DNA of 64,000 nt, taken from positions 124,001 to 188,000 of the forward strand of contig NZ_MCZK01000102.1 of the NCBI RefSeq assembly GCF_002875945.1. The letters are read 5' to 3'. The stretch is from Vibrio lentus (lineage in GTDB: Bacteria; Pseudomonadota; Gammaproteobacteria; Enterobacterales; Vibrionaceae). Under the pieces are notes generated by a model, which had not been told where the DNA came from, ran no database searches, and was given only the letters and a program-made list of their open reading frames with translations. The translations under genes and the position numbers were made by a program. This document shows positions 1-64,000 of the stretch, piece by piece; the stretch's first letter is position 1; every line of letters begins with the position of its first letter.

Positions 1-1668
1 CTTTCAGGACTTACACTCGCGTTACTCTGCGCCTTTCCTGCATCAGCAGCAGAGAAGCCAGATCTAGTCCTTCAAATCACGGTAGATGGCCTGCGTGCAG
101 ACCTTATCGAGCGTTATAAGCACAACTTCGGTGAAGGTGGTTTTCGGTACTTAATGGATAACGGTACCTACTATACCAATGCGAACTACCAGCACGGCAA
201 CACAGAAACCATTGTCGGTCATGTGTCGCTCGCAACGGGCGCTCCACCGAGTGTTCACGGTATGGTAGGTAATGTTTGGTATGACCGCAGTGAAGAACGT
301 TTGGTGTATAACGTAGAAGACGGCAACTACAAAATGCTGACTTCAGGCGCGGGGGTCGACAAAGCAACCGAGATCGATCCAACGCAAAAAACAGCACAAG
401 GTGATGGTCGCTCTCCAGAGCCAATACTGGCCACCACCTTTGGTGACGAACTGATGATTTCCAATAGTGGAAAATCTAAAGTCTTCGGTGTTTCGGTAAA
501 AGACCGCGGCGCGATCTCCCTTGCAGGACACAGTGGCAAAGCGTTCTGGTTCTCGAAGGCACAGTCTGAATTTGTCACCAGTAACTATTACTACGACGAA
601 TACCCGGCTTGGGTATCTCGTTGGAATGAAAAAGAAATTGCTGCTCAATACTCTAAACAGAGATGGGAACTGTCGTTACCGCGTGACCAGTACACCCTGC
701 AAGAGCACAACATGGACCACAAGGTTAAGCTCGGTGATTTCCAACGCACCTTCCCTCACCCATACGGCCCTGCGAGCTACAAGTACTACAGCACAACATT
801 AACCGTAAGCCCGGCTGGCGATGAAATCACAGAAAACTTTGCAAGCACGTTGTTGATGCAAGAGAAGCTTGGACAAGGTGACGCAACGGATTACCTGTCG
901 GTTAGTTTCTCATCGAATGACTATGTGATTCACCTTTATGGCCCTGAAAGTCTTGAAACCGAAGACAACCTAATTCGACTCGACAAAACGATCGCTAAAC
1001 TTCTTAAGACCGTGGATAACCACATTGGGCTAGAGAATACGTTAATTGTACTGTCTGCCGACCACGGTGTTCCTGAATCTTCACCTGCGGCAAATGCTTT
1101 AGGTTTCAGTCAAGCTCAGTACTTCGACAAAGATGCGCTGCTATCGAGCGGTGTAGAGAAACGACTGAAAGATGATTTTGGCTTAACCAAAGACGCAATT
1201 CGCTTGTATGCGCAGCCTTACATCTATCTAAATCACGATTTGATCGCTGAAAAGAAACTGAATCTCGCGAAGGTCCAAGAAGCGATTGCGGATGAGATAG
1301 CAAAAGTGAAAGGCGTTGCGTTTGCCGTATCAAGCAGTGATATCGCAGCAAACCGAGTACCTGATACTCACGTGATGCAGCTCATCAAGAACAACTACCA
1401 CCCTGCTCGTTCTGGCGATGTGTATGTGGTATTTGCTCCACGTAGCTACATTAACGACATGGAAGGCCTTCAAATTGCCTCGACTCATGGTTCACCTTGG
1501 AAATACGACACGCATGTGCCAGTTATCTTCGCGGGCTATGATGTAGATGCTAAAAAGGTTTCTCGTCCAATCACGCCGTACGACATTGCACCAACGCTTT
1601 CCAACAAACTGGGTATCACTCAACCAAGTGGGTCTATTGGTCAGGTGTTAGAAGAGATTACTGACTAA
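1..1668 (+). CDS. Alkaline phosphatase superfamily protein, exported, 5'-truncated
   Basis: The frame is open from base 1, so the true start lies outside the window. The visible N-terminus is the hydrophobic end of a signal peptide with an A-S-A-A-E type cleavage region, so the enzyme is periplasmic or secreted. It then reads DLVLQITVDGLRADL, typical of the type I phosphodiesterase / PafA-like alkaline phosphatase group. The NTET Thr with GHVSLATGAPPSVHGM following fits the nucleophile loop, and SADHG and STHGSPW match the later metal-binding Asp/His segments. Family enzymes hydrolyse phosphomonoesters or diesters with two zinc ions. The sulfatases at 17-20 kb share the superfamily fold but belong to another branch. 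Substrate unknown. A strong terminator follows 52 bases after the stop. Confidence 0.85.
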   Translation, partial: LSGLTLALLCAFPASAAEKPDLVLQITVDGLRADLIERYKHNFGEGGFRYLMDNGTYYTNANYQHGNTETIVGHVSLATGAPPSVHGMVGNVWYDRSEERLVYNVEDGNYKMLTSGAGVDKATEIDPTQKTAQGDGRSPEPILATTFGDELMISNSGKSKVFGVSVKDRGAISLAGHSGKAFWFSKAQSEFVTSNYYYDEYPAWVSRWNEKEIAAQYSKQRWELSLPRDQYTLQEHNMDHKVKLGDFQRTFPHPYGPASYKYYSTTLTVSPAGDEITENFASTLLMQEKLGQGDATDYLSVSFSSNDYVIHLYGPESLETEDNLIRLDKTIAKLLKTVDNHIGLENTLIVLSADHGVPESSPAANALGFSQAQYFDKDALLSSGVEKRLKDDFGLTKDAIRLYAQPYIYLNHDLIAEKKLNLAKVQEAIADEIAKVKGVAFAVSSSDIAANRVPDTHVMQLIKNNYHPARSGDVYVVFAPRSYINDMEGLQIASTHGSPWKYDTHVPVIFAGYDVDAKKVSRPITPYDIAPTLSNKLGITQPSGSIGQVLEEITD

Positions 1669-1720
1669 TCACAGCTACTCAGGTTGTGAACCAAACATGC
1701 TCATAGAGTCTCAACCATAA

Positions 1721-1762
1721 AAAGAGCCGCTTATTCTGATTAAACTGAATAAGCGGCTCTTT
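1721..1762. terminator. Bidirectional intrinsic terminator
   Basis: A 16-bp perfect inverted repeat (arms 1721-1736 and 1747-1762) around a 10-base loop, with A-rich left and T-rich right flanks. It sits between two convergent genes and can serve both. Confidence 0.9.
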
Positions 1763-1791
1763 TGTGTAATGCTAGATAGATTAAAGCGTGC

Positions 1792-2886
1792 TTAGTTTTT
1801 ACCCGAGTAACGAAACGCTTCTCTGGTTAACTGATTCAATTCCTCATCCGTCATTTTGTTGTGCACAACATTAATGCGCCCCAAATAAACCAACGGAACT
1901 TCCGCTTCTCTCTCTTCCAAATGAAACTTGATGGCTTCAGCCGTTGCCACACCAAGATCATCGCTCATTCGCATGGGTGTCGCATCCAATTCGTCTGAAC
2001 GAATCTTTTCTATCTCTTTTGCTGTTCCGCCCCACCCCGTGACATAGATTTGCGATAGCATACCGGCTTTACCTAATGCATCTACAGCGCCCATGGTCAT
2101 CGCTGTATTGGCATTATGAATCATGGTCACTTCAGGGAAATTACCGAGCACCAAACGAATCCCATCAGCCCCACCAATTTTTTGATACTGCCCAAAGTGC
2201 TCATACACGGTTAGCCAGTCACCTTTTTCCTCTACGCAATCAATGAAACCTTGCGAGCGTTGAGTATCAGTGATGCCCGGAATCCCTCTATTTGCAGAAA
2301 ACTCCACCTCATCACCTAACTCTTCCAACACATGGTGACACAGCACTTTCGCGCCCATCGCACTTGAGAAATCGAACCAACTGTCTGGTTGGTGTTTCCA
2401 TTGTTCATTCGGTGTGTGAAAAGCCCAAATAAAGGTTTTGAACTCTGTTGAAGCAGACAGTTTTTGAATATTTTCGGCTTGCATTCCAAGTTCAGAAGGG
2501 CCAAAAATCACGAAGTCATAGGGCGTATCTGAGCTCAAAACTTGATCGGTATATTGGGTCTGTAATGAGTGTTCAATTTGTCTCGAAGTAAACTCTCTGA
2601 TCTCGAATGGCAACTCCAACGCAATCAATCTTTTCTTCAATGCAGTGTAATTTCTTATCCAAAAGTCAGAAATATCTGCACTTGGGTAAATTAGTGCAAT
2701 TCTCACTGGGTTTTCAAGAGAGCTAGCTTCCAAGACGATTGGCTCGCCACTTACAGTCTCTTGAAATTTATCCAGTTTTATCAAATCGGCGTCAGACCTT
2801 ATGCCATCAGCGCTCACGTACCAAGGAAGCGTAAAACAAGCGGTTAGCAGGGTTGGTAAAATGTTTTTATAAATCTGACCCATCAT
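1792..2886 (-). CDS. LuxP-family periplasmic binding protein (AI-2 receptor paralogue)
   Basis: Exported type I periplasmic binding protein of about 364 residues, close in length and pattern to Vibrio LuxP. From memory of V. harveyi LuxP the shared landmarks are the SDFW segment, a central Arg, the GWGG motif, MRMSDD and the C-terminal AFRYS. The AI-2-contacting Ser, Trp, Thr and both Arg appear kept, but the LuxP Gln77 position is Asp and the Asn159 position seems to be Ala, so the ligand may differ from furanosyl borate diester. No LuxQ gene is present. The gene is divergent, across about 80 bases, from a binding protein plus GGDEF-EAL pair, which suggests it feeds that pathway. I chose ATG 2886 over an upstream TTG at 2898. 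Confidence 0.8.
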   Translation of the reverse strand: MMGQIYKNILPTLLTACFTLPWYVSADGIRSDADLIKLDKFQETVSGEPIVLEASSLENPVRIALIYPSADISDFWIRNYTALKKRLIALELPFEIREFTSRQIEHSLQTQYTDQVLSSDTPYDFVIFGPSELGMQAENIQKLSASTEFKTFIWAFHTPNEQWKHQPDSWFDFSSAMGAKVLCHHVLEELGDEVEFSANRGIPGITDTQRSQGFIDCVEEKGDWLTVYEHFGQYQKIGGADGIRLVLGNFPEVTMIHNANTAMTMGAVDALGKAGMLSQIYVTGWGGTAKEIEKIRSDELDATPMRMSDDLGVATAEAIKFHLEEREAEVPLVYLGRINVVHNKMTDEELNQLTREAFRYSGKN

Positions 2887-2967
2887 AACTGTTACCAAAT
2901 GTTTGAATGTTTATTAACAATATTATAAATATATACCGACAATGATTTAAAGCACTTTATAGAATTC

Positions 2968-4086
2968 ATGAATAAGATAATTAATTTTGCGAGTTTGTTG
3001 CTTGCTACCACCTGCTACTCAAACAGTTTTGCAGGTAATCCAGAAGACGATTTCTTCCTATACGCTGAAGAAAAAGTAATGAGAGCGGTGTCCAGTCAAC
3101 GAACTTGGGGAGGGCCAACACAAGGGCCTGCTGTGCGTCATGAAAAGAGTGTTATCTTCGTCGCGTCTGACCTACGTAATGGTGGCGTGTATGGCGTAGG
3201 GAAAGGCATATCTGAAGCCATTTCTCACATCAACTGGCATCTAAGGTTCATCGATGGTTTGGGCTCAGAAGTGCGCCAAGGTGCGGCGATCAGAAAAGCG
3301 ATCGGCTTTGAGCCCGATGCCATTGTTCTCGGTGGGATTGATGCCGTCCGACACAAAGACATATTAAAACAAGCCGAAAGTCTCGGGATTGTTGTCATTG
3401 GGTGGCATGTGACTGAATTGGCGGGTGGAAACCCAGATATTGGCTTGTACACCAATATCACCACCGACCCTCTCGATGTGGCCGAAATAGCGGCCCTACT
3501 CGCGATCGTTAACTCAAATGGTCGAGCCAAAACCGTGGTGTTCACCGACCCTAATTATGAAATAGCGATGATCAAAGCCAACGCTATGGTCAACACGATT
3601 AAACGTTGTAAAACATGTCAGGTTCTAGAACTGAACTACCTACCATTAGAAAAAATCGCCGAGCAGATGCCCGCGACATTAAAAACGCTAGAGAAGAAAT
3701 ACGACGAAAAAATCACGCACATGCTAGCAATCAACGATCTATACATTGATTACGCTATCCCTTCTCTCGAGTCCAATCTCGAAGAGTACAGACTGATTCC
3801 ACAAAACATTTCCGCTGGCGACGGAAGCAAAGCCGCATACAAAAGAATTAATAGTGGTCAGTTCCAACTGGCAACCGTCCCAGAGCCCCTGTATTTACAA
3901 GGCTGGCAAATTGTCGACGAACTTAATCGAGCCTTTAACAATATGCCACCGAGTGGCTACTCTGCACCTGTTCATCTAGTCACGCCAGATAATGTCGAAG
4001 AGCTCATAAGCCAAGAAGACAAAGGTATTTACGACCCTAAAAACGGCTACCGTGAAGCGTATCTGAGAATTTGGAAGCCACAATGA
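2968..4086 (+). CDS. Sugar-type periplasmic substrate-binding protein, signalling partner
   Basis: A 372-residue protein with a cleavable signal peptide (about residues 1-22) and a ribose/galactose-binding type fold: SVIFVASDLRNGGVYGVGKG opens lobe 1, DAIVLGG and GIVVIGWHV follow, and MLAINDLY with ISAGDGS marks lobe 2. The four Cys include an R-C-K-T-C pair that could form a disulfide. No transporter permease or ATPase is nearby. Its stop overlaps the start of a membrane GGDEF-EAL gene (ATGA), so it is most likely a ligand-sensing partner of that protein, as NspS is for MbaA. The ligand is not predictable from sequence alone. Confidence 0.75.
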   Translation: MNKIINFASLLLATTCYSNSFAGNPEDDFFLYAEEKVMRAVSSQRTWGGPTQGPAVRHEKSVIFVASDLRNGGVYGVGKGISEAISHINWHLRFIDGLGSEVRQGAAIRKAIGFEPDAIVLGGIDAVRHKDILKQAESLGIVVIGWHVTELAGGNPDIGLYTNITTDPLDVAEIAALLAIVNSNGRAKTVVFTDPNYEIAMIKANAMVNTIKRCKTCQVLELNYLPLEKIAEQMPATLKTLEKKYDEKITHMLAINDLYIDYAIPSLESNLEEYRLIPQNISAGDGSKAAYKRINSGQFQLATVPEPLYLQGWQIVDELNRAFNNMPPSGYSAPVHLVTPDNVEELISQEDKGIYDPKNGYREAYLRIWKPQ

Positions 4087-6557
4087 AATTACGTCAGATA
4101 AACATCACCCAACGACTCATTATTTCGAACCTTTTATCGTTATTGATCGTGAGCCTCGCCGTCATTATGGTGATTAGGTCGCTCTATTACGTAGAATCAA
4201 CACTCAAAACCGAAACCTCTACACACGTTTCAGAGTTGATAGTGAACTCCGAGATCAGCCGTCGAGTGTTCACTTTAACGTCTAGAGTGAAGTTACTCGA
4301 ACAGACCTTTTTATTCAGTGAAACCACACTGTCGGAAGAGGCATTTAACGTGGATCTCCAGCTCCAACGACTGAGAGATTTGTCGACCAATGAAGGATTT
4401 TCGCAAAAAATTGATGCCTTTATTAACAACTTTCACCGATTCTTAGGCAGCTCTCTGGCACTGAACAGAATCTTTAAACAGACCAATAAAATTGATGCGA
4501 CCTTGGCCGAACAACTCAACCAACTCGAATTTGCTATCGCCGACAGTAAACTTAGACACCTAGATAAACCTGACTTCATTCGTTATAACAACGAGTTAGA
4601 TCTCATCAACATGTTGCGTGAGTCTTTTCTTACCTCGGGGAAAATGGTCGGTGATATTCACAGCCGTATCACCCCAGAAACCGAAAAAGTGCTGCTTATT
4701 GAAGTAGAAAAAGAACTCGATATTTTCTTACTTCACCTAGAAAACGTTGATATTGAAACTGCCGCTGTCATCGCAGAGAAAAAACGCATCAACCGCACGG
4801 TTAAACGATACAACGCCGCCCTAAAACGCATTAGAGCCAACTTAGAGCAACGTTGGTTAGTAATGGCGTCACTCTTAGAAGCACAAAGCGACTTGTTGGA
4901 AATGGTAGAAAACACCGAGTCACGCGTTCAAATTCAAGCCTTAGAACTAACCGATCAACTTGAAAAAGAGATCGGTTTATCAAGGTTGAACGCCATTGTT
5001 ATGAGCTTTTTCGCTATTGTATTGTCGATGCTGTTAGTTAACCACGTGGTTAGACACCACATCAGACAACCCCTCAACGCACTAAGGCATGGTTTCGATC
5101 GTTTAGAGTCCGGTAGCCTCAAACACCCAATCAACTTAGGCAGAAATGACGAGTGGTCCCACTTAGAAAAAGCCTATAACAACATGGCATCAAGGTTGTC
5201 TGAAGCCTATTTGGATCTCACAGAGGAGAAGAAGAACTTCGACTTCCTCGCCCACCACGATCCGTTGACCAACTTAGCAAATCGACTATTAGCAACCAAA
5301 CAATTAGACAAAGAAATTGAACGTTCGAGTGAGAACAACGTACCTTTCTTATTGTTTTATCTCGATATTGACGAATTTAAGACCATCAATGACTCGTTAG
5401 GCCACGCACCAGGCGACAACCTATTGGTCAATGTCTCTGACATCCTAAGTAACCTGGTCGGAGACAAAGGCTTTGTTGCTCGAATGGGTGGAGATGAGTT
5501 TTTGGTTATGTACTCGAACGTTGGTTTAGATGAGGGCGAACCAATCGCCGACCGCTTAAACCAAGCATTGAGAAAACCTTATTACATTGATGACAACTCT
5601 ATCTTTGTGTCAGCCAGTATCGGCGTATGTGAATATCCAACTCACGGTTTGGATCGTGAAACCTTAATTCGAAACGCAGATACTGCCATGTATCACGCCA
5701 AACGCAATGGAAGAGACCAGTACAGAGTTTATGCTGACGAAATGACCCATGCGGTCAATGACTTAATCGAAACCAATATGGGACTTCATCAAGCCATCGC
5801 CAATGACGAACTGGAAGTCTACTTCCAACCTAAGGTAGATTTGAACTCCCAAGACATCATTGGAGCCGAAGCTTTGATTCGATGGAGACATCCCAAGCTA
5901 GGGCTACTGCCACCGGTTGATTTTCTTGAAGTCGCCGAGAGGAGTGACTTGATCATCGACATTGATAAGTGGGTATTTAAGAAAGTCGCGAATTTAATCA
6001 CCGAGTGGCAACGCTCAGGCTTAGATCTTCAGGGGGTGATTTTCTCCATCAACTTCTCAGCAAGAATGTTCTACATGACCGACCTTGCTGAGCAGCTGCA
6101 AGTGATACTCGACGAAACCGATTGTCAGCCGCATCAACTGCTACTGGAAATCACGGAAAGAGACATGATGCGAGACTTTGAAACCTGTTCAAGAACCATA
6201 GAGGTACTTCATTCGAAGGGGTATAAGATTGCGATTGATGATTTTGGTACGGGCTATTCTTCGTTGTCAGTGTTGAAAAATCTATCTGCTGATTGCGTTA
6301 AGTTAGACCGAAGCTTTATTGAAGACATTAACTCGTCAAAGGTCGATTACGAGATCACTTGCGCGGTACTCAAACTCGCGCAAATATTGGATTTCTCAGT
6401 GATAGCTGAAGGTTTGGAAACCCAAAACCACGTTGAAACGCTACGCCAGATCGGTTGTAAATACGCTCAAGGCTATTTCTTTGCGCGACCTTTACCGGTT
6501 AACGATTGGGTATCTTACTTCCAGCTCAACTCAGAACAGAGGCAAAAAGAGGCATAA
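4083..6557 (+). CDS. Membrane HAMP-GGDEF-EAL protein
   Basis: About 824 residues. TM helix 1 lies near residues 12-35, followed by a ~265-residue periplasmic helical sensor, TM helix 2 near 300-325, HAMP, then GGDEF (GGDEF exact at 469-473) and EAL (EAL at 596-598, later DDFGTGYS). Both catalytic signatures look intact, so it may make and degrade c-di-GMP. No RxxD inhibitory site is seen just before GGDEF. The start is ATG 4083, in a 4-base ATGA overlap with the binding-protein stop; a TTG 12 bases upstream is less likely. The overlap implies translational coupling and a shared pathway: the periplasmic helical domain would receive the loaded or empty binding protein. Confidence 0.88.
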   Translation: MKLRQINITQRLIISNLLSLLIVSLAVIMVIRSLYYVESTLKTETSTHVSELIVNSEISRRVFTLTSRVKLLEQTFLFSETTLSEEAFNVDLQLQRLRDLSTNEGFSQKIDAFINNFHRFLGSSLALNRIFKQTNKIDATLAEQLNQLEFAIADSKLRHLDKPDFIRYNNELDLINMLRESFLTSGKMVGDIHSRITPETEKVLLIEVEKELDIFLLHLENVDIETAAVIAEKKRINRTVKRYNAALKRIRANLEQRWLVMASLLEAQSDLLEMVENTESRVQIQALELTDQLEKEIGLSRLNAIVMSFFAIVLSMLLVNHVVRHHIRQPLNALRHGFDRLESGSLKHPINLGRNDEWSHLEKAYNNMASRLSEAYLDLTEEKKNFDFLAHHDPLTNLANRLLATKQLDKEIERSSENNVPFLLFYLDIDEFKTINDSLGHAPGDNLLVNVSDILSNLVGDKGFVARMGGDEFLVMYSNVGLDEGEPIADRLNQALRKPYYIDDNSIFVSASIGVCEYPTHGLDRETLIRNADTAMYHAKRNGRDQYRVYADEMTHAVNDLIETNMGLHQAIANDELEVYFQPKVDLNSQDIIGAEALIRWRHPKLGLLPPVDFLEVAERSDLIIDIDKWVFKKVANLITEWQRSGLDLQGVIFSINFSARMFYMTDLAEQLQVILDETDCQPHQLLLEITERDMMRDFETCSRTIEVLHSKGYKIAIDDFGTGYSSLSVLKNLSADCVKLDRSFIEDINSSKVDYEITCAVLKLAQILDFSVIAEGLETQNHVETLRQIGCKYAQGYFFARPLPVNDWVSYFQLNSEQRQKEA

Positions 6558-6595
6558 CAGCTGTTAGCTGCATAACAGGTCTTAGCGGCATAAAT
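6552..6595 (+). repeat. Degenerate 18-bp tandem repeat over a stop codon
   Basis: Two 18-bp copies beginning GCATAAC plus a partial third start inside the last codons of the GGDEF-EAL gene and run past its stop. One of many unrelated short tandem repeats in this window. Confidence 0.6.
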
Positions 6596-6707
6596 GACTG
6601 CATTGGGTAAGAAGCCTTGCCGAAAAACCGCTGCCTCAACTCTGGGGTATTGGCTTTCTTTCCATTTAGAATCGCGCAAATGCTGCCAATAGCTGTGTCC
6701 TCTTAGG

Positions 6708-7613
6708 CTAACTGGATGTGTCCTTTGCTGCCGCTTTAATTTTAGCGCGCAGCCATTTATGGCTTGGCTCGTTAGTACGACTTGGATGCCAAATCATACA
6801 CATATCGAGGTCTTCCAGTTCGAATGGTAATGGCAGTGTTTTTACATCGTACTTTTCAGCAAAACAACGTACCGATGAAACAGGTAACACGCCGATGTAA
6901 TCAGAGCCGTCAATAACAGGTAGCATCTCAACAACACCCGCAGCGCGATAGACTATTCTACGTTTCTCTAGGTCACTGTAGTGTTCAGAGCTCAATAAGC
7001 TTTTACGTGCATGCCAACGAGAAACAACCACATGCTCAAGTGATAGGAACTGTTCCATATCGATAGTATCGCCAACCGTAGGATGGTCTTTGCGACACAC
7101 CACCACTAACTCTTCTCTAGAAATCACCTCATGCTTAAGCATGGTTCTTCCTTTTGGCGTCATATCGACAATAACATCGTGTCTTTGGAGCCTTAAATCA
7201 GACTCATAATCTTCCGTAAATAGAGGGTGAACCTCTAGTGCGATACCCGGTGCAACTTGGCTGATTAACTGCATAACTCTTGGCATCATTTCGTAGCTCG
7301 CCGCAGAGACGCAGGCAATTGAAAACACGCGGCCTGAAGTTTTAGGGTCGAAATCTCTTGATGCGGATAAGGTAGAAGTAAAGTTTTTAAGCGCAGCGGC
7401 CATTGCAGGGTAAATATCAATAGCGAATGTGGTTGGCTCTACGCCAGATGTGGTTCGGTGAAACAGTGGCTCGTCATAGATATCTCGCAACCTTGCAAGC
7501 GCTTTGCTCACAGCTGGTTGGCTTATATCCATACGATTAGCAGCTCTTGATAAGTTCTGCTCTTCATAAATTGCGACAAATATAGGAATTAAATTGAGTT
7601 CGGTACTTTTCAT
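6708..7613 (-). CDS. LysR-family transcriptional regulator (LeuO/NodD-like branch)
   Basis: A 301-residue LysR regulator. The N-terminal winged helix reads LSRAANRMDISQPAVSKALARLRDIYDEPLF, and LNLIPIFVAIYEEQNL at the start is typical of the LeuO/NodD branch. The co-inducer domain fills residues about 95-295. It lies downstream of the bat operon on the same strand, separated by a hairpin. Targets are unknown. Identical ATAAC-N5-GTTAT palindromes, which satisfy the LysR T-N11-A rule, occur upstream of moxR and between the two sulfatases, so these units are candidate targets; this is inference. Confidence 0.88.
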   Translation of the reverse strand: MKSTELNLIPIFVAIYEEQNLSRAANRMDISQPAVSKALARLRDIYDEPLFHRTTSGVEPTTFAIDIYPAMAAALKNFTSTLSASRDFDPKTSGRVFSIACVSAASYEMMPRVMQLISQVAPGIALEVHPLFTEDYESDLRLQRHDVIVDMTPKGRTMLKHEVISREELVVVCRKDHPTVGDTIDMEQFLSLEHVVVSRWHARKSLLSSEHYSDLEKRRIVYRAAGVVEMLPVIDGSDYIGVLPVSSVRCFAEKYDVKTLPLPFELEDLDMCMIWHPSRTNEPSHKWLRAKIKAAAKDTSS

Positions 7614-7631
7614 ACAGTTCCATATTAAAGA

Positions 7632-7660
7632 GGCAGGTTCCCTATAGTAGAGAACCTGCC
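7632..7660 (-). terminator. Hairpin downstream of the bat operon
   Basis: A 9-bp stem (arms 7632-7640 and 7652-7660) followed on the minus strand by a weak T-rich stretch. It lies between batD and the LysR start and would end the bat transcript. Confidence 0.6.
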
Positions 7661-7691
7661 GATTTTGTTCGATGCGAATAACTAAAGTTTG

Positions 7692-9071
7692 CTACTTAGT
7701 TCTATCTTTTAAGTCTGGCAAGGCTTTAGGAATTTTCAAGCGTTCAAAAATCGAACGAGAATTGCTTGAGTTTGATTTGTCACTGGGTAAGTTACGTAAC
7801 CCTCTCCACAAACGAGTAAATAGGCTTTTATCTTCATGCCCTTGTTGGAGGGATTTACTGTCTTCTATCCAACGTTTCTCTCCATTCAATTTACCAAGTT
7901 GCGCTTTACCCAGTTCTAGCTGAGTAGTCTGAGTTCGCAACTCACGATAGATAAAGGTTCTCAATGCAGACCAGTTACCTTGCTTAAGCAAACGACGGAA
8001 TACCAACCAACTCGGTGTTGGTCGGTTCTTGTAATAGCGCTTCAAAGAAACAAGCAACGCAACACACAACACTAATACTAAGCCAACGCTGATAAAGACC
8101 GACATATAGGCTTTGATAAAGGATTTAAGTGTGTGCTTTGCTTCGAACACCTCACCTTTTATGACAACACTTTCAAGACGTTGATTTTTGCTGTCCCACC
8201 ATTGGAATGAAAATTCTGGCAAGGTGAATTCACCACCTTGCTGAATCACATAAACCGTCTCTTCAACTCGGCTAGAACGGTAATCACCACGTTCTTGTGT
8301 ATCATCCAAACGATTAGGTTGTGGGTAAGCTTGATATTGCTGAGTCGATTCATTGGTCAACACATTGGGCAGTAATACCGACAAGCTGTCTTTCGCTTTG
8401 ATCGTCACTGTTCGTGTAACCGCATCACCCACTTTTAAGTCTTCGCTTGAACGCTGCCATTGCTGTTCAACATCCACGTCTGTCGCAGAAAACCAAGGCG
8501 ACTCGTCGCTTAATAGACCAGAAGGCAGTGAGGCTTCAAACTTAATCGGCTGCGTGTAAAGCGTGCCGCCAACGTTTGATCCATTAGGAGCGGAGACTTG
8601 AACACGAACAGGTACCGTCGGAATCACAAACTCGCCCGATGTCATCGGATAAAGCGTCACTTCCCAACGTTGGCGCGACCATGTAGTACCATCCACTCGT
8701 TCAGTGTAGTTCGTCGCCAGTTGGTTACGCTGCTTAGCAATGACATTAGGGATTTCGATACTGCCAATTCTAGTACCACCAGTTAGCCAACGCGGAGTCG
8801 CCACTTCAATGGTCAGAATCACCTGCTCATTAACGCTGACTTTGGCTGGTGTTATTTTATCTCCTGACTTTGGCTTTTCTCCAACCCAAGCGATCAGCTC
8901 TACATCACCACTCTTCTGTAGATCATAGATATCAGCCGCAGAAGCAAGAGTAGGTAAAACAGTGCTAAACAACAGAACCATCGACACAAGCAAGGTCTTC
9001 GTTAGTTTAAAGGACTCTGAGCGCCCTACTTTTACTTGAACCGCTGCAAGAGCTAAATCAACTCGACTCAT
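7692..9071 (-). CDS. batD: BatD-like membrane-anchored periplasmic protein
   Basis: 459 residues. A hydrophobic signal near residues 24-46 is followed by a large beta-rich periplasmic region with BatD-type repeats (VSVNEQVILTIEV; VGDAVTRTVTIKA), a TM helix near 325-345 and a basic cytoplasmic tail. BatD proteins work with BatA/BatB von Willebrand proteins and a MoxR ATPase in envelope or oxidative-stress tolerance, by a mechanism still unclear. The start overlaps the stop of the preceding gene by 4 bases (ATGA), showing tight coupling. It is the last gene of the operon. The long positively charged stretch before the hydrophobic core leaves open a later start. Confidence 0.85.
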   Translation of the reverse strand: MSRVDLALAAVQVKVGRSESFKLTKTLLVSMVLLFSTVLPTLASAADIYDLQKSGDVELIAWVGEKPKSGDKITPAKVSVNEQVILTIEVATPRWLTGGTRIGSIEIPNVIAKQRNQLATNYTERVDGTTWSRQRWEVTLYPMTSGEFVIPTVPVRVQVSAPNGSNVGGTLYTQPIKFEASLPSGLLSDESPWFSATDVDVEQQWQRSSEDLKVGDAVTRTVTIKAKDSLSVLLPNVLTNESTQQYQAYPQPNRLDDTQERGDYRSSRVEETVYVIQQGGEFTLPEFSFQWWDSKNQRLESVVIKGEVFEAKHTLKSFIKAYMSVFISVGLVLVLCVALLVSLKRYYKNRPTPSWLVFRRLLKQGNWSALRTFIYRELRTQTTQLELGKAQLGKLNGEKRWIEDSKSLQQGHEDKSLFTRLWRGLRNLPSDKSNSSNSRSIFERLKIPKALPDLKDRTK

Positions 9072-10792
9072 TGTGTTTGCTCCTGTTTTGGTGCCTGTTC
9101 TTGTATTGACGACGGTTCGAGCGAAGGCGCAGGATCTCTTAACTGAATCTGAAATTTCGACTTTAAGAAAAACTTAGGATCCGCTTCTACTCGCTTCAAC
9201 CACTTGTCGGCAAGCTCTTGGCTACCCAAAATCTCATTGGCGTTAAGTGTTTCCTTAAGCATTAATTCCGCTACCGTTTCTTCTTCTGCACCATCACCCG
9301 TGCGCGGTTGGTCGTCCTCCAGCTCTAAAGATTCCTCAGGACCATCGGTGGTGCCTGATTGGCTTTCACTGGTGCGATTGACCTCTTCGACAATGCCACT
9401 CAGAACCGCTAAGTTATTTTCTATATCGGCTTTCAGTTCTGGAGATAAATCGGGCTTCTCACTTAGTGATTTCAGTAGATCGCGAGCAGCAAGGTACTCA
9501 CGCTGTCGAGCTAATGCACTGGCTGCGTTATACAAACCATAATCGGTTTTGGTTTGTAAAAAGGCACTGTGAGCTAACTTAAAATCACGAGCATAGTAAT
9601 AAGCTGCGCCCTTTCGCATTGGATCCTTAAAATGCTTGGCGGCTTCAAGGTATTCCTTTTGATTCAATAAACGTTGCCCTTGTTGATCAGGCGTTAGCCA
9701 TAAATCCCACCACCATTGGGCTGTTTTATCCCAAACCGTTAGGGACTCTTCAACCACGGGCTTATCGGCGGTTAAACTGACCGTTTTCGCCAAAATGTTC
9801 GGAGAATACACGCTGCCTGTAATCAAAATGCCAACCACACACCACTGAACCAACCAGCCTTTTCTAAACCATAACAACATGATGATCGCCATTGGAATAA
9901 GCAGACCGTACCCCATGTCTTTCCAAGGCATTGAGGACTCACCATTTAGTTGCATGTTTCTTTCAACCGCTTTGTTGAGTTGTTGGATATCGGAATTATC
10001 AACGGTCACTTCGATCAGTCGTCCACCCGTCTTGCTCGCTAAGCTACGCAATGAATCGAGATCGACTGGATTGTCGCTCACCACATTGCTATTTCCTGCC
10101 GCCAGAATGAGCAGTTGATACGGGTTGTCGTTAAAGAAGCTTTCGAACGCTCTGATGGTACTTGGGTTAACACCGTCTGAAACCAACAACACTGACGAAC
10201 CTAACTCACCCGACAATTGTTGATTGATGAGTGGCAATGCCTCTTCGGCTGATTTACCGGATACAGGCATGATGTCAGGGGTGATAGCCGCCAGAAACGG
10301 TTCAAATACCTTGCTGTCTTGAGTCACTGGCATCGCGACATGCGCGCTACCTGCATACACAACCAAACCTGTGTTGCCGCCTTTGCGTGCTGCGAGTAAA
10401 TCTCTAATTTTCTGTTTAGAGCGTTCCAAACGACTTGGTGGTAAGTCTTTAGCCAACATGGAGTCACTGTTATCGAGCACCACTAACATTGAGGCTTTGT
10501 CTTCACCAAAAGGCGAAGCTTCACGCTGCCATGTCGGGCCTGAACAGATAATGATGGCGATGGTCACAATAACCATCAGTAACTTCAGTGGTAATTGCTT
10601 GCGCCAACCGGTTTCCCCAATGGTCAATGCATCGCGTAAATGTGCAGGAAGAATGTCTTTCCAAGTTGGCTTAGTCTCTTCTCTCCAACGAACCCATAAC
10701 AGGAAGAACATCGGAATAAAGGCCAACAACCACAATGGTCGGATAAAGTGAAACTGGGTAAAAAACTGTTGCAACATGAGAGAATCAGGCAT
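9068..10792 (-). CDS. batB: BatB/BatC-like VWA-TPR membrane protein
   Basis: 574 residues that combine two Bat functions. Two N-terminal TM helices precede a VWA domain whose metal site begins LVVLDNSDSM (DxSxS) near residue 90. Two further TM helices follow near 300-335, then a C-terminal periplasmic region with TPR-like helices (LLNQKEYLEAAKHF; NAASALARQREYLAARDLL) and an acidic, Glu/Pro/Gln-rich tail. Fusion of VWA and TPR parts is common in gammaproteobacterial bat operons. It overlaps batA by 8 bases upstream and batD by 4 downstream. Expected to form an inner-membrane complex with BatA and BatD. Confidence 0.85.
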   Translation of the reverse strand: MPDSLMLQQFFTQFHFIRPLWLLAFIPMFFLLWVRWREETKPTWKDILPAHLRDALTIGETGWRKQLPLKLLMVIVTIAIIICSGPTWQREASPFGEDKASMLVVLDNSDSMLAKDLPPSRLERSKQKIRDLLAARKGGNTGLVVYAGSAHVAMPVTQDSKVFEPFLAAITPDIMPVSGKSAEEALPLINQQLSGELGSSVLLVSDGVNPSTIRAFESFFNDNPYQLLILAAGNSNVVSDNPVDLDSLRSLASKTGGRLIEVTVDNSDIQQLNKAVERNMQLNGESSMPWKDMGYGLLIPMAIIMLLWFRKGWLVQWCVVGILITGSVYSPNILAKTVSLTADKPVVEESLTVWDKTAQWWWDLWLTPDQQGQRLLNQKEYLEAAKHFKDPMRKGAAYYYARDFKLAHSAFLQTKTDYGLYNAASALARQREYLAARDLLKSLSEKPDLSPELKADIENNLAVLSGIVEEVNRTSESQSGTTDGPEESLELEDDQPRTGDGAEEETVAELMLKETLNANEILGSQELADKWLKRVEADPKFFLKSKFQIQLRDPAPSLEPSSIQEQAPKQEQTQ

Positions 10793-11864
10793 TGTTCTCT
10801 CCTTTCAAATTTTTCTTTGAAGAAACCAAAAGCGATCTTCTACGGATTGTCGCCAAGCTAAACGCAGTCAAATACATCACAACGACAATCGCCATCACGT
10901 AATGGTGTAACCCCTGTTTAGGACGATAAGTCGTACTCTCATACAGCTGAGGCTCTAGCTCACCGATTTGAGCGTAGGCTTTAGTCAGTTCATCGCGATT
11001 GAGTGCTTCAAAGGCTTCACCACCAGACTCTTGCGCCACCCGCTTGATGGTTTCCATATCCAAAGCTACTTCTCCCACGGTTTGCGGGTCACCCATGGCG
11101 ATAACGTGAATACGAACGCCTTTCGCCTTGGCTACTTTGGCGGCATCGATAGGTTCGACAAAGCTGCCAGTGTCATTACCATCGGTTAGCACAATCACAA
11201 CTTTCTCTTTCTCGTTCGCATCAATACTTGAATCTTGAACTGCTGCACTCTGCTTCTCACTCTGTTCAAACACCTTGATCGCAAGGCCAATGGCATCGCC
11301 TAAGTGCGTGCTTTGCCCTGCCATCGCCACATCGGTTTGGTTAAGTAGTTCAAGCCATACCTCTTGGTCGGCGGTAAATGGCGTCTGCACAAACGCAGCG
11401 TCACCAAACAGGATCAAACCAAGTCGATCGCCTTTTCGAGTTTTAGCGAAGTCGGCTAACACTTCTTTGGTTGCATCTAAACGAGAGATCTTATCGCCTT
11501 GTTGAGAAGTAAAATCTTGTTCAGCCATTGAACCAGACAAATCAACAACCACCATCACATCACGACCTAATTGTTCACGAACTTGTGGCTCACCTAAGAT
11601 GGTTGGTTTCGCTAACGCACAAACCACGAGTACCCAAGTGATAATCAGCGTGGTGCGTTGCCACCAGCTTGGTGTTAATTGGCTTGCACCTTCGGATGGC
11701 GCCTCACCAATCGCTTCAACCAACTCACTAAAAAACGGCACTTTGATAGCCATTTGCTTGGTGCGATAAGCAGGTACGGCGAAGTAAACGAGTAAAGGCA
11801 AAGGCAGTGCGATAAACCACATTGGGTGCGCGAATTCAAAACTGGCAGATAAACTATCAAACAT
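10785..11864 (-). CDS. batA: BatA-like VWA membrane protein
   Basis: About 359 residues: two N-terminal TM helices, a VWA domain with an intact metal site (VVVDLSGSM, DxSxS), a conserved VVLTDGNDTG segment, and a C-terminal TM helix near 330-350. The start at 11864 is preferred over an ATG 48 bases upstream because it has GAGGGG 8 bases ahead, and because the protein then begins MFDSLSASFEFAHP, with the hydrophobic helix well placed. It overlaps the DUF4381 gene by 8 bases. Role as in other bat operons: periplasmic/envelope protein interaction through the metal site. Confidence 0.87.
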   Translation of the reverse strand: MFDSLSASFEFAHPMWFIALPLPLLVYFAVPAYRTKQMAIKVPFFSELVEAIGEAPSEGASQLTPSWWQRTTLIITWVLVVCALAKPTILGEPQVREQLGRDVMVVVDLSGSMAEQDFTSQQGDKISRLDATKEVLADFAKTRKGDRLGLILFGDAAFVQTPFTADQEVWLELLNQTDVAMAGQSTHLGDAIGLAIKVFEQSEKQSAAVQDSSIDANEKEKVVIVLTDGNDTGSFVEPIDAAKVAKAKGVRIHVIAMGDPQTVGEVALDMETIKRVAQESGGEAFEALNRDELTKAYAQIGELEPQLYESTTYRPKQGLHHYVMAIVVVMYLTAFSLATIRRRSLLVSSKKNLKGENNA

Positions 11865-12417
11865 TATCTTGCCCCTCTGGTTTCGCTTGTACCTCTGGTT
11901 TTGTTTGTACATCGGGTTTATGAAGTTTTAGCCACATCATCGCGGTTTGAATCACCTCTAAACGCTGTTCAAAAGTCAAACGCACCTTAGGGTCAATTAA
12001 GCTTTGCATCCATAACCCCGATACTTCATCGGCAAAGAAAGCATTGCTGTTTGCACTCGTGCCAGCGCTAACAGGCAAATAAGCATTTAAACGGTTTACA
12101 TAAGATTGGCCAAACAACTTTGCATTGCTGCTGTCTAGATAACGAAGCACCACTTTGAGCACCTTGAAGGTGAGTTCGGTTGAATTTTTGTCTCGCGCAT
12201 CCAATAGCACGAGCTCTTTAAGTGCTTCTTTGCGATAACGATTATTCCACCATCTTAACGCCAAGCGATAAGTCAGATAGAAAGCAACCAATAGCAAGAC
12301 CACACCGGGAATCTTCCAGCCGATCGTTTGGGGAACCCAGCTCACGCTGTCGGGAATCGTGACATCATGCAGTTCACGAAGGATATAAGTGCTAGGAGGC
12401 GTATGTTCAACGGCCAT
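11857..12417 (-). CDS. DUF4381 membrane protein of the moxR-bat operon
   Basis: 186 residues with one TM helix near residues 32-52 (PGVVLLLVAFYLTYRLAL), a short periplasmic N-terminus and a cytoplasmic helical domain. DUF4381 proteins are a regular component between DUF58 and the first VWA gene in gammaproteobacterial moxR operons; no biochemical function is established. The ATG directly abuts the TAA of the DUF58 gene. The C-terminus carries a short near-repeat (QTKPEVQAKPEGQ) just before the batA start. Confidence 0.8.
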   Translation of the reverse strand: MAVEHTPPSTYILRELHDVTIPDSVSWVPQTIGWKIPGVVLLLVAFYLTYRLALRWWNNRYRKEALKELVLLDARDKNSTELTFKVLKVVLRYLDSSNAKLFGQSYVNRLNAYLPVSAGTSANSNAFFADEVSGLWMQSLIDPKVRLTFEQRLEVIQTAMMWLKLHKPDVQTKPEVQAKPEGQDNV

Positions 12418-13380
12418 TTAGCGCCCTCCTACTAGTTTCTGAAGCTGTGAAATATGATTACCAGAGGTGTCTAACTCAATGTATGGGAGGTTTTTCATCG
12501 CCATTAATTTAGCAAGAGATTGTTTTTGGAGCGCCGCTTTTTGAGCCAGGCTCTCGCTCGCAAGATTAACCTTAGATTGGCTATCGAGATTGAGCTGAAA
12601 ACGACCATCACCCACCACCCAATTTGCGCTTGCAAGATCTTGAGGCAGTGATTGTTCTAATGGATCGGTCACCATAATAGCTAGGATGTCATTGTGTTGT
12701 TGAAGCTGCTTGAGTCGGTCAAGGTGTTGTTCTTGGCAGTCACGCCAGTCACTAATAAAAATTAAGGTCGACTGCTTGAGTCTCATTCGTTTTATCAGTT
12801 CAATCCACTGGCTAAACCCAATTCCCTCGCTGTCACTGACACTCACGTCTAAGCTTTGATTAGCCTTGGTAAGATGCTTTAACTGAGCCAGTAAATCAGA
12901 CTGTGAACGCTGCGCTTTGGTATGAAAGAGTTTTTGATGTGACGCTAAAACGAAGCCGACACGGTCACCATCTTTCAGCACTCGCCATCCACATAACGCA
13001 GCGACTTCCGCCGCCACAACGGATTTCATGGTGTTTTGAGAAGCAAAGAACATCGAGCTGCGCTGATCGACACAGATAATCACATTACGGTCTTTCTCTT
13101 CGGTATAGCTGCGAACATGAGGCTTACCCGTTCGCATCGTAACTTTCCAATCGAGATTACGGATATCATCACCCAATTGGTAATGACGTAATTCCTCGAA
13201 GTTTAAACCACGGCCGCGGAACAGAGAATTATGCCGACCCGACAGTACACTGCCCGCCTTAAGATGAGGCAACAAAGAAAACGACTCAGCTTGAGCCTGT
13301 ATTCGCACTAACCTTGAGTAATCACAGTATAATCGTGGATCAAGGCCTTGCGGTTTGGGAGCTTGTGTTGGCTTCGCCAT
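12418..13380 (-). CDS. DUF58 (VWA-like) protein
   Basis: 320 residues. The family signature reads FEELRHYQLGDDIRNLDWKVTMR followed by PHVRSYTEEKDRNVIICVDQRSSM, matching DUF58, a degenerate VWA-type domain with a DxxxS site. There is no signal peptide or clear membrane helix, so it is probably cytoplasmic and works with MoxR. It lies 12 bases after moxR and abuts DUF4381. Confidence 0.87.
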   Translation of the reverse strand: MAKPTQAPKPQGLDPRLYCDYSRLVRIQAQAESFSLLPHLKAGSVLSGRHNSLFRGRGLNFEELRHYQLGDDIRNLDWKVTMRTGKPHVRSYTEEKDRNVIICVDQRSSMFFASQNTMKSVVAAEVAALCGWRVLKDGDRVGFVLASHQKLFHTKAQRSQSDLLAQLKHLTKANQSLDVSVSDSEGIGFSQWIELIKRMRLKQSTLIFISDWRDCQEQHLDRLKQLQQHNDILAIMVTDPLEQSLPQDLASANWVVGDGRFQLNLDSQSKVNLASESLAQKAALQKQSLAKLMAMKNLPYIELDTSGNHISQLQKLVGGR

Positions 13381-13392
13381 GACGCCCCCTAG

Positions 13393-14376
13393 TTATCCGA
13401 TCTCAACATTATCAAGCAGTTCTTCAACCACTCTTTGATGGTCAACACCATCGGCCAATGCGTCATAAGACAATGAGAATCGATGACCTAATACGGTAGG
13501 TAACATTGCACGCACATCGTCTAACGTGACGTGGTCACGCCCTTGTAACCAAGCATAAGCGCGAGCACATTTATCCAATGAGATTGACGCGCGTGGGCTT
13601 GAACCAATCTCAATCCATTTAGATAAGTTTGATTCTGGGTAACGCTCTGGCTTACGAGTTGCCATCACCAAGGCCACAATGTAGTTCTCAACTAAATCGG
13701 AAACGGCAATGTCTGGAAGTTGACGGCGCGCTTCAAGCACCAATTCAGGTTCGATGTGTTGCGGTGTGACTAGCTCTGAGCTCGTTTCACTGCCAAGTTC
13801 TTCACTGCGCACCAATCGAATGATGTCACGCTCCGCTTCGTCTTCTGGGTAGTCGACCGTTACTTTCATGATGAAACGGTCCATTTGCGCCTCAGGTAGC
13901 GGATACGTGCCTTCTTGCTCAACAGGGTTTTGAGTCGCTAACACCATGAACAGGTCTGGAAGGATATGAGTTTGGCCACCTACGGTTATCGTTCCTTCTG
14001 CCATCGCTTCAAGCAGTGCCGCTTGTACCTTTGCGGGCGCACGGTTCACTTCATCGGCTAGAACAATGCTGTTGAAAATAGGCCCCGGTTGGAAATGCAG
14101 TTGAGGCTTACCATCCAGCTCTTGATACACTTCAGTACCTGTCACATCTGATGGCAGGAGATCGGGCGTAAACTGAATTCGGCCAAAGCTTGTGTTCAAT
14201 AAATTCGCCAACGACTTCACCGAGCGCGTTTTCGCTGTACCGGGAAGCCCTTCTAGAAGCACATGGCCATTGGTCAATAATCCGATTACCAGAGCCCGAA
14301 CGACGTGGCTCTGACCGATAACACTTTTCTCTGCCTGTTCAATCAGTTGGTTTATTGCTTGTTGCGCATGGTTCAT
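13393..14376 (-). CDS. moxR: MoxR-family AAA+ ATPase
   Basis: 327 residues with the MoxR Walker A GLPGTAKT near residue 43, Walker B VLADEVNRAP near 105, sensor 1 LATQNP near 145, and DRFIMKV after it. MoxR ATPases act as chaperones that assemble or activate partner proteins, typically the VWA proteins encoded next to them. First gene of a six-gene operon (to 7692) with overlaps or gaps of 12 bases or less. A LysR-type palindrome lies 50 bases upstream. Confidence 0.92.
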   Translation of the reverse strand: MNHAQQAINQLIEQAEKSVIGQSHVVRALVIGLLTNGHVLLEGLPGTAKTRSVKSLANLLNTSFGRIQFTPDLLPSDVTGTEVYQELDGKPQLHFQPGPIFNSIVLADEVNRAPAKVQAALLEAMAEGTITVGGQTHILPDLFMVLATQNPVEQEGTYPLPEAQMDRFIMKVTVDYPEDEAERDIIRLVRSEELGSETSSELVTPQHIEPELVLEARRQLPDIAVSDLVENYIVALVMATRKPERYPESNLSKWIEIGSSPRASISLDKCARAYAWLQGRDHVTLDDVRAMLPTVLGHRFSLSYDALADGVDHQRVVEELLDNVEIG

Positions 14377-14426
14377 AGGTCTTCCCTTAATTCTATCTGG
14401 CTGTGGACATCCTACTCACAAGCCCC

Positions 14427-14441
14427 ATAACTAATAGTTAT
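14427..14441. promoter_or_regulatory. Candidate LysR box upstream of moxR
   Basis: Perfect 15-bp palindrome ATAAC-TAATA-GTTAT, fitting T-N11-A. A further TAGTTATA copy occurs 19 bases on at 14454-14461. The same ATAAC-N5-GTTAT pattern is found at 18935-18949 between the sulfatase genes. A regulator, perhaps the LysR at 6708-7613, is inferred. Confidence 0.45.
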
Positions 14442-14541
14442 AAACGTGATAATTAGTTATATACAGCATAAATTATAAGCGCATAGCCACGTCAATTCTG
14501 GTGCTTTATTTCAGCCCAGCTTTCTACTTGCTAATGGCTTT

Positions 14542-16943
14542 CTACTGACTAATTGCTTTCAATTGGTTAATCGCCTCCGGTGGGGCTACTTTGCTCAATG
14601 ATGAAACACATTGTTCAAACGCTTTTGCTGCGCCCGGTTTCTGGTAATTTCGAGCCAAAACCTCACACTGTGCGTACAAGTGTTGTGGATTGCGGCTGAA
14701 TTGGTAAGCCTTGTTCAATGACTTACTCGCGGCAAGCACATCAGACTTCTCTAAAGCCAAGCCATACACATACCAATATTGCGGGTCGGTTTGTGCGGTT
14801 TCCGCGGCTTGTTTTAAGTAGTTGGTTGCTTGTTTGTAATCTTTCACTCGCAGCAGAGATAGTCCTGCACTGTATGGCAACACACTCGATTTTGGTTGAG
14901 CTTGAATACCTTGTTTCAGTGTTGCTAATGCTTTTGGCTCGTCGCCAAGTGCGCGATACAAGTCAGCCAAGTTGGCATAACTGTTCTCGAAATAAGGTTC
15001 TATCTCGATAGCACCTTGGTAAAACTCAATCGCTTTGTCGTGCTGACCTAAATCTCGATAAACGTTACCTAAGTTCGTGCGGCCAAACCCTCTGTCTGCA
15101 TTGAATTGTTGTATCTCTATGTACTCTTCCAATGCAGGCTTGATTTGATCTTTCTGCAGCGGATTCATTTCTCCCCAATAACGTACCAGCGCGCCTGCGG
15201 TTTCTGAACGAATCGACAATACAGGATCTTCCAATAGTGGCTCTAGAATCTGCCAACGGTCAGTAAATGGAAAGCCGGACGAGCCTTGCACAACACCCAA
15301 CCGAATCATTTCATCTTGGTGTTTCACTGCTCTCGCCAATGAGATGAGCGTGTTCTTGCCCGTGTTGCCACCTAAGCGTTCTAAGCTCGAAGCGCGAATT
15401 ATATTGCTTAAGCTTGAGTCTTGAGCTGAATACGCCAGTGCATCCTCTGCGCCTCTGTGCCCTATTGAATCCGCGTAAAAGGCAACAGCAAAGTGTTGTT
15501 GGTTACGATACTTAGAATCTGGGAACCATTGACCGATTTGTTTATCGGCCCACTGATCGGTTTGATCTTCATGACAGCTAGTACAGACGTTCGGTGTTTT
15601 AATGTGTTGACTAATATCAGGCCGTGGGATATGCCAACTGTGGTCACGCCTTGGGTCGACTTCCATGTACGTCGTTTCAGGCATATGGCAAGTGGTACAT
15701 TGTGAAGCCTCAGTATTCGCTTCATGGAATGTGTGTTTTTCAGGTGTGTATTCAGAGGCAATGTGACATTGGCTACACACAGCTTCTTCGGCAATTTTCA
15801 GTTCTGCGGTATGGGGATCGTGACAGTTAGTACACGTGACGCCTTTCTCTGCCATCACTGATTGTAAAAAGGACCCGTAAACGTAGTCTTCATCGTAGAT
15901 TTGGCCATCGTTGTGGTAAAGCTCAGGGGTAATCAAGCTCAGACGATACTTGTCAAAAAATGACCCGTTTACGTGATCACCCGTTTCATTCAACTGAGTA
16001 CGTCGACTGTGGCATTGAGCACAGGTTTGAACTTGATTGGTATGGATGATGTCTTTTGGTTGAAGGGTTGAGTTGCCCTCTTGGTAGATCCACTCTTTCA
16101 CCGACTTCGACAAGTCACGGTCAAAACCGTAATGCGCCGAGACATGGACATCTTTTCCACCGTTGGCTGCGGCTTGCTGGTTATTTGTTAGCTTGGCCTG
16201 CTCAACGTGCTCACTCGCAGGGCCATGACACGCCTCACAACCAACATTAATCTCAGACCAAGTGGTATTGTAAGTATTGCTTGCGCTGTCGTAGTTCTTT
16301 TCTAGATTTGTTGAATGGCAGTCTGCACACATGAAGTTCCAGTTTTGACCGCTGTTGGTCCAGTAGAATTCATCGGTGTTGGTGGTATCAGGATAGAGAT
16401 GAAACCAGCGTTGGCCGCCTTCGTCCTCAGTGCGAGAATCCCAAGCGAAAGGAATCAACTGTACGCGTCCGTCTTCAAACTCAACCATGTACTGCTGCAG
16501 AGGCTCAAAGGCAAAGGTATAGCTGATTTTATAATCTTTGAATTGTCCGTCTGGCCCTTCGATGTTGACCCAAAACTCATCACCCTTGCGAAAAAACGGT
16601 TGGGCTTTCCTTTATGAGCTACGATTTGATCGTTGAAGTCGCCCAAAACGGACTCTTCGGTCGCATGCTTCATCGCCATATCATGATGAGAGCCTTGCCA
16701 CGCTTCCACTTCTTCGTTGTGGCAGTCAATACAAGCGTCAGAGCCGACATATGTAGCTTGAGATCTAGCAGGCGAAGCTTTTGTTCCTGCGATTATAGTG
16801 TCTGAGCCAACTGACGACACTTGTTCATTAGCATGCGCATTGACACTGAACATCGACAACATAAGTAAAGACAACATTGCGGATAATACTGCAACTCGCT
16901 GGTGTTTCAATCCGTTCACTAGTGAGCACAACCATGCAGACAT
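14542..16943 (-). pseudogene. Octaheme cytochrome c / TPR protein, split by one frameshift
   Basis: Two frames together form one exported protein. Frame A (start ATG 16943, behind AAGGAAT) gives a signal peptide, YVGSDACIDCH and text to HKGKPNRFF. Frame B continues RKGDEFWVNIEGPDG, then FAFEPLQQYMVEFEDGR and on to 14542. The break falls in a run of six T on the coding strand (16591-16596); a seventh T would restore PNRFFRKGDEF. Combined, there are eight CxxCH haem sites (CIDCH, CADCH, CEACH, CAQCH, CTNCH, CSQCH, CTTCH, CTSCH) and then TPR repeats. The family is poorly defined and probably works in periplasmic electron transfer. The downstream part is otherwise intact, so this is a recent mutation, a phase-variable tract or a sequencing error. 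Confidence 0.8.
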
Positions 16944-17084
16944 AACATTCCTTGTTTTTATACATCCTCATGCTTAATAAGGTAGACGTAAAAACAATGA
17001 AATTACAATTATTTAGTGGCAGTTAACTCGATAGTTGTGATTCATATTCACGACTGGTATTTACTCACCGATATGCGCATAAAA

Positions 17085-17106
17085 AAAGAGCTCCGAGGAG
17101 CTCTTT
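17085..17106 (-). terminator. Intrinsic terminator of the minus-strand sulfatase
   Basis: Stem of up to 10 bp centred on GAGCTCC/GGAGCTC, followed on the minus strand by seven T. It lies 46 bases past the sulfatase stop. Confidence 0.85.
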
Positions 17107-17151
17107 CGTGTTTTCAGTTTCATCAAGCTATCAGTTTCAATAAACCAAAGC

Positions 17152-18699
17152 TTACTTGTTATGGTTCTCTTGAAGTTTCTCCATAACCTGATCCAAGCTA
17201 AAGCTTGCTGCTTTTTGGCGTGGCGGGTATTCAGCAAATGTTTCTAAGAATTTGCCCACATACGCTTGTGCAGGAACGAACATATAAGCATGGTCTAGCA
17301 ACCAGTCGTAGTATGTGTTCGATGTAATATCTGCATTTTCGTATGGGTCCATACGCAGGTTAAACAGCTTAGGAAGACGTAACGTCACGAACGGTTCTGA
17401 CCAAATCTGCATGGTACCCGTTGCACGCTGCTCCATGAACACCGCTTTCCATTGGTTGTAACGAAGCGCCGCTAAATCACCGTCATCAGTAAAGTAGAAG
17501 ATCTCGTGACGACGACCTTTTTCTTCTTCACCGGTTAGGTAAGGCAGGAAGTTATAACCATCTAGGTGCACCTTGAACGTTTTGTCACCCGCAGTATGAC
17601 CTTTCAGCAGTTTCTCTTTGATCTGATCATCACCAGCGGCTGCAACGAAGGTTGGCATCCAGTCCATGTGGTGCATAATTTCGTTAGAGACACTGCCCGG
17701 TTCAATCTTACCTGGCCAACGAACCATTGCTGGTACACGGTATGCACCTTCCCAGTTGGTGTTTTTCTCACCACGGAACGGTGTTGTACCGGCATCAGGC
17801 CAAGAGTTCATGTGTGGGCCGTTATCTGTTGAGTAGAAAACAATCGTGTTGTCTTTGATACCCAACTCATCCACTTGCTTCAATAGTTGGCCAACGTGTC
17901 GATCGTGCTCAACCATACCATCAGCGTAGTTACCAACGCCTGTCACACCTTTACTATCAGCTTTCACGTGCGTTCTAAAGTGCATACGTGTTGCGTTCCA
18001 CCAAACGAAGAAGGGCTTGTCGGCTTTCACCGCACGATCCATGAAATCGAGTGCTGCATCGAGTGTTTCTTCGTCAACGGTTTCCATACGCTTACGCGTT
18101 AGTGGGCCCGTATCTTCAATCTTGCCATCAGCAAATGATTTGATTACACCACGTGGGCCAAATTTCTTACGAAACTCTGGGTCGGTTGGGTAATCTTCAT
18201 TTTCTGGTTCTTCCTCAGCATTCAGGTGGTAAAGGTTGCCAAAAAATTCGTCAAACCCGTGCGCTGTTGGAAGGAATTCATCTTTATCGCCAAGGTGGTT
18301 TTTACCAAATTGACCGGTCATGTAACCCATTGGTTTAAGCATTTCAGCAATGGTTGCATCTTCTGCTTGAAGACCAATATCGGCACCCGGCAAGCCTACT
18401 TTACTCAAACCGGTTCTAAGTACACTTTGACCCGTAATGAACGTAGAGCGACCTGCGGTACAAGATTGCTCTGCGTAGTAATCCGTAAACATCATGCCTT
18501 CTTTGGCGATGCTATCAATGTTCGGAGTTTGATACCCCATTAAGCCAAAGGTGTACGCACTGACATTAGATTGACCAATGTCATCACCCCAAATGACGAG
18601 AATATTCGGTTTTTCTGCTGCGAATGTGGTGGTGGAAGCCGCCATCATCGCAGTACCCAAAATCGCTAATCGACGTTTGACGCCATATTTCGCTGTCAT
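17152..18699 (-). CDS. Exported arylsulfatase-type sulfatase
   Basis: 515 residues with a signal peptide ending near residue 28 (TTTFAAEKPN). The metal site WGDDIG lies near 37-42 and the sulfatase signature begins at Cys80 (CTAGR), where Cys should become formylglycine. The C-x-A-x-R form differs from the commoner C-x-P-x-R. GKNHLGD, TDNGPH and RGEKNTNWEG match further active-site segments. Substrate not assignable. The start is ATG 18699 behind AGAGG rather than an ATG 27 bases upstream. Divergent from a close paralogue at 19046. No formylglycine-generating enzyme is encoded in the window, so maturation must come from elsewhere. Confidence 0.88.
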   Translation of the reverse strand: MTAKYGVKRRLAILGTAMMAASTTTFAAEKPNILVIWGDDIGQSNVSAYTFGLMGYQTPNIDSIAKEGMMFTDYYAEQSCTAGRSTFITGQSVLRTGLSKVGLPGADIGLQAEDATIAEMLKPMGYMTGQFGKNHLGDKDEFLPTAHGFDEFFGNLYHLNAEEEPENEDYPTDPEFRKKFGPRGVIKSFADGKIEDTGPLTRKRMETVDEETLDAALDFMDRAVKADKPFFVWWNATRMHFRTHVKADSKGVTGVGNYADGMVEHDRHVGQLLKQVDELGIKDNTIVFYSTDNGPHMNSWPDAGTTPFRGEKNTNWEGAYRVPAMVRWPGKIEPGSVSNEIMHHMDWMPTFVAAAGDDQIKEKLLKGHTAGDKTFKVHLDGYNFLPYLTGEEEKGRRHEIFYFTDDGDLAALRYNQWKAVFMEQRATGTMQIWSEPFVTLRLPKLFNLRMDPYENADITSNTYYDWLLDHAYMFVPAQAYVGKFLETFAEYPPRQKAASFSLDQVMEKLQENHNK

Positions 18700-18848
18700 A
18701 GAAACCTCTTCGTTAGTTATTTGCATCCTGCCCTACTACCTATAGTCCATTTTTTACGCATTCGCGAGATTCACTAACTTATTAATCTTTTTGTCATTTT
18801 TCTATTTTCGATAACCCACAAATGGCCGATAAATTTTACGTAAGCAAA

Positions 18849-18864
18849 CTTGACTAGGATCACA
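18849..18864. promoter_or_regulatory. Candidate CRP-like site between the sulfatases
   Basis: CTTGA-N6-TCACA: one half matches the CRP consensus perfectly, the other at three of five positions. Catabolite control of sulfatases would be sensible, but this is a pattern match only. Confidence 0.3.
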
Positions 18865-18934
18865 CATACAAATTGAAGGGATATTTAACTCATCAGAACT
18901 AAATCATTTAGAATCATTAAGTTAGCACATACCC

Positions 18935-18949
18935 ATAACATTTAGTTAT
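18935..18949. promoter_or_regulatory. Candidate LysR box upstream of a sulfatase
   Basis: ATAAC-ATTTA-GTTAT, the same half-sites and spacing as the palindrome upstream of moxR at 14427. It lies about 95 bases before the sulfatase ATG at 19046. Confidence 0.45.
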
Positions 18950-19045
18950 AACCACTATAAAAAGACAGCATCCATTTTTGAGATTAATGTGCGCTCATCG
19001 ATGTGTTGTTCTAACGCATTAATCTTAAAAGTAAATGGAGTCCTT

Positions 19046-20608
19046 ATGGGTACTAAAATTAATAAACTAGCATTAGGTGTTGGCTTATTAGCAGCTTCTT
19101 CAGCGGCAACAGCAGCAGAAAAACCAAACATTCTTGCTATCTGGGGTGATGACATTGGTGTGTTCAACATCAGTGCTTACAACAACGGTATGATGGGTTA
19201 CGAAACACCTAACATCGACCGTATTGCTAACGAAGGCGCACTGTTTACCGATCACTACGGTCAACAGTCTTGTACTGCAGGTCGTGCTGCATTCCTAACA
19301 GGTCAAGAACCATTCCGTACTGGTCTTCTGACTATCGGTATGCCAGGTTCAGACCATGGTATTCCAGATTGGGCTCCAACTATCGCTGACCTTCTTAAAG
19401 AACAGGGCTACATGACTGCTCAGTTCGGTAAGAACCACATGGGTGACCAAGACAAACACCTTCCAACGAACCACGGCTTTGACCAGTTCTTCGGTAACCT
19501 ATACCACCTAAACGCGGAAGAAGAGCCAGAGACATACTACTACCCTAAAGACCCTGAGTTCCGTAAGAACTTCGGTCCTCGTGGTGTAATCAAGTCGACG
19601 TCTGACGGTAAGATTGAAGATACAGGCCCTATGACGCGTAAGCGTATGGAGCATGCTGATGAAGAGTTCCTAGAAGAATCTCTAGCGTTCATGGAAAAAG
19701 CAGTGAAAGCTGACAAACCATTCTTCATCTGGCACAACACAACACGTATGCACGTGTGGACTCGTCTACAAGAAAAATACCAAGGTAAATCAGGTATCAG
19801 CATCTACGCAGATGGCATGCTAGAGCACGATGACCAAGTGGGTATCCTTCTAGACAAGCTTGATGAGCTTAAAATCGCAGACAACACAATCGTAATCTAC
19901 TCTACCGATAACGGTGCAGAGACAGTATCTTGGCCTGATGGCGGTGCAACTTACTTCCACGGTGAGAAAGGTACAACTTACGAAGGTGGTATGCGTGTTC
20001 CTCAGCTAGTTCGCTGGCCTGGTACTATCAAACCGGGAACTAAGATCAACGACATCATGAGTCACCAAGACTGGATCCCGACTCTACTAGCAGCTGCTGG
20101 TGATGATAAAGTGGTTGAGAAGCTAGCTTCTGATAAAGGCGCGTCTTACAACGGTAAGAACTGGCGTGTACACCTAGATGGTTACAACTTCCTACCTTTC
20201 TTCGAAGGTAAAGAAGAGAAAGGCCCTCGTGACAGCATGCTTTACTTCTCTGCTAACGCTGAGCTAAACGCAGTACGTTGGAACGACTTCAAGATTTCAT
20301 TCGCTGTTATGGATGGTAACATCGTTGATGCGGTGCGTTTCCAACCAAACTGGCCTCAAGTAGTTCACCTACGTGCTGACCCATTCGAAAAAGCACCACA
20401 CGAATCTGGCATGTACCTACGCTGGATGGCAGACAACATGTGGCTATTCGTACCTGTAGGCGGCAAAGTACAAGAGTTCATGAACACGCTACCTGACTAC
20501 CCTATGCAGCAAAGCCAAGTGTTGAACCCTGGTAACTTCAACCAGAATGCTTACATGCTTCAAGGTAAACTTAAGCAACTAGAAGCAGCTGCGGCACAAG
20601 CTAAGTAA
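19046..20608 (+). CDS. Exported arylsulfatase-type sulfatase, apparently highly expressed
   Basis: 520 residues, paralogue of the divergent sulfatase. Signal peptide to about residue 24 (ATAAEKPN), WGDDIG at 33-38, and the modification signature at Cys76 (CTAGR), followed by GKNHMGD, STDNGAE and HGEKGTTYEG. The start is ATG 19046 behind TGGAG; an upstream in-frame ATG at 18989 would displace the signal peptide. Codon choice is strikingly uniform (GGT, CGT, CTA, AAC, GAC dominate) compared with its neighbours, suggesting high expression when induced. The substrate is probably a marine sulfate ester or sulfated glycan, but no polysaccharide-degrading genes are next to it. Confidence 0.9.
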   Translation: MGTKINKLALGVGLLAASSAATAAEKPNILAIWGDDIGVFNISAYNNGMMGYETPNIDRIANEGALFTDHYGQQSCTAGRAAFLTGQEPFRTGLLTIGMPGSDHGIPDWAPTIADLLKEQGYMTAQFGKNHMGDQDKHLPTNHGFDQFFGNLYHLNAEEEPETYYYPKDPEFRKNFGPRGVIKSTSDGKIEDTGPMTRKRMEHADEEFLEESLAFMEKAVKADKPFFIWHNTTRMHVWTRLQEKYQGKSGISIYADGMLEHDDQVGILLDKLDELKIADNTIVIYSTDNGAETVSWPDGGATYFHGEKGTTYEGGMRVPQLVRWPGTIKPGTKINDIMSHQDWIPTLLAAAGDDKVVEKLASDKGASYNGKNWRVHLDGYNFLPFFEGKEEKGPRDSMLYFSANAELNAVRWNDFKISFAVMDGNIVDAVRFQPNWPQVVHLRADPFEKAPHESGMYLRWMADNMWLFVPVGGKVQEFMNTLPDYPMQQSQVLNPGNFNQNAYMLQGKLKQLEAAAAQAK

Positions 20609-20649
20609 TCATTACTTTATGCTAAATAGTCACTGACTAGATTGAAGCA

Positions 20650-20685
20650 AAGCCGTGATAGCCATTTCGCTATCACGGCTTTTTT
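20650..20685 (+). terminator. Intrinsic terminator after the sulfatase
   Basis: 13-bp stem (20650-20662 with 20669-20681) and a run of six T. Strong. Confidence 0.92.
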
Positions 20686-21017
20686 GCATCTACTCGTTAT
20701 TAAGACTGTATTGGTTATTAAGTCTAAAAACTGGTTTCTGAAATGCACCAGATTTGAATCACACACATGATTGAAACGCCGCGTTCGTTACGATAAATTT
20801 TCTGCTCAATCATACCTCACTAACGAATACCAAATACCAAGCCTTAAGTTTCAACCTTTGGTCGCCTTCCTCATAGAACGAAGTTCTAACCCCTACGCTT
20901 GCAAGATTTCCATTATGAAACTAGATTTATATTTGTATACTTGTCGTTCACAGAGTAAGTGAGCTCATAAGGATTTTGAGCTGACAAAATGGTCTAAATT
21001 CAGATGGAACTAATGCG
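20686..21017 (+). other. Long leader region of the peroxidase-kinase operon
   Basis: About 330 bases without a convincing gene. A short ORF at 20771-20962 has no coding character and is not accepted. A weak AGCTCA/TGAGCT inverted repeat occurs around 20958-20983. Confidence 0.4.
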
Positions 21018-22124
21018 ATGAAAACTCCATATTTGGTAGGAATCGGCATTGCTATAACGTGTATTTCAATCGCAGCCTTAGTTTATGATGCTGCATCGTT
21101 CGACACTCACCATTCCCATGATGAGGAAAACAAAGCACCCCCTTCCTTAACTAGCGAGCATTCACACAAAAACACGAGCGCTAATACAGGTATCAGCAAT
21201 AACACAGGCATTAGCAACACAGGCGTCAGTTCTTCTGGTTTGCAAGTTTTCCCAATTCCCGATTCCATAGAAATAGACCACAAACTCGCAAGAATTGGGT
21301 GGGCACTGTTCAAAGACCCTAACCTCTCCTCAAATCAAAGCGTCAGCTGTGAAAGTTGTCATAGCTTAAAAACGAACGGAGCTGAAGTGATACCTGTGTC
21401 TATTGGCGTCAATGGCGCTGGAATGCGAAATTCACTCACGGTCTTTAACGCTGTCTTTAACTATCGATTCTTTTGGGATGGACGAGTGAACAACCTTGCT
21501 GACCAAATTGATGGCCCGGTGCACAACGTCGATGAAATGGATTCCAACTGGGAACTCATTACCAATTATGTATCCCAGTCGGACGACTACATTGATATGT
21601 TCCAAGCAGAACAGATACCCATTGATACTGCGTCGATAAAAGCCGTTTTAATTGAATTTATGCAAGGGCTAACCACCCCAGATGCGCCATTTGATCAGTA
21701 TTTACGTGGTGACACGAATGCCCTTTCTGAAACCGCACAACGCGGGTGGGAAACCTTTCAAGAAGAAGGCTGTATCCGTTGTCATCAAGGCACCAATATT
21801 GGTGGAGGTATGGTGATGCGATTCGGATATTTTGGGTTATCAAAGACAGGTTCAGAACGAAGTGAAGATCAAGGCCGCTTTATGTTTACTGCTCAACCTC
21901 AAGATAAACATCTATTTCGTGTCGCGAGCCTTAGGAATGTCGCGATTACGGCCCCCTATTTTCACGATGGACAAACCGCTACGTTAGAAGAGGCGATTAA
22001 GATTATGGGAGAGAGCCAGTTAGGAAAAACATTTGAACAACAAACCATTAGCGACATCAAAGTGTTTCTCGAATCTCTCACCGGTAACCGACCTCAGATG
22101 TTAGTGGAGTTTGAAAATGAATAG
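21018..22124 (+). CDS. Membrane-anchored di-haem cytochrome c peroxidase-family protein
   Basis: 368 residues. An uncleaved-looking TM helix (residues about 5-24) is followed by a His-rich stretch (HHSHDEE) and a Ser/Asn/Gly linker with an internal NTGISN repeat, then the bacterial di-haem peroxidase/MauG fold: N-terminal haem CESCH, LTVFNAVFNYRFFWDGR, C-terminal haem CIRCH near residue 253, and FRVASLRNVAITAPYFHDG. Classical members reduce H2O2 in the periplasm with electrons from cytochromes. Here it overlaps a hybrid histidine kinase by 8 bases, so a sensory role (peroxide or redox) is likely in addition to, or instead of, catalysis. Confidence 0.85.
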   Translation: MKTPYLVGIGIAITCISIAALVYDAASFDTHHSHDEENKAPPSLTSEHSHKNTSANTGISNNTGISNTGVSSSGLQVFPIPDSIEIDHKLARIGWALFKDPNLSSNQSVSCESCHSLKTNGAEVIPVSIGVNGAGMRNSLTVFNAVFNYRFFWDGRVNNLADQIDGPVHNVDEMDSNWELITNYVSQSDDYIDMFQAEQIPIDTASIKAVLIEFMQGLTTPDAPFDQYLRGDTNALSETAQRGWETFQEEGCIRCHQGTNIGGGMVMRFGYFGLSKTGSERSEDQGRFMFTAQPQDKHLFRVASLRNVAITAPYFHDGQTATLEEAIKIMGESQLGKTFEQQTISDIKVFLESLTGNRPQMLVEFENE

Positions 22125-24510
22125 AATCAGGCTCATATTCTTACTCTTTCTGGCTTTATTCATTGGCTTAGTCAGTTTGCTTACTCTCACCTATTTTGAG
22201 CATGAGAAGATCGCCAAATACGGAGGGGTCGTTCGAGAATTAGGGCATGAAGTGCTTGAGATGCGGGACCAGATAACCAGTACTGCCATTGCAGGTATCT
22301 CTAACCCCTATCAACTTTCAGCAAGCCTCGTGAACTTAGAAAAAGAACTGCAGAAACTCAAACAGAGCTATCAAAATACCAACATCCACTCCTCTTTATT
22401 TAGTGGGTTACCTACCGAACAATTACTCGATAATTTTTACCTGTCTTCAATGTCCAACATTGATACATTGGATAACCTTGTCGGTTTAAGTGTTGCACGC
22501 CAGTTTATCCTTCAATCTCTTACCAAGCGACTGATGGAAAGCGATTCTTTATCGCCTACATCGAGGATTAAAAGCGATCTTCTTGCTAGCATACTTCAAA
22601 TTGAAGCCGACCTTCCTCTGCAAGAAGAAGACTCAGATTTAGCACAACTGACGACCACATTTACTGAGCTGCATTTACAGCAAGGTGAGTTATTGTCAGG
22701 GATCCTCTCCGTTCAGAGCATGGAATACCTTGAACACGTTGAGCATGAGTTCACGAACCTACAAGATCAACTTAAAGGGCTTATTATTAAGCTTTTAGGG
22801 ATACTTTCCATTCTGATCTTCGCATTCTCGTTTGCCATTTTTATCCTGCGAATCTTTGAGTTAAAACGCAACAACCTAGCCTATCAGCAAGCCGCGGATA
22901 CGGCGCAAAAAGCCAATGAAGCCAAGTCTTTATTCCTCGCGACTATGAGCCATGAATTAAGAACCCCAATGAATGGTGTACTCGGTATTGCCCAGATCAT
23001 CAAAGATGATTCACAAGAAGCAGATACCCGTAAGCAAGCACAGGTGATCATTGATTCTGGCCAACACTTAGTCACAATACTTAATGACATTTTGGACTTT
23101 TCTAAAGTCGAACAAGGGAAAATGGAGTTGGAATACAGCCCGTTCTCAGTTCGTGATGTTGTCACCCACCTAGATAAAACACTCACTCCTCTTGCGGCTG
23201 ACAAAGGCGTCACTTTTACGATAAAAGATAACATCCCATCGAATATTCAATTAATTGGCGACCCGGCTCGTACCCGTCAAATACTCTTCAACCTCGCGGG
23301 GAACGCGGTCAAATTCACGGAGTCAGGAAAAGTCGAGGTTCAATTCGAGATTGCCAAAACCACTCCACCCAGCGTGAATATTTTAATCACGGATACCGGT
23401 ATTGGGATTGCAGAAGACAAAATCGACCATATATTCACAGCCTTTGAACAAGCCGAGCTTTCAACAACACGCAAGTTTGGCGGAACAGGTTTAGGCTTGT
23501 CGATTGTGAAGCAATTGGTCGAATTGATGGGCGGAAACATTGTAGTGACTAGCCAACTGAATGTTGGGACTCAGTTTTCACTGTCTTTACCACTCGAAAT
23601 GAAAGAGCTTGCAACAACAATAGAGGAAAAAGTCGAAAGCAAAACCAATACGGCTCTCGAAGACTTCACCGTCTTACTCGTTGAAGATAACAAGATAAAT
23701 GCCATGGTTATCAGAAAGTTCTGTGAATCACTCAACTTATCGGTAGAGAACGCTTACGATGGATTACAAGCACTCGACAAGTTAGCCTCTAACCAATATG
23801 ACTTGATCATCATGGATAACCACATGCCGAATATGAGTGGTATTGAAGCGATACAAAGAATTCGAAACGATCTCAAACTAACAACAGTGGTCTTCGCCTG
23901 TACAGCGGATGTCTTCAAAGAAGCACATGATGAATTCCTTGTATCTGGAGCCGATTTCGTTCTCACTAAACCCCTGCAAAAGAACAGCTTACAAAATGCC
24001 ATCAACGAATTTCACGAGCAGTTCGAGATACACAGAAATCAGATAGCTTTAACAAGCAGTAATAGCTCCCGTCATCACGACAACAATATCACCGTGTTAA
24101 CTCGCCACCCCAAAAACAAGCTACCCATTACTGAAGAAGAGATATCTAGGAGTCAATTACTCGTTGGAAACGAGCTTGGAAATGAAGAGAAGCTCGAATG
24201 CTTAGAATCGCTGGTAAGTGACTTAGAAAGCCAAATTGACGCACTGATAGAGATATTCTCGACAGCTAAGCCTGACGATTTACGCAGTACATTACATGCA
24301 GTAAAAGGCACGGCCACTAAGTTCCAAATGACAGAGGTACTTGATCTTGCCGCGTCAGCAGAATATACGACCGAACAACACCTCATGCCAGAGGCAGAGT
24401 TACTTCAACAGCTGATCAATCGATTGATGGTGAACAGCCACCAAGCTACGCGTCTAATACACAAACTCCACCAGCAATCTAAAACAACAAGAAATGAAGC
24501 ATCGAAATAA
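22117..24510 (+). CDS. Hybrid sensor histidine kinase (HisKA-HATPase-receiver-HPt)
   Basis: 797 residues. TM helix 1 near 4-25 and TM helix 2 near 224-246 enclose a ~200-residue helical periplasmic sensor. Then come HisKA with His279 (MSHELRTPMNG), HATPase (NAVKFTESG, DTGIGI, GGTGLGL), a receiver with Asp567 (IIMDNHMPNM) and an HPt domain with His727 (LHAVKGTA). This is a full phosphorelay in one chain, architecturally like ArcB/TorS kinases. The partner response regulator is not in the window. The start is ATG 22117 within the end of the di-haem peroxidase gene; a TTG two codons earlier is less likely. The overlap marks the peroxidase as the probable periplasmic signal input. Confidence 0.9.
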   Translation: MNRIRLIFLLFLALFIGLVSLLTLTYFEHEKIAKYGGVVRELGHEVLEMRDQITSTAIAGISNPYQLSASLVNLEKELQKLKQSYQNTNIHSSLFSGLPTEQLLDNFYLSSMSNIDTLDNLVGLSVARQFILQSLTKRLMESDSLSPTSRIKSDLLASILQIEADLPLQEEDSDLAQLTTTFTELHLQQGELLSGILSVQSMEYLEHVEHEFTNLQDQLKGLIIKLLGILSILIFAFSFAIFILRIFELKRNNLAYQQAADTAQKANEAKSLFLATMSHELRTPMNGVLGIAQIIKDDSQEADTRKQAQVIIDSGQHLVTILNDILDFSKVEQGKMELEYSPFSVRDVVTHLDKTLTPLAADKGVTFTIKDNIPSNIQLIGDPARTRQILFNLAGNAVKFTESGKVEVQFEIAKTTPPSVNILITDTGIGIAEDKIDHIFTAFEQAELSTTRKFGGTGLGLSIVKQLVELMGGNIVVTSQLNVGTQFSLSLPLEMKELATTIEEKVESKTNTALEDFTVLLVEDNKINAMVIRKFCESLNLSVENAYDGLQALDKLASNQYDLIIMDNHMPNMSGIEAIQRIRNDLKLTTVVFACTADVFKEAHDEFLVSGADFVLTKPLQKNSLQNAINEFHEQFEIHRNQIALTSSNSSRHHDNNITVLTRHPKNKLPITEEEISRSQLLVGNELGNEEKLECLESLVSDLESQIDALIEIFSTAKPDDLRSTLHAVKGTATKFQMTEVLDLAASAEYTTEQHLMPEAELLQQLINRLMVNSHQATRLIHKLHQQSKTTRNEASK

Positions 24511-24682
24511 CTAGGCTAGCTATAACGCATACAACCTTATAGTTTGCGTGAATAAGCACCAATTACGCTTTCAGGATCTGCCCTTACGTTAAGTTTCGGT
24601 GAATTTTACCAAATCGAGACAAGGCAACTTGAAATACTTCGTTCTGCATGAGATTGTAAAAATATCTCACTAAAATAACTGT

Positions 24683-25342
24683 ATGATTATGAAAACATTA
24701 CAATCCATTGCGCTGCTTTCCACAATTATCGTAGCACCACACGTGTTAGCTGACGTGACAATTGAAGTTCCTTCTAGCGTAGATGTCTTAGCGGTTAATG
24801 AAGCTAAGCCAGATCTTGACGGTAGTCTTTTCTCTTCTCACAAAACGCTAACCGTTCCAGACGGTCAAAACCAAATCGTATTCCAATATCAGCTGGCTTT
24901 TGATAAAGGTAACGACCGTGAGTTTGTTGATAGCGACGCTATTATCGCAACTTTTAGCGCTACTGACGCCGCATTGACGTTTGATATGCCTAAATACCGT
25001 AATACCGCTGAAGCGAAGAAAGGTTTTGAAAACCTAGATTGGAAATTGGTTGATGAAGACCAAAATGCAATCAGTGTTAAGCAAGACAAGCTAGTGAAAG
25101 ATGGGATGCAGATTGGTCGTAAATTCCCTCAAGAAGCGAAAGAGTACAATAAGAAAGGCGGCATTGCAGCGCTCGCAATGGGTACAGCAGCAGGCGCAAC
25201 AGCGGCCGTTGTTCAACCAGTAACGCTACCAGCAAAGATCGACGCAAACGCGGCGAATACTGCTGAAGAAATGCTTTATTTTTGGTACGACAAAGCTGAC
25301 GCTGAGACCAAACAAAAATTCAAAGATTACGTGAACAAGTAG
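24683..25342 (+). CDS. DUF2057 (YccT/CsgI-like) exported protein
   Basis: 219 residues with a signal peptide (cleavage after HVLA near residue 23) and the DUF2057 pattern: IEVPSSVDVLAVNEAKP, then DGQNQIVFQYQ. The E. coli homologue YccT is reported as an extracytoplasmic inhibitor of curli assembly; the Vibrio role is not known. A Gly/Ala-rich segment sits near 165-180. No Shine-Dalgarno is obvious; ATG 24683 and ATG 24689 are both possible. A strong terminator follows. Confidence 0.85.
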   Translation: MIMKTLQSIALLSTIIVAPHVLADVTIEVPSSVDVLAVNEAKPDLDGSLFSSHKTLTVPDGQNQIVFQYQLAFDKGNDREFVDSDAIIATFSATDAALTFDMPKYRNTAEAKKGFENLDWKLVDEDQNAISVKQDKLVKDGMQIGRKFPQEAKEYNKKGGIAALAMGTAAGATAAVVQPVTLPAKIDANAANTAEEMLYFWYDKADAETKQKFKDYVNK

Positions 25343-25367
25343 ATCGATTTATCGCTAGTTCAAACTA

Positions 25368-25398
25368 AAAAAGCTGGCACATCGTGGCCAGCTTTTTT
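25368..25398. terminator. Bidirectional intrinsic terminator
   Basis: Stem AAGCTGGC / GCCAGCTT (25371-25378, 25387-25394), T-run on the plus side and A-run on the other. It serves DUF2057 and the convergent small ORF at 25428-25586. Confidence 0.88.
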
Positions 25399-25427
25399 GT
25401 GTCTGTTTTAATGAATAAGTGTTCGCG

Positions 25428-25586
25428 CTAAACCAACTCAACAGAGAACGCTTCCCCATCAATTTTTGTTGGCCAGCCTAATAAGCCATATTCAGCAGCC
25501 AGTAAATGTGCACAACGGCTCGATACTCTGGTTCTAATCCAGTCGCCTATTCCACAGACCTTGTACTCCAAAACAGCCATTTTCAT
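25428..25586 (-). CDS. Small hypothetical protein, 52 residues
   Basis: An ATG-started ORF of 52 codons that fills most of an otherwise empty convergent interval and ends 34 bases before a terminator readable in its direction. A GGAG lies about 10 bases before ATG. The sequence begins MKMAVLEYKVCGIGDW and is of balanced composition, with two Cys and two or three Trp and no TM helix. I do not recognise a family. Confidence 0.5.
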   Translation of the reverse strand: MKMAVLEYKVCGIGDWIRTRVSSRCAHLLAAEYGLLGWPTKIDGEAFSVELV

Positions 25587-25776
25587 AACATCTCACTCCA
25601 CTCAAATTTAAATTTATAAATACAGAGTGCAAGTTATAGAGATAGTGAAAGCATGTATGTTCCAAAAGGAACACAGCACTGCAGTTTACTCATAAAGTTG
25701 TACATGTTCTGTCCTCAATCATCAAACCGAGGTTTAACTGACTAAGATTATTGAAATGACTGAAATCATTAGACGA

Positions 25777-26493
25777 TTAGGACTTTATATCTTCGACGGG
25801 GTTTCGCATCATCAAGTTCATTGGCGAAATACGCGCGTAAAGCCCTTCGACATCCGAGATGAACACTTTGCCTCTTTGAATGGTCACTAAACCTGCTTGT
25901 TCAATGCCTTTCAGTACTTCATTTAACCTCGACCTTGAGATCCCCGTAATCGTGCTCAATTGAGTCTGTGACACATTGATACTGACCGTTGCTCCCGTAA
26001 CGTTGGTTTGACGAGCTGCGAGCTCTAAGAGCACATAGATGGTTTTCTGTTCTTTCTCATGAATCGATGAGAGGTAAGCTTGCATCCAAATAGACTGTGC
26101 TCTGGTTCCACAATGAAGCAGCCATTTGAAGACCATACACTGCTCTTCAGCCAGTTCTAACACCTTCTCAGCAGGAAAAAGTACCATAGTGATGGGTTCG
26201 ACTTCTTCTGCGACGGCAAATAGGTTGTATTCGGCATGAATTGTCAAAGCGCCCATCCAATCGCCCTTACCTATCACGCCACCAGAAAGGCTCTTCATGT
26301 TCTCAGTAGAAAAGCAGACCCCTGCAGAACCGCTGAGAATATAAAAAACGCCAGGCAGGTTTTGAAATTTTTGTGTGATCTCTAGGCTATGAATTCCTGT
26401 CTTGTAAACAGCAATCTCAACGAGGCTATCGATCAAGTCTTGTGGCAAATCACAAGGCCACTGTATTTGTTCACTGATTGTTGGTTCTAGCAA
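25777..26493 (-). CDS. Crp/Fnr-family transcriptional regulator
   Basis: About 238 residues: a cyclic-nucleotide-binding-type beta barrel (residues about 20-125; GVFYILSGSAGVCF, GKGDWMGAL), a dimerisation helix and a C-terminal winged helix (VSQTQLSTITGISRSRLNEVLKGIEQAGLV). Cysteines are not arranged as an Fnr cluster and the barrel lacks the usual cAMP RxS motif, so the ligand is unknown. The chosen start is TTG 26493, because a perfect AGGAGG lies 9 bases upstream; a longer reading from 26514 would place that ribosome site inside the gene. Not obviously linked to neighbours. Confidence 0.85.
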   Translation of the reverse strand: MLEPTISEQIQWPCDLPQDLIDSLVEIAVYKTGIHSLEITQKFQNLPGVFYILSGSAGVCFSTENMKSLSGGVIGKGDWMGALTIHAEYNLFAVAEEVEPITMVLFPAEKVLELAEEQCMVFKWLLHCGTRAQSIWMQAYLSSIHEKEQKTIYVLLELAARQTNVTGATVSINVSQTQLSTITGISRSRLNEVLKGIEQAGLVTIQRGKVFISDVEGLYARISPMNLMMRNPVEDIKS

Positions 26494-26687
26494 CGGTTTA
26501 TTCCTCCTCGACAATCGCTGTATAAGGTAAACGCTGTATTTCCAGATCTTTAGATCTCTTTTAAATGTAGTTCATCATTTCGAAGGCAAGAGATCTTTAT
26601 TCAGATAAAATCATATATCTTAGTAGCTTAAGTCATTTACTTAGTTGGCGAATCATAGGTAGGAGAAACATAGGTAGGAGAAACAAA
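26494..26687. other. Intergenic region with a perfect 15-bp duplication
   Basis: About 190 bases upstream of the Crp/Fnr gene. At 26654-26683 a 15-bp unit (CATAGGTAGGAGAAA) occurs twice in perfect tandem. The stretch from 26714 to 26837 past the terminator also shows no gene. Confidence 0.55.
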
Positions 26688-26713
26688 AAACGACCAACAA
26701 TGGCTGGTCGTTT
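26688..26713 (-). terminator. Intrinsic terminator downstream of the adenine deaminase
   Basis: Stem AAACGACCA / TGGTCGTTT with a T-run on the minus strand (26685-26690), about 125 bases past the stop. Confidence 0.8.
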
Positions 26714-26837
26714 ATATTTTTTACGATGGATAAATTGCAGAGGATCGCAGACTATAAGCTAACTTTTAGTAATCTGCCTGCTAATTACCCCTCTATTAGA
26801 AAGCTAACTACTAGCTACCTCGTCTATTCAGAGCTAA

Positions 26838-27851
26838 CTAGAGCTCAACTGCTTGATCAAGGTACGCTTGAACCACATCTCGATACTGCTGCTTCAGTGA
26901 TTCTTCGATAAAGCTCGCTTCAATGGCATTCAAAGTAAACTGCGCCAACTCTTGCTTCGTCATCTCATGAGCTTGGCTCACTGCGTTGAAGTTATCCGAC
27001 ATGTAGCCACCAAAGTAAGCGGGGTCATCTGAGTTTATTGTCACAGCGACGCCTTTTCTCAGCAGTTCGACAATGTTGTGGTCTTCCATTACATCGAACA
27101 CGCGCAATTTGATGTTAGACAATGGACACACAGTCAGCGGCATTTTGGTTTCAATCAATTCGGCTATCAAAGCGTCATCTGTCATGCACTGCACACCATG
27201 GTCTACTCGGCTTACACTGAGCATTTCAATGGCATCCACGATGTTTTGAGCCGGGCCTTCCTCACCTGCATGAGCCACAGTCAGAAAGCCCGCTTGTTTG
27301 GCTTGTTGGAACACGCGCTTAAACTTCTCTGGCGGGTGGCCGAGTTCTGAGGAATCTAATCCAACCCCAACGATTTTATCTTGATGCTTGAGTACATCGG
27401 CGAACGTTTGGATTGCGCTCTCTTCAGACAGGTGACGCAAGAAGCAGGCAATAATTTGAGAGGTAATGCCTAGCTCTTTTCGTCCGCATTCAAGCGCACG
27501 ATGAATGCCGTTAATGGCCGTGTCGAATGCAATACCACGATCCGTATGAGTCTGAGGATCAAAGAAAATCTCTGTATGAATAACATTATCCGCTTTGCAA
27601 CGCTCTAAGTACGCCCATGTTAAATCATAGAAATCTTGTTCAGTGCGCAAAGCATCTGCACCTTGATAGTAAATATCAAGAAACGACTGCAAGTCATCAA
27701 ATTCGTATGCGCGTCTTAGTTGCTCTGGGGATGAGTAAGGCAGTTCAATGCCGTTGCGCTGAGCCAAATGGAAAAGTAACTCGGGTTCGAGTGAACCTTC
27801 AATGTGTAAATGCAGCTCTACTTTTGGAAGACCTTGAATAAATGCGTTCAT
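26838..27851 (-). CDS. add: Adenine deaminase (Add-family)
   Basis: 337 residues of the adenosine/adenine deaminase TIM-barrel family. Metal ligands: His14 and His16 in HLHIEG, His194 in VAHAGEEG, and Asp in NSDDP. The GLDSSELGHPPEKF segment and AYFGGYMSDNF match the adenine-specific branch (Pseudomonas PA0148-like) rather than E. coli Add, so the reaction is probably adenine to hypoxanthine plus ammonia. This fits the upstream riboswitch, which is adenine-type. Cytoplasmic purine salvage enzyme, transcribed alone. The ATG lies behind TAGGTGA, which can be sequestered in a hairpin. Confidence 0.9.
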   Translation of the reverse strand: MNAFIQGLPKVELHLHIEGSLEPELLFHLAQRNGIELPYSSPEQLRRAYEFDDLQSFLDIYYQGADALRTEQDFYDLTWAYLERCKADNVIHTEIFFDPQTHTDRGIAFDTAINGIHRALECGRKELGITSQIIACFLRHLSEESAIQTFADVLKHQDKIVGVGLDSSELGHPPEKFKRVFQQAKQAGFLTVAHAGEEGPAQNIVDAIEMLSVSRVDHGVQCMTDDALIAELIETKMPLTVCPLSNIKLRVFDVMEDHNIVELLRKGVAVTINSDDPAYFGGYMSDNFNAVSQAHEMTKQELAQFTLNAIEASFIEESLKQQYRDVVQAYLDQAVEL

Positions 27852-27855
27852 ATTT

Positions 27856-27877
27856 CACCTACTATGGATTTTAGGTG
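27856..27877 (-). promoter_or_regulatory. Hairpin hiding the add ribosome binding site
   Basis: CACCTA (27872-27877 side) pairs with TAGGTG (27856-27861), placing the Shine-Dalgarno of add in a stem. Upstream, complementary 8-mers at 27882-27889 and 27927-27934 can form another stem. Together they form a plausible translational expression platform. Confidence 0.6.
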
Positions 27878-27955
27878 TGCACTTACTCTGAATAATAGAC
27901 AGGATGTTTTTTGAACGCCATTACAAAGAGTAAGAACACAATTGTGATCTAAACC

Positions 27956-28023
27956 CTTCGTAATCAGCACTTTGCGGGAGCTGGTAGAGACCCCCAAACC
28001 ATATCATTGGGGTTATACGAAGC
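27956..28023 (-). ncRNA. Adenine riboswitch aptamer (purine class) upstream of add
   Basis: On the minus strand this reads P1 CUUCGU / ACGAAG, J1/2 UAUAA, P2 CCCCAA / UUGGGG with loop UGAUAUGG, J2/3 ending CUCUACC, P3 CAGC / GCUG with loop CCGCAAA, and J3/1 GAUUAC. Arrangement and loop sequences match the V. vulnificus add aptamer. The discriminating J3/1 base is U, specifying adenine rather than guanine. The J2/3 stretch has one U to C change compared with the known aptamers. The aptamer ends about 105 bases before the ATG, with a Shine-Dalgarno hairpin between. Confidence 0.95.
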
Positions 28024-28169
28024 AAACGGTTGCTACTATACAGCGTTCAGTCGGAATTTCACTAACCATTTACTCAATAGATCAATAAGCTAATAAGCTA
28101 ATAAGAGTTTGGCACACGAGAGCGAGTTTATTCAGAACAACATTCGACGCTTGGGTTGACAGACTTGGG

Positions 28170-28199
28170 TTGACACACTTAAGTTATTACCGCTATTTT
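28170..28199 (+). promoter_or_regulatory. Sigma-70-like promoter of the LuxR gene
   Basis: TTGACA at 28170-28175 and TATTTT at 28194-28199, spacing 18. The -35 hexamer lies in the second copy of a 12-bp direct repeat (CTTGGGTTGACA at 28150 and 28164). It argues against a TTG start at 28170. Confidence 0.5.
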
Positions 28200-28214
28200 T
28201 GTCTTAAACAACCA

Positions 28215-29009
28215 ATGACGGTCAATATGAAAGATACCCAATTCGATAGTTTTGAAGATCTGCTTTCCCACCAAACCAACATTTTGACCGCTTGCCAACC
28301 CAAAGATTTCGACAACACTTTTTCCTTACTGGCAAGAGAAGCGCTCGCTTGGTTTAAGCTCGACAGGCTTACCCTATTTCCAAACTCTATGATTCTTTTG
28401 GATACAGGTAAGAGCATTTCAGTGTCTAAAACAGATACCCCACCGCTTGAAATGGAACGCTTTCTAAAAGGCAATTATCTTGATTACCTTAAGCTTTTGC
28501 GTTCAAAAGAGTGTTGGCAATTATTCCCAGAAGAGACACTTGAGAACCACAAGATAGATCCGTTACGTGTACTTTACGAAGAAGGTGCGAATTGGCATGG
28601 GATTGTGAGCCTTTCATTATTTGGACAACAATGGGGCGCTATCGGCTTCTCACGCTTCAACCGTTACGATACGCCTATTGAAGCGACGGATATGAGGCGC
28701 ATCAAGCTGCTCAGTGATATTTGGCTCTGCTTTTGGCAGCACTCTAAAATGACGCGCAGTGTCACCAGTGACGAAGCCGACAATATTAACGAAAGTGAAA
28801 AGCTGTTATTGCTGACCAAAAAGCAATGTACGGTTCTGACTCAACTGGCCCAAGGTTATACGGCAAAACAATGTGCCGAGATTCTGTTTCTGAGCCCACG
28901 AACGATTGAATCCCACAAATACCGTATGTTAGATCTTTTAGAGCTCGACAATCACACTGAACTGATTCAATTTGCACTGCGCAACGGTTTTGGGATCGAC
29001 AATAAGTAG
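28215..29009 (+). CDS. LuxR-family transcriptional regulator with GAF-like N-terminus
   Basis: About 264 residues. The C-terminal LuxR helix-turn-helix is clear: LTKKQCTVLTQLAQGYTAKQCAEILFLSPRTIESHKYRML. The N-terminal ~170 residues look like a GAF-type sensory domain (WHGIVSLSLFGQQWGAIGFSR). There is no receiver Asp pattern and no acyl-homoserine-lactone-binding pattern. The exact start is uncertain: ATG 28215 or 28227, neither with a good ribosome site; the upstream TTG overlaps a promoter-like element. Divergent from the riboswitch-controlled add gene, sharing a ~360-base interval. Target genes unknown. Confidence 0.82.
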   Translation: MTVNMKDTQFDSFEDLLSHQTNILTACQPKDFDNTFSLLAREALAWFKLDRLTLFPNSMILLDTGKSISVSKTDTPPLEMERFLKGNYLDYLKLLRSKECWQLFPEETLENHKIDPLRVLYEEGANWHGIVSLSLFGQQWGAIGFSRFNRYDTPIEATDMRRIKLLSDIWLCFWQHSKMTRSVTSDEADNINESEKLLLLTKKQCTVLTQLAQGYTAKQCAEILFLSPRTIESHKYRMLDLLELDNHTELIQFALRNGFGIDNK

Positions 29010-29077
29010 CCCTATCATCAAAAGTAACCCTGTCATTCAACATGCCTTCCCAATCAATATAACGTCTCAGATAACAT

Positions 29078-29109
29078 AAAGCCCCAAACAACGAACTGTT
29101 TAGGGCTTT
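29078..29109 (+). terminator. Hairpin between convergent genes
   Basis: Imperfect 13-bp stem built on AAAGCCC / GGGCTTT (29078-29090, 29097-29109). It is followed by few T and lies between the LuxR gene and the convergent acetyltransferase. Confidence 0.6.
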
Positions 29110-29165
29110 GAGCTATTGCTGTTGCTATTGCATTCGCTATTTCAAACCGGACGGGTCACTAATAA

Positions 29166-29660
29166 TCAAAGATAGTCAGGTCTAATTCTCGACATCAACA
29201 ACATATCAATGTATTTCCCGCCTTTGAACGTGCTCAGCCTTTTGGTGCCTTCTAATTGAAAACCGACGCTTTCATAAAGAGCAATCGCACCGTGATTATC
29301 GGCATGAACTTCTAACTCAAGTCGAACGAGGTTAAGCCAGTTGTCGGCTTGATTGATTGCTTCTTGCATTAAGGTCTTACCTACCCCTTTGCCGTGCATA
29401 TCCGGATTAATCGCTATCGCAAGGCCAGCGCAATGTCTGTCTCTTACTTTGGTGGTCATGAATAAAGTAATGTGGCCGACGACTTTGCCAGACACTTCAG
29501 CAACTAAAGTGAAATGGTCTGAGTGACCAAACAGTCGCTCCACTTGATCAGAGCTAAGGAAAGGCTTTTGTGAAGTATTCTCTAATACTGACGAGTGTCG
29601 ATAAATATCAAAAATATCTTGGTTGTCGGTGGGTTCAAGATGTCTAATTTGTATTTCCAA
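29166..29660 (-). CDS. GNAT acetyltransferase, YhhY/AaaT-like
   Basis: 164 residues. The acetyl-CoA pyrophosphate loop is the HGKGVGKTLM segment, and DNHGAIALYESVGFQLEGTKR is the C-terminal GNAT signature. Overall pattern and length resemble E. coli YhhY, described as an L-amino acid N-acetyltransferase; the substrate here is unproven. TTG start behind AAGGA at good spacing; no better ATG exists near the conserved N-terminus (EIQIRHLEPTD). Confidence 0.85.
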   Translation of the reverse strand: MEIQIRHLEPTDNQDIFDIYRHSSVLENTSQKPFLSSDQVERLFGHSDHFTLVAEVSGKVVGHITLFMTTKVRDRHCAGLAIAINPDMHGKGVGKTLMQEAINQADNWLNLVRLELEVHADNHGAIALYESVGFQLEGTKRLSTFKGGKYIDMLLMSRIRPDYL

Positions 29661-29822
29661 AGCGCTTCCTTATTATCTGATCCTAGATGTAAACTATTTT
29701 TCATATTACGGATAGCAACGAGCGCCTACAACCTTAAAGGTTATAAGTGCTCGAAATAATTAAACAGATAATAAAAATCAACAAAATCTGAGCTTTAGAT
29801 AACCATTCACAATGCCTAACCC

Positions 29823-30815
29823 TTAGAACTTATAGTCGACACCAACGCTCGCGAGTACCTGTTCGGAATTATAGAAGTCGATATTGGAATCAATCGTTCT
29901 TAGACCCAATAAGGTGATAAACGACCAATCTTCATAGCCCATCAAGCCACCAAATTCATAAGCTAAAAATGCGCCGTATTCGTTCTCTTCACGCGCTTTG
30001 CCATAAATCGGGTTTGCTTCATCGTACTGACGATCACTTGCATCTAAAGTAACAACAAAACCATGACGACCGATTCTCTTCGCGTAATTCAATTCAATAC
30101 CGTAGCTGTCAAAGCTGAGTGCACCGCCTTCTGCATCTGAATTGAAATACACCATAGAAGGTACTAGCAAACCTGATTGGTTTGGCAATATAAAGCGATA
30201 ACCAGCTTTGGCATACAAATAGGTTCTTTCCCTATCTAAAAGCGCTATTTCTTCATCAGTTAATCCCGCTGAGTTTTGTGTGCCTGATAGCTCATCATCA
30301 ACGTCAGATTGACCAATCGCGAAATCTGTTTGGAAAGCAGTTCCTCCGATATTAGTCAGTTGCAGTCGTCCAACATTACCCTTCACATCGGTTTCGTTTC
30401 GATTAACACCAATGGCATAAGGATCAGACCAAGCTTTACCAGAAATAAGCGTCGGTAACACAGAGAAATCCAAGATGGTCCCGCCTGAGAGTTGATGTCG
30501 ATAACCAATCTCAAACGCAATGGTACCCGTCGCAATATCCTCTCGCGTCGTACCGACATAGACTTGATGAGTCAGGGATTCACCAAAGGTATATTGAACG
30601 GTTCCAAGAAAACCCAGTAACCCTTGGTTTTCGCTATCTCCTTCCATGGTATTGCTTGTTTGGTTCGAATTTTGTTCGGTACTCAAATTGCTGCTATCTG
30701 AGTAGAAACCGGCCAAAACACTGAAGTTACCGCTGAAACCTTCACTTGGAGCAAGGCCACTATAAGCAGGCATTGAAGCAAATGCCGAAAACACAACTGG
30801 TAAAACAAACCTCAT
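29823..30815 (-). CDS. DUF2860 outer-membrane-type protein
   Basis: About 330 residues with a signal peptide (MRFVLPVVFSAFASMPAYSG) and alternating aromatic/hydrophobic beta strands throughout, ending in VGVDYKF, a C-terminal Phe pattern typical of outer-membrane beta barrels. The sequence resembles DUF2860, a family largely from Vibrio and relatives with no assigned function. The start is ATG 30815 behind GGATGTGA; the longer reading from 30842 would add residues before the signal peptide. Single gene, divergent from the fasciclin gene. Confidence 0.75.
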   Translation of the reverse strand: MRFVLPVVFSAFASMPAYSGLAPSEGFSGNFSVLAGFYSDSSNLSTEQNSNQTSNTMEGDSENQGLLGFLGTVQYTFGESLTHQVYVGTTREDIATGTIAFEIGYRHQLSGGTILDFSVLPTLISGKAWSDPYAIGVNRNETDVKGNVGRLQLTNIGGTAFQTDFAIGQSDVDDELSGTQNSAGLTDEEIALLDRERTYLYAKAGYRFILPNQSGLLVPSMVYFNSDAEGGALSFDSYGIELNYAKRIGRHGFVVTLDASDRQYDEANPIYGKAREENEYGAFLAYEFGGLMGYEDWSFITLLGLRTIDSNIDFYNSEQVLASVGVDYKF

Positions 30816-31018
30816 ATTCACATCCATTATTTGAATAATCACCCGTTAACTATAAGTACAAAAATGGAATTATAACAAGTATTTAACCATGCGAATTTAT
30901 CCTTCCGATGACTTTGGTTGTCGAAGTAAGCGACTTAAGACTGCAATAAGTTGATCTATCGCTTTTGAGCTTTCGTAATACATCTCGGAAATCACAGACA
31001 AACTCAAAGGACTACAAT

Positions 31019-31516
31019 ATGTTTAATCAACTAAGCAAAACTCTGTCAGTACTGGTTGCAACCCTTCTTTTCACGGCTTTTGCTCACGCTAACCATCACG
31101 GTATGAAGAAAGACATCATTGATGTTGCCGCTGAAAACGGCTCTTTCACAACTTTAGTGGCGGCGGTAAAAGCGGCAGGCTTAGTGGATACACTGAAAGG
31201 CGACGGCCCTTTCACCGTGTTTGCACCGACTGATGAGGCTTTCGCTGCATTGCCAGAGGGAACGGTAGACATGCTGTTGAAGGCAGAGAATAAAGACAAG
31301 TTAGTCGCAGTACTGACCTATCATGTAGTACCCGGGAAAATAATGGCAGCTGAAGTAATGAAACTGAACAGTGCAGTGACAGTTCAAGGTGAAGCGGTAA
31401 TGATTGGAATAGATCACGGCAGCGTGATGATTAACAAAGCCAAGGTAGTGATGCCAGACGTTGAAGCAAGCAATGGTGTTATCCATGTGATTGATACTGT
31501 GTTGCTACCAAAGTAA
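31019..31516 (+). CDS. Fasciclin-domain exported protein
   Basis: 165 residues: signal peptide to about residue 24 (AFAHA), then one complete fasciclin (FAS1) domain with [27 protein letters not shown] and the terminal [13 protein letters not shown]. Bacterial single-FAS1 proteins are periplasmic or surface adhesion proteins of loosely defined role. The start is ATG 31019 behind AAAGGA; an upstream in-frame ATG at 30965 would spoil the signal peptide. Confidence 0.9.
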
Positions 31517-31556
31517 CCAACAGCTGAAGTTAGTAATAAGCCTTCAAAAATTATCT

Positions 31557-31584
31557 AAAGGGTGTGAGTAGATCACACCCTTTT
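31557..31584 (+). terminator. Intrinsic terminator after the fasciclin gene
   Basis: 11-bp stem (31557-31567 with 31573-31583), loop of 5, followed by TTTT. Confidence 0.88.
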
Positions 31585-31645
31585 CTTGTTTAGAGCCAGT
31601 TGAGTTTCGTCATTAAAGAAGGCGAACTTTCTTTTACGTGCACAG

Positions 31646-31942
31646 CTAGACAAACAAGCGTCCAAATATCAGAAATGCTGCCATCGACACGACCTTGGTA
31701 AACACCACCACCCAGATGCAATCACCAATACTTGAATGCGTTGCTTTCCCGAGTAGAAAGACAAATAGAATCAGTCCTAGAGCCCAACCCACTGTTGGAA
31801 TCAATGACACCAAAGCCACGATAACGGCAATAGTAAGAAGAGATTTAAAATCCGCCACGACGAACGACATTTTTGAGGCAATATACATACAACATGCCGT
31901 GATTAATGCGTCCATTACAAACGCCAAAGCTTCAATTCCCAC
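31646..31942 (-). CDS. Small inner-membrane protein, 98 residues
   Basis: Three probable TM helices (residues about 7-25, 34-66, 75-95). GTG start behind AAGGA with 6-base spacing. Unknown function. It follows two other small membrane ORFs on the same strand (31961-32077 and 32140-32340), suggesting a small operon. Confidence 0.65.
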   Translation of the reverse strand: MGIEALAFVMDALITACCMYIASKMSFVVADFKSLLTIAVIVALVSLIPTVGWALGLILFVFLLGKATHSSIGDCIWVVVFTKVVSMAAFLIFGRLFV

Positions 31943-31960
31943 TTGGATTCCTTAAGTAAA

Positions 31961-32077
31961 CTAAATCAGCTTGCATACTATATGTAACCCGGGAAAAGTT
32001 CTTAAGAGCGCGGTAAAAAAGCCACCAACAAATGTCGCAAAAATGAGAATACCTAGAAATAAAAACCGGTCATTCAT
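31961..32077 (-). CDS. Possible 38-residue membrane peptide
   Basis: ATG-started ORF with one strongly hydrophobic helix (FLFLGILIFATFVGGFFTAL). It ends 18 bases before the GTG of the next small membrane gene and begins 62 bases after the previous one. The ribosome site is weak. Small single-helix proteins are common in bacteria; this one needs conservation evidence. Confidence 0.4.
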   Translation of the reverse strand: MNDRFLFLGILIFATFVGGFFTALLRTFPGLHIVCKLI

Positions 32078-32139
32078 GTTGGTTATTTCTTAGGTTTTTC
32101 AGACTCTTTAATTAATACTTCGGTACGAGCTGTATTCGC

Positions 32140-32340
32140 TTATTGATAGGAATCGGAGACATCTTTATCTGCTCGACTGATACACAGTAAATACAGATTG
32201 ATAACGACAGAAAAGAAAGAAATAACGACGACAAAGAGCGGAAATAACCCTTCGTAGCCGAACTTCAAAGCCAACACCCCTGCCGCCAACGAGAAAGAGG
32301 AAATTAAGACGAGGGCCTTATTACTAAGTACAATATTCAT
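32140..32340 (-). CDS. Small membrane protein, 66 residues
   Basis: Two TM helices (about 8-25 and 30-55), then a charged C-terminus. The start is ATG 32340, 8 bases after AGGAG; a GTG 9 bases upstream overlaps the ribosome site. No family recognised. First gene of a possible run of three small membrane proteins. Confidence 0.6.
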   Translation of the reverse strand: MNIVLSNKALVLISSFSLAAGVLALKFGYEGLFPLFVVVISFFSVVINLYLLCISRADKDVSDSYQ

Positions 32341-32475
32341 GAGAAACACTCCTTGTTTTCACTACCTATTAGATTAGGACAAATTAGCTTGTACACAATT
32401 TGAACTCCTCAACAATATCAATAGATCCGCATAAGTAATCCTCAAAAAGGATGATTAATACTTCTTTTTTATCAC

Positions 32476-32943
32476 TTATTCCGTGACTTTCTCCATCACG
32501 TAATTCTTCAGTTTCACACCACGCATTTCGACTTCCTGCTCATTGACTACCGTGAAGCCAAGGTGCTCATAGAAAGGTCTAGCGGTAATGCTCACCTCTG
32601 AAAAGTATCGAGAGACACCACGAATTCGACCAATCTCGAATACATGTTCCATCAAAGCTCTTCCGACGCCTTTACCTTGATATTCATGATGGCAGAAGAA
32701 ATGGTCAATCAAACCACTCGGTTGAAGATCGGTATAACCAACAACTCGATCGTCTAACTCAGCCACAAAAGGTTGTATCCGATGCATGCCTTTTTTCCAA
32801 AGCTCAGAGTCAAAACCGCTTGGCGCCCAAGCCTCGACTTGTTCTTGAGAATAGTCACGAACGTTAATGTTACGAACGGTATAAAAGTAGATCTCCCATA
32901 GCACTTTGCTATCACTAGGTTGGTAATTTCTAATTCTAACCAC
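32476..32943 (-). CDS. GNAT acetyltransferase
   Basis: 155 residues: IRNYQPSDSKVLWEIYF opens the fold, HEYQGKGVGRALMEHVF is the acetyl-CoA loop, and ARPFYEHLGFTVV ends the fold. Substrate unknown. GTG start, 8 bases after AAGGGG. The DHFFCHHEYQG segment is typical of the YafP/ElaA-like small-molecule acetyltransferases. Confidence 0.85.
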   Translation of the reverse strand: MVRIRNYQPSDSKVLWEIYFYTVRNINVRDYSQEQVEAWAPSGFDSELWKKGMHRIQPFVAELDDRVVGYTDLQPSGLIDHFFCHHEYQGKGVGRALMEHVFEIGRIRGVSRYFSEVSITARPFYEHLGFTVVNEQEVEMRGVKLKNYVMEKVTE

Positions 32944-32980
32944 GACACACCCCTTTCATGTCTTGTTGATTATCCATCTC

Positions 32981-33011
32981 ACTGTTTACTGTTTACTGTT
33001 TACTGTTTACT
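32981..33011. repeat. 7-bp tandem repeat (ACTGTTT), more than 4 copies
   Basis: Perfect tandem copies between the cupin stop and the acetyltransferase start. Such a tract can change copy number by slippage and alter spacing upstream of the acetyltransferase. Confidence 0.9.
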
Positions 33012-33018
33012 AACGATG

Positions 33019-33333
33019 CTAGCGATAAAACACGGCGAGCCAAATAGTTACGACGTCTTTGTCCGTTCCAAGAACCTTGTGCTTTTCTCTCGCAGCAATG
33101 TTGATGTAATCCCCTTTTGACAGAGTAACGACACGACCGTCTTCAAACTCAATAACACCTTGCCCTTCTAGCACCATGACCCATTCGTTTTCATCTTGGT
33201 CATACCAACCTTGTTCCGGAGAGCTGTGCCCATGAGATAGTATTCTTTCAATCCGCACATTCTCAGTGGAGATAAGGTCGTTGAATATTTCGTTGGGTAT
33301 TGACGAAGGCACATCCGAGTAAATATTTGACAT
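33019..33333 (-). CDS. Single-domain cupin protein
   Basis: 104 residues. Cupin motif 1 is present in reduced form (GHSSPEQGWYDQDENEWVMVLEG; the first His is in HGHSS) and motif 2 is KGDYINIAAREKHKV, with a metal-type His. Small cupins of this type are sensors or isomerases of uncertain substrate. ATG behind GGAGAG. It begins 9 bases after the YgjV-like gene, so the two are co-transcribed. Confidence 0.82.
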   Translation of the reverse strand: MSNIYSDVPSSIPNEIFNDLISTENVRIERILSHGHSSPEQGWYDQDENEWVMVLEGQGVIEFEDGRVVTLSKGDYINIAAREKHKVLGTDKDVVTIWLAVFYR

Positions 33334-33342
33334 TGTTCTCTC

Positions 33343-33846
33343 CTAAGCCACAGCACTTTTTCTGAAATAGAATCGGTAATAGCCAACTAAATTACTGCAG
33401 ATGAACAAGGCTTCCATCACTACTGCGGTCGGTGAACCAATCAGATAGTTATGCACTAACCAAAAACTGGTGCCGATGATCATTAGCTCTCTCAATCGAC
33501 GATCGTCTTTATTGAAAGCAGCGAACGTTTGGAACACAGAAGCAAAGAAACTTAATACGCTAATCAACCCGGAATAAGTTAAGACTGTTGCCACCAACGA
33601 CATAGAACAGAACAAGTATTTAAATTTGGGAGATGTAGAAAACACGCTCGTTAAATAACGGATTGTCGCGATGATCATCAAACTTGCCGCCGTCCATTGC
33701 TCAAGCAAAATGAAATGGCTCGAGATAAGAACACCTGCAAAAAACAAGCATGTGACGATTTTCTTCCTTTCCTTAAATTGGAATGACAACAAATCGAAAC
33801 AAATAGCGATAGCGACGAGTACTTGAGACAGATAAAAGGCTGACAC
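33343..33846 (-). CDS. YgjV-family inner-membrane protein
   Basis: 167 residues, five or six hydrophobic helices, pattern typical of YgjV (FDLLSFQFKERKKI; RRLRELMIIGTSFWLVHNYLIGSPTAVVMEA). E. coli YgjV has no established function. GTG start behind AAGGA. In operon with the following cupin gene. The upstream spacer consists of a 20-21-bp degenerate tandem repeat. Confidence 0.8.
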   Translation of the reverse strand: MSAFYLSQVLVAIAICFDLLSFQFKERKKIVTCLFFAGVLISSHFILLEQWTAASLMIIATIRYLTSVFSTSPKFKYLFCSMSLVATVLTYSGLISVLSFFASVFQTFAAFNKDDRRLRELMIIGTSFWLVHNYLIGSPTAVVMEALFICSNLVGYYRFYFRKSAVA

Positions 33847-33862
33847 GATTATTCCTTAACTT

Positions 33863-33978
33863 GTGACCTAGTAGATTTGAGTAGTGACCTAGCAGATTTA
33901 AATAATGACGTTGCGGTTCTAAATAACGACATTGCTGTTTTAATAATGACTTCGTTGTTTTAAGAATGGCATAGAAGT
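33863..33978. repeat. 20-21-bp degenerate tandem repeat, 5-6 copies
   Basis: Successive units (starts 33863, 33884, 33905, 33926, 33946, 33966) all begin with RTGAC or a variant and end in a T-rich tract followed by AAATA. It fills the space between the PhzF-like gene and the YgjV-like gene. Confidence 0.85.
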
Positions 33979-34779
33979 TTAGACTGTTAAGGTACCACTA
34001 ATTACCGTGGTTGCAGACCCTATCAGTTTTATACGGCCGTTTGGCAATAACTCTGTCGATACATACCCACCGCGGCGTGACGCTTGGTAAGCATTAAAAT
34101 GTGCTTTGTTCAGTTTCTCAGACCAATACTGTGTGAGAGCGCAATGCGCTGAACCCGTAACGGGATCTTCGTTTACCCCAACCCACGGCGCAAAATAACG
34201 CGAAACAAAATCAAGCTCAGAGTTCGACGACAATGCCGTCACAACGACACCTCGGCCTTTAATACCCTTCAAGGCATCAAAGTTTGGCGTTAGATCCAAT
34301 AGAACCGGTTCGCTAACAACTTCAATAAACTGCTTGGTATCGAACTCATTGAATGACACCACTTGGTCTTCACGCAGCCCTAAATATTCCAACAACTCTT
34401 TATTGGCATCCAACCCAAGATCAAGCACTGTACTTGGGAAATCGAGCTCGATTGTCGAGTCACAGACTGTGGCAGATAGCTCACCCGAAAGCGTATCAAA
34501 TGTCACGACCTCCCCCACATTGACTAACCCTTTTTCCTTCATCACATGTACTGTTGCCAACGTACCGTGACCACATAATTTGACTTCAACTTCTGGTGTG
34601 AACCATTTCAACGTCATCGTATTGAGGGCTAAGAATGCCGTTTCTGATACTGCCATCTCTTCAGCAATCGAATACATCAACGACTCTTCTAAAGGTTCTT
34701 GTGAAATACAAACCCCTGCTGGGTTTCCTTTAAAAGCTTGAGTAGTGAAAGAATCCACTTGATAAATTTCCAGGTCCAA
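33979..34779 (-). CDS. PhzF-family isomerase/epimerase-like protein
   Basis: 266 residues, diaminopimelate-epimerase-like fold. MDLEIYQVDSFTTQAFKGNPAGVC opens the protein, with Glu in AVSETAF as the expected catalytic acid, followed by CGHGT and then ARYFAPWVGVNEDPVTGSAH. PhzF relatives catalyse proton transfers, but most members have no known substrate. TTG start behind AAGGAG. Divergent from the NspS-like gene. Confidence 0.88.
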   Translation of the reverse strand: MDLEIYQVDSFTTQAFKGNPAGVCISQEPLEESLMYSIAEEMAVSETAFLALNTMTLKWFTPEVEVKLCGHGTLATVHVMKEKGLVNVGEVVTFDTLSGELSATVCDSTIELDFPSTVLDLGLDANKELLEYLGLREDQVVSFNEFDTKQFIEVVSEPVLLDLTPNFDALKGIKGRGVVVTALSSNSELDFVSRYFAPWVGVNEDPVTGSAHCALTQYWSEKLNKAHFNAYQASRRGGYVSTELLPNGRIKLIGSATTVISGTLTV

Positions 34780-34957
34780 AATGACTCCTTTTCTAAGCGT
34801 GGAACGGGTTAAGCCTTAATTCGTTATCGCCACCATAAGCGTAAAAACTGACTAGAACAACCATTGAAAAGATGCAGTTAGAATAATTCGTAGCTCCTTG
34901 CCAACATAGCTCTTTAGATGCATTGCATTAAGTTGAAGTTAAATTGGAGGCTTAAAT

Positions 34958-36052
34958 TTGAACTATGTCTCAATTTTTAGGCTACGATCAAAGAGTTCAC
35001 CTACGAAAGGGAATCCGTCAGTGAAAGCTTTATACGTTTCTATTCTTGCGTCACCTTTATTCTGGGTTGGTTCTGTTAGCGGCCAGCAACACGACATTTA
35101 TCTCTATAACTGGGATGAATTTTTGTCGGACAGTGTTATTACCCAATTAAACGACACCTATGATATTTCGTTGAAGCAACAATTTTTCTCAGATGAATCC
35201 ATCAGAGATGAAGTTCTATTGAGCGAACGCCGAGGCGCTTTCGAACTGGTGGTGGTTGAGAGCGTAAAACTGAAAGCTTTGGCTAAACAGAATCTATTTC
35301 ACAACCTCAGTGAATTGCAGAGCTCCCTCGCCGATAACTTTGATTCTCGCTGGGCCGACGGATGCGGGGAATATGGTATCCCTTACGCTTGGGGAACGTC
35401 TGGAATCTTGTACAGAACCGATAAAGTGTCCCCTCCTCAATCTTGGAAAGCTATTCTCGATCCGGACGCCAAGAACAGTGGCAGAATAAGCATGTACTAC
35501 GAACCTACGGACTTAGTGAGTACCGCCTTGTTGGTCAATCAATTTGATCCCTTCACTAATGATGAACAAGAACTTCGTGTCGCCTATCAAACCTTACAAA
35601 TTCAGAAACCTCATCTCGAAAGCAATGAATACGTCGTTGACTATATCCACCAGCCAGAACGACTCACCAATATTGATTTGGCTTACGGATATTCCGGCGA
35701 TAGTTACGTACTTAATGATGCAGACCCAGACGCTTCATGGGCTTATATAGTCCCTGAAGAAGGCACAACGCTGTGGCTAGAGTGCATTGCCGCTATTAAC
35801 AATGGAGAGATGTCTTCACAGGCCTCCACTATCTTGTCGTTTCTTTCCCAACCGACCATTGCTGCACAAAATGCGATGGACTCTTGGTTCGCAACCCCAA
35901 GTTTAAAAGCGAAAGCACTGACTTCTCAAGAGTATCAAAATGATCCTGAGCTCTTCCCGAGCAAAGAGGTATTAGAACGCAGTTATCTATATGAGCAACT
36001 TGAACCCAATAGCATTCAAATTCGTAATCGTATTGTCGACAGTTTGAGATAA
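34958..36052 (+). CDS. NspS-like periplasmic polyamine-binding-type protein
   Basis: PotD/NspS-type binding protein. After the signal peptide the mature region begins HDIYLYNWDEFLSD, as in polyamine-binding proteins; YGIPYAWGTSGILYRTD and LAYGYSGDSYVL are further family segments. There is no transporter nearby; a GGDEF-EAL gene starts 4 bases after the stop, exactly as in the V. cholerae nspS-mbaA operon, where NspS signals norspermidine to MbaA. Two starts are possible: TTG 34958 behind TGGAGG, or GTG 35021 behind AAAGGG, the latter giving a more normal signal peptide (KALYVSILASPLFWVG). The ligand is probably a polyamine (inference). Confidence 0.82.
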   Translation: MNYVSIFRLRSKSSPTKGNPSVKALYVSILASPLFWVGSVSGQQHDIYLYNWDEFLSDSVITQLNDTYDISLKQQFFSDESIRDEVLLSERRGAFELVVVESVKLKALAKQNLFHNLSELQSSLADNFDSRWADGCGEYGIPYAWGTSGILYRTDKVSPPQSWKAILDPDAKNSGRISMYYEPTDLVSTALLVNQFDPFTNDEQELRVAYQTLQIQKPHLESNEYVVDYIHQPERLTNIDLAYGYSGDSYVLNDADPDASWAYIVPEEGTTLWLECIAAINNGEMSSQASTILSFLSQPTIAAQNAMDSWFATPSLKAKALTSQEYQNDPELFPSKEVLERSYLYEQLEPNSIQIRNRIVDSLR

Positions 36053-36055
36053 TCA

Positions 36056-38488
36056 ATGCCAATATTAAAGAAGCTGTACTTTGTCTTAGTCCCGACCCTA
36101 ATGTTTGTATTCACGATTGCGGGAATCGTTACTTACAACTTTGCATCTAACCACGCCAAACACATGTATTTGGATGAGGTGCAATCTGATGTAAATACCG
36201 CTTTGGTCGCCGCTGAATATGAGCAGCTCGGTTTGTCGTTATTGGTCAAAGATATTGGGTCGTCATTGCAGTTCTTACGCTACATTCAAACTCCTAGTGA
36301 TTACATCACTTTGTCACTTTTGGAGAAACGCGTACTCCGAGTTTTAAACCAAAATCATGTTAATCAATTTGGCCAACGCAACGTCTACATCATTGATCCC
36401 AAGTTCAATCTGACACTTTCCACCTTACGATCTGACCCGTTCGAGGGATTAAAAATCCCCGATACTGTTTACGAACGAGTTTTCGACATATACGCGTCCT
36501 TAATGAACAAAGATGAGCTAACTCAAGAAGGTTTTTCTTACATTTCGGTTAGTGGTGGCCTGAGGTATGCCTATGTCGCAGCGATAGACCCTTATTTAGT
36601 GCCGCAAGATAAACGAACCAAAAACAGTTTAGATCGCTACATTTTGATTGCAGATGGTCCAATGAAACAAATGTCTAGCTTGATGACTCAGTATAACGGC
36701 GACGACAACATGCAACTTATGATTGAGCCCTCATCAAATAAAGAGAACATTGAAAATACTCAGTTCGTTATTCAGTCTTTTGAACAAAGTGAAGACAGCA
36801 TCAATGTAAAAATGACAAGCCGACACTTCCTCGCTCAAGTTGATATTCGTGAACAAAAGTTCGACCAAGAAAAAACAATTATTGCTCAACAAACCATGCT
36901 TGGAAGCGTCGCTACTCTATTTACTATCATGCTTATCGTTCACTTGGTCGTGCGTTATCAATTGGTCAGCCCCCTCAAAGACCTGCTGAATGAAATCTCC
37001 ATTGGTGGTCTCAAACTTAGATACTTCAAACGATCGTCGGGGCAAAGTGAAATTGATGGCTTAAAGAACGCCTATATAGACTCACTGACAGAATTGAAAT
37101 TTGAAGCCGAGTTCGACCAACTCACCAAACTTGCTAATCGACGCTCATTCATACGTCACCTCGATGTTCGCATTAAAAGCTCAATGAAGCCCCGCTGTTA
37201 TTTGGTGTGTTGGGATATCATCGACTTTCGAAAAATCAACGACCTATACGGCGCAAAGGTGGGTGATAATGTACTAATAAGCCTAGCTAAATCGCTTAAA
37301 GAAACGCTGCAAAATCAACAGTCTTCTTTTGGGTTCAGTTGCAGCGATTACTCACTCGCAAGATTGGGCGGAAACCAGTTCATTGCCATCTTGGAAATGA
37401 ATGAAAACCAATCGATAAACGAAGAAATAGAGAACATCAATAACACGCTAACAGGTACGACATTCCTTGATTATTATGGTTTTAGACTTTCGATTGCCAC
37501 TGGCGTACTGCCAGTCGACACACCGAAATTTGAAGAAATATGGCACAGATGCATTGATGAAATGCTAATCAACGCCAAAGCGCACAGTGATGGCGAGAGC
37601 CGCATTGTTTACGGCGAAGAGCTGGTCCATACGCTGGAAAGGCACGATATTATTGAGAAAAGACTTTTGGAATGTTGTGAGAGCGACAACTTTGAACTTC
37701 GTTTTATGCCTATTTTTAATGCTCAAACACTCCATATCGACGGCGCTGAATGTCTCATTCGCTGTCCTGCCCTGTTTGACATTAAAGCAGGGCCAGATGA
37801 ATTCATTCCAGTCGCAGAGAAAAGTAACTTGATCTCCAAACTCGATATGTGGGTTATAAGCACGGCAATCAGGAGCTACAAAGAGCTCTCAGAGATTCAC
37901 AACTACAAAGGCACCTTATCCATCAATATATCAGCGATGGAGCTCTACAATCGTAATTTTGCCGACAACATTCGTAAAGTGATCGAACGTTATCAAGTGC
38001 CTCCCGAAAACATCATTATAGAAATCACCGAAACCAGTTACGTTAAAAGCACGAAACTGACCGTGCAAACCATAGAAAGTCTCCGAAGTTTAGGACTAAA
38101 AGTTTCCCTCGACGATTTCGGCACAGGCTATACCGCGTTCAACCAATTACTTCACTACCCTGTTGACGAGCTTAAAATTGATAAGAGCTTTATAGATAAT
38201 ATCGTCAAGGACAAGGCTGGCCGTAAGATGGTCGAATCAATGGTTAACTTAGGGCACTCTTGTGACACCTTTGTTGTTGGGGAAGGCGTAGAATCGATCG
38301 AGCAATATCATCACCTGCGAAGAGCTAACTGCGACTTAATACAAGGGTACTTCTTTAGCTCACCATTAACTTATATCGAGTTCATTGAATTTGTCCGTGA
38401 CCATAACCCCCGAGCTATTCTAGACCAACAAACAACGGTAGAACCAAGCTCTCACGAAAGGATTGTGGCACTAAAGCAAAAGCAGTAA
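36056..38488 (+). CDS. MbaA-like membrane GGDEF-EAL protein with altered motifs
   Basis: 810 residues. TM helix near 8-28, a ~250-residue periplasmic sensor, TM helix near 285-305, then GGDEF and EAL domains. The diguanylate-cyclase motif is GGNQF (438-442), with the catalytic Asp and Glu replaced, so no cyclase activity is expected. The EAL motif reads ECL (565-567), keeping the metal-binding Glu, and NIS, EITE, DDFGTGYT and EGVE are present, so phosphodiesterase activity is possible. It sits 4 bases after an NspS-like gene, implying that the binding protein modulates it. In V. cholerae MbaA represses biofilm unless NspS-norspermidine is bound. Confidence 0.87.
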   Translation: MPILKKLYFVLVPTLMFVFTIAGIVTYNFASNHAKHMYLDEVQSDVNTALVAAEYEQLGLSLLVKDIGSSLQFLRYIQTPSDYITLSLLEKRVLRVLNQNHVNQFGQRNVYIIDPKFNLTLSTLRSDPFEGLKIPDTVYERVFDIYASLMNKDELTQEGFSYISVSGGLRYAYVAAIDPYLVPQDKRTKNSLDRYILIADGPMKQMSSLMTQYNGDDNMQLMIEPSSNKENIENTQFVIQSFEQSEDSINVKMTSRHFLAQVDIREQKFDQEKTIIAQQTMLGSVATLFTIMLIVHLVVRYQLVSPLKDLLNEISIGGLKLRYFKRSSGQSEIDGLKNAYIDSLTELKFEAEFDQLTKLANRRSFIRHLDVRIKSSMKPRCYLVCWDIIDFRKINDLYGAKVGDNVLISLAKSLKETLQNQQSSFGFSCSDYSLARLGGNQFIAILEMNENQSINEEIENINNTLTGTTFLDYYGFRLSIATGVLPVDTPKFEEIWHRCIDEMLINAKAHSDGESRIVYGEELVHTLERHDIIEKRLLECCESDNFELRFMPIFNAQTLHIDGAECLIRCPALFDIKAGPDEFIPVAEKSNLISKLDMWVISTAIRSYKELSEIHNYKGTLSINISAMELYNRNFADNIRKVIERYQVPPENIIIEITETSYVKSTKLTVQTIESLRSLGLKVSLDDFGTGYTAFNQLLHYPVDELKIDKSFIDNIVKDKAGRKMVESMVNLGHSCDTFVVGEGVESIEQYHHLRRANCDLIQGYFFSSPLTYIEFIEFVRDHNPRAILDQQTTVEPSSHERIVALKQKQ

Positions 38489-38889
38489 CGCTTGCAGTAG
38501 CCGTATTACTAGGGAATCACAGTGACTGATGACCATGGTCGCTTACGCACCTTAATAACCACGGCACCTTAATAACCGCGACAACTTGATCACAGCGACA
38601 AGAATCCTTCTTCTGATGTACTGAGTGATGCTCAATCATTATCTGCACCTCAACCACAAACTATTCACGCAACATACCTTGAACAGCCAATATGCTTCTA
38701 TAAACCAATATGTTCCTATAAGCCAATGCGCCCTATAAAAAGGCAATTAAACAGAATAAGTCTTCATTTGTTCAGCGGAAGCTATTAGCGTTGCAATGCC
38801 AACACCGAATATAGGAGAGGTTTAGGTAGGACAAACTAAGTGTCGGGTGGAATAGAACAATGAAAGCAAGAGGAGCCTTTTGACAAAGC
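38489..38889. other. 400-base convergent spacer with two tandem repeats
   Basis: No gene seen. It holds a 17-bp unit twice (38547-38563, 38564-38580; GCACCTTAATAACCRCG) and an 18-bp unit three times (38685-38738; RRCCAATRYG...). No clear terminator hairpin for either flanking gene. Confidence 0.7.
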
Positions 38890-39915
38890 TTAGCCTTGCA
38901 TGGATGTGAGTAACTCCATCATGTCTTTTGAACTGATGTTTTTCTTATGTCTAACTACGGCGTCAATCATCAACTCTAGATTACCTGCCGAGATGTAATC
39001 ACTGAGTACATCGTTAAATCTCTCTTGAATTTCATCACTCGCATATAAATGGTCAGGAATAAAAAATAAAAACTGACTTCCGCTACTACGGAATGAAATT
39101 GTGCTTTCAGGAATCTTGTCGGTCAGAGACTTAGCAGCAGAACTCACCACGAGATCTCCATATTCAAGTCCATACTTTTGATTAATTTCGCTTAAATTTC
39201 TGATACGTACGAAATAAAGGTCGAAGTTATTGTCTTTCGGGTAGTTGTTTTTAACGAACTTCATTAACGACACTCGATTTCGAAAGCCTGTGATGAAATC
39301 GGTTGAGTAAAGCTTCCTTTTAATAGAGAAGTCCATATAGAAAATGATGCCGGTCATCACCAAGATCACAACAAGAAAAACACTACTGATTCGATGCACT
39401 ACGACTAATTTATCAACCATTGAGGTGTTTTCTTCAATGACAGGGCTTTGTAATCGAAATTTTTCGTTAATAAAATCTACAAGTGTGTGATAACAAATAT
39501 CAACTTTCTTCTGCAAAGACTCCTTAGGTAGGACCCCTTGACTGACTAGCTTTATGGAAGATTCCAAGCTCTTAAACTTCTCAAATTCCGCGGTAAAATA
39601 AGGCTTAAAGTTAGCTGACTTAATGAAATTGGAAGACTCGTTACTATTAATCAATATATCAAAACGGCTCCAAGTAATATCGTATGCTAGCCACAACTTA
39701 TCATAATCAATGGTTTCAGAACGGCTTACCATTAAGAAGTTGGCATATTCTTTTACCAATTGAAAGACGAACCAGGTCGCTTCATTTTGTCTATTTGAAA
39801 AACTCTTATTGATATCGTTAATACGGGTAACACTATAGATATTAACGGTCAGTACCACTGCTGCCAGAGATAACACAGCGATTTTAATAGCAGTCAATGA
39901 CAGCAGCTTTTTCAT
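38890..39915 (-). CDS. Membrane protein with degenerate GGDEF domain
   Basis: 341 residues: TM helix 1 near 8-27, a ~140-residue periplasmic helical domain, TM helix 2 near 172-192, then a GGDEF-fold domain beginning DFITGFRNRVSLMKFV. The active-site motif is SGSQF instead of GGDEF, so it should not synthesise c-di-GMP; it may bind nucleotide or act by protein contact. It starts 9 bases after a periplasmic molybdopterin-fold protein, which is likely its ligand-sensing partner. Confidence 0.8.
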   Translation of the reverse strand: MKKLLSLTAIKIAVLSLAAVVLTVNIYSVTRINDINKSFSNRQNEATWFVFQLVKEYANFLMVSRSETIDYDKLWLAYDITWSRFDILINSNESSNFIKSANFKPYFTAEFEKFKSLESSIKLVSQGVLPKESLQKKVDICYHTLVDFINEKFRLQSPVIEENTSMVDKLVVVHRISSVFLVVILVMTGIIFYMDFSIKRKLYSTDFITGFRNRVSLMKFVKNNYPKDNNFDLYFVRIRNLSEINQKYGLEYGDLVVSSAAKSLTDKIPESTISFRSSGSQFLFFIPDHLYASDEIQERFNDVLSDYISAGNLELMIDAVVRHKKNISSKDMMELLTSMQG

Positions 39916-39924
39916 AGTAAACCC

Positions 39925-40380
39925 TTACAAATGAATATCGCGTATCTGCCAAATCATCTTGGCATGGAAGTCTGTGTTATCAATCTCAGGAGTCGAAGAA
40001 AGTGGGTAAATCAACCAATACGGTCCCTTATCCCTAACAGACATAAACTGGCCATTTTGTTTTATCGCAATGATCGGCTGATAATCATCAAAGTCTTCTT
40101 TAGGTACAGCGATCTTGTAGTCATTCAAAGCAACAAAAGTGACTTGTGATGAAATGGGTAAGTCCATTGTTTCAAGCACGGTTTGTAAAGTCACACCGCT
40201 ATAAACCAACTCTCCATCAACCCAAGGTAACGACGTGGTAATTTCTTTTTGAGGGAGCAATAACAGCTGTTCTCTACTTAATTGATGTTTTTGCCCTAAG
40301 TGGTCGAATACGGTGAGTTCCGATGTCGCGAAAATAGAAAATGAACACAGTGAAAGTATAAACAGAAGTGCAGTTCGCAT
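39925..40380 (-). CDS. Periplasmic molybdopterin-oxidoreductase-fold protein without catalytic Cys
   Basis: About 151 residues: signal peptide (MRTALLFILSLCSFSIFATS), then a small domain like the oxidoreductase molybdopterin-binding fold (YSGVTLQTVLETMDL, VTFVALNDYKIAVP, DKGPYWLIYPL). The mature region has no cysteine at all, so it cannot bind molybdenum through the usual Cys and is probably a binding or sensor domain. The start is ATG 40380 behind GGAG; an ATG 12 bases upstream is less likely. It lies 9 bases before a membrane GGDEF-like gene, forming a third exported-protein plus GGDEF unit in this window. Confidence 0.75.
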   Translation of the reverse strand: MRTALLFILSLCSFSIFATSELTVFDHLGQKHQLSREQLLLLPQKEITTSLPWVDGELVYSGVTLQTVLETMDLPISSQVTFVALNDYKIAVPKEDFDDYQPIIAIKQNGQFMSVRDKGPYWLIYPLSSTPEIDNTDFHAKMIWQIRDIHL

Positions 40381-40401
40381 TTTAAACTCCATTTTAAAAG
40401 G

Positions 40402-40699
40402 TCACTTATCTGAGTCTAGTTCATATTCCTCATTTAATTGGTGTAAGTCGCTCGCTAATTTCAGTCCACCTACCACGTTTCTTCTATATTCAATGAAATC
40501 CCATAATCCTCGGTTTACCGTGCTATTGACGTCGCTCAATTTAAATAAAAACGGCTTTTTTATGGCTAACAAGTAATCCAATTCCCGTGATGAATACGTA
40601 GTGACCAATAAAATTGACAATAAAAATGAGTAACTGAGTAGCGAGAACGCTTATGCATGCATAACCTTTACACCAAGGTGGGTGTTTTCTGAGGATCAT
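40402..40699 (-). pseudogene. Possible small membrane protein gene with a frameshift
   Basis: One frame (from ATG 40699) gives MILRKHPPWCKG and a very hydrophobic helix ending VSHKK; another continues PFLFKLSDVNSTVNRGLWDFIEYRRNVVGGLKLASDL to the stop at 40402. They meet at a run of six A on the coding strand (40556-40561); removing one A joins them as SHKKPFLFKL. The second half has clear coding character but only a TTG start without ribosome site. Either a broken gene, a sequencing error in the homopolymer, or a shorter real ORF (40402-40620). It lies just upstream of the periplasmic gene at 40380. Confidence 0.45.
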
Positions 40700-40736
40700 C
40701 AAGCACTCGCTCTTTTCTTCAATAAGGGAATCAGTA

Positions 40737-41132
40737 ATGAGATTAAATAAGCAAAAGTTTAACCCCATAACCGCACTTTCCATTCTGCTAATGACGGCTG
40801 TCATGAATCCAGTTTATGCAGAATCAAGCGATGAGCAATTCGAACTAGGAAAACAAAAAGCCAAGGTGTGTATGACTTGCCATGGCGTTAATGGTATCTC
40901 AACGCAAGATCCCTACCCTAACCTTCGCGGTCAAAAGGTGGGTTATCTCATCTCTTCTTTAAAAGACTATCAAACAAGGGAGAGAACCAGCGGTTTAGCG
41001 ATCCTCATGCAACAACAAGCCGATACGCTCTCAGACCAAGACATCCGCGATATCTCCTACTTCTATTCAATGCTCGGCAATGAATCAAATTCAGATAGCG
41101 ACTCAAAATCAGACAGCAGTTCAAAACTGTAG
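40737..41132 (+). CDS. Monohaem cytochrome c of the cbb3-like cluster
   Basis: 131 residues: a signal peptide ends near residue 28 (NPVYAES), and one haem site CMTCH near residue 45 is followed by NLRGQKVGYLISSLKDY, typical of small class I cytochromes (c5/c4 half type). The last 20 residues are a low-complexity Ser/Asp/Lys tail. It ends 15 bases before ccoN and is presumably the electron donor to, or a subunit of, that oxidase. Confidence 0.87.
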   Translation: MRLNKQKFNPITALSILLMTAVMNPVYAESSDEQFELGKQKAKVCMTCHGVNGISTQDPYPNLRGQKVGYLISSLKDYQTRERTSGLAILMQQQADTLSDQDIRDISYFYSMLGNESNSDSDSKSDSSSKL

Positions 41133-41147
41133 GCAAGGAGCCTTGTT

Positions 41148-42584
41148 ATGGAACAAGTGACAACGCAGTACAGCATTAAAGTCGTGAGATACTTTATCAT
41201 CGCCTCTTTAATCTGGGCTTTTGTGGGTATGATCATCGGCGTGATCCTCGCCGCTCAATTGTATTGGCCTGTACTCAATTTCGATTCTCAATATTTCCAA
41301 TTTGGACGTCTTCGTCCATTGCATACCTCGGGCGTTATTTACGGGTTTGTGGTCAATATTTTAATGGGTACGTCACTCTACATTGCCCAACGAACGGGTC
41401 ATTGCGGGCTGTTCAACAAAAGTTTGTCATGGATGGTCTTTTGGGGATGGCAATTTATTCTGTTACTTGCGGTCGTTTCCTTACCCGCGGGTCACACCAG
41501 CTCAAAAGAGTATGCAGAACTTGAATGGCCAATCGACTTAATGATTGTGTTGGTTTGGGTGCTCTATGCAGTGTTGTTCTTTGGCACCCTTGCCAAGAGA
41601 AAAGTGAGCCATATCTTCGTGGCCAACTGGTTTTTTGCTGCTTTCATTATCGTTGTTGCCATGATTTTCATTGTGAACAATCTTGCGATGCCGGTCTCGG
41701 CCATGAAGTCTTACTCTGTATTCGCAGGCGCTCAAGATGCGATTGTTCAATGGTGGTGGGGGCATAATGCCGTCGGTTTCTTACTGACTGCTGGTGTGAT
41801 TGGTATGAACTACTATTTCATACCCAAAGCGGCCGATCGACCTATCTATTCCTACCGTTTGTCTGTCATCCATTTCTGGGGCTTGGTCGGCTTTTACACG
41901 TGGGCCGGAACGCACCACTTAGTTTATTCTTCCGTTCCCATCTGGATTCAAAACATCGGAATCGTGATGTCGTTGATATTATGGCTCCCTTCCTGGGCCG
42001 GTGCGTTCAATAGCGCAATGACCCTGCTTCAAAACAAAGAAAAGCTGAAGTCCGACTACATTCTTTTATTCTTTTTCTCAGCGATTCTTTACTACTGCTT
42101 GGCGACATTCGAAGGCCCGCTACTTGCTATTCGCTGGTTCAACATGGTGGCGCACAACACCGAATGGATAATCGGTCACGTACATTCCGCAGCACTCGGA
42201 TGGGTAGGAATGTCAGGGATAGCGGTTTTTTACTATTTCATTCCGCGCTTGTGGGGCCAAACCGAACTCTGGTCACGACGTCTCATTAAATGGCACTTCT
42301 GGCTTGCTCATGCTGGCGTGGCGATTTATGCGATCGCACTTTGGGTCGCAGGTATTGGTGAAGGTTATATGTGGCTCGCTCAAAATGAAAATGGCGAACT
42401 GATTTACAGTTTTGTAGAAGCGATGGACTTCAAAGCACCTTGGTTGTTCTTACGATTCTTTGGCGGTGCGCTGTTTGTTCTGGGTTTATTCCTAATGGCA
42501 TTTAACTTATTTAAGACCGTTCGTATGCCAGTAACACTTGATGCTAAACACGCTTATAGCGAAGGAGGCTTAAATGATGAGTAA
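41148..42584 (+). CDS. ccoN: cbb3-type cytochrome oxidase subunit I
   Basis: 478 residues, about 12 TM helices. Haem-copper ligands are visible: His in RPLHTSGVIYG, the CuB His in WWWGHNAVGF, the HH pair in TWAGTHHLVY preceded by Tyr, and paired His in IGHVHSAALGW. These match CcoN, though AHNTEW replaces the usual SHYTDW, so this is a divergent second copy rather than the standard ccoNOQP enzyme. It reduces O2 to water at the inner membrane. ATG behind AAGGAG. Followed by ccoO with an 11-base overlap. Confidence 0.9.
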   Translation: MEQVTTQYSIKVVRYFIIASLIWAFVGMIIGVILAAQLYWPVLNFDSQYFQFGRLRPLHTSGVIYGFVVNILMGTSLYIAQRTGHCGLFNKSLSWMVFWGWQFILLLAVVSLPAGHTSSKEYAELEWPIDLMIVLVWVLYAVLFFGTLAKRKVSHIFVANWFFAAFIIVVAMIFIVNNLAMPVSAMKSYSVFAGAQDAIVQWWWGHNAVGFLLTAGVIGMNYYFIPKAADRPIYSYRLSVIHFWGLVGFYTWAGTHHLVYSSVPIWIQNIGIVMSLILWLPSWAGAFNSAMTLLQNKEKLKSDYILLFFFSAILYYCLATFEGPLLAIRWFNMVAHNTEWIIGHVHSAALGWVGMSGIAVFYYFIPRLWGQTELWSRRLIKWHFWLAHAGVAIYAIALWVAGIGEGYMWLAQNENGELIYSFVEAMDFKAPWLFLRFFGGALFVLGLFLMAFNLFKTVRMPVTLDAKHAYSEGGLNDE

Positions 42585-43188
42585 AGACTTTACGCATTCA
42601 ATCGTCATTTTAATTGTGACTACCGTTGTCGTCGCCTCCTTCTCTCTGTTGGTTTGGGTAGTGCCAAGCATTGTCCGTGGGGATGATATCGCCAAGGGCA
42701 GCTTAGCGATGCCGCTCACACCTATTGAGTTAGCAGGACGAGACATCTACATCAGTGAAGGCTGTCATGTGTGTCATACGCAAATGGTTCGCCCTATAGA
42801 ACCGGAAGTGAAACGAAATGGTCGTCCGAACAAAGAAGCAGACGATATATACGAGTTTCCTAACTTGTGGGGTTCTAAACGCACGGGGCCAGATCTAACT
42901 AACTTAGGCCGCAAATACTCAGACCAATGGCACGCTATTCATCTAATTGACCCTCGAAAAGTCGTACCTACATCGATCATGCCCGCCTACCCTTGGTTAT
43001 TTGAACAGACACTGTCAGGCGACGATATAAGTGACAATATGGAAACCCTCCGCATACTCGGCGTGCCTTATACCGACCAAGAAATTGGTGACGCTCGATT
43101 ACAAGTAAGAGGAAAAACCAAAGGTGAAGCTCTGATCCGCTATCTACAAAGCCTTGGTAAAGATACGTCACAGGAGGTATCACAATGA
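42574..43188 (+). CDS. ccoO: cbb3-type oxidase subunit II, monohaem
   Basis: 204 residues: N-terminal TM anchor (residues about 8-30), haem CHVCHTQMVRPI and a distal Met in the SIMPAYPWLF segment. The fold and GRDIYISEGCHVCH are typical of CcoO. Starts ATG 42574 (a second ATG follows directly) behind GGAGG, overlapping ccoN by 11 bases and ccoP by 4. No CcoQ gene is present between ccoO and ccoP. Confidence 0.9.
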   Translation: MMSKDFTHSIVILIVTTVVVASFSLLVWVVPSIVRGDDIAKGSLAMPLTPIELAGRDIYISEGCHVCHTQMVRPIEPEVKRNGRPNKEADDIYEFPNLWGSKRTGPDLTNLGRKYSDQWHAIHLIDPRKVVPTSIMPAYPWLFEQTLSGDDISDNMETLRILGVPYTDQEIGDARLQVRGKTKGEALIRYLQSLGKDTSQEVSQ

Positions 43189-45341
43189 GCACATTTTGGA
43201 ATCTATGGGCGGTAATTTTAACCTTAATTTTCTTCGTTCTTATGGTGTCCGTTGTCGTTAAATACTGGCGTAGCAATCACCAAGCCGATCAAGACCATAC
43301 CCTTGGCACTTTTGATGGGATTGAGGAAAAAGACGCGCCACCGCCAAAACTACTCTTTGTTAGCTATGCTATTGCCTTCTTAATGTCTGCAGGCTATTTA
43401 GTCCTTTACCCCGGATTAGGGGAATGGGAAGGTTTAGTCGACTGGCAACAAAGCGACGATAAACTCAGTTCACCCAGCACAACGTTAAACGAGCAATTCT
43501 CACAAACAACGGAGACCACCCTCGAAGGGTTGTCTGGCATACCCGAAATAGTGAATAGCGGACAGATCTTGTTCCAAACTCACTGCGCGGCTTGTCATCG
43601 TGACAACGCTCAAGGTCAGAAACACTTCCCTAACCTTATTGATCAAGAGTGGCTATATGGCGGCAGTGATGAAGCGATCATTCACTCGATAGCCAAAGGG
43701 CGAAATGGTGCGATGCCAGGTTGGAGCGAAATAATGCGCCCAGACGAAGTGGCTAAGGTTTCTTATTACTTAGCCTCACTTAATCAACGTCATACCGATG
43801 TGCCAGAGGTAAAAGTTAAAGTCGGTAAAGAGCTGTTTGTAAAATACTGTTCCTCTTGTCACGCCGATGGTTCTATCGCGAATCCGGCGATTGGCGTCCC
43901 TGACCTTTCAGATGATATCTGGCTGCACGGAGGGAGTATTGAAGAGATACAACACACCATCAACAAAGGCTTGAACAACCTCATGCCTGCGTTCGATAAA
44001 CAGCTTACGGAGAACGAGATACTCGCACTGGGTGCTTACATTCGACATGCGGGCTCAGAGCAGCAACAAAGACTCGCGAACCTAGAAGCTCAGTCCGTTG
44101 AACGTGGTGAATACCTCGCTTATGCCGGTGACTGCGTTGCATGTCATAGTGCCGAAGGTGGCGAACCTTTTGCTGGTGGCTTGCCGTTCGTGACCCCTTT
44201 CGGCACTGTCTACTCAACCAATATTACGCCACACACAACGGAAGGTATAGGGACCTACGACTTTGAAGACTTCCGAGCTGCGCTAGTCGCCGGCAAGGGT
44301 AAGAACGGCTATCTATACCCTGCTATGCCGTACACGTCATATCAGTATCTTACTGACCAAGACATGGTCGACTTGTGGGAATACATGCAGTCAATCACCG
44401 CTGTGCCTCGTCGCAATGATGATAACAGCATGATGTTTCCATCGAACATTCGTCTAGGGCTACTTGGTTGGAATATTGTGTTCATGGACACAGACCCAGT
44501 CGATTATCAAGTACCTGAGGAACTCACAGATAAGGTCGACAACGTTGAGAAATGGCAACAAGGTAAATACTGGGTTGCGGGTCTAGGTCACTGTTCTGAG
44601 TGCCACACGCCACGAAACATTGCCCAAGCTCTGATACCAGAACGTATTTTCCAAGGTAACTTAATTGATGGTTGGAACGCGCCCGATATCACGGCCAATG
44701 AGTTGTATATCGATGGTTGGGATGAGGCGACACTCACCGACTTCTTACACACAGGTCACTCAGACAAAGGGACGGCTTTTGCGGGCATGGCAGACGTAGT
44801 GAAAAACAGCCTAAGTTTGATGACGCGTGAAGATATCGAGTCGATGTCCTACTACCTACTCAGTGGTGATATCAACAACACCATCAGCAGTGACGCCGTT
44901 CCGTTGCAGCCTAAAGGGTTTGATGAAGACTCTTACGCGACTGACATTTATGCCACTTACCGCCAAACGTGTGGGGCCTGCCATGGTGACGATGGTAAGG
45001 GGCGAGACCCTATCGCGCCGACATTGTTGAACAACGGCATCATCATGCACAGTGACCCATTCAACACCATCGCGGTAACCGTGCGCGGTCTACAACCCAC
45101 CTATCTCGACAAAGACAGAAACTTCATGCCAATGGCAAGCTTTGAAGATGTCTTGTCGGATCAAAGACTGGCTGAGTTGATCACCTTCGTGCGATTGCAC
45201 CTTGGAGATAGAGAAGAGCCAGTGACGGCAGAGCACGTGCGAGAAGTAAGAGAAACGCTTGAAGCTGCAGGTTACGCTGGAGGGTTACACACCACACCTG
45301 AAATGTACGAAAGTCGAGATAAGAACATCAACATTCGTTAG
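43185..45341 (+). CDS. ccoP: Five-haem CcoP fused to a dehydrogenase-type cytochrome
   Basis: 718 residues, more than twice usual CcoP length. Residues 1-80: two TM helices (LWAVILTLIFFVLMVSVVV; LLFVSYAIAFLMSAGYLVLYPGLGEW), as in CcoP. Then two cytochrome c domains (CAACH at 134, CSSCH at 222), which make up normal CcoP. A C-terminal extension carries three more haems (CVACH 317, CSECH 470, CGACH 596) with the order and motifs (GGLPFVTPFGTVYSTNITP, DIESMSYYLLSGD) of the tri-haem cytochrome subunit of membrane alcohol/gluconate/sorbitol dehydrogenases. This would let a periplasmic dehydrogenase feed electrons straight into the oxidase. No dehydrogenase is encoded nearby. Confidence 0.85.
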   Translation: MSTFWNLWAVILTLIFFVLMVSVVVKYWRSNHQADQDHTLGTFDGIEEKDAPPPKLLFVSYAIAFLMSAGYLVLYPGLGEWEGLVDWQQSDDKLSSPSTTLNEQFSQTTETTLEGLSGIPEIVNSGQILFQTHCAACHRDNAQGQKHFPNLIDQEWLYGGSDEAIIHSIAKGRNGAMPGWSEIMRPDEVAKVSYYLASLNQRHTDVPEVKVKVGKELFVKYCSSCHADGSIANPAIGVPDLSDDIWLHGGSIEEIQHTINKGLNNLMPAFDKQLTENEILALGAYIRHAGSEQQQRLANLEAQSVERGEYLAYAGDCVACHSAEGGEPFAGGLPFVTPFGTVYSTNITPHTTEGIGTYDFEDFRAALVAGKGKNGYLYPAMPYTSYQYLTDQDMVDLWEYMQSITAVPRRNDDNSMMFPSNIRLGLLGWNIVFMDTDPVDYQVPEELTDKVDNVEKWQQGKYWVAGLGHCSECHTPRNIAQALIPERIFQGNLIDGWNAPDITANELYIDGWDEATLTDFLHTGHSDKGTAFAGMADVVKNSLSLMTREDIESMSYYLLSGDINNTISSDAVPLQPKGFDEDSYATDIYATYRQTCGACHGDDGKGRDPIAPTLLNNGIIMHSDPFNTIAVTVRGLQPTYLDKDRNFMPMASFEDVLSDQRLAELITFVRLHLGDREEPVTAEHVREVRETLEAAGYAGGLHTTPEMYESRDKNINIR

Positions 45342-45360
45342 TCGACAAACAGACCAAGCA

Positions 45361-45390
45361 GGAGGCCAAATTCAGGCCTCCTCTTTGTTT
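45361..45390 (+). terminator. Intrinsic terminator after ccoP
   Basis: 7-bp GC-rich stem GGAGGCC / GGCCTCC, then a T-rich tract. Confidence 0.88.
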
Positions 45391-45654
45391 TTTAATAGAG
45401 CGGGTTTTTAATAGAACAGTTTTTAATAGAACGCTCTCCAATACAACGGTGTTTTAGTACAGACGAGCTTTGATACAACCGTGTTTTTGATATTCTAATC
45501 ACACCCAATCTCGACACTTTACCCACCAAACGTTTTAACTAACTGATTACATAATAAAGTCAATTCACACATAATGAGATCGATATCCCAGAACAAAGAT
45601 GTGACTAAGTGCATAATCTTCATTATTTTATAAAGATGTACTAAGGGACCGTCT
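45387..45654. other. Spacer with TTTTTAATAGA repeats
   Basis: A 15-17-bp unit built on TTTTTAATAGA recurs three times at 45387-45441, then decays into looser copies (AATACAACGG, GATACAACCG). The rest to 45654 is AT-rich and probably holds the promoter of the next small gene. Confidence 0.65.
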
Positions 45655-45879
45655 ATGGATACAACAACTCTCATCTACGATACATTGGAAGGGTTATCGA
45701 GCGCAGAGCCTCAACAGCACGCTCAAATTCGCCAAAATCTATACAACCAATTAGATTTATCATTTGAGAAGCAGTTAGCCTTGTATTCAAATGTCCTAGG
45801 ACCAGCCAGTGCAGGCCGTTTAACAGACCTTGAAAGTGCGGTCGTTTCTGCATGTAAGATTGTTGGTTTGAAAAAATAA
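45655..45879 (+). CDS. Small hypothetical protein, 74 residues
   Basis: ATG behind AAGGGA, helical, soluble, with internal heptad-like spacing (QHAQIRQNLYNQLDLSFEKQLALY). A strong terminator follows 45 bases after the stop. Not recognised as a named family; isolated single gene. Confidence 0.7.
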   Translation: MDTTTLIYDTLEGLSSAEPQQHAQIRQNLYNQLDLSFEKQLALYSNVLGPASAGRLTDLESAVVSACKIVGLKK

Positions 45880-45923
45880 CCCGCCTTGGTACTGAGTATT
45901 TCTTTCTAGGAACCAAAAATTAA

Positions 45924-45952
45924 AACGCTGCGAATTCGCAGCGTTTTTTGTT
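45924..45952 (+). terminator. Intrinsic terminator
   Basis: Perfect 26-bp inverted repeat centred on GAATTC with arms AAAACGCTGC / GCAGCGTTTT, then T-rich. The terminator at 46511 uses nearly the same arms. Confidence 0.9.
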
Positions 45953-45954
45953 TT

Positions 45955-46062
45955 CCTACAACAAAGACTTTCATACAACAAAGACTTTCATACATAAACT
46001 CAAATCTTGACTCTTAACTCCTATCCTATCCTATCCTAGCTTCTAGCTTCTAGCTTCTAGCA
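45955..46062. repeat. Three different short tandem repeats in one spacer
   Basis: A 17-bp unit (CAACAAAGACTTTCATA) twice near 45958, CTATC three times near 46021, and TTCTAGC three times near 46041. The remainder to 46228 appears to be promoter region for the next small gene; nothing else was seen. Confidence 0.75.
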
Positions 46063-46228
46063 GGCAAACCGTATTGATAACGGTTCGCGATAAGTCCAAT
46101 TCTCTCTGTTTTTCAAGTTACACGCATTCTCATTTGGTTAATCTTATGTTCCATTTTTAACAGGTGTGCAACCTCAACAATGGCGCTAATGTTAGTAGCA
46201 CGTTAACCACACATCGGATGGAAGAATC

Positions 46229-46411
46229 ATGAGAGTACTTATTGAATATACACAAACAGGCAAATACCGTGATCATGCGTGGGAAGCACTAACAATTCGT
46301 TCGAAAGGCGAAATTCAAGCTGTGACTCCCTCTTACGCGGCTCAACTTATCGAACAGAACCGCGCCAGCTTATCTACAACTGAGAATCAAGATATCGTCA
46401 TCCAACCTTAA
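46229..46411 (+). CDS. Small hypothetical protein, 60 residues
   Basis: ATG behind GGAAGAA, mixed alpha/beta-looking sequence (MRVLIEYTQTGKYRDHAWEAL...) without TM helix or Cys. Flanked by its own terminator, so probably a real monocistronic gene. Family not recognised. Confidence 0.65.
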   Translation: MRVLIEYTQTGKYRDHAWEALTIRSKGEIQAVTPSYAAQLIEQNRASLSTTENQDIVIQP

Positions 46412-46510
46412 TGAGTTTAGGAACTATCCCTCCCGGTTCTTAAATTCTCTGCTTTACTCGCTTTAGTTATCAATACGATACTGAGCAAAACAGAGTTTGA
46501 TGACATAAAA

Positions 46511-46536
46511 AAAACGCTGCACGGATGCAGCGTTTT
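46511..46536 (+). terminator. Intrinsic terminator
   Basis: 11-bp stem AAAACGCTGCA / TGCAGCGTTTT with a CGGA loop and A/T flanks. Confidence 0.9.
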
Positions 46537-46540
46537 CTTG

Positions 46541-46651
46541 TTTCTAGCGTATCTGATTTCTAACGTAGATAACCTCTAACGTAAAGAGCTTTTGACGTAG
46601 ATAACTTCTAACGTACCTAGCTTTTAACGTAGACAGCTTCCAACGTAAACC
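46541..46651. repeat. 16-17-bp degenerate tandem repeat, about 7 copies
   Basis: Unit close to TTCTAACGTAGATARCT, repeated from just past a terminator to 7 bases before the stop of the convergent peptidase. Confidence 0.8.
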
Positions 46652-46657
46652 GTCTAA

Positions 46658-47950
46658 TTATTTTGGCAGGTTCTCTAACGCTTCAACCATCGTCATTAAA
46701 TTATCGACAATTCGTTCGCCATCAACTCGCAATCCATTGTGTTCATACTCGTTGGTGATCCACGCTTTTGAATTTGGAATATTCGCCAGTGTTTCACGGC
46801 TGTAATCCAGTTCTACGTACATGTCGTCAGCGTAAACGGCGCATGCCATTGGAACGGTATTCTTGCTTAGCTGTTCAGCGTTGTACAAAGTGCCCCAATC
46901 CGATTTTTCAGCCAACATGTTCGCCGCTTCACGCAGTGGCTTCAGCGTTTCTAGTTGGTCGAACATCCATGGGTACACCATTTCTCCAGTAAACCAGAAC
47001 TCGCTACCCGCTTGGTAGTTAAAGTGTGGGTACTGCTCGCGCACTCTGTGTGCAGACCAGTTAGACGCTGTGCCTTGGCAGTAAATCGATTCATGCAAAA
47101 TCGCGTAAATTGGGTTCGTTAGGTAGCCCTGCTCTTGCTGCATTTGATTTAAGAAGCTGTAGCTCAACTGCTTGTTTCCGTTCACTTCCACAAACGCACT
47201 TTCTAGCGTGAAGTACATAGGAAGGTTTGCTTCACCGCCACCAAGATTAATGCCGATCAACTGGAACTGTTCAACGGTGAACACTTGACCGTTTGGCAGT
47301 CTCACATCGTTGTTAAGCAGGTAATCAGAAATCTCACGACACATAGCTTGCGCTTGTGGGAACTGAGCAAAGAAGGCTCTGTTTTTGTCTTCTACACGCT
47401 TATAGGTCGCGCGATACACATCATCAGCTTCGCGTTCGATAGAAGGAATACCGCCCGTGACATAGCAGCGTTGTAAGCTTTGTGGGAACAGCGACAAATA
47501 GCTCAAGGTGCAGAAGCCACCAAAGCTCTGACCAATCGTCGACCATTGTTGAACACCAAACTGCTCACGAATCGCTTCCGCGTCACGAACGATGTTATCG
47601 GCTCTGAAATGCGTTAGGTATTCAGCTTGCTGCTCTGGGGACAGGTGCGCCAAGGTTTCATGGCTGATCACCGTGCTGTTGCCCGTACCACGTTGATCAA
47701 GAAGCAGAACACGGTAGTTTTGCAATGCACGCTTTAGCCAACCTGATTGACCGCTAACACGTGGAGAAGGAAAGCCTGGACCACCTTGAAAGTAGATCAA
47801 CCACGGCAGTTCTTGCGCATCTTTTTCGAGATCAACCAGTTCACGTGCGAAGACTTGGATCTGTTGTCCATCTTTTGCTTGGTAATCGAGTGGCAACTCA
47901 AAAGAGTGCTGACGATACAGGGTGGTTCCATCAATAAAGTTAGCTTGCAC
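46658..47950 (-). CDS. Alpha/beta hydrolase, prolyl aminopeptidase-like (S33)
   Basis: 430 residues. The oxyanion region is LIYFQGGPGFPSPR, the nucleophile elbow is GQSFGGF (Ser), LLLDQRGTGNS is the conserved loop after strand 4, and the catalytic His is likely in NEYEHNGLR. Pattern and length fit the larger proline-iminopeptidase relatives that release N-terminal Pro or other residues from small peptides. Cytoplasmic. GTG start 7 bases after AAGGA; the overlapping ATG is in another frame and stops at once. Confidence 0.85.
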   Translation of the reverse strand: MQANFIDGTTLYRQHSFELPLDYQAKDGQQIQVFARELVDLEKDAQELPWLIYFQGGPGFPSPRVSGQSGWLKRALQNYRVLLLDQRGTGNSTVISHETLAHLSPEQQAEYLTHFRADNIVRDAEAIREQFGVQQWSTIGQSFGGFCTLSYLSLFPQSLQRCYVTGGIPSIEREADDVYRATYKRVEDKNRAFFAQFPQAQAMCREISDYLLNNDVRLPNGQVFTVEQFQLIGINLGGGEANLPMYFTLESAFVEVNGNKQLSYSFLNQMQQEQGYLTNPIYAILHESIYCQGTASNWSAHRVREQYPHFNYQAGSEFWFTGEMVYPWMFDQLETLKPLREAANMLAEKSDWGTLYNAEQLSKNTVPMACAVYADDMYVELDYSRETLANIPNSKAWITNEYEHNGLRVDGERIVDNLMTMVEALENLPK

Positions 47951-48344
47951 GCTTCATTCCTTTTTATCTGATTCTAAAGTCATCGGTACGAATAAAAACG
48001 GCGCCATTTGGCACCTTAGTTAGCAAGATACGCATAGTAGCTTGTAAATGAAACCGTTTGTTTAACATGAATGTGAACGTGCTTCGTTTAATTGTTCAAT
48101 TAACCCTCAACGGGTAACAACATGTGTCAAAACAGTCAGTTTAGAAGGGATTTATCCAGCGAGAAGCCAAAAGAATGAAGTGAAGTAAACCCAAAGCGTG
48201 AGGCAAATAAAAAGAGCTTAACGAGGTGAGGATACGTTAAGCTCTTTGGTTTTATCTGTGTTGATAAACTAACTGGCTTATTTGCCGTTAATCTATCGAA
48301 TCTATTCGTTCTAACAAATCTATCAAATTTAGAGAATCTAGCGA
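47951..48344. other. Intergenic region
   Basis: About 390 bases between same-strand genes: upstream of the peptidase and downstream of the DUF3726 gene, whose terminator lies at 48211-48247. No ORF or repeat was recognised in the rest. Confidence 0.5.
48211..48247 (-). terminator. Intrinsic terminator of the DUF3726 transcript
   Basis: 13-bp stem AAAGAGCTTAACG / CGTTAAGCTCTTT with a T-rich tract on the minus strand. Confidence 0.88.
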
Positions 48345-49082
48345 CTAGGAAGCCGTCAATTCACCTGCACCTTGAGTCGAACGTTGGCTACTTTCGACAA
48401 GAATAGCCGTCGCAGTCTCTTTCAACGCGGCCCACTCTCCATCATCAACTTCAATGCCATCGTTCCACGCTTTCTCTTGAGTTTTAAAAAGCGCTTCCGA
48501 TTCAATGTGTGTTTGGTAGCCATCTGACAAACGTTCGATATCGAAATCCTGGACGGAAAGTTCGATGGTCATATTGTGGATATGTTCGTCCGATGCCAGT
48601 GGCAAATCTGATAAAAACAGTTCTGGAGCTACGCAACCACGGTTAAGAACATACAAAGTGCTCTTAGGGTTAGAACCATTGTCCCAACGTGCGGTACACG
48701 CGATGCCTTTCGCAGCCAGTTTCACAAGCTCGCTGTACGCTAACCAACGGTTGTGACAGTTGTTTAGCTCAATTTTCAGCGTCTTCTTACCGACCATTTT
48801 TTCAATCGAATAGTCCATAATCACGGGAAGGTGACAGGCTAAGCTCGCCTTGTGCAGGTCAACTTCAACGGTATTGTCGCTGCTCACTTGAATGTCTACA
48901 GGGCAATCGTCTTCAAGACCCATAAAGTTGCTCGCATTGTTAAAATGACGAACTCCATCCAAACCGACCATTTGTAAATCTGCCACCATGTTCGCTATTA
49001 CATCGGCTTCACCACATGTACGACGCATACCCAAAAAGGCTTTATTGACGGCCGCTACCAGTTCATTGTGAGAAACGATCAT
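48345..49082 (-). CDS. DUF3726 protein
   Basis: 245 residues, soluble. MIVSHNELVAAVNKAFLGMRRTCGEADVIANMVADLQMVGLDGV is a malate/lactate-dehydrogenase-2-like helical N-terminus, as typical for DUF3726 proteins; the function is unknown. Its ATG overlaps the stop of the 603-residue protein by 4 bases, so the two are translated together. Last gene of the putative catabolic locus. Confidence 0.75.
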   Translation of the reverse strand: MIVSHNELVAAVNKAFLGMRRTCGEADVIANMVADLQMVGLDGVRHFNNASNFMGLEDDCPVDIQVSSDNTVEVDLHKASLACHLPVIMDYSIEKMVGKKTLKIELNNCHNRWLAYSELVKLAAKGIACTARWDNGSNPKSTLYVLNRGCVAPELFLSDLPLASDEHIHNMTIELSVQDFDIERLSDGYQTHIESEALFKTQEKAWNDGIEVDDGEWAALKETATAILVESSQRSTQGAGELTAS

Positions 49083-50890
49083 AACGATTTACCTCCATGT
49101 TGAGCGTTGATATGTGTAGTAGCTTTTTGTGAGTCAGCGAGCTCCGCTTCACTTGGTAATATTGGGAACACCCATTCGTCCTGATGAATCTCATCAAGCA
49201 ATGGCGCACCTTGGAAAAAAGTCACTCGTACCCAGCGATCTGAACGAGGATCAAACTTAGTCGCACCAAACATCGCTAGCTTACAACGCAGTAAGTGCAT
49301 TGGCGGCGAATCTTGGTGCAGCACATTCATTTGAATGTCGCCCATCGCTTTGTTACCTAGCGTCCACACACGGCGCGCGATTGCACGATGCTGCGGCTGT
49401 TTAACAAGGAATTCAGCCAAAGAAAGCTCAGGCGCGAATTGCAATAAAGCGTGGTACAAACGGTAAGCTTGACGTCCGATATCCAACGGCAATTCACGCT
49501 CTTCACCTAGTTCTTCGCCTCGAACACCGAGTCTTGGCTCTTCTTTGTCTTGAGAGCGATACCAGAACCAGTAGTTGTTCTCTGCTTTAGTAAAGTCAGT
49601 CGTGATCGCCCAACGGTACTTTTCTTCTAATACAACCAGAAGATCTTGAATCTTTTTGCCGCTAGGAAGCGACAGTGTTTCGCTGCAATTCATTTGCTCT
49701 TGATGGGCGTCCACTAATTCTGGGTACAATTCCATCAAGCATGAGATAAGGATTTCTTGGGCTTCCATACTCATTTGCTTAGATTGCTCGACTAACTGCG
49801 CCCATGTATCACACTGGCTGACAGACGTTTCTAGCGATTGCTCTGTTGCTTTCAAATCATCAACAGCGGCTTTGTTCAGCTCTTGCTGTGTTTCATTGAT
49901 GGTAACGACTTGTTCTAAATGACAAATCGCTTTTTTAACTAACGTACGTAGTGGCTCGATCAACGCCGTATCAGTCTGACTGGACAACACGTCCGCCAAT
50001 GCATGTTCACGGGTTGTCATCCACTGATCGACAATACTTGGGTGGTTAATCAGGTAAGGGGCCATGCCTAAACCTGTCGCGTTACCAACGCCTAGGTAGC
50101 GTTGTAATCCACGGTGTAAAGCAATCGCTTGTTCACCGCCTTGTTGTTCGGCTAGGTAATGAACCCAATCTAGGCTGAACTCACGCAGCATATAAACCGC
50201 GCACATTTGAGCGCTAAACGACTGATTAAAATCTTCATTTTTCTCTAAGATTTTGAAGTCAGCAATGCCAAATTTACCATTACCGTAAACTGCAGTAGTT
50301 CGTAGGATGTAGCCCACTTCAGCCAATTCTTTAGGTGTTGGTTGAACACCTTTAGCCAAGTGACTAACGATATGTTCAAACACACGTACACTTTTATTGG
50401 CACGCGCTAAAACAAGCACATTGTTAGGATTACGGCCTGCTTCTTGAAGCGGTACATTCGCACGAAGTCTTTCAAGTAGGGTGACATCAACATCACCAAG
50501 AACAAGCGCAAACGTTACGTCCCACTTTTCAGCAATTACACGGTCATTTCGTTCGTCGTCTGCAATTTCATCGCAAAAAACAACCAAATGATAAACATGG
50601 TTTGGCGTCGCTAGCTTATAGATAACGTGACCAAAACCCTGAGCGTCTAATTGCCACTCATGCTTAGTCACTTTCCACTCTTGCTGCGCCATTTTACGAA
50701 TCAGAGTTCTTACGAAGCTGATGCGTGTTTGGTGCATAGCACCTAGCCTTTCCGGTGCCATGACGACTGTTGCGTCACGTAATGCTGATTCAGTGTAGGT
50801 AGAACGATGTGCATCCATTTTGCTCACCACCTTATAGTTATAGGATTTTGCTAGCCATTCAGAACCGATCGTTGCCGTCATTTGAAGCAT
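49079..50890 (-). CDS. Conserved hypothetical protein, 603 residues
   Basis: Soluble, no signal peptide or TM helix, no motif I can assign. Landmarks: HVIYKLATPNHVYHLVVFCDE; a central QSFSAQMCAVYMLREFSLDWVHYL; a helical, possibly coiled region near 330-400; a C-terminal FGATKFDPRSDRWVRVTFFQGAP. Coupled to the DUF3726 gene by a 4-base overlap and preceded by a structured 270-base region. Its neighbours (BCCT transporter, M19-like protein, aldehyde dehydrogenase, RidA) suggest a catabolic enzyme or accessory factor, which is inference only. Confidence 0.65.
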   Translation of the reverse strand: MLQMTATIGSEWLAKSYNYKVVSKMDAHRSTYTESALRDATVVMAPERLGAMHQTRISFVRTLIRKMAQQEWKVTKHEWQLDAQGFGHVIYKLATPNHVYHLVVFCDEIADDERNDRVIAEKWDVTFALVLGDVDVTLLERLRANVPLQEAGRNPNNVLVLARANKSVRVFEHIVSHLAKGVQPTPKELAEVGYILRTTAVYGNGKFGIADFKILEKNEDFNQSFSAQMCAVYMLREFSLDWVHYLAEQQGGEQAIALHRGLQRYLGVGNATGLGMAPYLINHPSIVDQWMTTREHALADVLSSQTDTALIEPLRTLVKKAICHLEQVVTINETQQELNKAAVDDLKATEQSLETSVSQCDTWAQLVEQSKQMSMEAQEILISCLMELYPELVDAHQEQMNCSETLSLPSGKKIQDLLVVLEEKYRWAITTDFTKAENNYWFWYRSQDKEEPRLGVRGEELGEERELPLDIGRQAYRLYHALLQFAPELSLAEFLVKQPQHRAIARRVWTLGNKAMGDIQMNVLHQDSPPMHLLRCKLAMFGATKFDPRSDRWVRVTFFQGAPLLDEIHQDEWVFPILPSEAELADSQKATTHINAQHGGKSL

Positions 50891-50928
50891 TCGTTGTTAC
50901 AGTATGCTGGTTAGCTTTCACGTTATGC

Positions 50929-51130
50929 GGGGCAAGCGAGCTCGCCCCTTATTATTTGTCCTGACTAGATCGATTGACCTAAATACTTTGCCGTCCGGTG
51001 TATCTTCACCAGTACGGGTTTGCTGTTCCTTTCGGAATTTTTGCATCAACCTTCTTTCGAAGGCTGATTTATTCTTATTTAATCAGTTTCTTGTTTTACA
51101 GGGCTCTTGTCTTACAGAGCCCTTTTCTTT
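50929..51130. ncRNA. Candidate structured RNA or leader with several hairpins
   Basis: A noncoding interval between the BCCT stop and the 603-residue gene. Stems: 50929-50948 (GGGGC/GCCCC), 50991-51017 (CCGT..GGTG / CACC..ACGG), 51026-51037 (TTCC/GGAA), 51050-51063 (CCTTC/GAAGG). On the minus strand the last two loops are both GAAA tetraloops, and GCAAA occurs on either side of one of them, favouring a folded minus-strand leader. On the plus strand 51100-51130 is a good terminator (AGGGCTCT / AGAGCCCT plus TTTTCTTT), favouring a plus-strand small RNA. It matches no riboswitch class that I know. Confidence 0.4.
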
Positions 51131-51160
51131 AAAAAATCTGCTCTTTAAAAAGCCTGCTCT

Positions 51161-52756
51161 TTATAAACCTTGATCTTTTGCCATCTTGATTGCGATTTGA
51201 GGCGCATTCCAAAGCGATGGCAGTAAGATTAAGGACACCGGTACCGCTGTGATAACAATGAACGATTGCAGCGCAGAAATACCGCCTGAACCTAGGGAAA
51301 TCAGAATTAACGCTGTTACCCCCATCATCACACCCCAGAAAGTACGAATAATTGCATTAGGTTCTGTCTCACCACTGATAACCACACTGATGGTGTAAGT
51401 CATCGAGTCACCGGTCGTTACGATGAAGATCGTGGTTAAGATCAAGAACAAAATAGAAATTAGCATTGGCATAGGTAGCTGCTGAGTTACCGCCAGTAGC
51501 GCGCCTGGTAAGTTGAAGCCTTCGAACGCTTTACTTACGCTGCCTGGATCTGCAATTTCGAACGCAAGACCAGAGCCACCAACAATCGTGAACCAGAAGC
51601 AAGTAACAAACGGTGCAATCAGACTAATGGTTGATACCAATTGGCGAATACTACGACCGCGTGAAATACGAGCGATGAAGATTGCCATCATTGGGCCGTA
51701 ACCTAGGAACCAACCCCAGAAGAACACTGTCCACCAGCTTAACCAACCTTCGTCACCACGGTATGTTGCCATTGGGATGAAGTTATCTATCATGCTGCCT
51801 ACACCTTGGATGTAGCCATTGAAGATGAAGTTCGTTGGACCAAAGATAAGGATGTAGACCATCAATGCCATTGCTAAAATTACGTTGTAACGGCTTAGCA
51901 TTTGCATTCCGCGGTTAAGACCACTTAATGCAGACAATGTGTAAAGGACGATAGCGAACAAAATGATGATTAGCTGTGTTGTGAAGCCATCTGGAATACC
52001 AAACAGTTCATTCAGAGCGTAGCTGACTTGTAAGCCTAAGAAACCAATCGGACCGATAGTACCCGCCGCTACAGCGACAATACAACATGTATCAATCAGT
52101 GCGCCTGTATGGCCTTTTAGTGCTCTTTCACCCAAAACTGGGTAAAGCAAAATACGAGGTTTAAGAGGCAAGCCTTTGTCGTAGTGAAGGTGCATAACCA
52201 CGATAGACGTTAAGCTGCCCACAATTGCCCATGCTAGGAAACCCCAGTGCATGAATGATTGTGATAAAGCATTCACCGCGCCTTGTTGTGCGTTTTCTTG
52301 TGCGCCATACAACGGTGGTGGGTTAACGTAGTGTGCGATAGGCTCTGCTGCCGCCCAAAATACACCGCCGCCCGCAAGTAGCGTACAGAAGATGATAGCC
52401 ATCCAACGGAAGCCATCCATTTCAGGTTTCGCGATGCCGCCTAGGATAACCTTGCCTGTTCGCCCTGCCGCCAGGCCAAGACCAATAAGAAAAGTCAGAA
52501 GAAGAAGCATTTGCCAATAAGGGCCGAACACTTTTACAGACCATGCAAAGCCCGTATTTACTAGGGTAGAGAGTAGCTCCCCATCAAACAAAGCAAGCGT
52601 TACGAACAGAGCGATAAAACCGCCGCTGTACCAAAGTGCTGGGTTGGTTAATCCTAACTTGTCTGAAGTAGATTCAGACTGAGGTTTTTTGCTTGCTGTG
52701 TTTGCTTGACCCGCATTTACGTTTGAAGATTTCACGCTATTGGTTAAATCAGACAT
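51161..52756 (-). CDS. BCCT-family transporter, divergent
   Basis: 531 residues, about 12 TM helices after a 40-residue polar N-terminus. Family segments: AAAEPIAHYVNPPP and FIARISRGRSIRQL. BCCT proteins import betaines, carnitine and similar compounds with Na+ or H+. Compared with the BetP pattern in TM8 (WAWW-ISW), this protein has WGWF-LGY, so two of three substrate-box Trp are replaced by aromatic Phe/Tyr, and the TM3 glycine stretch reads AGGGVFW instead of GMGIGL. The cargo therefore probably differs from glycine betaine. ATG behind GGAG. Same strand as the neighbouring catabolic genes. Confidence 0.87.
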   Translation of the reverse strand: MSDLTNSVKSSNVNAGQANTASKKPQSESTSDKLGLTNPALWYSGGFIALFVTLALFDGELLSTLVNTGFAWSVKVFGPYWQMLLLLTFLIGLGLAAGRTGKVILGGIAKPEMDGFRWMAIIFCTLLAGGGVFWAAAEPIAHYVNPPPLYGAQENAQQGAVNALSQSFMHWGFLAWAIVGSLTSIVVMHLHYDKGLPLKPRILLYPVLGERALKGHTGALIDTCCIVAVAAGTIGPIGFLGLQVSYALNELFGIPDGFTTQLIIILFAIVLYTLSALSGLNRGMQMLSRYNVILAMALMVYILIFGPTNFIFNGYIQGVGSMIDNFIPMATYRGDEGWLSWWTVFFWGWFLGYGPMMAIFIARISRGRSIRQLVSTISLIAPFVTCFWFTIVGGSGLAFEIADPGSVSKAFEGFNLPGALLAVTQQLPMPMLISILFLILTTIFIVTTGDSMTYTISVVISGETEPNAIIRTFWGVMMGVTALILISLGSGGISALQSFIVITAVPVSLILLPSLWNAPQIAIKMAKDQGL

Positions 52757-52987
52757 ACTCTGACTCCAGAGGTTTCTTTGCAGCTGTCATTTTAATGATG
52801 ACTACAAGAGGTGTATTTAACACCTGCCCTATTGTTTTTTGTGTTGGGCAGGCTAATCCATGTTTGGGTTACCGCGTTGCGAAATAGACCGTTGTTCCTT
52901 TTGAATAGTGAAATTAGTTAAAACAGCACTTCTAAATGAACGTTAATTAGAAGGCTGCTAATTCGATGATTACTAGTGAGAAAGCGC

Positions 52988-53983
52988 TTAACCCTTGCTT
53001 TGAGGCTCTAGGCCATCTTTCAAGAAGTTAAACCAGTTTTCTCCTAAGACTTGCCCAGCTTCAGACTCACTGAAACCATGACGCATCAATCCGTTATAAA
53101 TATTTTCCATACCCGCACTACCACAGAACCAAGGCAACGCATCTGGCCAACCTGAGTTGTTCGCAGAGCCTTCACCGTAGTCCATGGCTTTAGACCAACG
53201 ACCATTTCTCATCCATTCAAGAACGGCTTGAGGTTGGTTTAAGCATAGGTCACTACCAATACCTAGGTGTTCTACGCCAACCATGTCAGCGGTAGTCGCA
53301 ACCATTTGGCAGAAATCTTCCAACGTACATTGGCTGCCATTTGGTAAGTGGAATGGGTATAAGCTGAATCCGATTAAGCCACCGCGTGCGGTTAGGGCTT
53401 TAATCACATCGTTTGATTTGTTTCGTAGTGCATCATGAGCAAACGTTGGGTTCGCATGGCTGATACAAATAGGACGAGAAGATAGGTCAATCGCCTCAAG
53501 CGTTGAACGCTCGGCACTGTGAGACATATCAATGATCATGCCCACTCGGTTCATCTCTTCGATTGCTTGCTTACCAAAGCGAGTAATACCCGTATCGTTC
53601 TTCTCGTAGCAACCCGTCGCCAATAAGCTCTGGTTGTTGTACGTCAGTTGCATGATCAAAAGACCTTGCTGACGCATCACTTCGATAAGACCAATCTCAT
53701 CGTCGATTGGAGAACAGTTTTGAGCACCTAAAAAAATGCCGACTTTGCCCGTCGCTTTTGCAGTTTCAACATCGGCCATTGAATGAATCGGCATGATAAT
53801 GTCTGCATTCTGCTCGAATCTTAAGTTCCATTCTGCAAAGCGAGATAAGGTTTCACGAGCTGTCTCGTGGTAAACCGCGGTAGCGTGAACTGCTGTAATG
53901 CCGCTCGCCTTTAGTGTTTGGAAATATTCTCTGTTCCAATTGCAGTATTGCAATCCATCTATAACAATCCGTTGCTGGTACAT
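52988..53983 (-). CDS. M19 membrane-dipeptidase-like protein lacking metal ligands
   Basis: About 331 residues with the M19 barrel. Two second-half His ligands are kept (IIDMSHSAE, ICISHANPT). However, the N-terminal zinc motif HxD of renal dipeptidase (DGHND) is DGLQYCNW here, and the bridging Glu (GVEGGH in the human enzyme) is replaced in the FLGAQNCSP segment. Three of five classical ligands are thus missing, so ordinary dipeptidase activity is doubtful. Related changed M19 proteins sit in betaine-catabolism loci of pseudomonads as I recall. ATG 53983 is 5 bases after AGGAG; the GTG 6 bases upstream overlaps the ribosome site. Confidence 0.8.
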   Translation of the reverse strand: MYQQRIVIDGLQYCNWNREYFQTLKASGITAVHATAVYHETARETLSRFAEWNLRFEQNADIIMPIHSMADVETAKATGKVGIFLGAQNCSPIDDEIGLIEVMRQQGLLIMQLTYNNQSLLATGCYEKNDTGITRFGKQAIEEMNRVGMIIDMSHSAERSTLEAIDLSSRPICISHANPTFAHDALRNKSNDVIKALTARGGLIGFSLYPFHLPNGSQCTLEDFCQMVATTADMVGVEHLGIGSDLCLNQPQAVLEWMRNGRWSKAMDYGEGSANNSGWPDALPWFCGSAGMENIYNGLMRHGFSESEAGQVLGENWFNFLKDGLEPQSKG

Positions 53984-54101
53984 AACCACTCCTATTGAAA
54001 GCTCAGTGTTCTAGCTCGGTTTTGAAAACACGCTCAAATAACATGTTTTCAAAAATGGGTTAAATCACTTGTCTAAGTTCGTTTCTGCTTTGGTTTGGAT
54101 G

Positions 54102-54172
54102 TTGGCCTGACTCTGTGAATCAGGCCAATTCGATAGCTGGATAGCTTGGGACTTAATATCCTCAGCTATCCA
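54102..54172 (-). promoter_or_regulatory. Two consecutive hairpins between aldehyde dehydrogenase and M19 gene
   Basis: Perfect 9-bp stems TTGGCCTGA / TCAGGCCAA (54102-54128) and TGGATAGCT / AGCTATCCA (54138-54172). There is no T-run on the minus strand, so mRNA stability or attenuation elements are more likely than simple terminators. Confidence 0.45.
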
Positions 54173-54192
54173 ATTCTTATATTGAAAGTTGA

Positions 54193-55656
54193 TTAGTAAG
54201 GACGCTGGTAAGCTGTCTTCACCACTGTGTAGAACTCTTTCGCGTACTGACCTTGCTCACGAGGACCGAAGCTAGACTCTTTACGACCACCAAACGGTAC
54301 GTGGTAATCCGTGCCTGCTGTTGGTAGGTTCACCATCACACAACCTGTTTGCGCTTGTTGCTTGAACATTGCGCTAGTACGTAGGCTTTGAGTAATGATG
54401 CCGCCCGTTAGACCAAAGCGAGTATCGTTGGTTGTCGCGATAGCTTCTTCTAGGTCAGCCACACGAATCACGCTTGCCATTGGTGCAAACACTTCTTCTT
54501 GGTTCACTTCCCAATCGTTCTTAGTGTTCAAGAACAGCGTTGGAGACATGTAGAAACCTTCGTGTTTCATGCTTAGGCGTTCGCCACCAAATGCGAGCTC
54601 ACCGCCACTTTGACGTGCTTTCTCAACCCAACCTAGGTTTGCTTCAAGTTGGTTGCCGTCAACAACAGGGCCCATGAACACGCCGTCTTCTAGTGCGTGA
54701 CCCACTTTCAGTTCGCTCATGCGTTTGATTAGCGCTTCAACGTATTGGTCGTGAATGCCATCCATAACCACTAGACGAGAAGATGCTGTACATTTTTGAC
54801 CTGCGCCAGAGAACGAACCTGCGATAGTTGCATCAACAGCTGTTTGGATATCAGCATCATCAGCAACCACAAGTGCGTTCTTACTGCCCATCTCTAGTTG
54901 GCAACGAACGAAGTTTGGCGCTGTAGCAGCTGCAACCTTACGACCTGTATCAACAGAACCAGTAAAGCTCACACCGTTCACTTCTTTAGAATTGATCAGT
55001 GCATCACCTACTTTCGAACCGCTACCTAGAACAAGGTTGAACGTGCCTGCTGGCATGCCTTGGCGGTGGATAATCTCAGTGAGTGCTACCGCACTTGCTG
55101 GTGTTAGGTTTGCTGGTTTCCAGATAACGCTGTTACCGAAAGCAAGCGCTGGAGCGATTTTCCAAGCTGCTGTTGCTGTCGGGAAGTTCCAAGGAGAGAT
55201 GATGCCGATAACACCCACCGCTTCACGAGTCACTTCTACAGAAACGCCAGGACGTACTGATTCTGCGTTGTCGCCAATTTGACGAAGCACTTCAGCCGCA
55301 AAATACTGGAAGAACTGACCTGCACGGTAAATCTCACCACGACCTTCAGCAAAAGGCTTACCTTCTTCACGAGAAAGCAACGTACCCAGCTCATCACAAC
55401 GTGCAATCAGCTCATCACCAATCGCTTGAAGCACTGCTTGCTTGCGTTCAATCGGCGTTTTTTCCCACTCTGGTTGAGCGTGCTTCGCCGCTGAAATCGC
55501 TTGTTGAACTTGGTCAGCACTTGCTTGTGCGAAGTTACCGATGTTTTCAGAAATATCTGATGGGTTAATGTTCGCAACGGTGCTTACACCCGCTTGCCAT
55601 TCGCCGCCGATGTAAAGTGCGTTTTCTGCTTGAACATTCTGTAATTGAGTCATCAT
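54193..55656 (-). CDS. NAD(P)-dependent aldehyde dehydrogenase, ketoglutarate-semialdehyde-type
   Basis: 487 residues, complete ALDH fold: ISPWNFPTATAAWKIAPAL, SFTGSVDTGRKV, catalytic Glu in QLEMGSKNALVV, catalytic Cys in GAGQKCTASSR, and EVFAPMASV. The EMGSKN and C-terminal EQGQYAKEFYTVVKT segments resemble alpha-ketoglutarate semialdehyde dehydrogenases, so oxidation of a semialdehyde arising from an amine or imino acid is the best guess. Start at one of two adjacent ATGs behind AAGGA. Middle of a same-strand cluster with separate 200-base gaps on either side. Confidence 0.87.
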   Translation of the reverse strand: MMTQLQNVQAENALYIGGEWQAGVSTVANINPSDISENIGNFAQASADQVQQAISAAKHAQPEWEKTPIERKQAVLQAIGDELIARCDELGTLLSREEGKPFAEGRGEIYRAGQFFQYFAAEVLRQIGDNAESVRPGVSVEVTREAVGVIGIISPWNFPTATAAWKIAPALAFGNSVIWKPANLTPASAVALTEIIHRQGMPAGTFNLVLGSGSKVGDALINSKEVNGVSFTGSVDTGRKVAAATAPNFVRCQLEMGSKNALVVADDADIQTAVDATIAGSFSGAGQKCTASSRLVVMDGIHDQYVEALIKRMSELKVGHALEDGVFMGPVVDGNQLEANLGWVEKARQSGGELAFGGERLSMKHEGFYMSPTLFLNTKNDWEVNQEEVFAPMASVIRVADLEEAIATTNDTRFGLTGGIITQSLRTSAMFKQQAQTGCVMVNLPTAGTDYHVPFGGRKESSFGPREQGQYAKEFYTVVKTAYQRPY

Positions 55657-55852
55657 TCTGTCCTTGTAACGGTTAGGTTGCGGTTGAGTCTGGCAACCAT
55701 CTGGTTAATTAATAAACTGTTAGTATTCAGGTAATTAATTGCTAAAATAAGATGTATATTTTGTTTCTAAAGTGAACCAAGTCGCTTGTATCAATAAACC
55801 ACTTCAAATTAAAAGAGTTTTGATCCGCAAATAGCTTTAGTTCACAGTCTGA

Positions 55853-56251
55853 TTATTCAGGTTGAGACGCCGATGCATAAACCACGAACTCGACCAGCAT
55901 CTCTTCTCTTGCTAACCCTGCAACGACGACCGCAGCCCGGTTTGGATAAGGTGCATTGAAGTATTCTCCGTATACGCTGTTTACCGTTTTTAGATATTCA
56001 CGGTCTGTCACGTAAATCAGAACTTGCAGCACTGAATCCATAGATTCGCCTGCACACTCCAACGTATGAACAAGGTTGTTAAAAGTCTGACGCGTTTGCG
56101 CTTCAATACCGCCTTCTACTACTGCGCCAGTTTCATCAATTGGAATCTGCGCTGTATATAGAGTGCCGTTATTAGCGATTGCCCACTCTAGTGGTGCTTT
56201 TGAAGCAAAAAGCTCGGTTTTTACTGGGTGTTTTTTAGTTTGTGCGTTCAC
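55853..56251 (-). CDS. RidA/YjgF-family protein
   Basis: About 132 residues. YTAQIPIDETGAVVEGGIEAQTRQTFNNL and the C-terminal YPNRAAVVVAGLAREEMLVEFVVYA are typical; the R of NRAAV is the expected carboxylate-binding Arg. RidA proteins hydrolyse reactive enamine/imine intermediates to ketoacids, which suggests that the locus degrades an amine through an imine. GTG start at 56251 has GGA at good spacing; the longer TTG reading (56263) has none. First gene on the minus strand, divergent from the LysR gene. Confidence 0.85.
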   Translation of the reverse strand: MNAQTKKHPVKTELFASKAPLEWAIANNGTLYTAQIPIDETGAVVEGGIEAQTRQTFNNLVHTLECAGESMDSVLQVLIYVTDREYLKTVNSVYGEYFNAPYPNRAAVVVAGLAREEMLVEFVVYASASQPE

Positions 56252-56408
56252 GATTTCATCCAACTTTGTAACAACTATGTTTCAAGATGGTTAAATACTG
56301 CACCTTGACGACTGATAAATCTAACGGTAAATTTTGTGCATTTGATAAATAAAACCTATCACCTTTCAAAAAGTAAGGTATAGCAAGGGCTAGAGAAGGA
56401 TCAGTGCC

Positions 56409-57293
56409 ATGAGTATTAAGCTACAACAGTTAAAACATTTTGTTTTAGTGGTCGAAGAAGGAGGATTTCGAGCGGCCTCTCACCGTGCAAATCGATCGCA
56501 AGCGGCACTTTCTACATCGATAAAAGAGCTGGAAAAAATACTTGGCCAGCCACTGTTTGAAACAGGCAACAAATCAACCCTGACACCTTTCGGGGAAATA
56601 TGCCTGCCAAAAATCATTCAATTCCTGAATGTTTACAAGGCATTAGACAATGACCTGCGCGCAGCCGCGGCGGGACAACAAGGAAGAGTTCGAATAGCGA
56701 GCGTGCCATCGGTCGCCGCAAAATTAATCCCTAGTGTTTTAGGGGCTTTTTGTGAGCAGTACCCTAATGTAGAAGTCAGCTTGATTGATGATAATGCGGC
56801 AGGTGTGGAAGCGAGATTATTGTCTGGAGAGGTGGATGTTGCCCTCGGAAATAGCTCCCATTTAGAAGAAGAGAGCATCGACTTTACGCCTTTACTTTCC
56901 GATCCTATCGGTGTGGTCTGCCTCAAGGACAACCCTATCGCCTCTCAAAAAGAGGGAATCGAATGGCAAACTTTGTTAAAACAACCCTTCATTCGCAATG
57001 GTACTTGTACCCTACTTGACCCAACACCCGCTCGAATGCTCAGCGAACAAGCGCTCTATTCAGTGGAGAACATTACTTCGCTGTTTTCGGTATTAGAACT
57101 TGGGATAGGCGTAACCACGCTGCCAAAGCTGGCCTTCCCAACCAATGAGACTCGCTTAGTGTGGATTCCGTTGATTGACCCGCCGTTACAGCGTCAGATC
57201 GGTATTTTCAGGTTGGCTGACCGGACGATATCGCCACAAGCACAAGCCTTTCACGATTTGTGTATTCAGTACCTAAGTTATGAAGACTCATAA
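56409..57293 (+). CDS. LysR-family regulator of the divergent catabolic locus
   Basis: 294 residues. The helix-turn-helix reads GGFRAASHRANRSQAALSTSIKELEKILGQPLFE, followed by the periplasmic-binding-protein-like effector domain (GRVRIASVPSVAAKLIPSVL). Divergent from ridA across about 150 bases, the classic layout for a LysR activator of the adjacent operon with the pathway substrate as co-inducer. ATG preceded by AGAAGGATC. Confidence 0.9.
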   Translation: MSIKLQQLKHFVLVVEEGGFRAASHRANRSQAALSTSIKELEKILGQPLFETGNKSTLTPFGEICLPKIIQFLNVYKALDNDLRAAAAGQQGRVRIASVPSVAAKLIPSVLGAFCEQYPNVEVSLIDDNAAGVEARLLSGEVDVALGNSSHLEEESIDFTPLLSDPIGVVCLKDNPIASQKEGIEWQTLLKQPFIRNGTCTLLDPTPARMLSEQALYSVENITSLFSVLELGIGVTTLPKLAFPTNETRLVWIPLIDPPLQRQIGIFRLADRTISPQAQAFHDLCIQYLSYEDS

Positions 57294-57320
57294 AGGAAGC
57301 TGATTAAGTTCGCTTCCTTT
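57292..57320 (+). terminator. Hairpin after the LysR gene
   Basis: 9-bp stem AAAGGAAGC / GCTTCCTTT starting within the stop codon region; weak T tract. Confidence 0.65.
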
Positions 57321-57369
57321 ATAAGGCCGATGGTGGAGCATGAGTTCCGATCTAGCTCCACGTTTGGCC

Positions 57370-57409
57370 TTTGTATCTTTGTATCTTTGTATCTTTGTAT
57401 CTTTGTATC
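57370..57409. repeat. Perfect 8-bp tandem repeat (TTTGTATC) x5
   Basis: Five identical units. It lies 77 bases past the LysR stop. Confidence 0.95.
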
Positions 57410-58088
57410 ATAAGTTTTAGCGCCGATTTTCAGCTCTGTACATCCATAATTGGGGCTGAATGATTCCCAGAATCTCTTTCTTAAGTGACCATTTATCCGT
57501 TTCAAAGCATGATTTATAGCTGTGTGACAAACAAATTAAAAAATATTTTGTTTTCGATAGAGAACGCCGTATAGATAAATCACTCAACAAACAAAGGCTT
57601 ACATCAGTGGTTAAAACGGTGCCAACGGCTACCGGAATGACGCTCTGTAATTTATTTGGAATTGATTGTAAGTGTTTGAATAGTCTTAATTGATAAGATC
57701 GTAAGCAGCCAAATTAACCCTCTAAATTCTACTGAAAACCCCCTCCTACCCTAGAAAATAATACATCTTAAATTCTCATGAATATTCTAATCGAACTATT
57801 ACTTTCATAAATGGAAAACACTCATTTCAAAAATGGAATTATTGATGTCGATATTTGTCGTTTTGATCACATAATTTTAGGCGTAGTTTATATTTTGTCG
57901 AAACGATAGCGAGTTAGTTTATTTCGCTTAATTTCGTCAGGAGATATAAAGCCAGAAAGATTATTTCTTTGTTAACAAGTAAAGGTTTATTAACAAGTCA
58001 AATTGCTATTAACAAGTAAGTGCTAGTAACAAAACATATTCAAACTGTGTTTTATATTAACTTACACTGTTAAATATAGGGTTTTATT
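57410..58088 (+). other. Long upstream region of the atp operon
   Basis: About 680 AT-rich bases without a convincing gene. At 57971-58031 TTAACAAGT recurs with 17-19-base periodicity (three copies plus a decayed fourth), ending about 58 bases before atpI. Promoter elements are not certain. Confidence 0.6.
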
Positions 58089-59262
<1,174 letters not shown>

Positions 59263-59307
59263 TTAATAACTAAAAATTAACTAACAAATTATTTATCGGA
59301 GATACAA

Positions 59308-59544
59308 ATGGATATCGTAAGCGCAGTTTTATATGTAGCAGGTGCATTACTGATCGGTTTAGGTGCAGCAGGCGCGGCATCTGGTATTGGTAACTTAGCA
59401 GGTAAATACCTTGAAGGTGTTGCTCGTCAACCAGACCTTACTCCAATGCTTCGTACTCAATTCTTCATCATGATGGGCCTTGTTGATGCTGTACCGATGA
59501 TCGGTGTTGGTATCGGTCTATACATCATCTTTGCCGTTGCTTAA
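59308..59544 (+). CDS. atpE: ATP synthase Fo subunit c
   Basis: 78-residue hairpin of two TM helices. The ion-binding carboxylate is Asp in [14 protein letters not shown], and the helix 1 side lacks the Gln/Glu pattern of Na+ enzymes, so a H+ ring is expected. The polar loop ARQPDL is conserved. Codons are much more optimal (GGT, GCA, CGT) than in the adjoining atpB, consistent with its high stoichiometry. ATG behind CGGAG. Confidence 0.95.
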
Positions 59545-59598
59545 TTAAAAGCTTTGAAAAGATCGATTTGTAAATAATCAAGATTTAGTGAGGAAGGT

Positions 59599-60069
59599 AT
59601 GAATTTAAATGCCAGCATGTTTGGTCAAGCAATCTCATTCGTGATTTTTGTTTGGCTATGCATGAAATATGTATGGCCCCCTCTCACCGCGATGTTAGAC
59701 GAGCGCCAAAAAGAAATTGCTGATGGTTTACGCCATTCAGAGAATGCAGCGAAAGAGCTAGAACTAGCAAAATCAAATGGCGCACAACTCGTCGCAGATG
59801 CGAAAAAAAATGTGACCGAACTGATTGAGCAAGGCAAGAAACGCCGCAACGAAATCATCACCTTAGCTCACCAAGAAGGCGAGCAAGAAAAGGCACGCAT
59901 CTTAGAACAAGGTAGAGCTGAGCTAGAAGGCGAACGTCAAAAGTTACGCCGTGAACTTCAGGCGGATATGGCAGACGCTGTTATTCAAAGTGCACAGAAA
60001 TTGATCAGCAAAAACCTAGATTCTGAAACGAACCGAGCGTTAGTTGATCAAATGATAAGCGAACTCTAA
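59599..60069 (+). CDS. atpF: ATP synthase Fo subunit b
   Basis: 156 residues: one N-terminal TM helix followed by a long charged coiled coil ([26 protein letters not shown]...), standard for the peripheral stalk. ATG behind GAGGAAG. Confidence 0.94.
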
Positions 60070-60080
60070 ACGGAGGCAAT

Positions 60081-60632
60081 ATGTCAGATTACACCAATAT
60101 TGCTCATCCCTACGCTAAAGCATCGTTCGACTTTGCTTTAGGTGAAAACAAGTTACAAGAGTGGCACTCAATGCTGTCCATTCTTGTGACGGTAGCGGAA
60201 GAAGAAACGATCGCTAAACAGATTTCATCAGCAGAAGGTGTTCACACACAGCAATCTGAAGAACTGGTCAATCTCATCATTCACGTTTGCCAAGGGCTTG
60301 TTGATGACCACGTCATTAATCTCATCAAAGTCTTGGCTGAGAATGGCCGTCTTGCCGTGATCAGAGACTTGTTTAACTTGTTCAGCGACCTAAAGGACGA
60401 ACATGAACGTGTAATCCCTGTCACTGTCACCAGTTCAGAATTGCTTACACAAGATCAAGTTACATCACTCACTGCTGCACTTGAGAAGAAATTAGAGCGT
60501 CAGGTTGAAATGGAACAGGTTATTGATGACTCGCTGGTTGGCGGGATCGTAATCAAGGCGGGTGAAACCGTCATCGATGGTTCTTTGAACACATCAATTA
60601 ACCGATTAGCTCATCAACTTCACGCGAGATAG
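60081..60632 (+). CDS. atpH: ATP synthase F1 subunit delta
   Basis: 183 residues. [13 protein letters not shown] at the N-terminus and [28 protein letters not shown] at the C-terminus are the delta signatures. Links F1 to the b stalk. ATG behind GGAGG, 11 bases after atpF. Confidence 0.94.
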
Positions 60633-60641
60633 GTAACAATT

Positions 60642-62183
60642 ATGCAATTAAATTCAAATGAAATCAGCGACCTGATTAAAGATCGCATCTCGAAATTTAA
60701 TGTGAGCACCGAAGCTCGCAACGAAGGCACCATAGTCTCGGTTCGTGACGGCATCATTACCATTAATGGCCTTGCGGATGTCATGCAGGGTGAGATGATT
60801 GAGCTTCCAGGTGGCAAGTACGCTCTTGCGCTGAACCTTGATACCCACTCAGTCGGTGCCGTGGTTATGGGCCCCTACACTGACCTCTCTGAGGGTATGA
60901 AAGTGAAAGGGACAGGTCGTATCTTGGAAGTACCTGTCGGTAACGGACTTCTTGGCCGTGTCGTGAACACACTAGGCGAACCTATTGATGGCAAAGGCCC
61001 AGTGAGTTGTGACCGACTCGACCCAGTAGAAGTAATTGCACCGGGTGTAATCGAACGTAAGTCCGTCGATCAACCCATTCAAACCGGTTATAAAGCAGTC
61101 GACACCATGGTGCCTATCGGTCGTGGTCAACGTGAACTTATCATCGGTGACCGTCAGACAGGTAAAACGGCGCTAGCCATCGATGCGATCATCAATCAAA
61201 AAGATTCGGGCATCAAATGTGTGTACGTGGCGATTGGCCAGAAAGCATCGACTATCGCAAACGTTGTTCGTAAACTCGAAGACCACGATGCGCTTAAAAA
61301 CACCATCGTTGTTGTGGCATCAGCATCAGAATCTGCCGCGCTTCAATACCTAGCACCTTATGCGGGTTGCACCATGGGTGAATACTTCCGTGACCGCGGT
61401 GAAGATGCACTGATCATCTACGATGACCTATCAAAACAAGCCGTCGCTTACCGTCAAATCTCATTGCTACTTAAGCGTCCACCGGGTCGTGAAGCCTTCC
61501 CTGGCGACGTATTCTACCTCCACTCACGCCTACTAGAACGTGCAGCACGAGTGAATGCGGAATATGTAGAGAAGTTCACAAACGGTGAAGTGAAAGGCCA
61601 AACAGGCTCATTAACCGCGCTGCCTATCATTGAAACTCAAGCGGGTGACGTATCTGCGTTTGTACCAACCAACGTAATCTCAATTACTGATGGTCAGGTT
61701 TTCCTACAAACCCAACTGTTTAACTCAGGCCTACGCCCTGCTGTTGATCCAGGTATCTCGGTATCTCGTGTGGGTGGCGCAGCTCAGTGCAAGATCATTA
61801 AGAAATTGTCTGGTGGTATCCGTACATCATTAGCTCAATACCGCGAATTAGCCGCATTTTCTCAGTTCTCTTCTGACTTAGACGACATGACGCGTAAGCA
61901 GCTTGACCATGGTGAGCGTGTAACCGAATTGATGAAGCAAAAGCAATACTCTCCAATGTCTGTCGCTGAGCAAGCAACGGTTATCTACGCAGCAGAAAAA
62001 GGCTACTTGGCTGACGTAGAGTTGCACAAAGTTGCACGTTTTGAAGAAGAATTGATTGCTTACGCAAAAGGCCAAAACCCAGAATTGTTCGACACCATCA
62101 ATGCTAATGGTGACTACAACGACGAGATCGACAGTGCACTTGCAAAACTGCTTGGTGACTTTGTAGCGTTGAAAGCTTGGTAA
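60642..62183 (+). CDS. atpA: ATP synthase F1 subunit alpha
   Basis: 513 residues, full-length. P-loop GDRQTGKTA, the [10 protein letters not shown] loop, and [27 protein letters not shown]. Non-catalytic nucleotide-binding subunit, (alpha-beta)3 head. 9 bases after atpH. Confidence 0.97.
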
Positions 62184-62230
62184 ACGCTCCGGTTTGTTGG
62201 CTGGAAATCAAAACAAATTAGGAGCAGATA

Positions 62231-63100
62231 ATGGCAAATACTAAAGAAATTCGCACCAAGATAGGCAGTGTTAGTAACACTCAGAAAATCACCAGTGCAA
62301 TGGAGATGGTTGCGGCAAGTAAGATGCGTAAGGTTCAGGACAACATGACGCTAACACGTCCATATGCCGAGAACATGCGCAAAGTTATCTCTCACGTCGC
62401 ATCAGGGTCGCTGGAATACCAGCACCCCTATCTTCAACAGCGTGAACCAAAACGTGTTGCTTACATCATTATTTCGTCCGATCGGGGCTTATGTGGTGGC
62501 TTGAACTCTAACCTGTTCAAGAAAGTGCTAGAAGAAATGGAACAGTGGCGTACCAAAGGTGTTGAAGTAGAAACCACCTTAATTGGTTCAAAAGCTATCT
62601 CATTTTTCCAACGCAGCGGCAATGTTATCGCGCAAACGTCAGGTCTTGGTGACGCACCTAAATTAGAAGACATCTTAGGTACAGTTAACGCGATGCTAGG
62701 GCATTACGACGACGAAAAAATCGACAGTTTGTATCTCGTTTATAACCAGTTCATCAACACCATGGTTCAAGAACCAACGACCTTACAGTTGCTACCCCAC
62801 CCCTCAGATTCTGAGGCTGATGACGGTACGAAAAAGGCTCGTCGTTGGGACTATATCTATGAGCAAGCACCAAGAGACATCCTCTCTGAGCTGTTACATC
62901 GATACATTGAATCGCAAGTTTATCAAGGCATCGTAGAGAGCATTGCCTGTGAGCAAGCAGCCCGAATGGTGGCCATGAAAGCGGCGACCGATAACGCAGG
63001 CCAACTCATCGATGATTTGCAGTTGGTTTACAACAAAGCGCGACAGGCTGCCATTACCCAAGAACTGAGTGAAATAGTCTCAGGTGCTCAAGCTGTCTAA
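62231..63100 (+). CDS. atpG: ATP synthase F1 subunit gamma
   Basis: 289 residues. [25 protein letters not shown] at the start, [16 protein letters not shown], and terminal [17 protein letters not shown]. Rotor shaft. ATG behind TTAGGAG. Confidence 0.97.

Positions 63101-64000
<900 letters not shown>

What the first reader, a model, noticed from the sequence alone, without database searches (positions are those of the whole stretch)
1792..6557. LuxP paralogue next to a binding-protein plus GGDEF-EAL unit, without LuxQ
A LuxP-family protein with partly changed AI-2 pocket positions (Gln77-equivalent Asp, Asn159-equivalent Ala, by memory alignment) is divergent from a sugar-type binding protein whose stop overlaps a membrane GGDEF-EAL gene with both motifs intact. 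No LuxQ-like kinase or transporter is near. This suggests a c-di-GMP pathway that senses a sugar or AI-2-like molecule through one or two soluble receptors.
Basis: partly seen in the sequence, partly recalled or inferred. Interest (0 to 1): 0.72.

Follow-up and report, generated by a model that had tools for sequence, protein, structure and literature searches.

The report
Sugar-transporter receptors rewired to c-di-GMP
A three-gene unit shared by vibrios and some other marine bacteria sets two sugar-transporter-type binding proteins beside one membrane protein predicted to make and break the signal c-di-GMP, so the cell would likely sense an outside sugar-like molecule to steer behaviour instead of importing it.

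Summary
The three genes are real: LPX (LuxP-like), PBP2 (sugar-binding class) and DGE (TM, helical periplasmic domain, TM, HAMP, GGDEF, EAL); PBP2 and DGE overlap. The arrangement is conserved: 20 of 148 genus genomes have DGE, and all 20 have the three genes together, 3 of them damaged. Of the best 80 named loci with an LPX relative, 34 (Vibrionaceae, Oceanospirillaceae, Pseudomonadales bins) have DGE-PBP2-LPX; the other 46, mostly alphaproteobacteria, have LPX as binding protein of an ABC transporter, and in 34 of these 46 a second ABC transporter with a PBP2-family binding protein lies directly upstream. LPX is thus not a recent LuxP duplicate; the genome has a separate LuxPQ. At LuxP's seven AI-2 contacts, sensor- and transporter-linked LPX are identical to each other (35 and 46 proteins) and differ from LuxP (10) at two. 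DGE's predicted sensor resembles TorS and McpS, weakly. Best reading: PBP2, aided by LPX, carries a sugar-like ligand's signal to a bifunctional c-di-GMP enzyme, as NspS does for MbaA. Ligand, binding and output are untested.

The parts
1792..2886 (-). LPX: periplasmic binding protein (364 aa) of a LuxP-like family, with signal-like N-terminus
   Evidence: Peripla_BP_4; LuxP 1jx6 E 1.8e-41
2887..2967 (.). 81-bp divergent intergenic region; conserved TGTTACCAA and AT-rich blocks
   Evidence: 10 loci aligned; function untested
2968..4086 (+). PBP2: periplasmic sugar-class binding protein (372 aa), predicted sugar-binding-protein fold
   Evidence: (pLDDT 90.8)
4083..6557 (+). DGE: membrane GGDEF-EAL protein (824 aa), start overlaps PBP2 stop (ATGA)
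4182..4982 (+). DGE periplasmic domain (about residues 34-300), predicted all-helical, weak likeness to TorS/McpS sensors
   Evidence: hydropathy
5049..5201 (+). DGE HAMP domain (residues 323-373)
5250..5720 (+). DGE GGDEF domain; GGDEF motif at 5487-5501
5784..6491 (+). DGE EAL domain; EAL motif begins at 5868

Best explanation
The three genes form one conserved unit of two sugar-transporter-type binding proteins and a GGDEF-EAL membrane protein, in which the binding proteins likely no longer serve a transporter but would carry the presence of an outside sugar-like molecule to the membrane protein, which is predicted to make or break c-di-GMP in response. Shown: gene order, domains, intact GGDEF and EAL motifs, conservation, the ABC-transporter kinship of both binding-protein families, and no adjoining ATPase or permease of those families in this lineage. 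Inferred: PBP2 is the direct co-receptor of DGE, because a PBP2-DGE pair occurs without LPX; it docks on the helical periplasmic domain as TorT does on TorS; ligand-bound PBP2 shifts DGE between cyclase and phosphodiesterase, as NspS does with MbaA. LPX, found with DGE in 20 of 20 genus genomes, would be a second input on the same sensor, or a modulator of PBP2. Its seven AI-2-site positions are the same in transporter- and sensor-linked members, so its ligand is likely that of the transporters: a small sugar or sugar acid, perhaps borate-bearing.
For: Trio in 20 of 20 genus genomes that hold DGE, of 148 searched; 17 of these trios show no break. Trio in 34 of the 80 named loci kept, with 17 groups of flanking genes on one side and 18 on the other. 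PBP2-DGE overlap. GGDEF and EAL motifs in 34 of 34. PBP2-DGE pair without LPX in Marinomonas MED121 (sensor 35% identical). PBP2-family binding protein beside a GGDEF-only membrane protein in two genomes. ABC kinship: permease beside LPX kin in 46 of 46 other loci, ATPase in 45, PBP2-family ABC directly upstream in 34. Sensor model: first Foldseek rows TorS-TorT 3o1h (E 1.5e-3) and McpS. NspS-MbaA precedent: passages of PMC8967002. Seven AI-2-site positions identical in 35 sensor-linked and 46 ABC-linked proteins.
Confidence: 0.62

Rival explanations
1. Only PBP2 and DGE form the receptor; LPX is a divergent neighbour with another partner or role, for example buffering ligand in the periplasm.
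For: PBP2-DGE occurs without LPX in MED121; LPX is divergently transcribed; LPX alone is split in G006.
Against: With DGE as query, LPX was still beside it in 20 of 20 genus genomes, though broken in two. The 34 named loci were found with an LPX query and do not count here.
Confidence: 0.22
2. An AI-2 quorum-sensing branch: LPX binds AI-2 and signals through DGE instead of LuxQ.
For: LuxP is the nearest solved relative (by profile); five of seven AI-2 contacts kept, both arginines included; the genome encodes LuxS.
Against: Asp and Ala replace Gln77 and Asn159 in 81 of 81 LPX-family proteins, against Gln and Asn in 10 of 10 LuxP; the genome already has LuxPQ; kin are ABC binding proteins; DGE has no LuxQ periplasmic domain.
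Confidence: 0.1
3. Both proteins still serve ABC transporters encoded elsewhere, and the nearness of DGE is regulatory only.
For: Both families are ABC binding proteins in other bacteria.
Against: No adjoining ATPase or permease of these families in 34 of 34 loci; PBP2-DGE overlap is operon-like; the lactonase gene common beside the ABC kin is absent (SMP-30 in 0 of 34 loci). A whole-genome search for the cognate permease was not made.
Confidence: 0.06

Closest known systems
NspS-MbaA of Vibrio cholerae (polyamines; PMC8967002, passages seen)
   Same: Soluble periplasmic binding protein acting on a membrane GGDEF-EAL protein
   Different: Here two Peripla_BP_4 sugar-class proteins; ligand unknown; likeness of the two sensor domains was not tested
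TorT-TorS (PDB 3o1h, 3o1i; titles seen)
   Same: The sensor model resembles the TorS sensor, which was solved in complex with TorT
   Different: Output is GGDEF-EAL, not a kinase; likeness is fold-level only (9-16% identity). That TorT is a periplasmic binding protein is recalled
LuxP-LuxQ (AI-2)
   Same: LPX is homologous to LuxP (about 30%), five of seven AI-2 contacts kept
   Different: No LuxQ-type periplasmic domain or kinase output; two contacts differ; a separate LuxPQ is in the genome
Neighbouring ABC sugar transporters of Rhodobacteraceae and kin (L148-L193)
   Same: Same two binding-protein families, in 34 of 46 loci side by side
   Different: There each has its own ATPase and permease; here none adjoins, and a c-di-GMP protein stands beside them
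ArtI-STM1987 of Salmonella (PMC8846402, passages seen)
   Same: A periplasmic binding protein is needed for a membrane c-di-GMP protein to respond
   Different: dCACHE sensor and L-arginine; that STM1987 is a cyclase is recalled

Membership tests
LuxP-LuxQ AI-2 receptor | Binding protein homologous to LuxP | tested here: met
   E 1.8e-41 to 1jx6, residues 43-364; 30% identity to the genome's LuxP
LuxP-LuxQ AI-2 receptor | AI-2 hydrogen-bonding residues of LuxP (seven, per PMC9687752) | tested here: not met
   5 of 7 kept; Gln77 to Asp71 and Asn159 to Ala155 in 81 of 81 LPX-family proteins
LuxP-LuxQ AI-2 receptor | Partner kinase with LuxQ periplasmic domain PF09308 | tested here: not met
   DGE lacks it; the genome's LuxQ elsewhere has it
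NspS-MbaA type pair | Binding-protein gene next to a membrane GGDEF-EAL gene | tested here: met
   PBP2-DGE overlap at 4083-4086; same order in 34 of 34 named trio loci
NspS-MbaA type pair | Polyamine-binding (PotD-like) binding protein; the family name is recalled | tested here: not met
   Both proteins match only Peripla_BP_4 in Pfam
NspS-MbaA type pair | Ligand-dependent switch between cyclase and phosphodiesterase | not testable with these tools
   GGDEF and EAL motifs intact; activity needs an assay
TorT-TorS type sensor | TorS-type helical sensor fold | tested here: inconclusive
TorT-TorS type sensor | Histidine kinase output | tested here: not met
   GGDEF-EAL output
ABC sugar transporter component | Cognate ATPase and permease beside the binding protein | tested here: not met
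   Adjoining in 0 of 34 trio loci; permease in 46 of 46 and ATPase in 45 of 46 of the other loci

The most novel reading that the evidence does not exclude
Both binding proteins of a tandem ABC sugar system were taken over together, their two transporters were replaced by one TorS-like GGDEF-EAL receptor, and the result is a two-input c-di-GMP sensor for breakdown products of ascorbate or related L-sugars (diketogulonate, L-xylulose, L-xylosone or threonate type, perhaps as borate esters), telling marine bacteria of algal or animal tissue.
Probability: 0.12. Interest if true: 0.82.

Novelty: new variant of a known kind. Interest (0 to 1): 0.62.

Why it matters
A 2022 review says that of the 27 families of the periplasmic-binding-protein clan, which is prevalent in GGDEF, EAL or HD-GYP proteins, only one (SBP_bac_3) had been studied in c-di-GMP networks (PMC8846402, passage). 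This unit would add sugar-class receptors as separate proteins, a possible two-receptor design, and a before-and-after pair: the same binding-protein families in transporters (Rhodobacteraceae and kin) and beside a c-di-GMP protein (vibrios, Marinomonas). That makes it testable how uptake proteins become signalling proteins, and the transporter relatives give a way to find the ligand by growth and binding tests. It also warns that some database proteins named LuxP (for example P0123, P0139 and P0150) belong to a family that probably does not bind AI-2.

Tried and rejected
LPX as an AI-2 receptor: rejected as the main reading for the pocket, kinship and LuxPQ reasons above. LPX as a duplicate of the genome's LuxP: rejected by identity (30% to LuxP, 53-61% to ABC kin) and tree (LuxP against the rest 100/100). 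A LuxQ-like kinase in the window: one match, in the gene at 22111-24510, without LuxQ periplasmic domain.

Direction from transporter to sensor: not settled. In the LPX tree the sensor-linked rows need 2 changes and form one side of a branch in only 8% of bootstrap trees; in the PBP2 tree the outgroup branches are very long. Joint origin of both proteins from a tandem cluster: not shown; PBP2 is 38-42% identical to the 36 cluster-type proteins compared, 40-44% to four Vibrio ABC proteins and 44-54% to 20 database relatives, some of which are DGE-linked themselves, and the trees put cluster proteins and other ABC proteins together on the far side of PBP2.

Ligand from neighbours: SMP-30 lactonase genes are in 24 of 46 LPX-ABC loci. 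Of the 40 full-length ones 23 have it, against 3 of 20 control loci (other Peripla_BP_4 proteins of six of those genomes), Fisher p 0.0022; but the loci are related, and the LPX-ABC loci of those six genomes have it in 3 of 6. Against the ascorbate idea: LyxK, UlaD, UlaE and UlaF are in 0 of 46 LPX-ABC loci, YiaK in 1, otn genes (OtnI, OtnC, OtnK) in 2; LtnD-like in 20 and PdxA-like in 8 (control 2 and 0 of 20). For it: of 12 ABC loci of the PBP2 family all have SMP-30, 7 UlaD, 6 LyxK, 6 UlaE, 4 YiaK; no control was run for these, and several are near-copies. The window's genome gave no UlaD match (the tool warns that an empty answer shows nothing by itself).

Sensor domain in Pfam: HAMP in 31 of 31 members, no sensor family in common; weak matches only. 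Class-wide search with the sensor profile: 1 of 369 genomes, the window's own, at E 1e-8. PBP2 in the PDB by sequence: none at 1e-3 with one sequence, weak matches by profile; fold neighbours are sugar-binding proteins of many kinds and do not name a ligand. Literature: the listings of seven searches showed no description of this trio; the library lacks most subscription papers.
Full report
What is there. The window holds three adjacent genes: LPX (1792-2886, minus), PBP2 (2968-4086, plus) and DGE (4083-6557, plus); PBP2 and DGE overlap by four bases. LPX and PBP2 match Pfam Peripla_BP_4; DGE has HAMP, GGDEF and EAL domains. Hydropathy gives two membrane helices at about residues 11-33 and 301-323, so about 265 residues would face the periplasm. 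GGDEF and EAL motifs are intact in DGE and in 34 of 34 named relatives; a further EAL-domain motif (DDFG) was found in 33 of 34. The window is part of a 5.68-Mb genome; of the 120 best of 222 database relatives listed for the DGE sensor, the closest with a name are from Vibrio lentus and other Vibrio.

Conservation in the genus. In 148 genomes of the genus (up to six candidates of each were scored), a DGE orthologue (70% identity or more) is in 20. The same 20 have an LPX orthologue at 70% or more and a PBP2 at 67% or more. All 20 surroundings were read and keep the order. Three are damaged: in G134 LPX and PBP2 have lost their facing parts, LPX also an inner part, and DGE is in two frames; in G130 DGE is interrupted by a 1,039-base insert with a transposase-like frame; in G006 LPX is in two frames. 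Each of the 20 has a further LPX relative at about 30%; in the window's genome this is the LuxP of a LuxPQ pair. Six more genomes have a PBP2 relative at 42-45%, each beside ABC-type ATPase and permease frames (family models run for one of them).

Named relatives. A profile of LPX gave 172 relatives, of which the best 80 were kept. Of these, 34 (L114-L147: Vibrio, Grimontia, Enterovibrio, Marinomonas, Oceanobacter, two Pseudomonadales bins) have DGE, PBP2 and LPX in one order (in L145 the LPX protein matched the ABC-type reference slightly better). No permease of the ABC families used matched in these 34; weak ATPase matches lie 4.5-8 kb away in five. Flanking genes fall into 17 groups on the DGE side and 18 on the LPX side. 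Five Marinomonas and Pseudomonadales rows fall in one clade with all Vibrionaceae rows (100/100), joined to V. penaeicida and kin at 92/70 in the LPX tree but unresolved in the PBP2 tree; this hints at transfer of the three genes as a unit.

Kinship. The other 46 (L148-L193, mostly Rhodobacteraceae and other alphaproteobacteria, with four genome bins named as Gammaproteobacteria, Thiotrichales or Granulosicoccaceae) have the LPX relative beside an ABC permease in 46 and an ATPase in 45 (one locus is cut by the contig end). In 34 of 46 a complete second ABC transporter with a PBP2-family binding protein lies directly upstream; in 2 it lies elsewhere in the locus; in 10 it is not seen, three of these being short or cut. 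Pfam confirms the six components in one Ruegeria. PBP2 of the window is 38-42% identical to the cluster-type proteins and up to 54% to other database relatives; in the trees the DGE-linked and ABC-linked proteins are sister groups.

PBP2 and DGE as the core. Marinomonas MED121, besides the trio, has a second PBP2-DGE pair without LPX; its sensor is 35% identical to the window's. In an order-wide search 19 of 295 genomes had a PBP2-family protein, five of them in the genus. Of the 14 others, 9 were read: one trio, six ABC transporters, and two genomes of one genus with the binding protein beside a 543-residue membrane GGDEF protein without EAL. That binding protein falls among ABC-linked ones in the tree, on a long branch, so coupling of this family to c-di-GMP proteins may have arisen more than once.

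Ligand. Seven LuxP residues hold AI-2 (PMC9687752, passage). At these positions 35 sensor-linked and 46 ABC-linked LPX proteins are identical to each other, while 10 of 10 LuxP proteins differ from them at two (Gln77 and Asn159, here Asp and Ala). This argues for one ligand class shared by sensor and transporter, and against AI-2. V. harveyi LuxP also answers to L-xylosone (about 2 uM) and L-xylulose (about 6 uM), according to passages of PMC12921845, which also names Gln77 and Trp82 as contacts of the C-4 hydroxyl. ABC relatives of PBP2 sit with lactonase, xylulokinase-like and 3-keto-L-gulonate-phosphate decarboxylase genes; one LPX-ABC locus sits with L-threonate and oxo-tetronate genes. 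That these compounds are linked through ascorbate breakdown is recalled. Against it, the xylulose-route genes are absent from the LPX-ABC loci (LyxK, UlaD, UlaE and UlaF in 0 of 46). L-sugars and sugar acids are therefore the first to test, no more. Of the catabolic markers, only an OtnI-type match was seen beside the trio, in 2 of 34 loci.

Mechanism. By analogy with NspS-MbaA (PMC8967002, passages), ligand-bound PBP2 would dock on the periplasmic domain and shift DGE between making and degrading c-di-GMP, with LPX as second input or modulator. Docking, ligand, direction of output and LPX's part are all inferred.

Novelty. Binding-protein control of c-di-GMP proteins is known, so this is a new variant. 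New here, as far as the listings of seven searches show, are sugar-class receptors, two of them beside one GGDEF-EAL protein, and their kinship with ABC binding proteins that are often neighbours in other bacteria.

Noticed in passing
L043:6962-8000 (genome G130): A 1,039-base insert with inverted ends and a transposase-like frame of about 316 residues interrupts the DGE gene in one relative.
   Followed up: partly
L049 (genome G134): LPX and PBP2 have lost their facing parts, LPX also an inner part, and DGE is in two frames: the whole unit is decayed.
   Followed up: partly
L136:3426-8767: Marinomonas sargassi carries two DGE genes in tandem behind PBP2; their sensors are 56% and 47% identical to the window's.
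   Followed up: no
L223:1240-3978 and L224:6914-9652: A PBP2-family binding protein followed by a membrane protein with GGDEF and a weak HAMP match but no EAL, in two genomes of one genus.
   Followed up: partly
L148:3026-11053: LacI-type regulator and two complete ABC transporters in tandem (double-length ATPase in the first, single-length in the second), each with its own binding protein.
   Followed up: partly
window 22111-24510: Hybrid histidine kinase without LuxQ periplasmic domain, directly after a di-haem cytochrome c peroxidase gene and near a sulfatase gene.
   Followed up: partly
window 2887-2967: Divergent intergenic region with well conserved blocks across 10 loci; a shared regulatory site is possible.
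   Followed up: no
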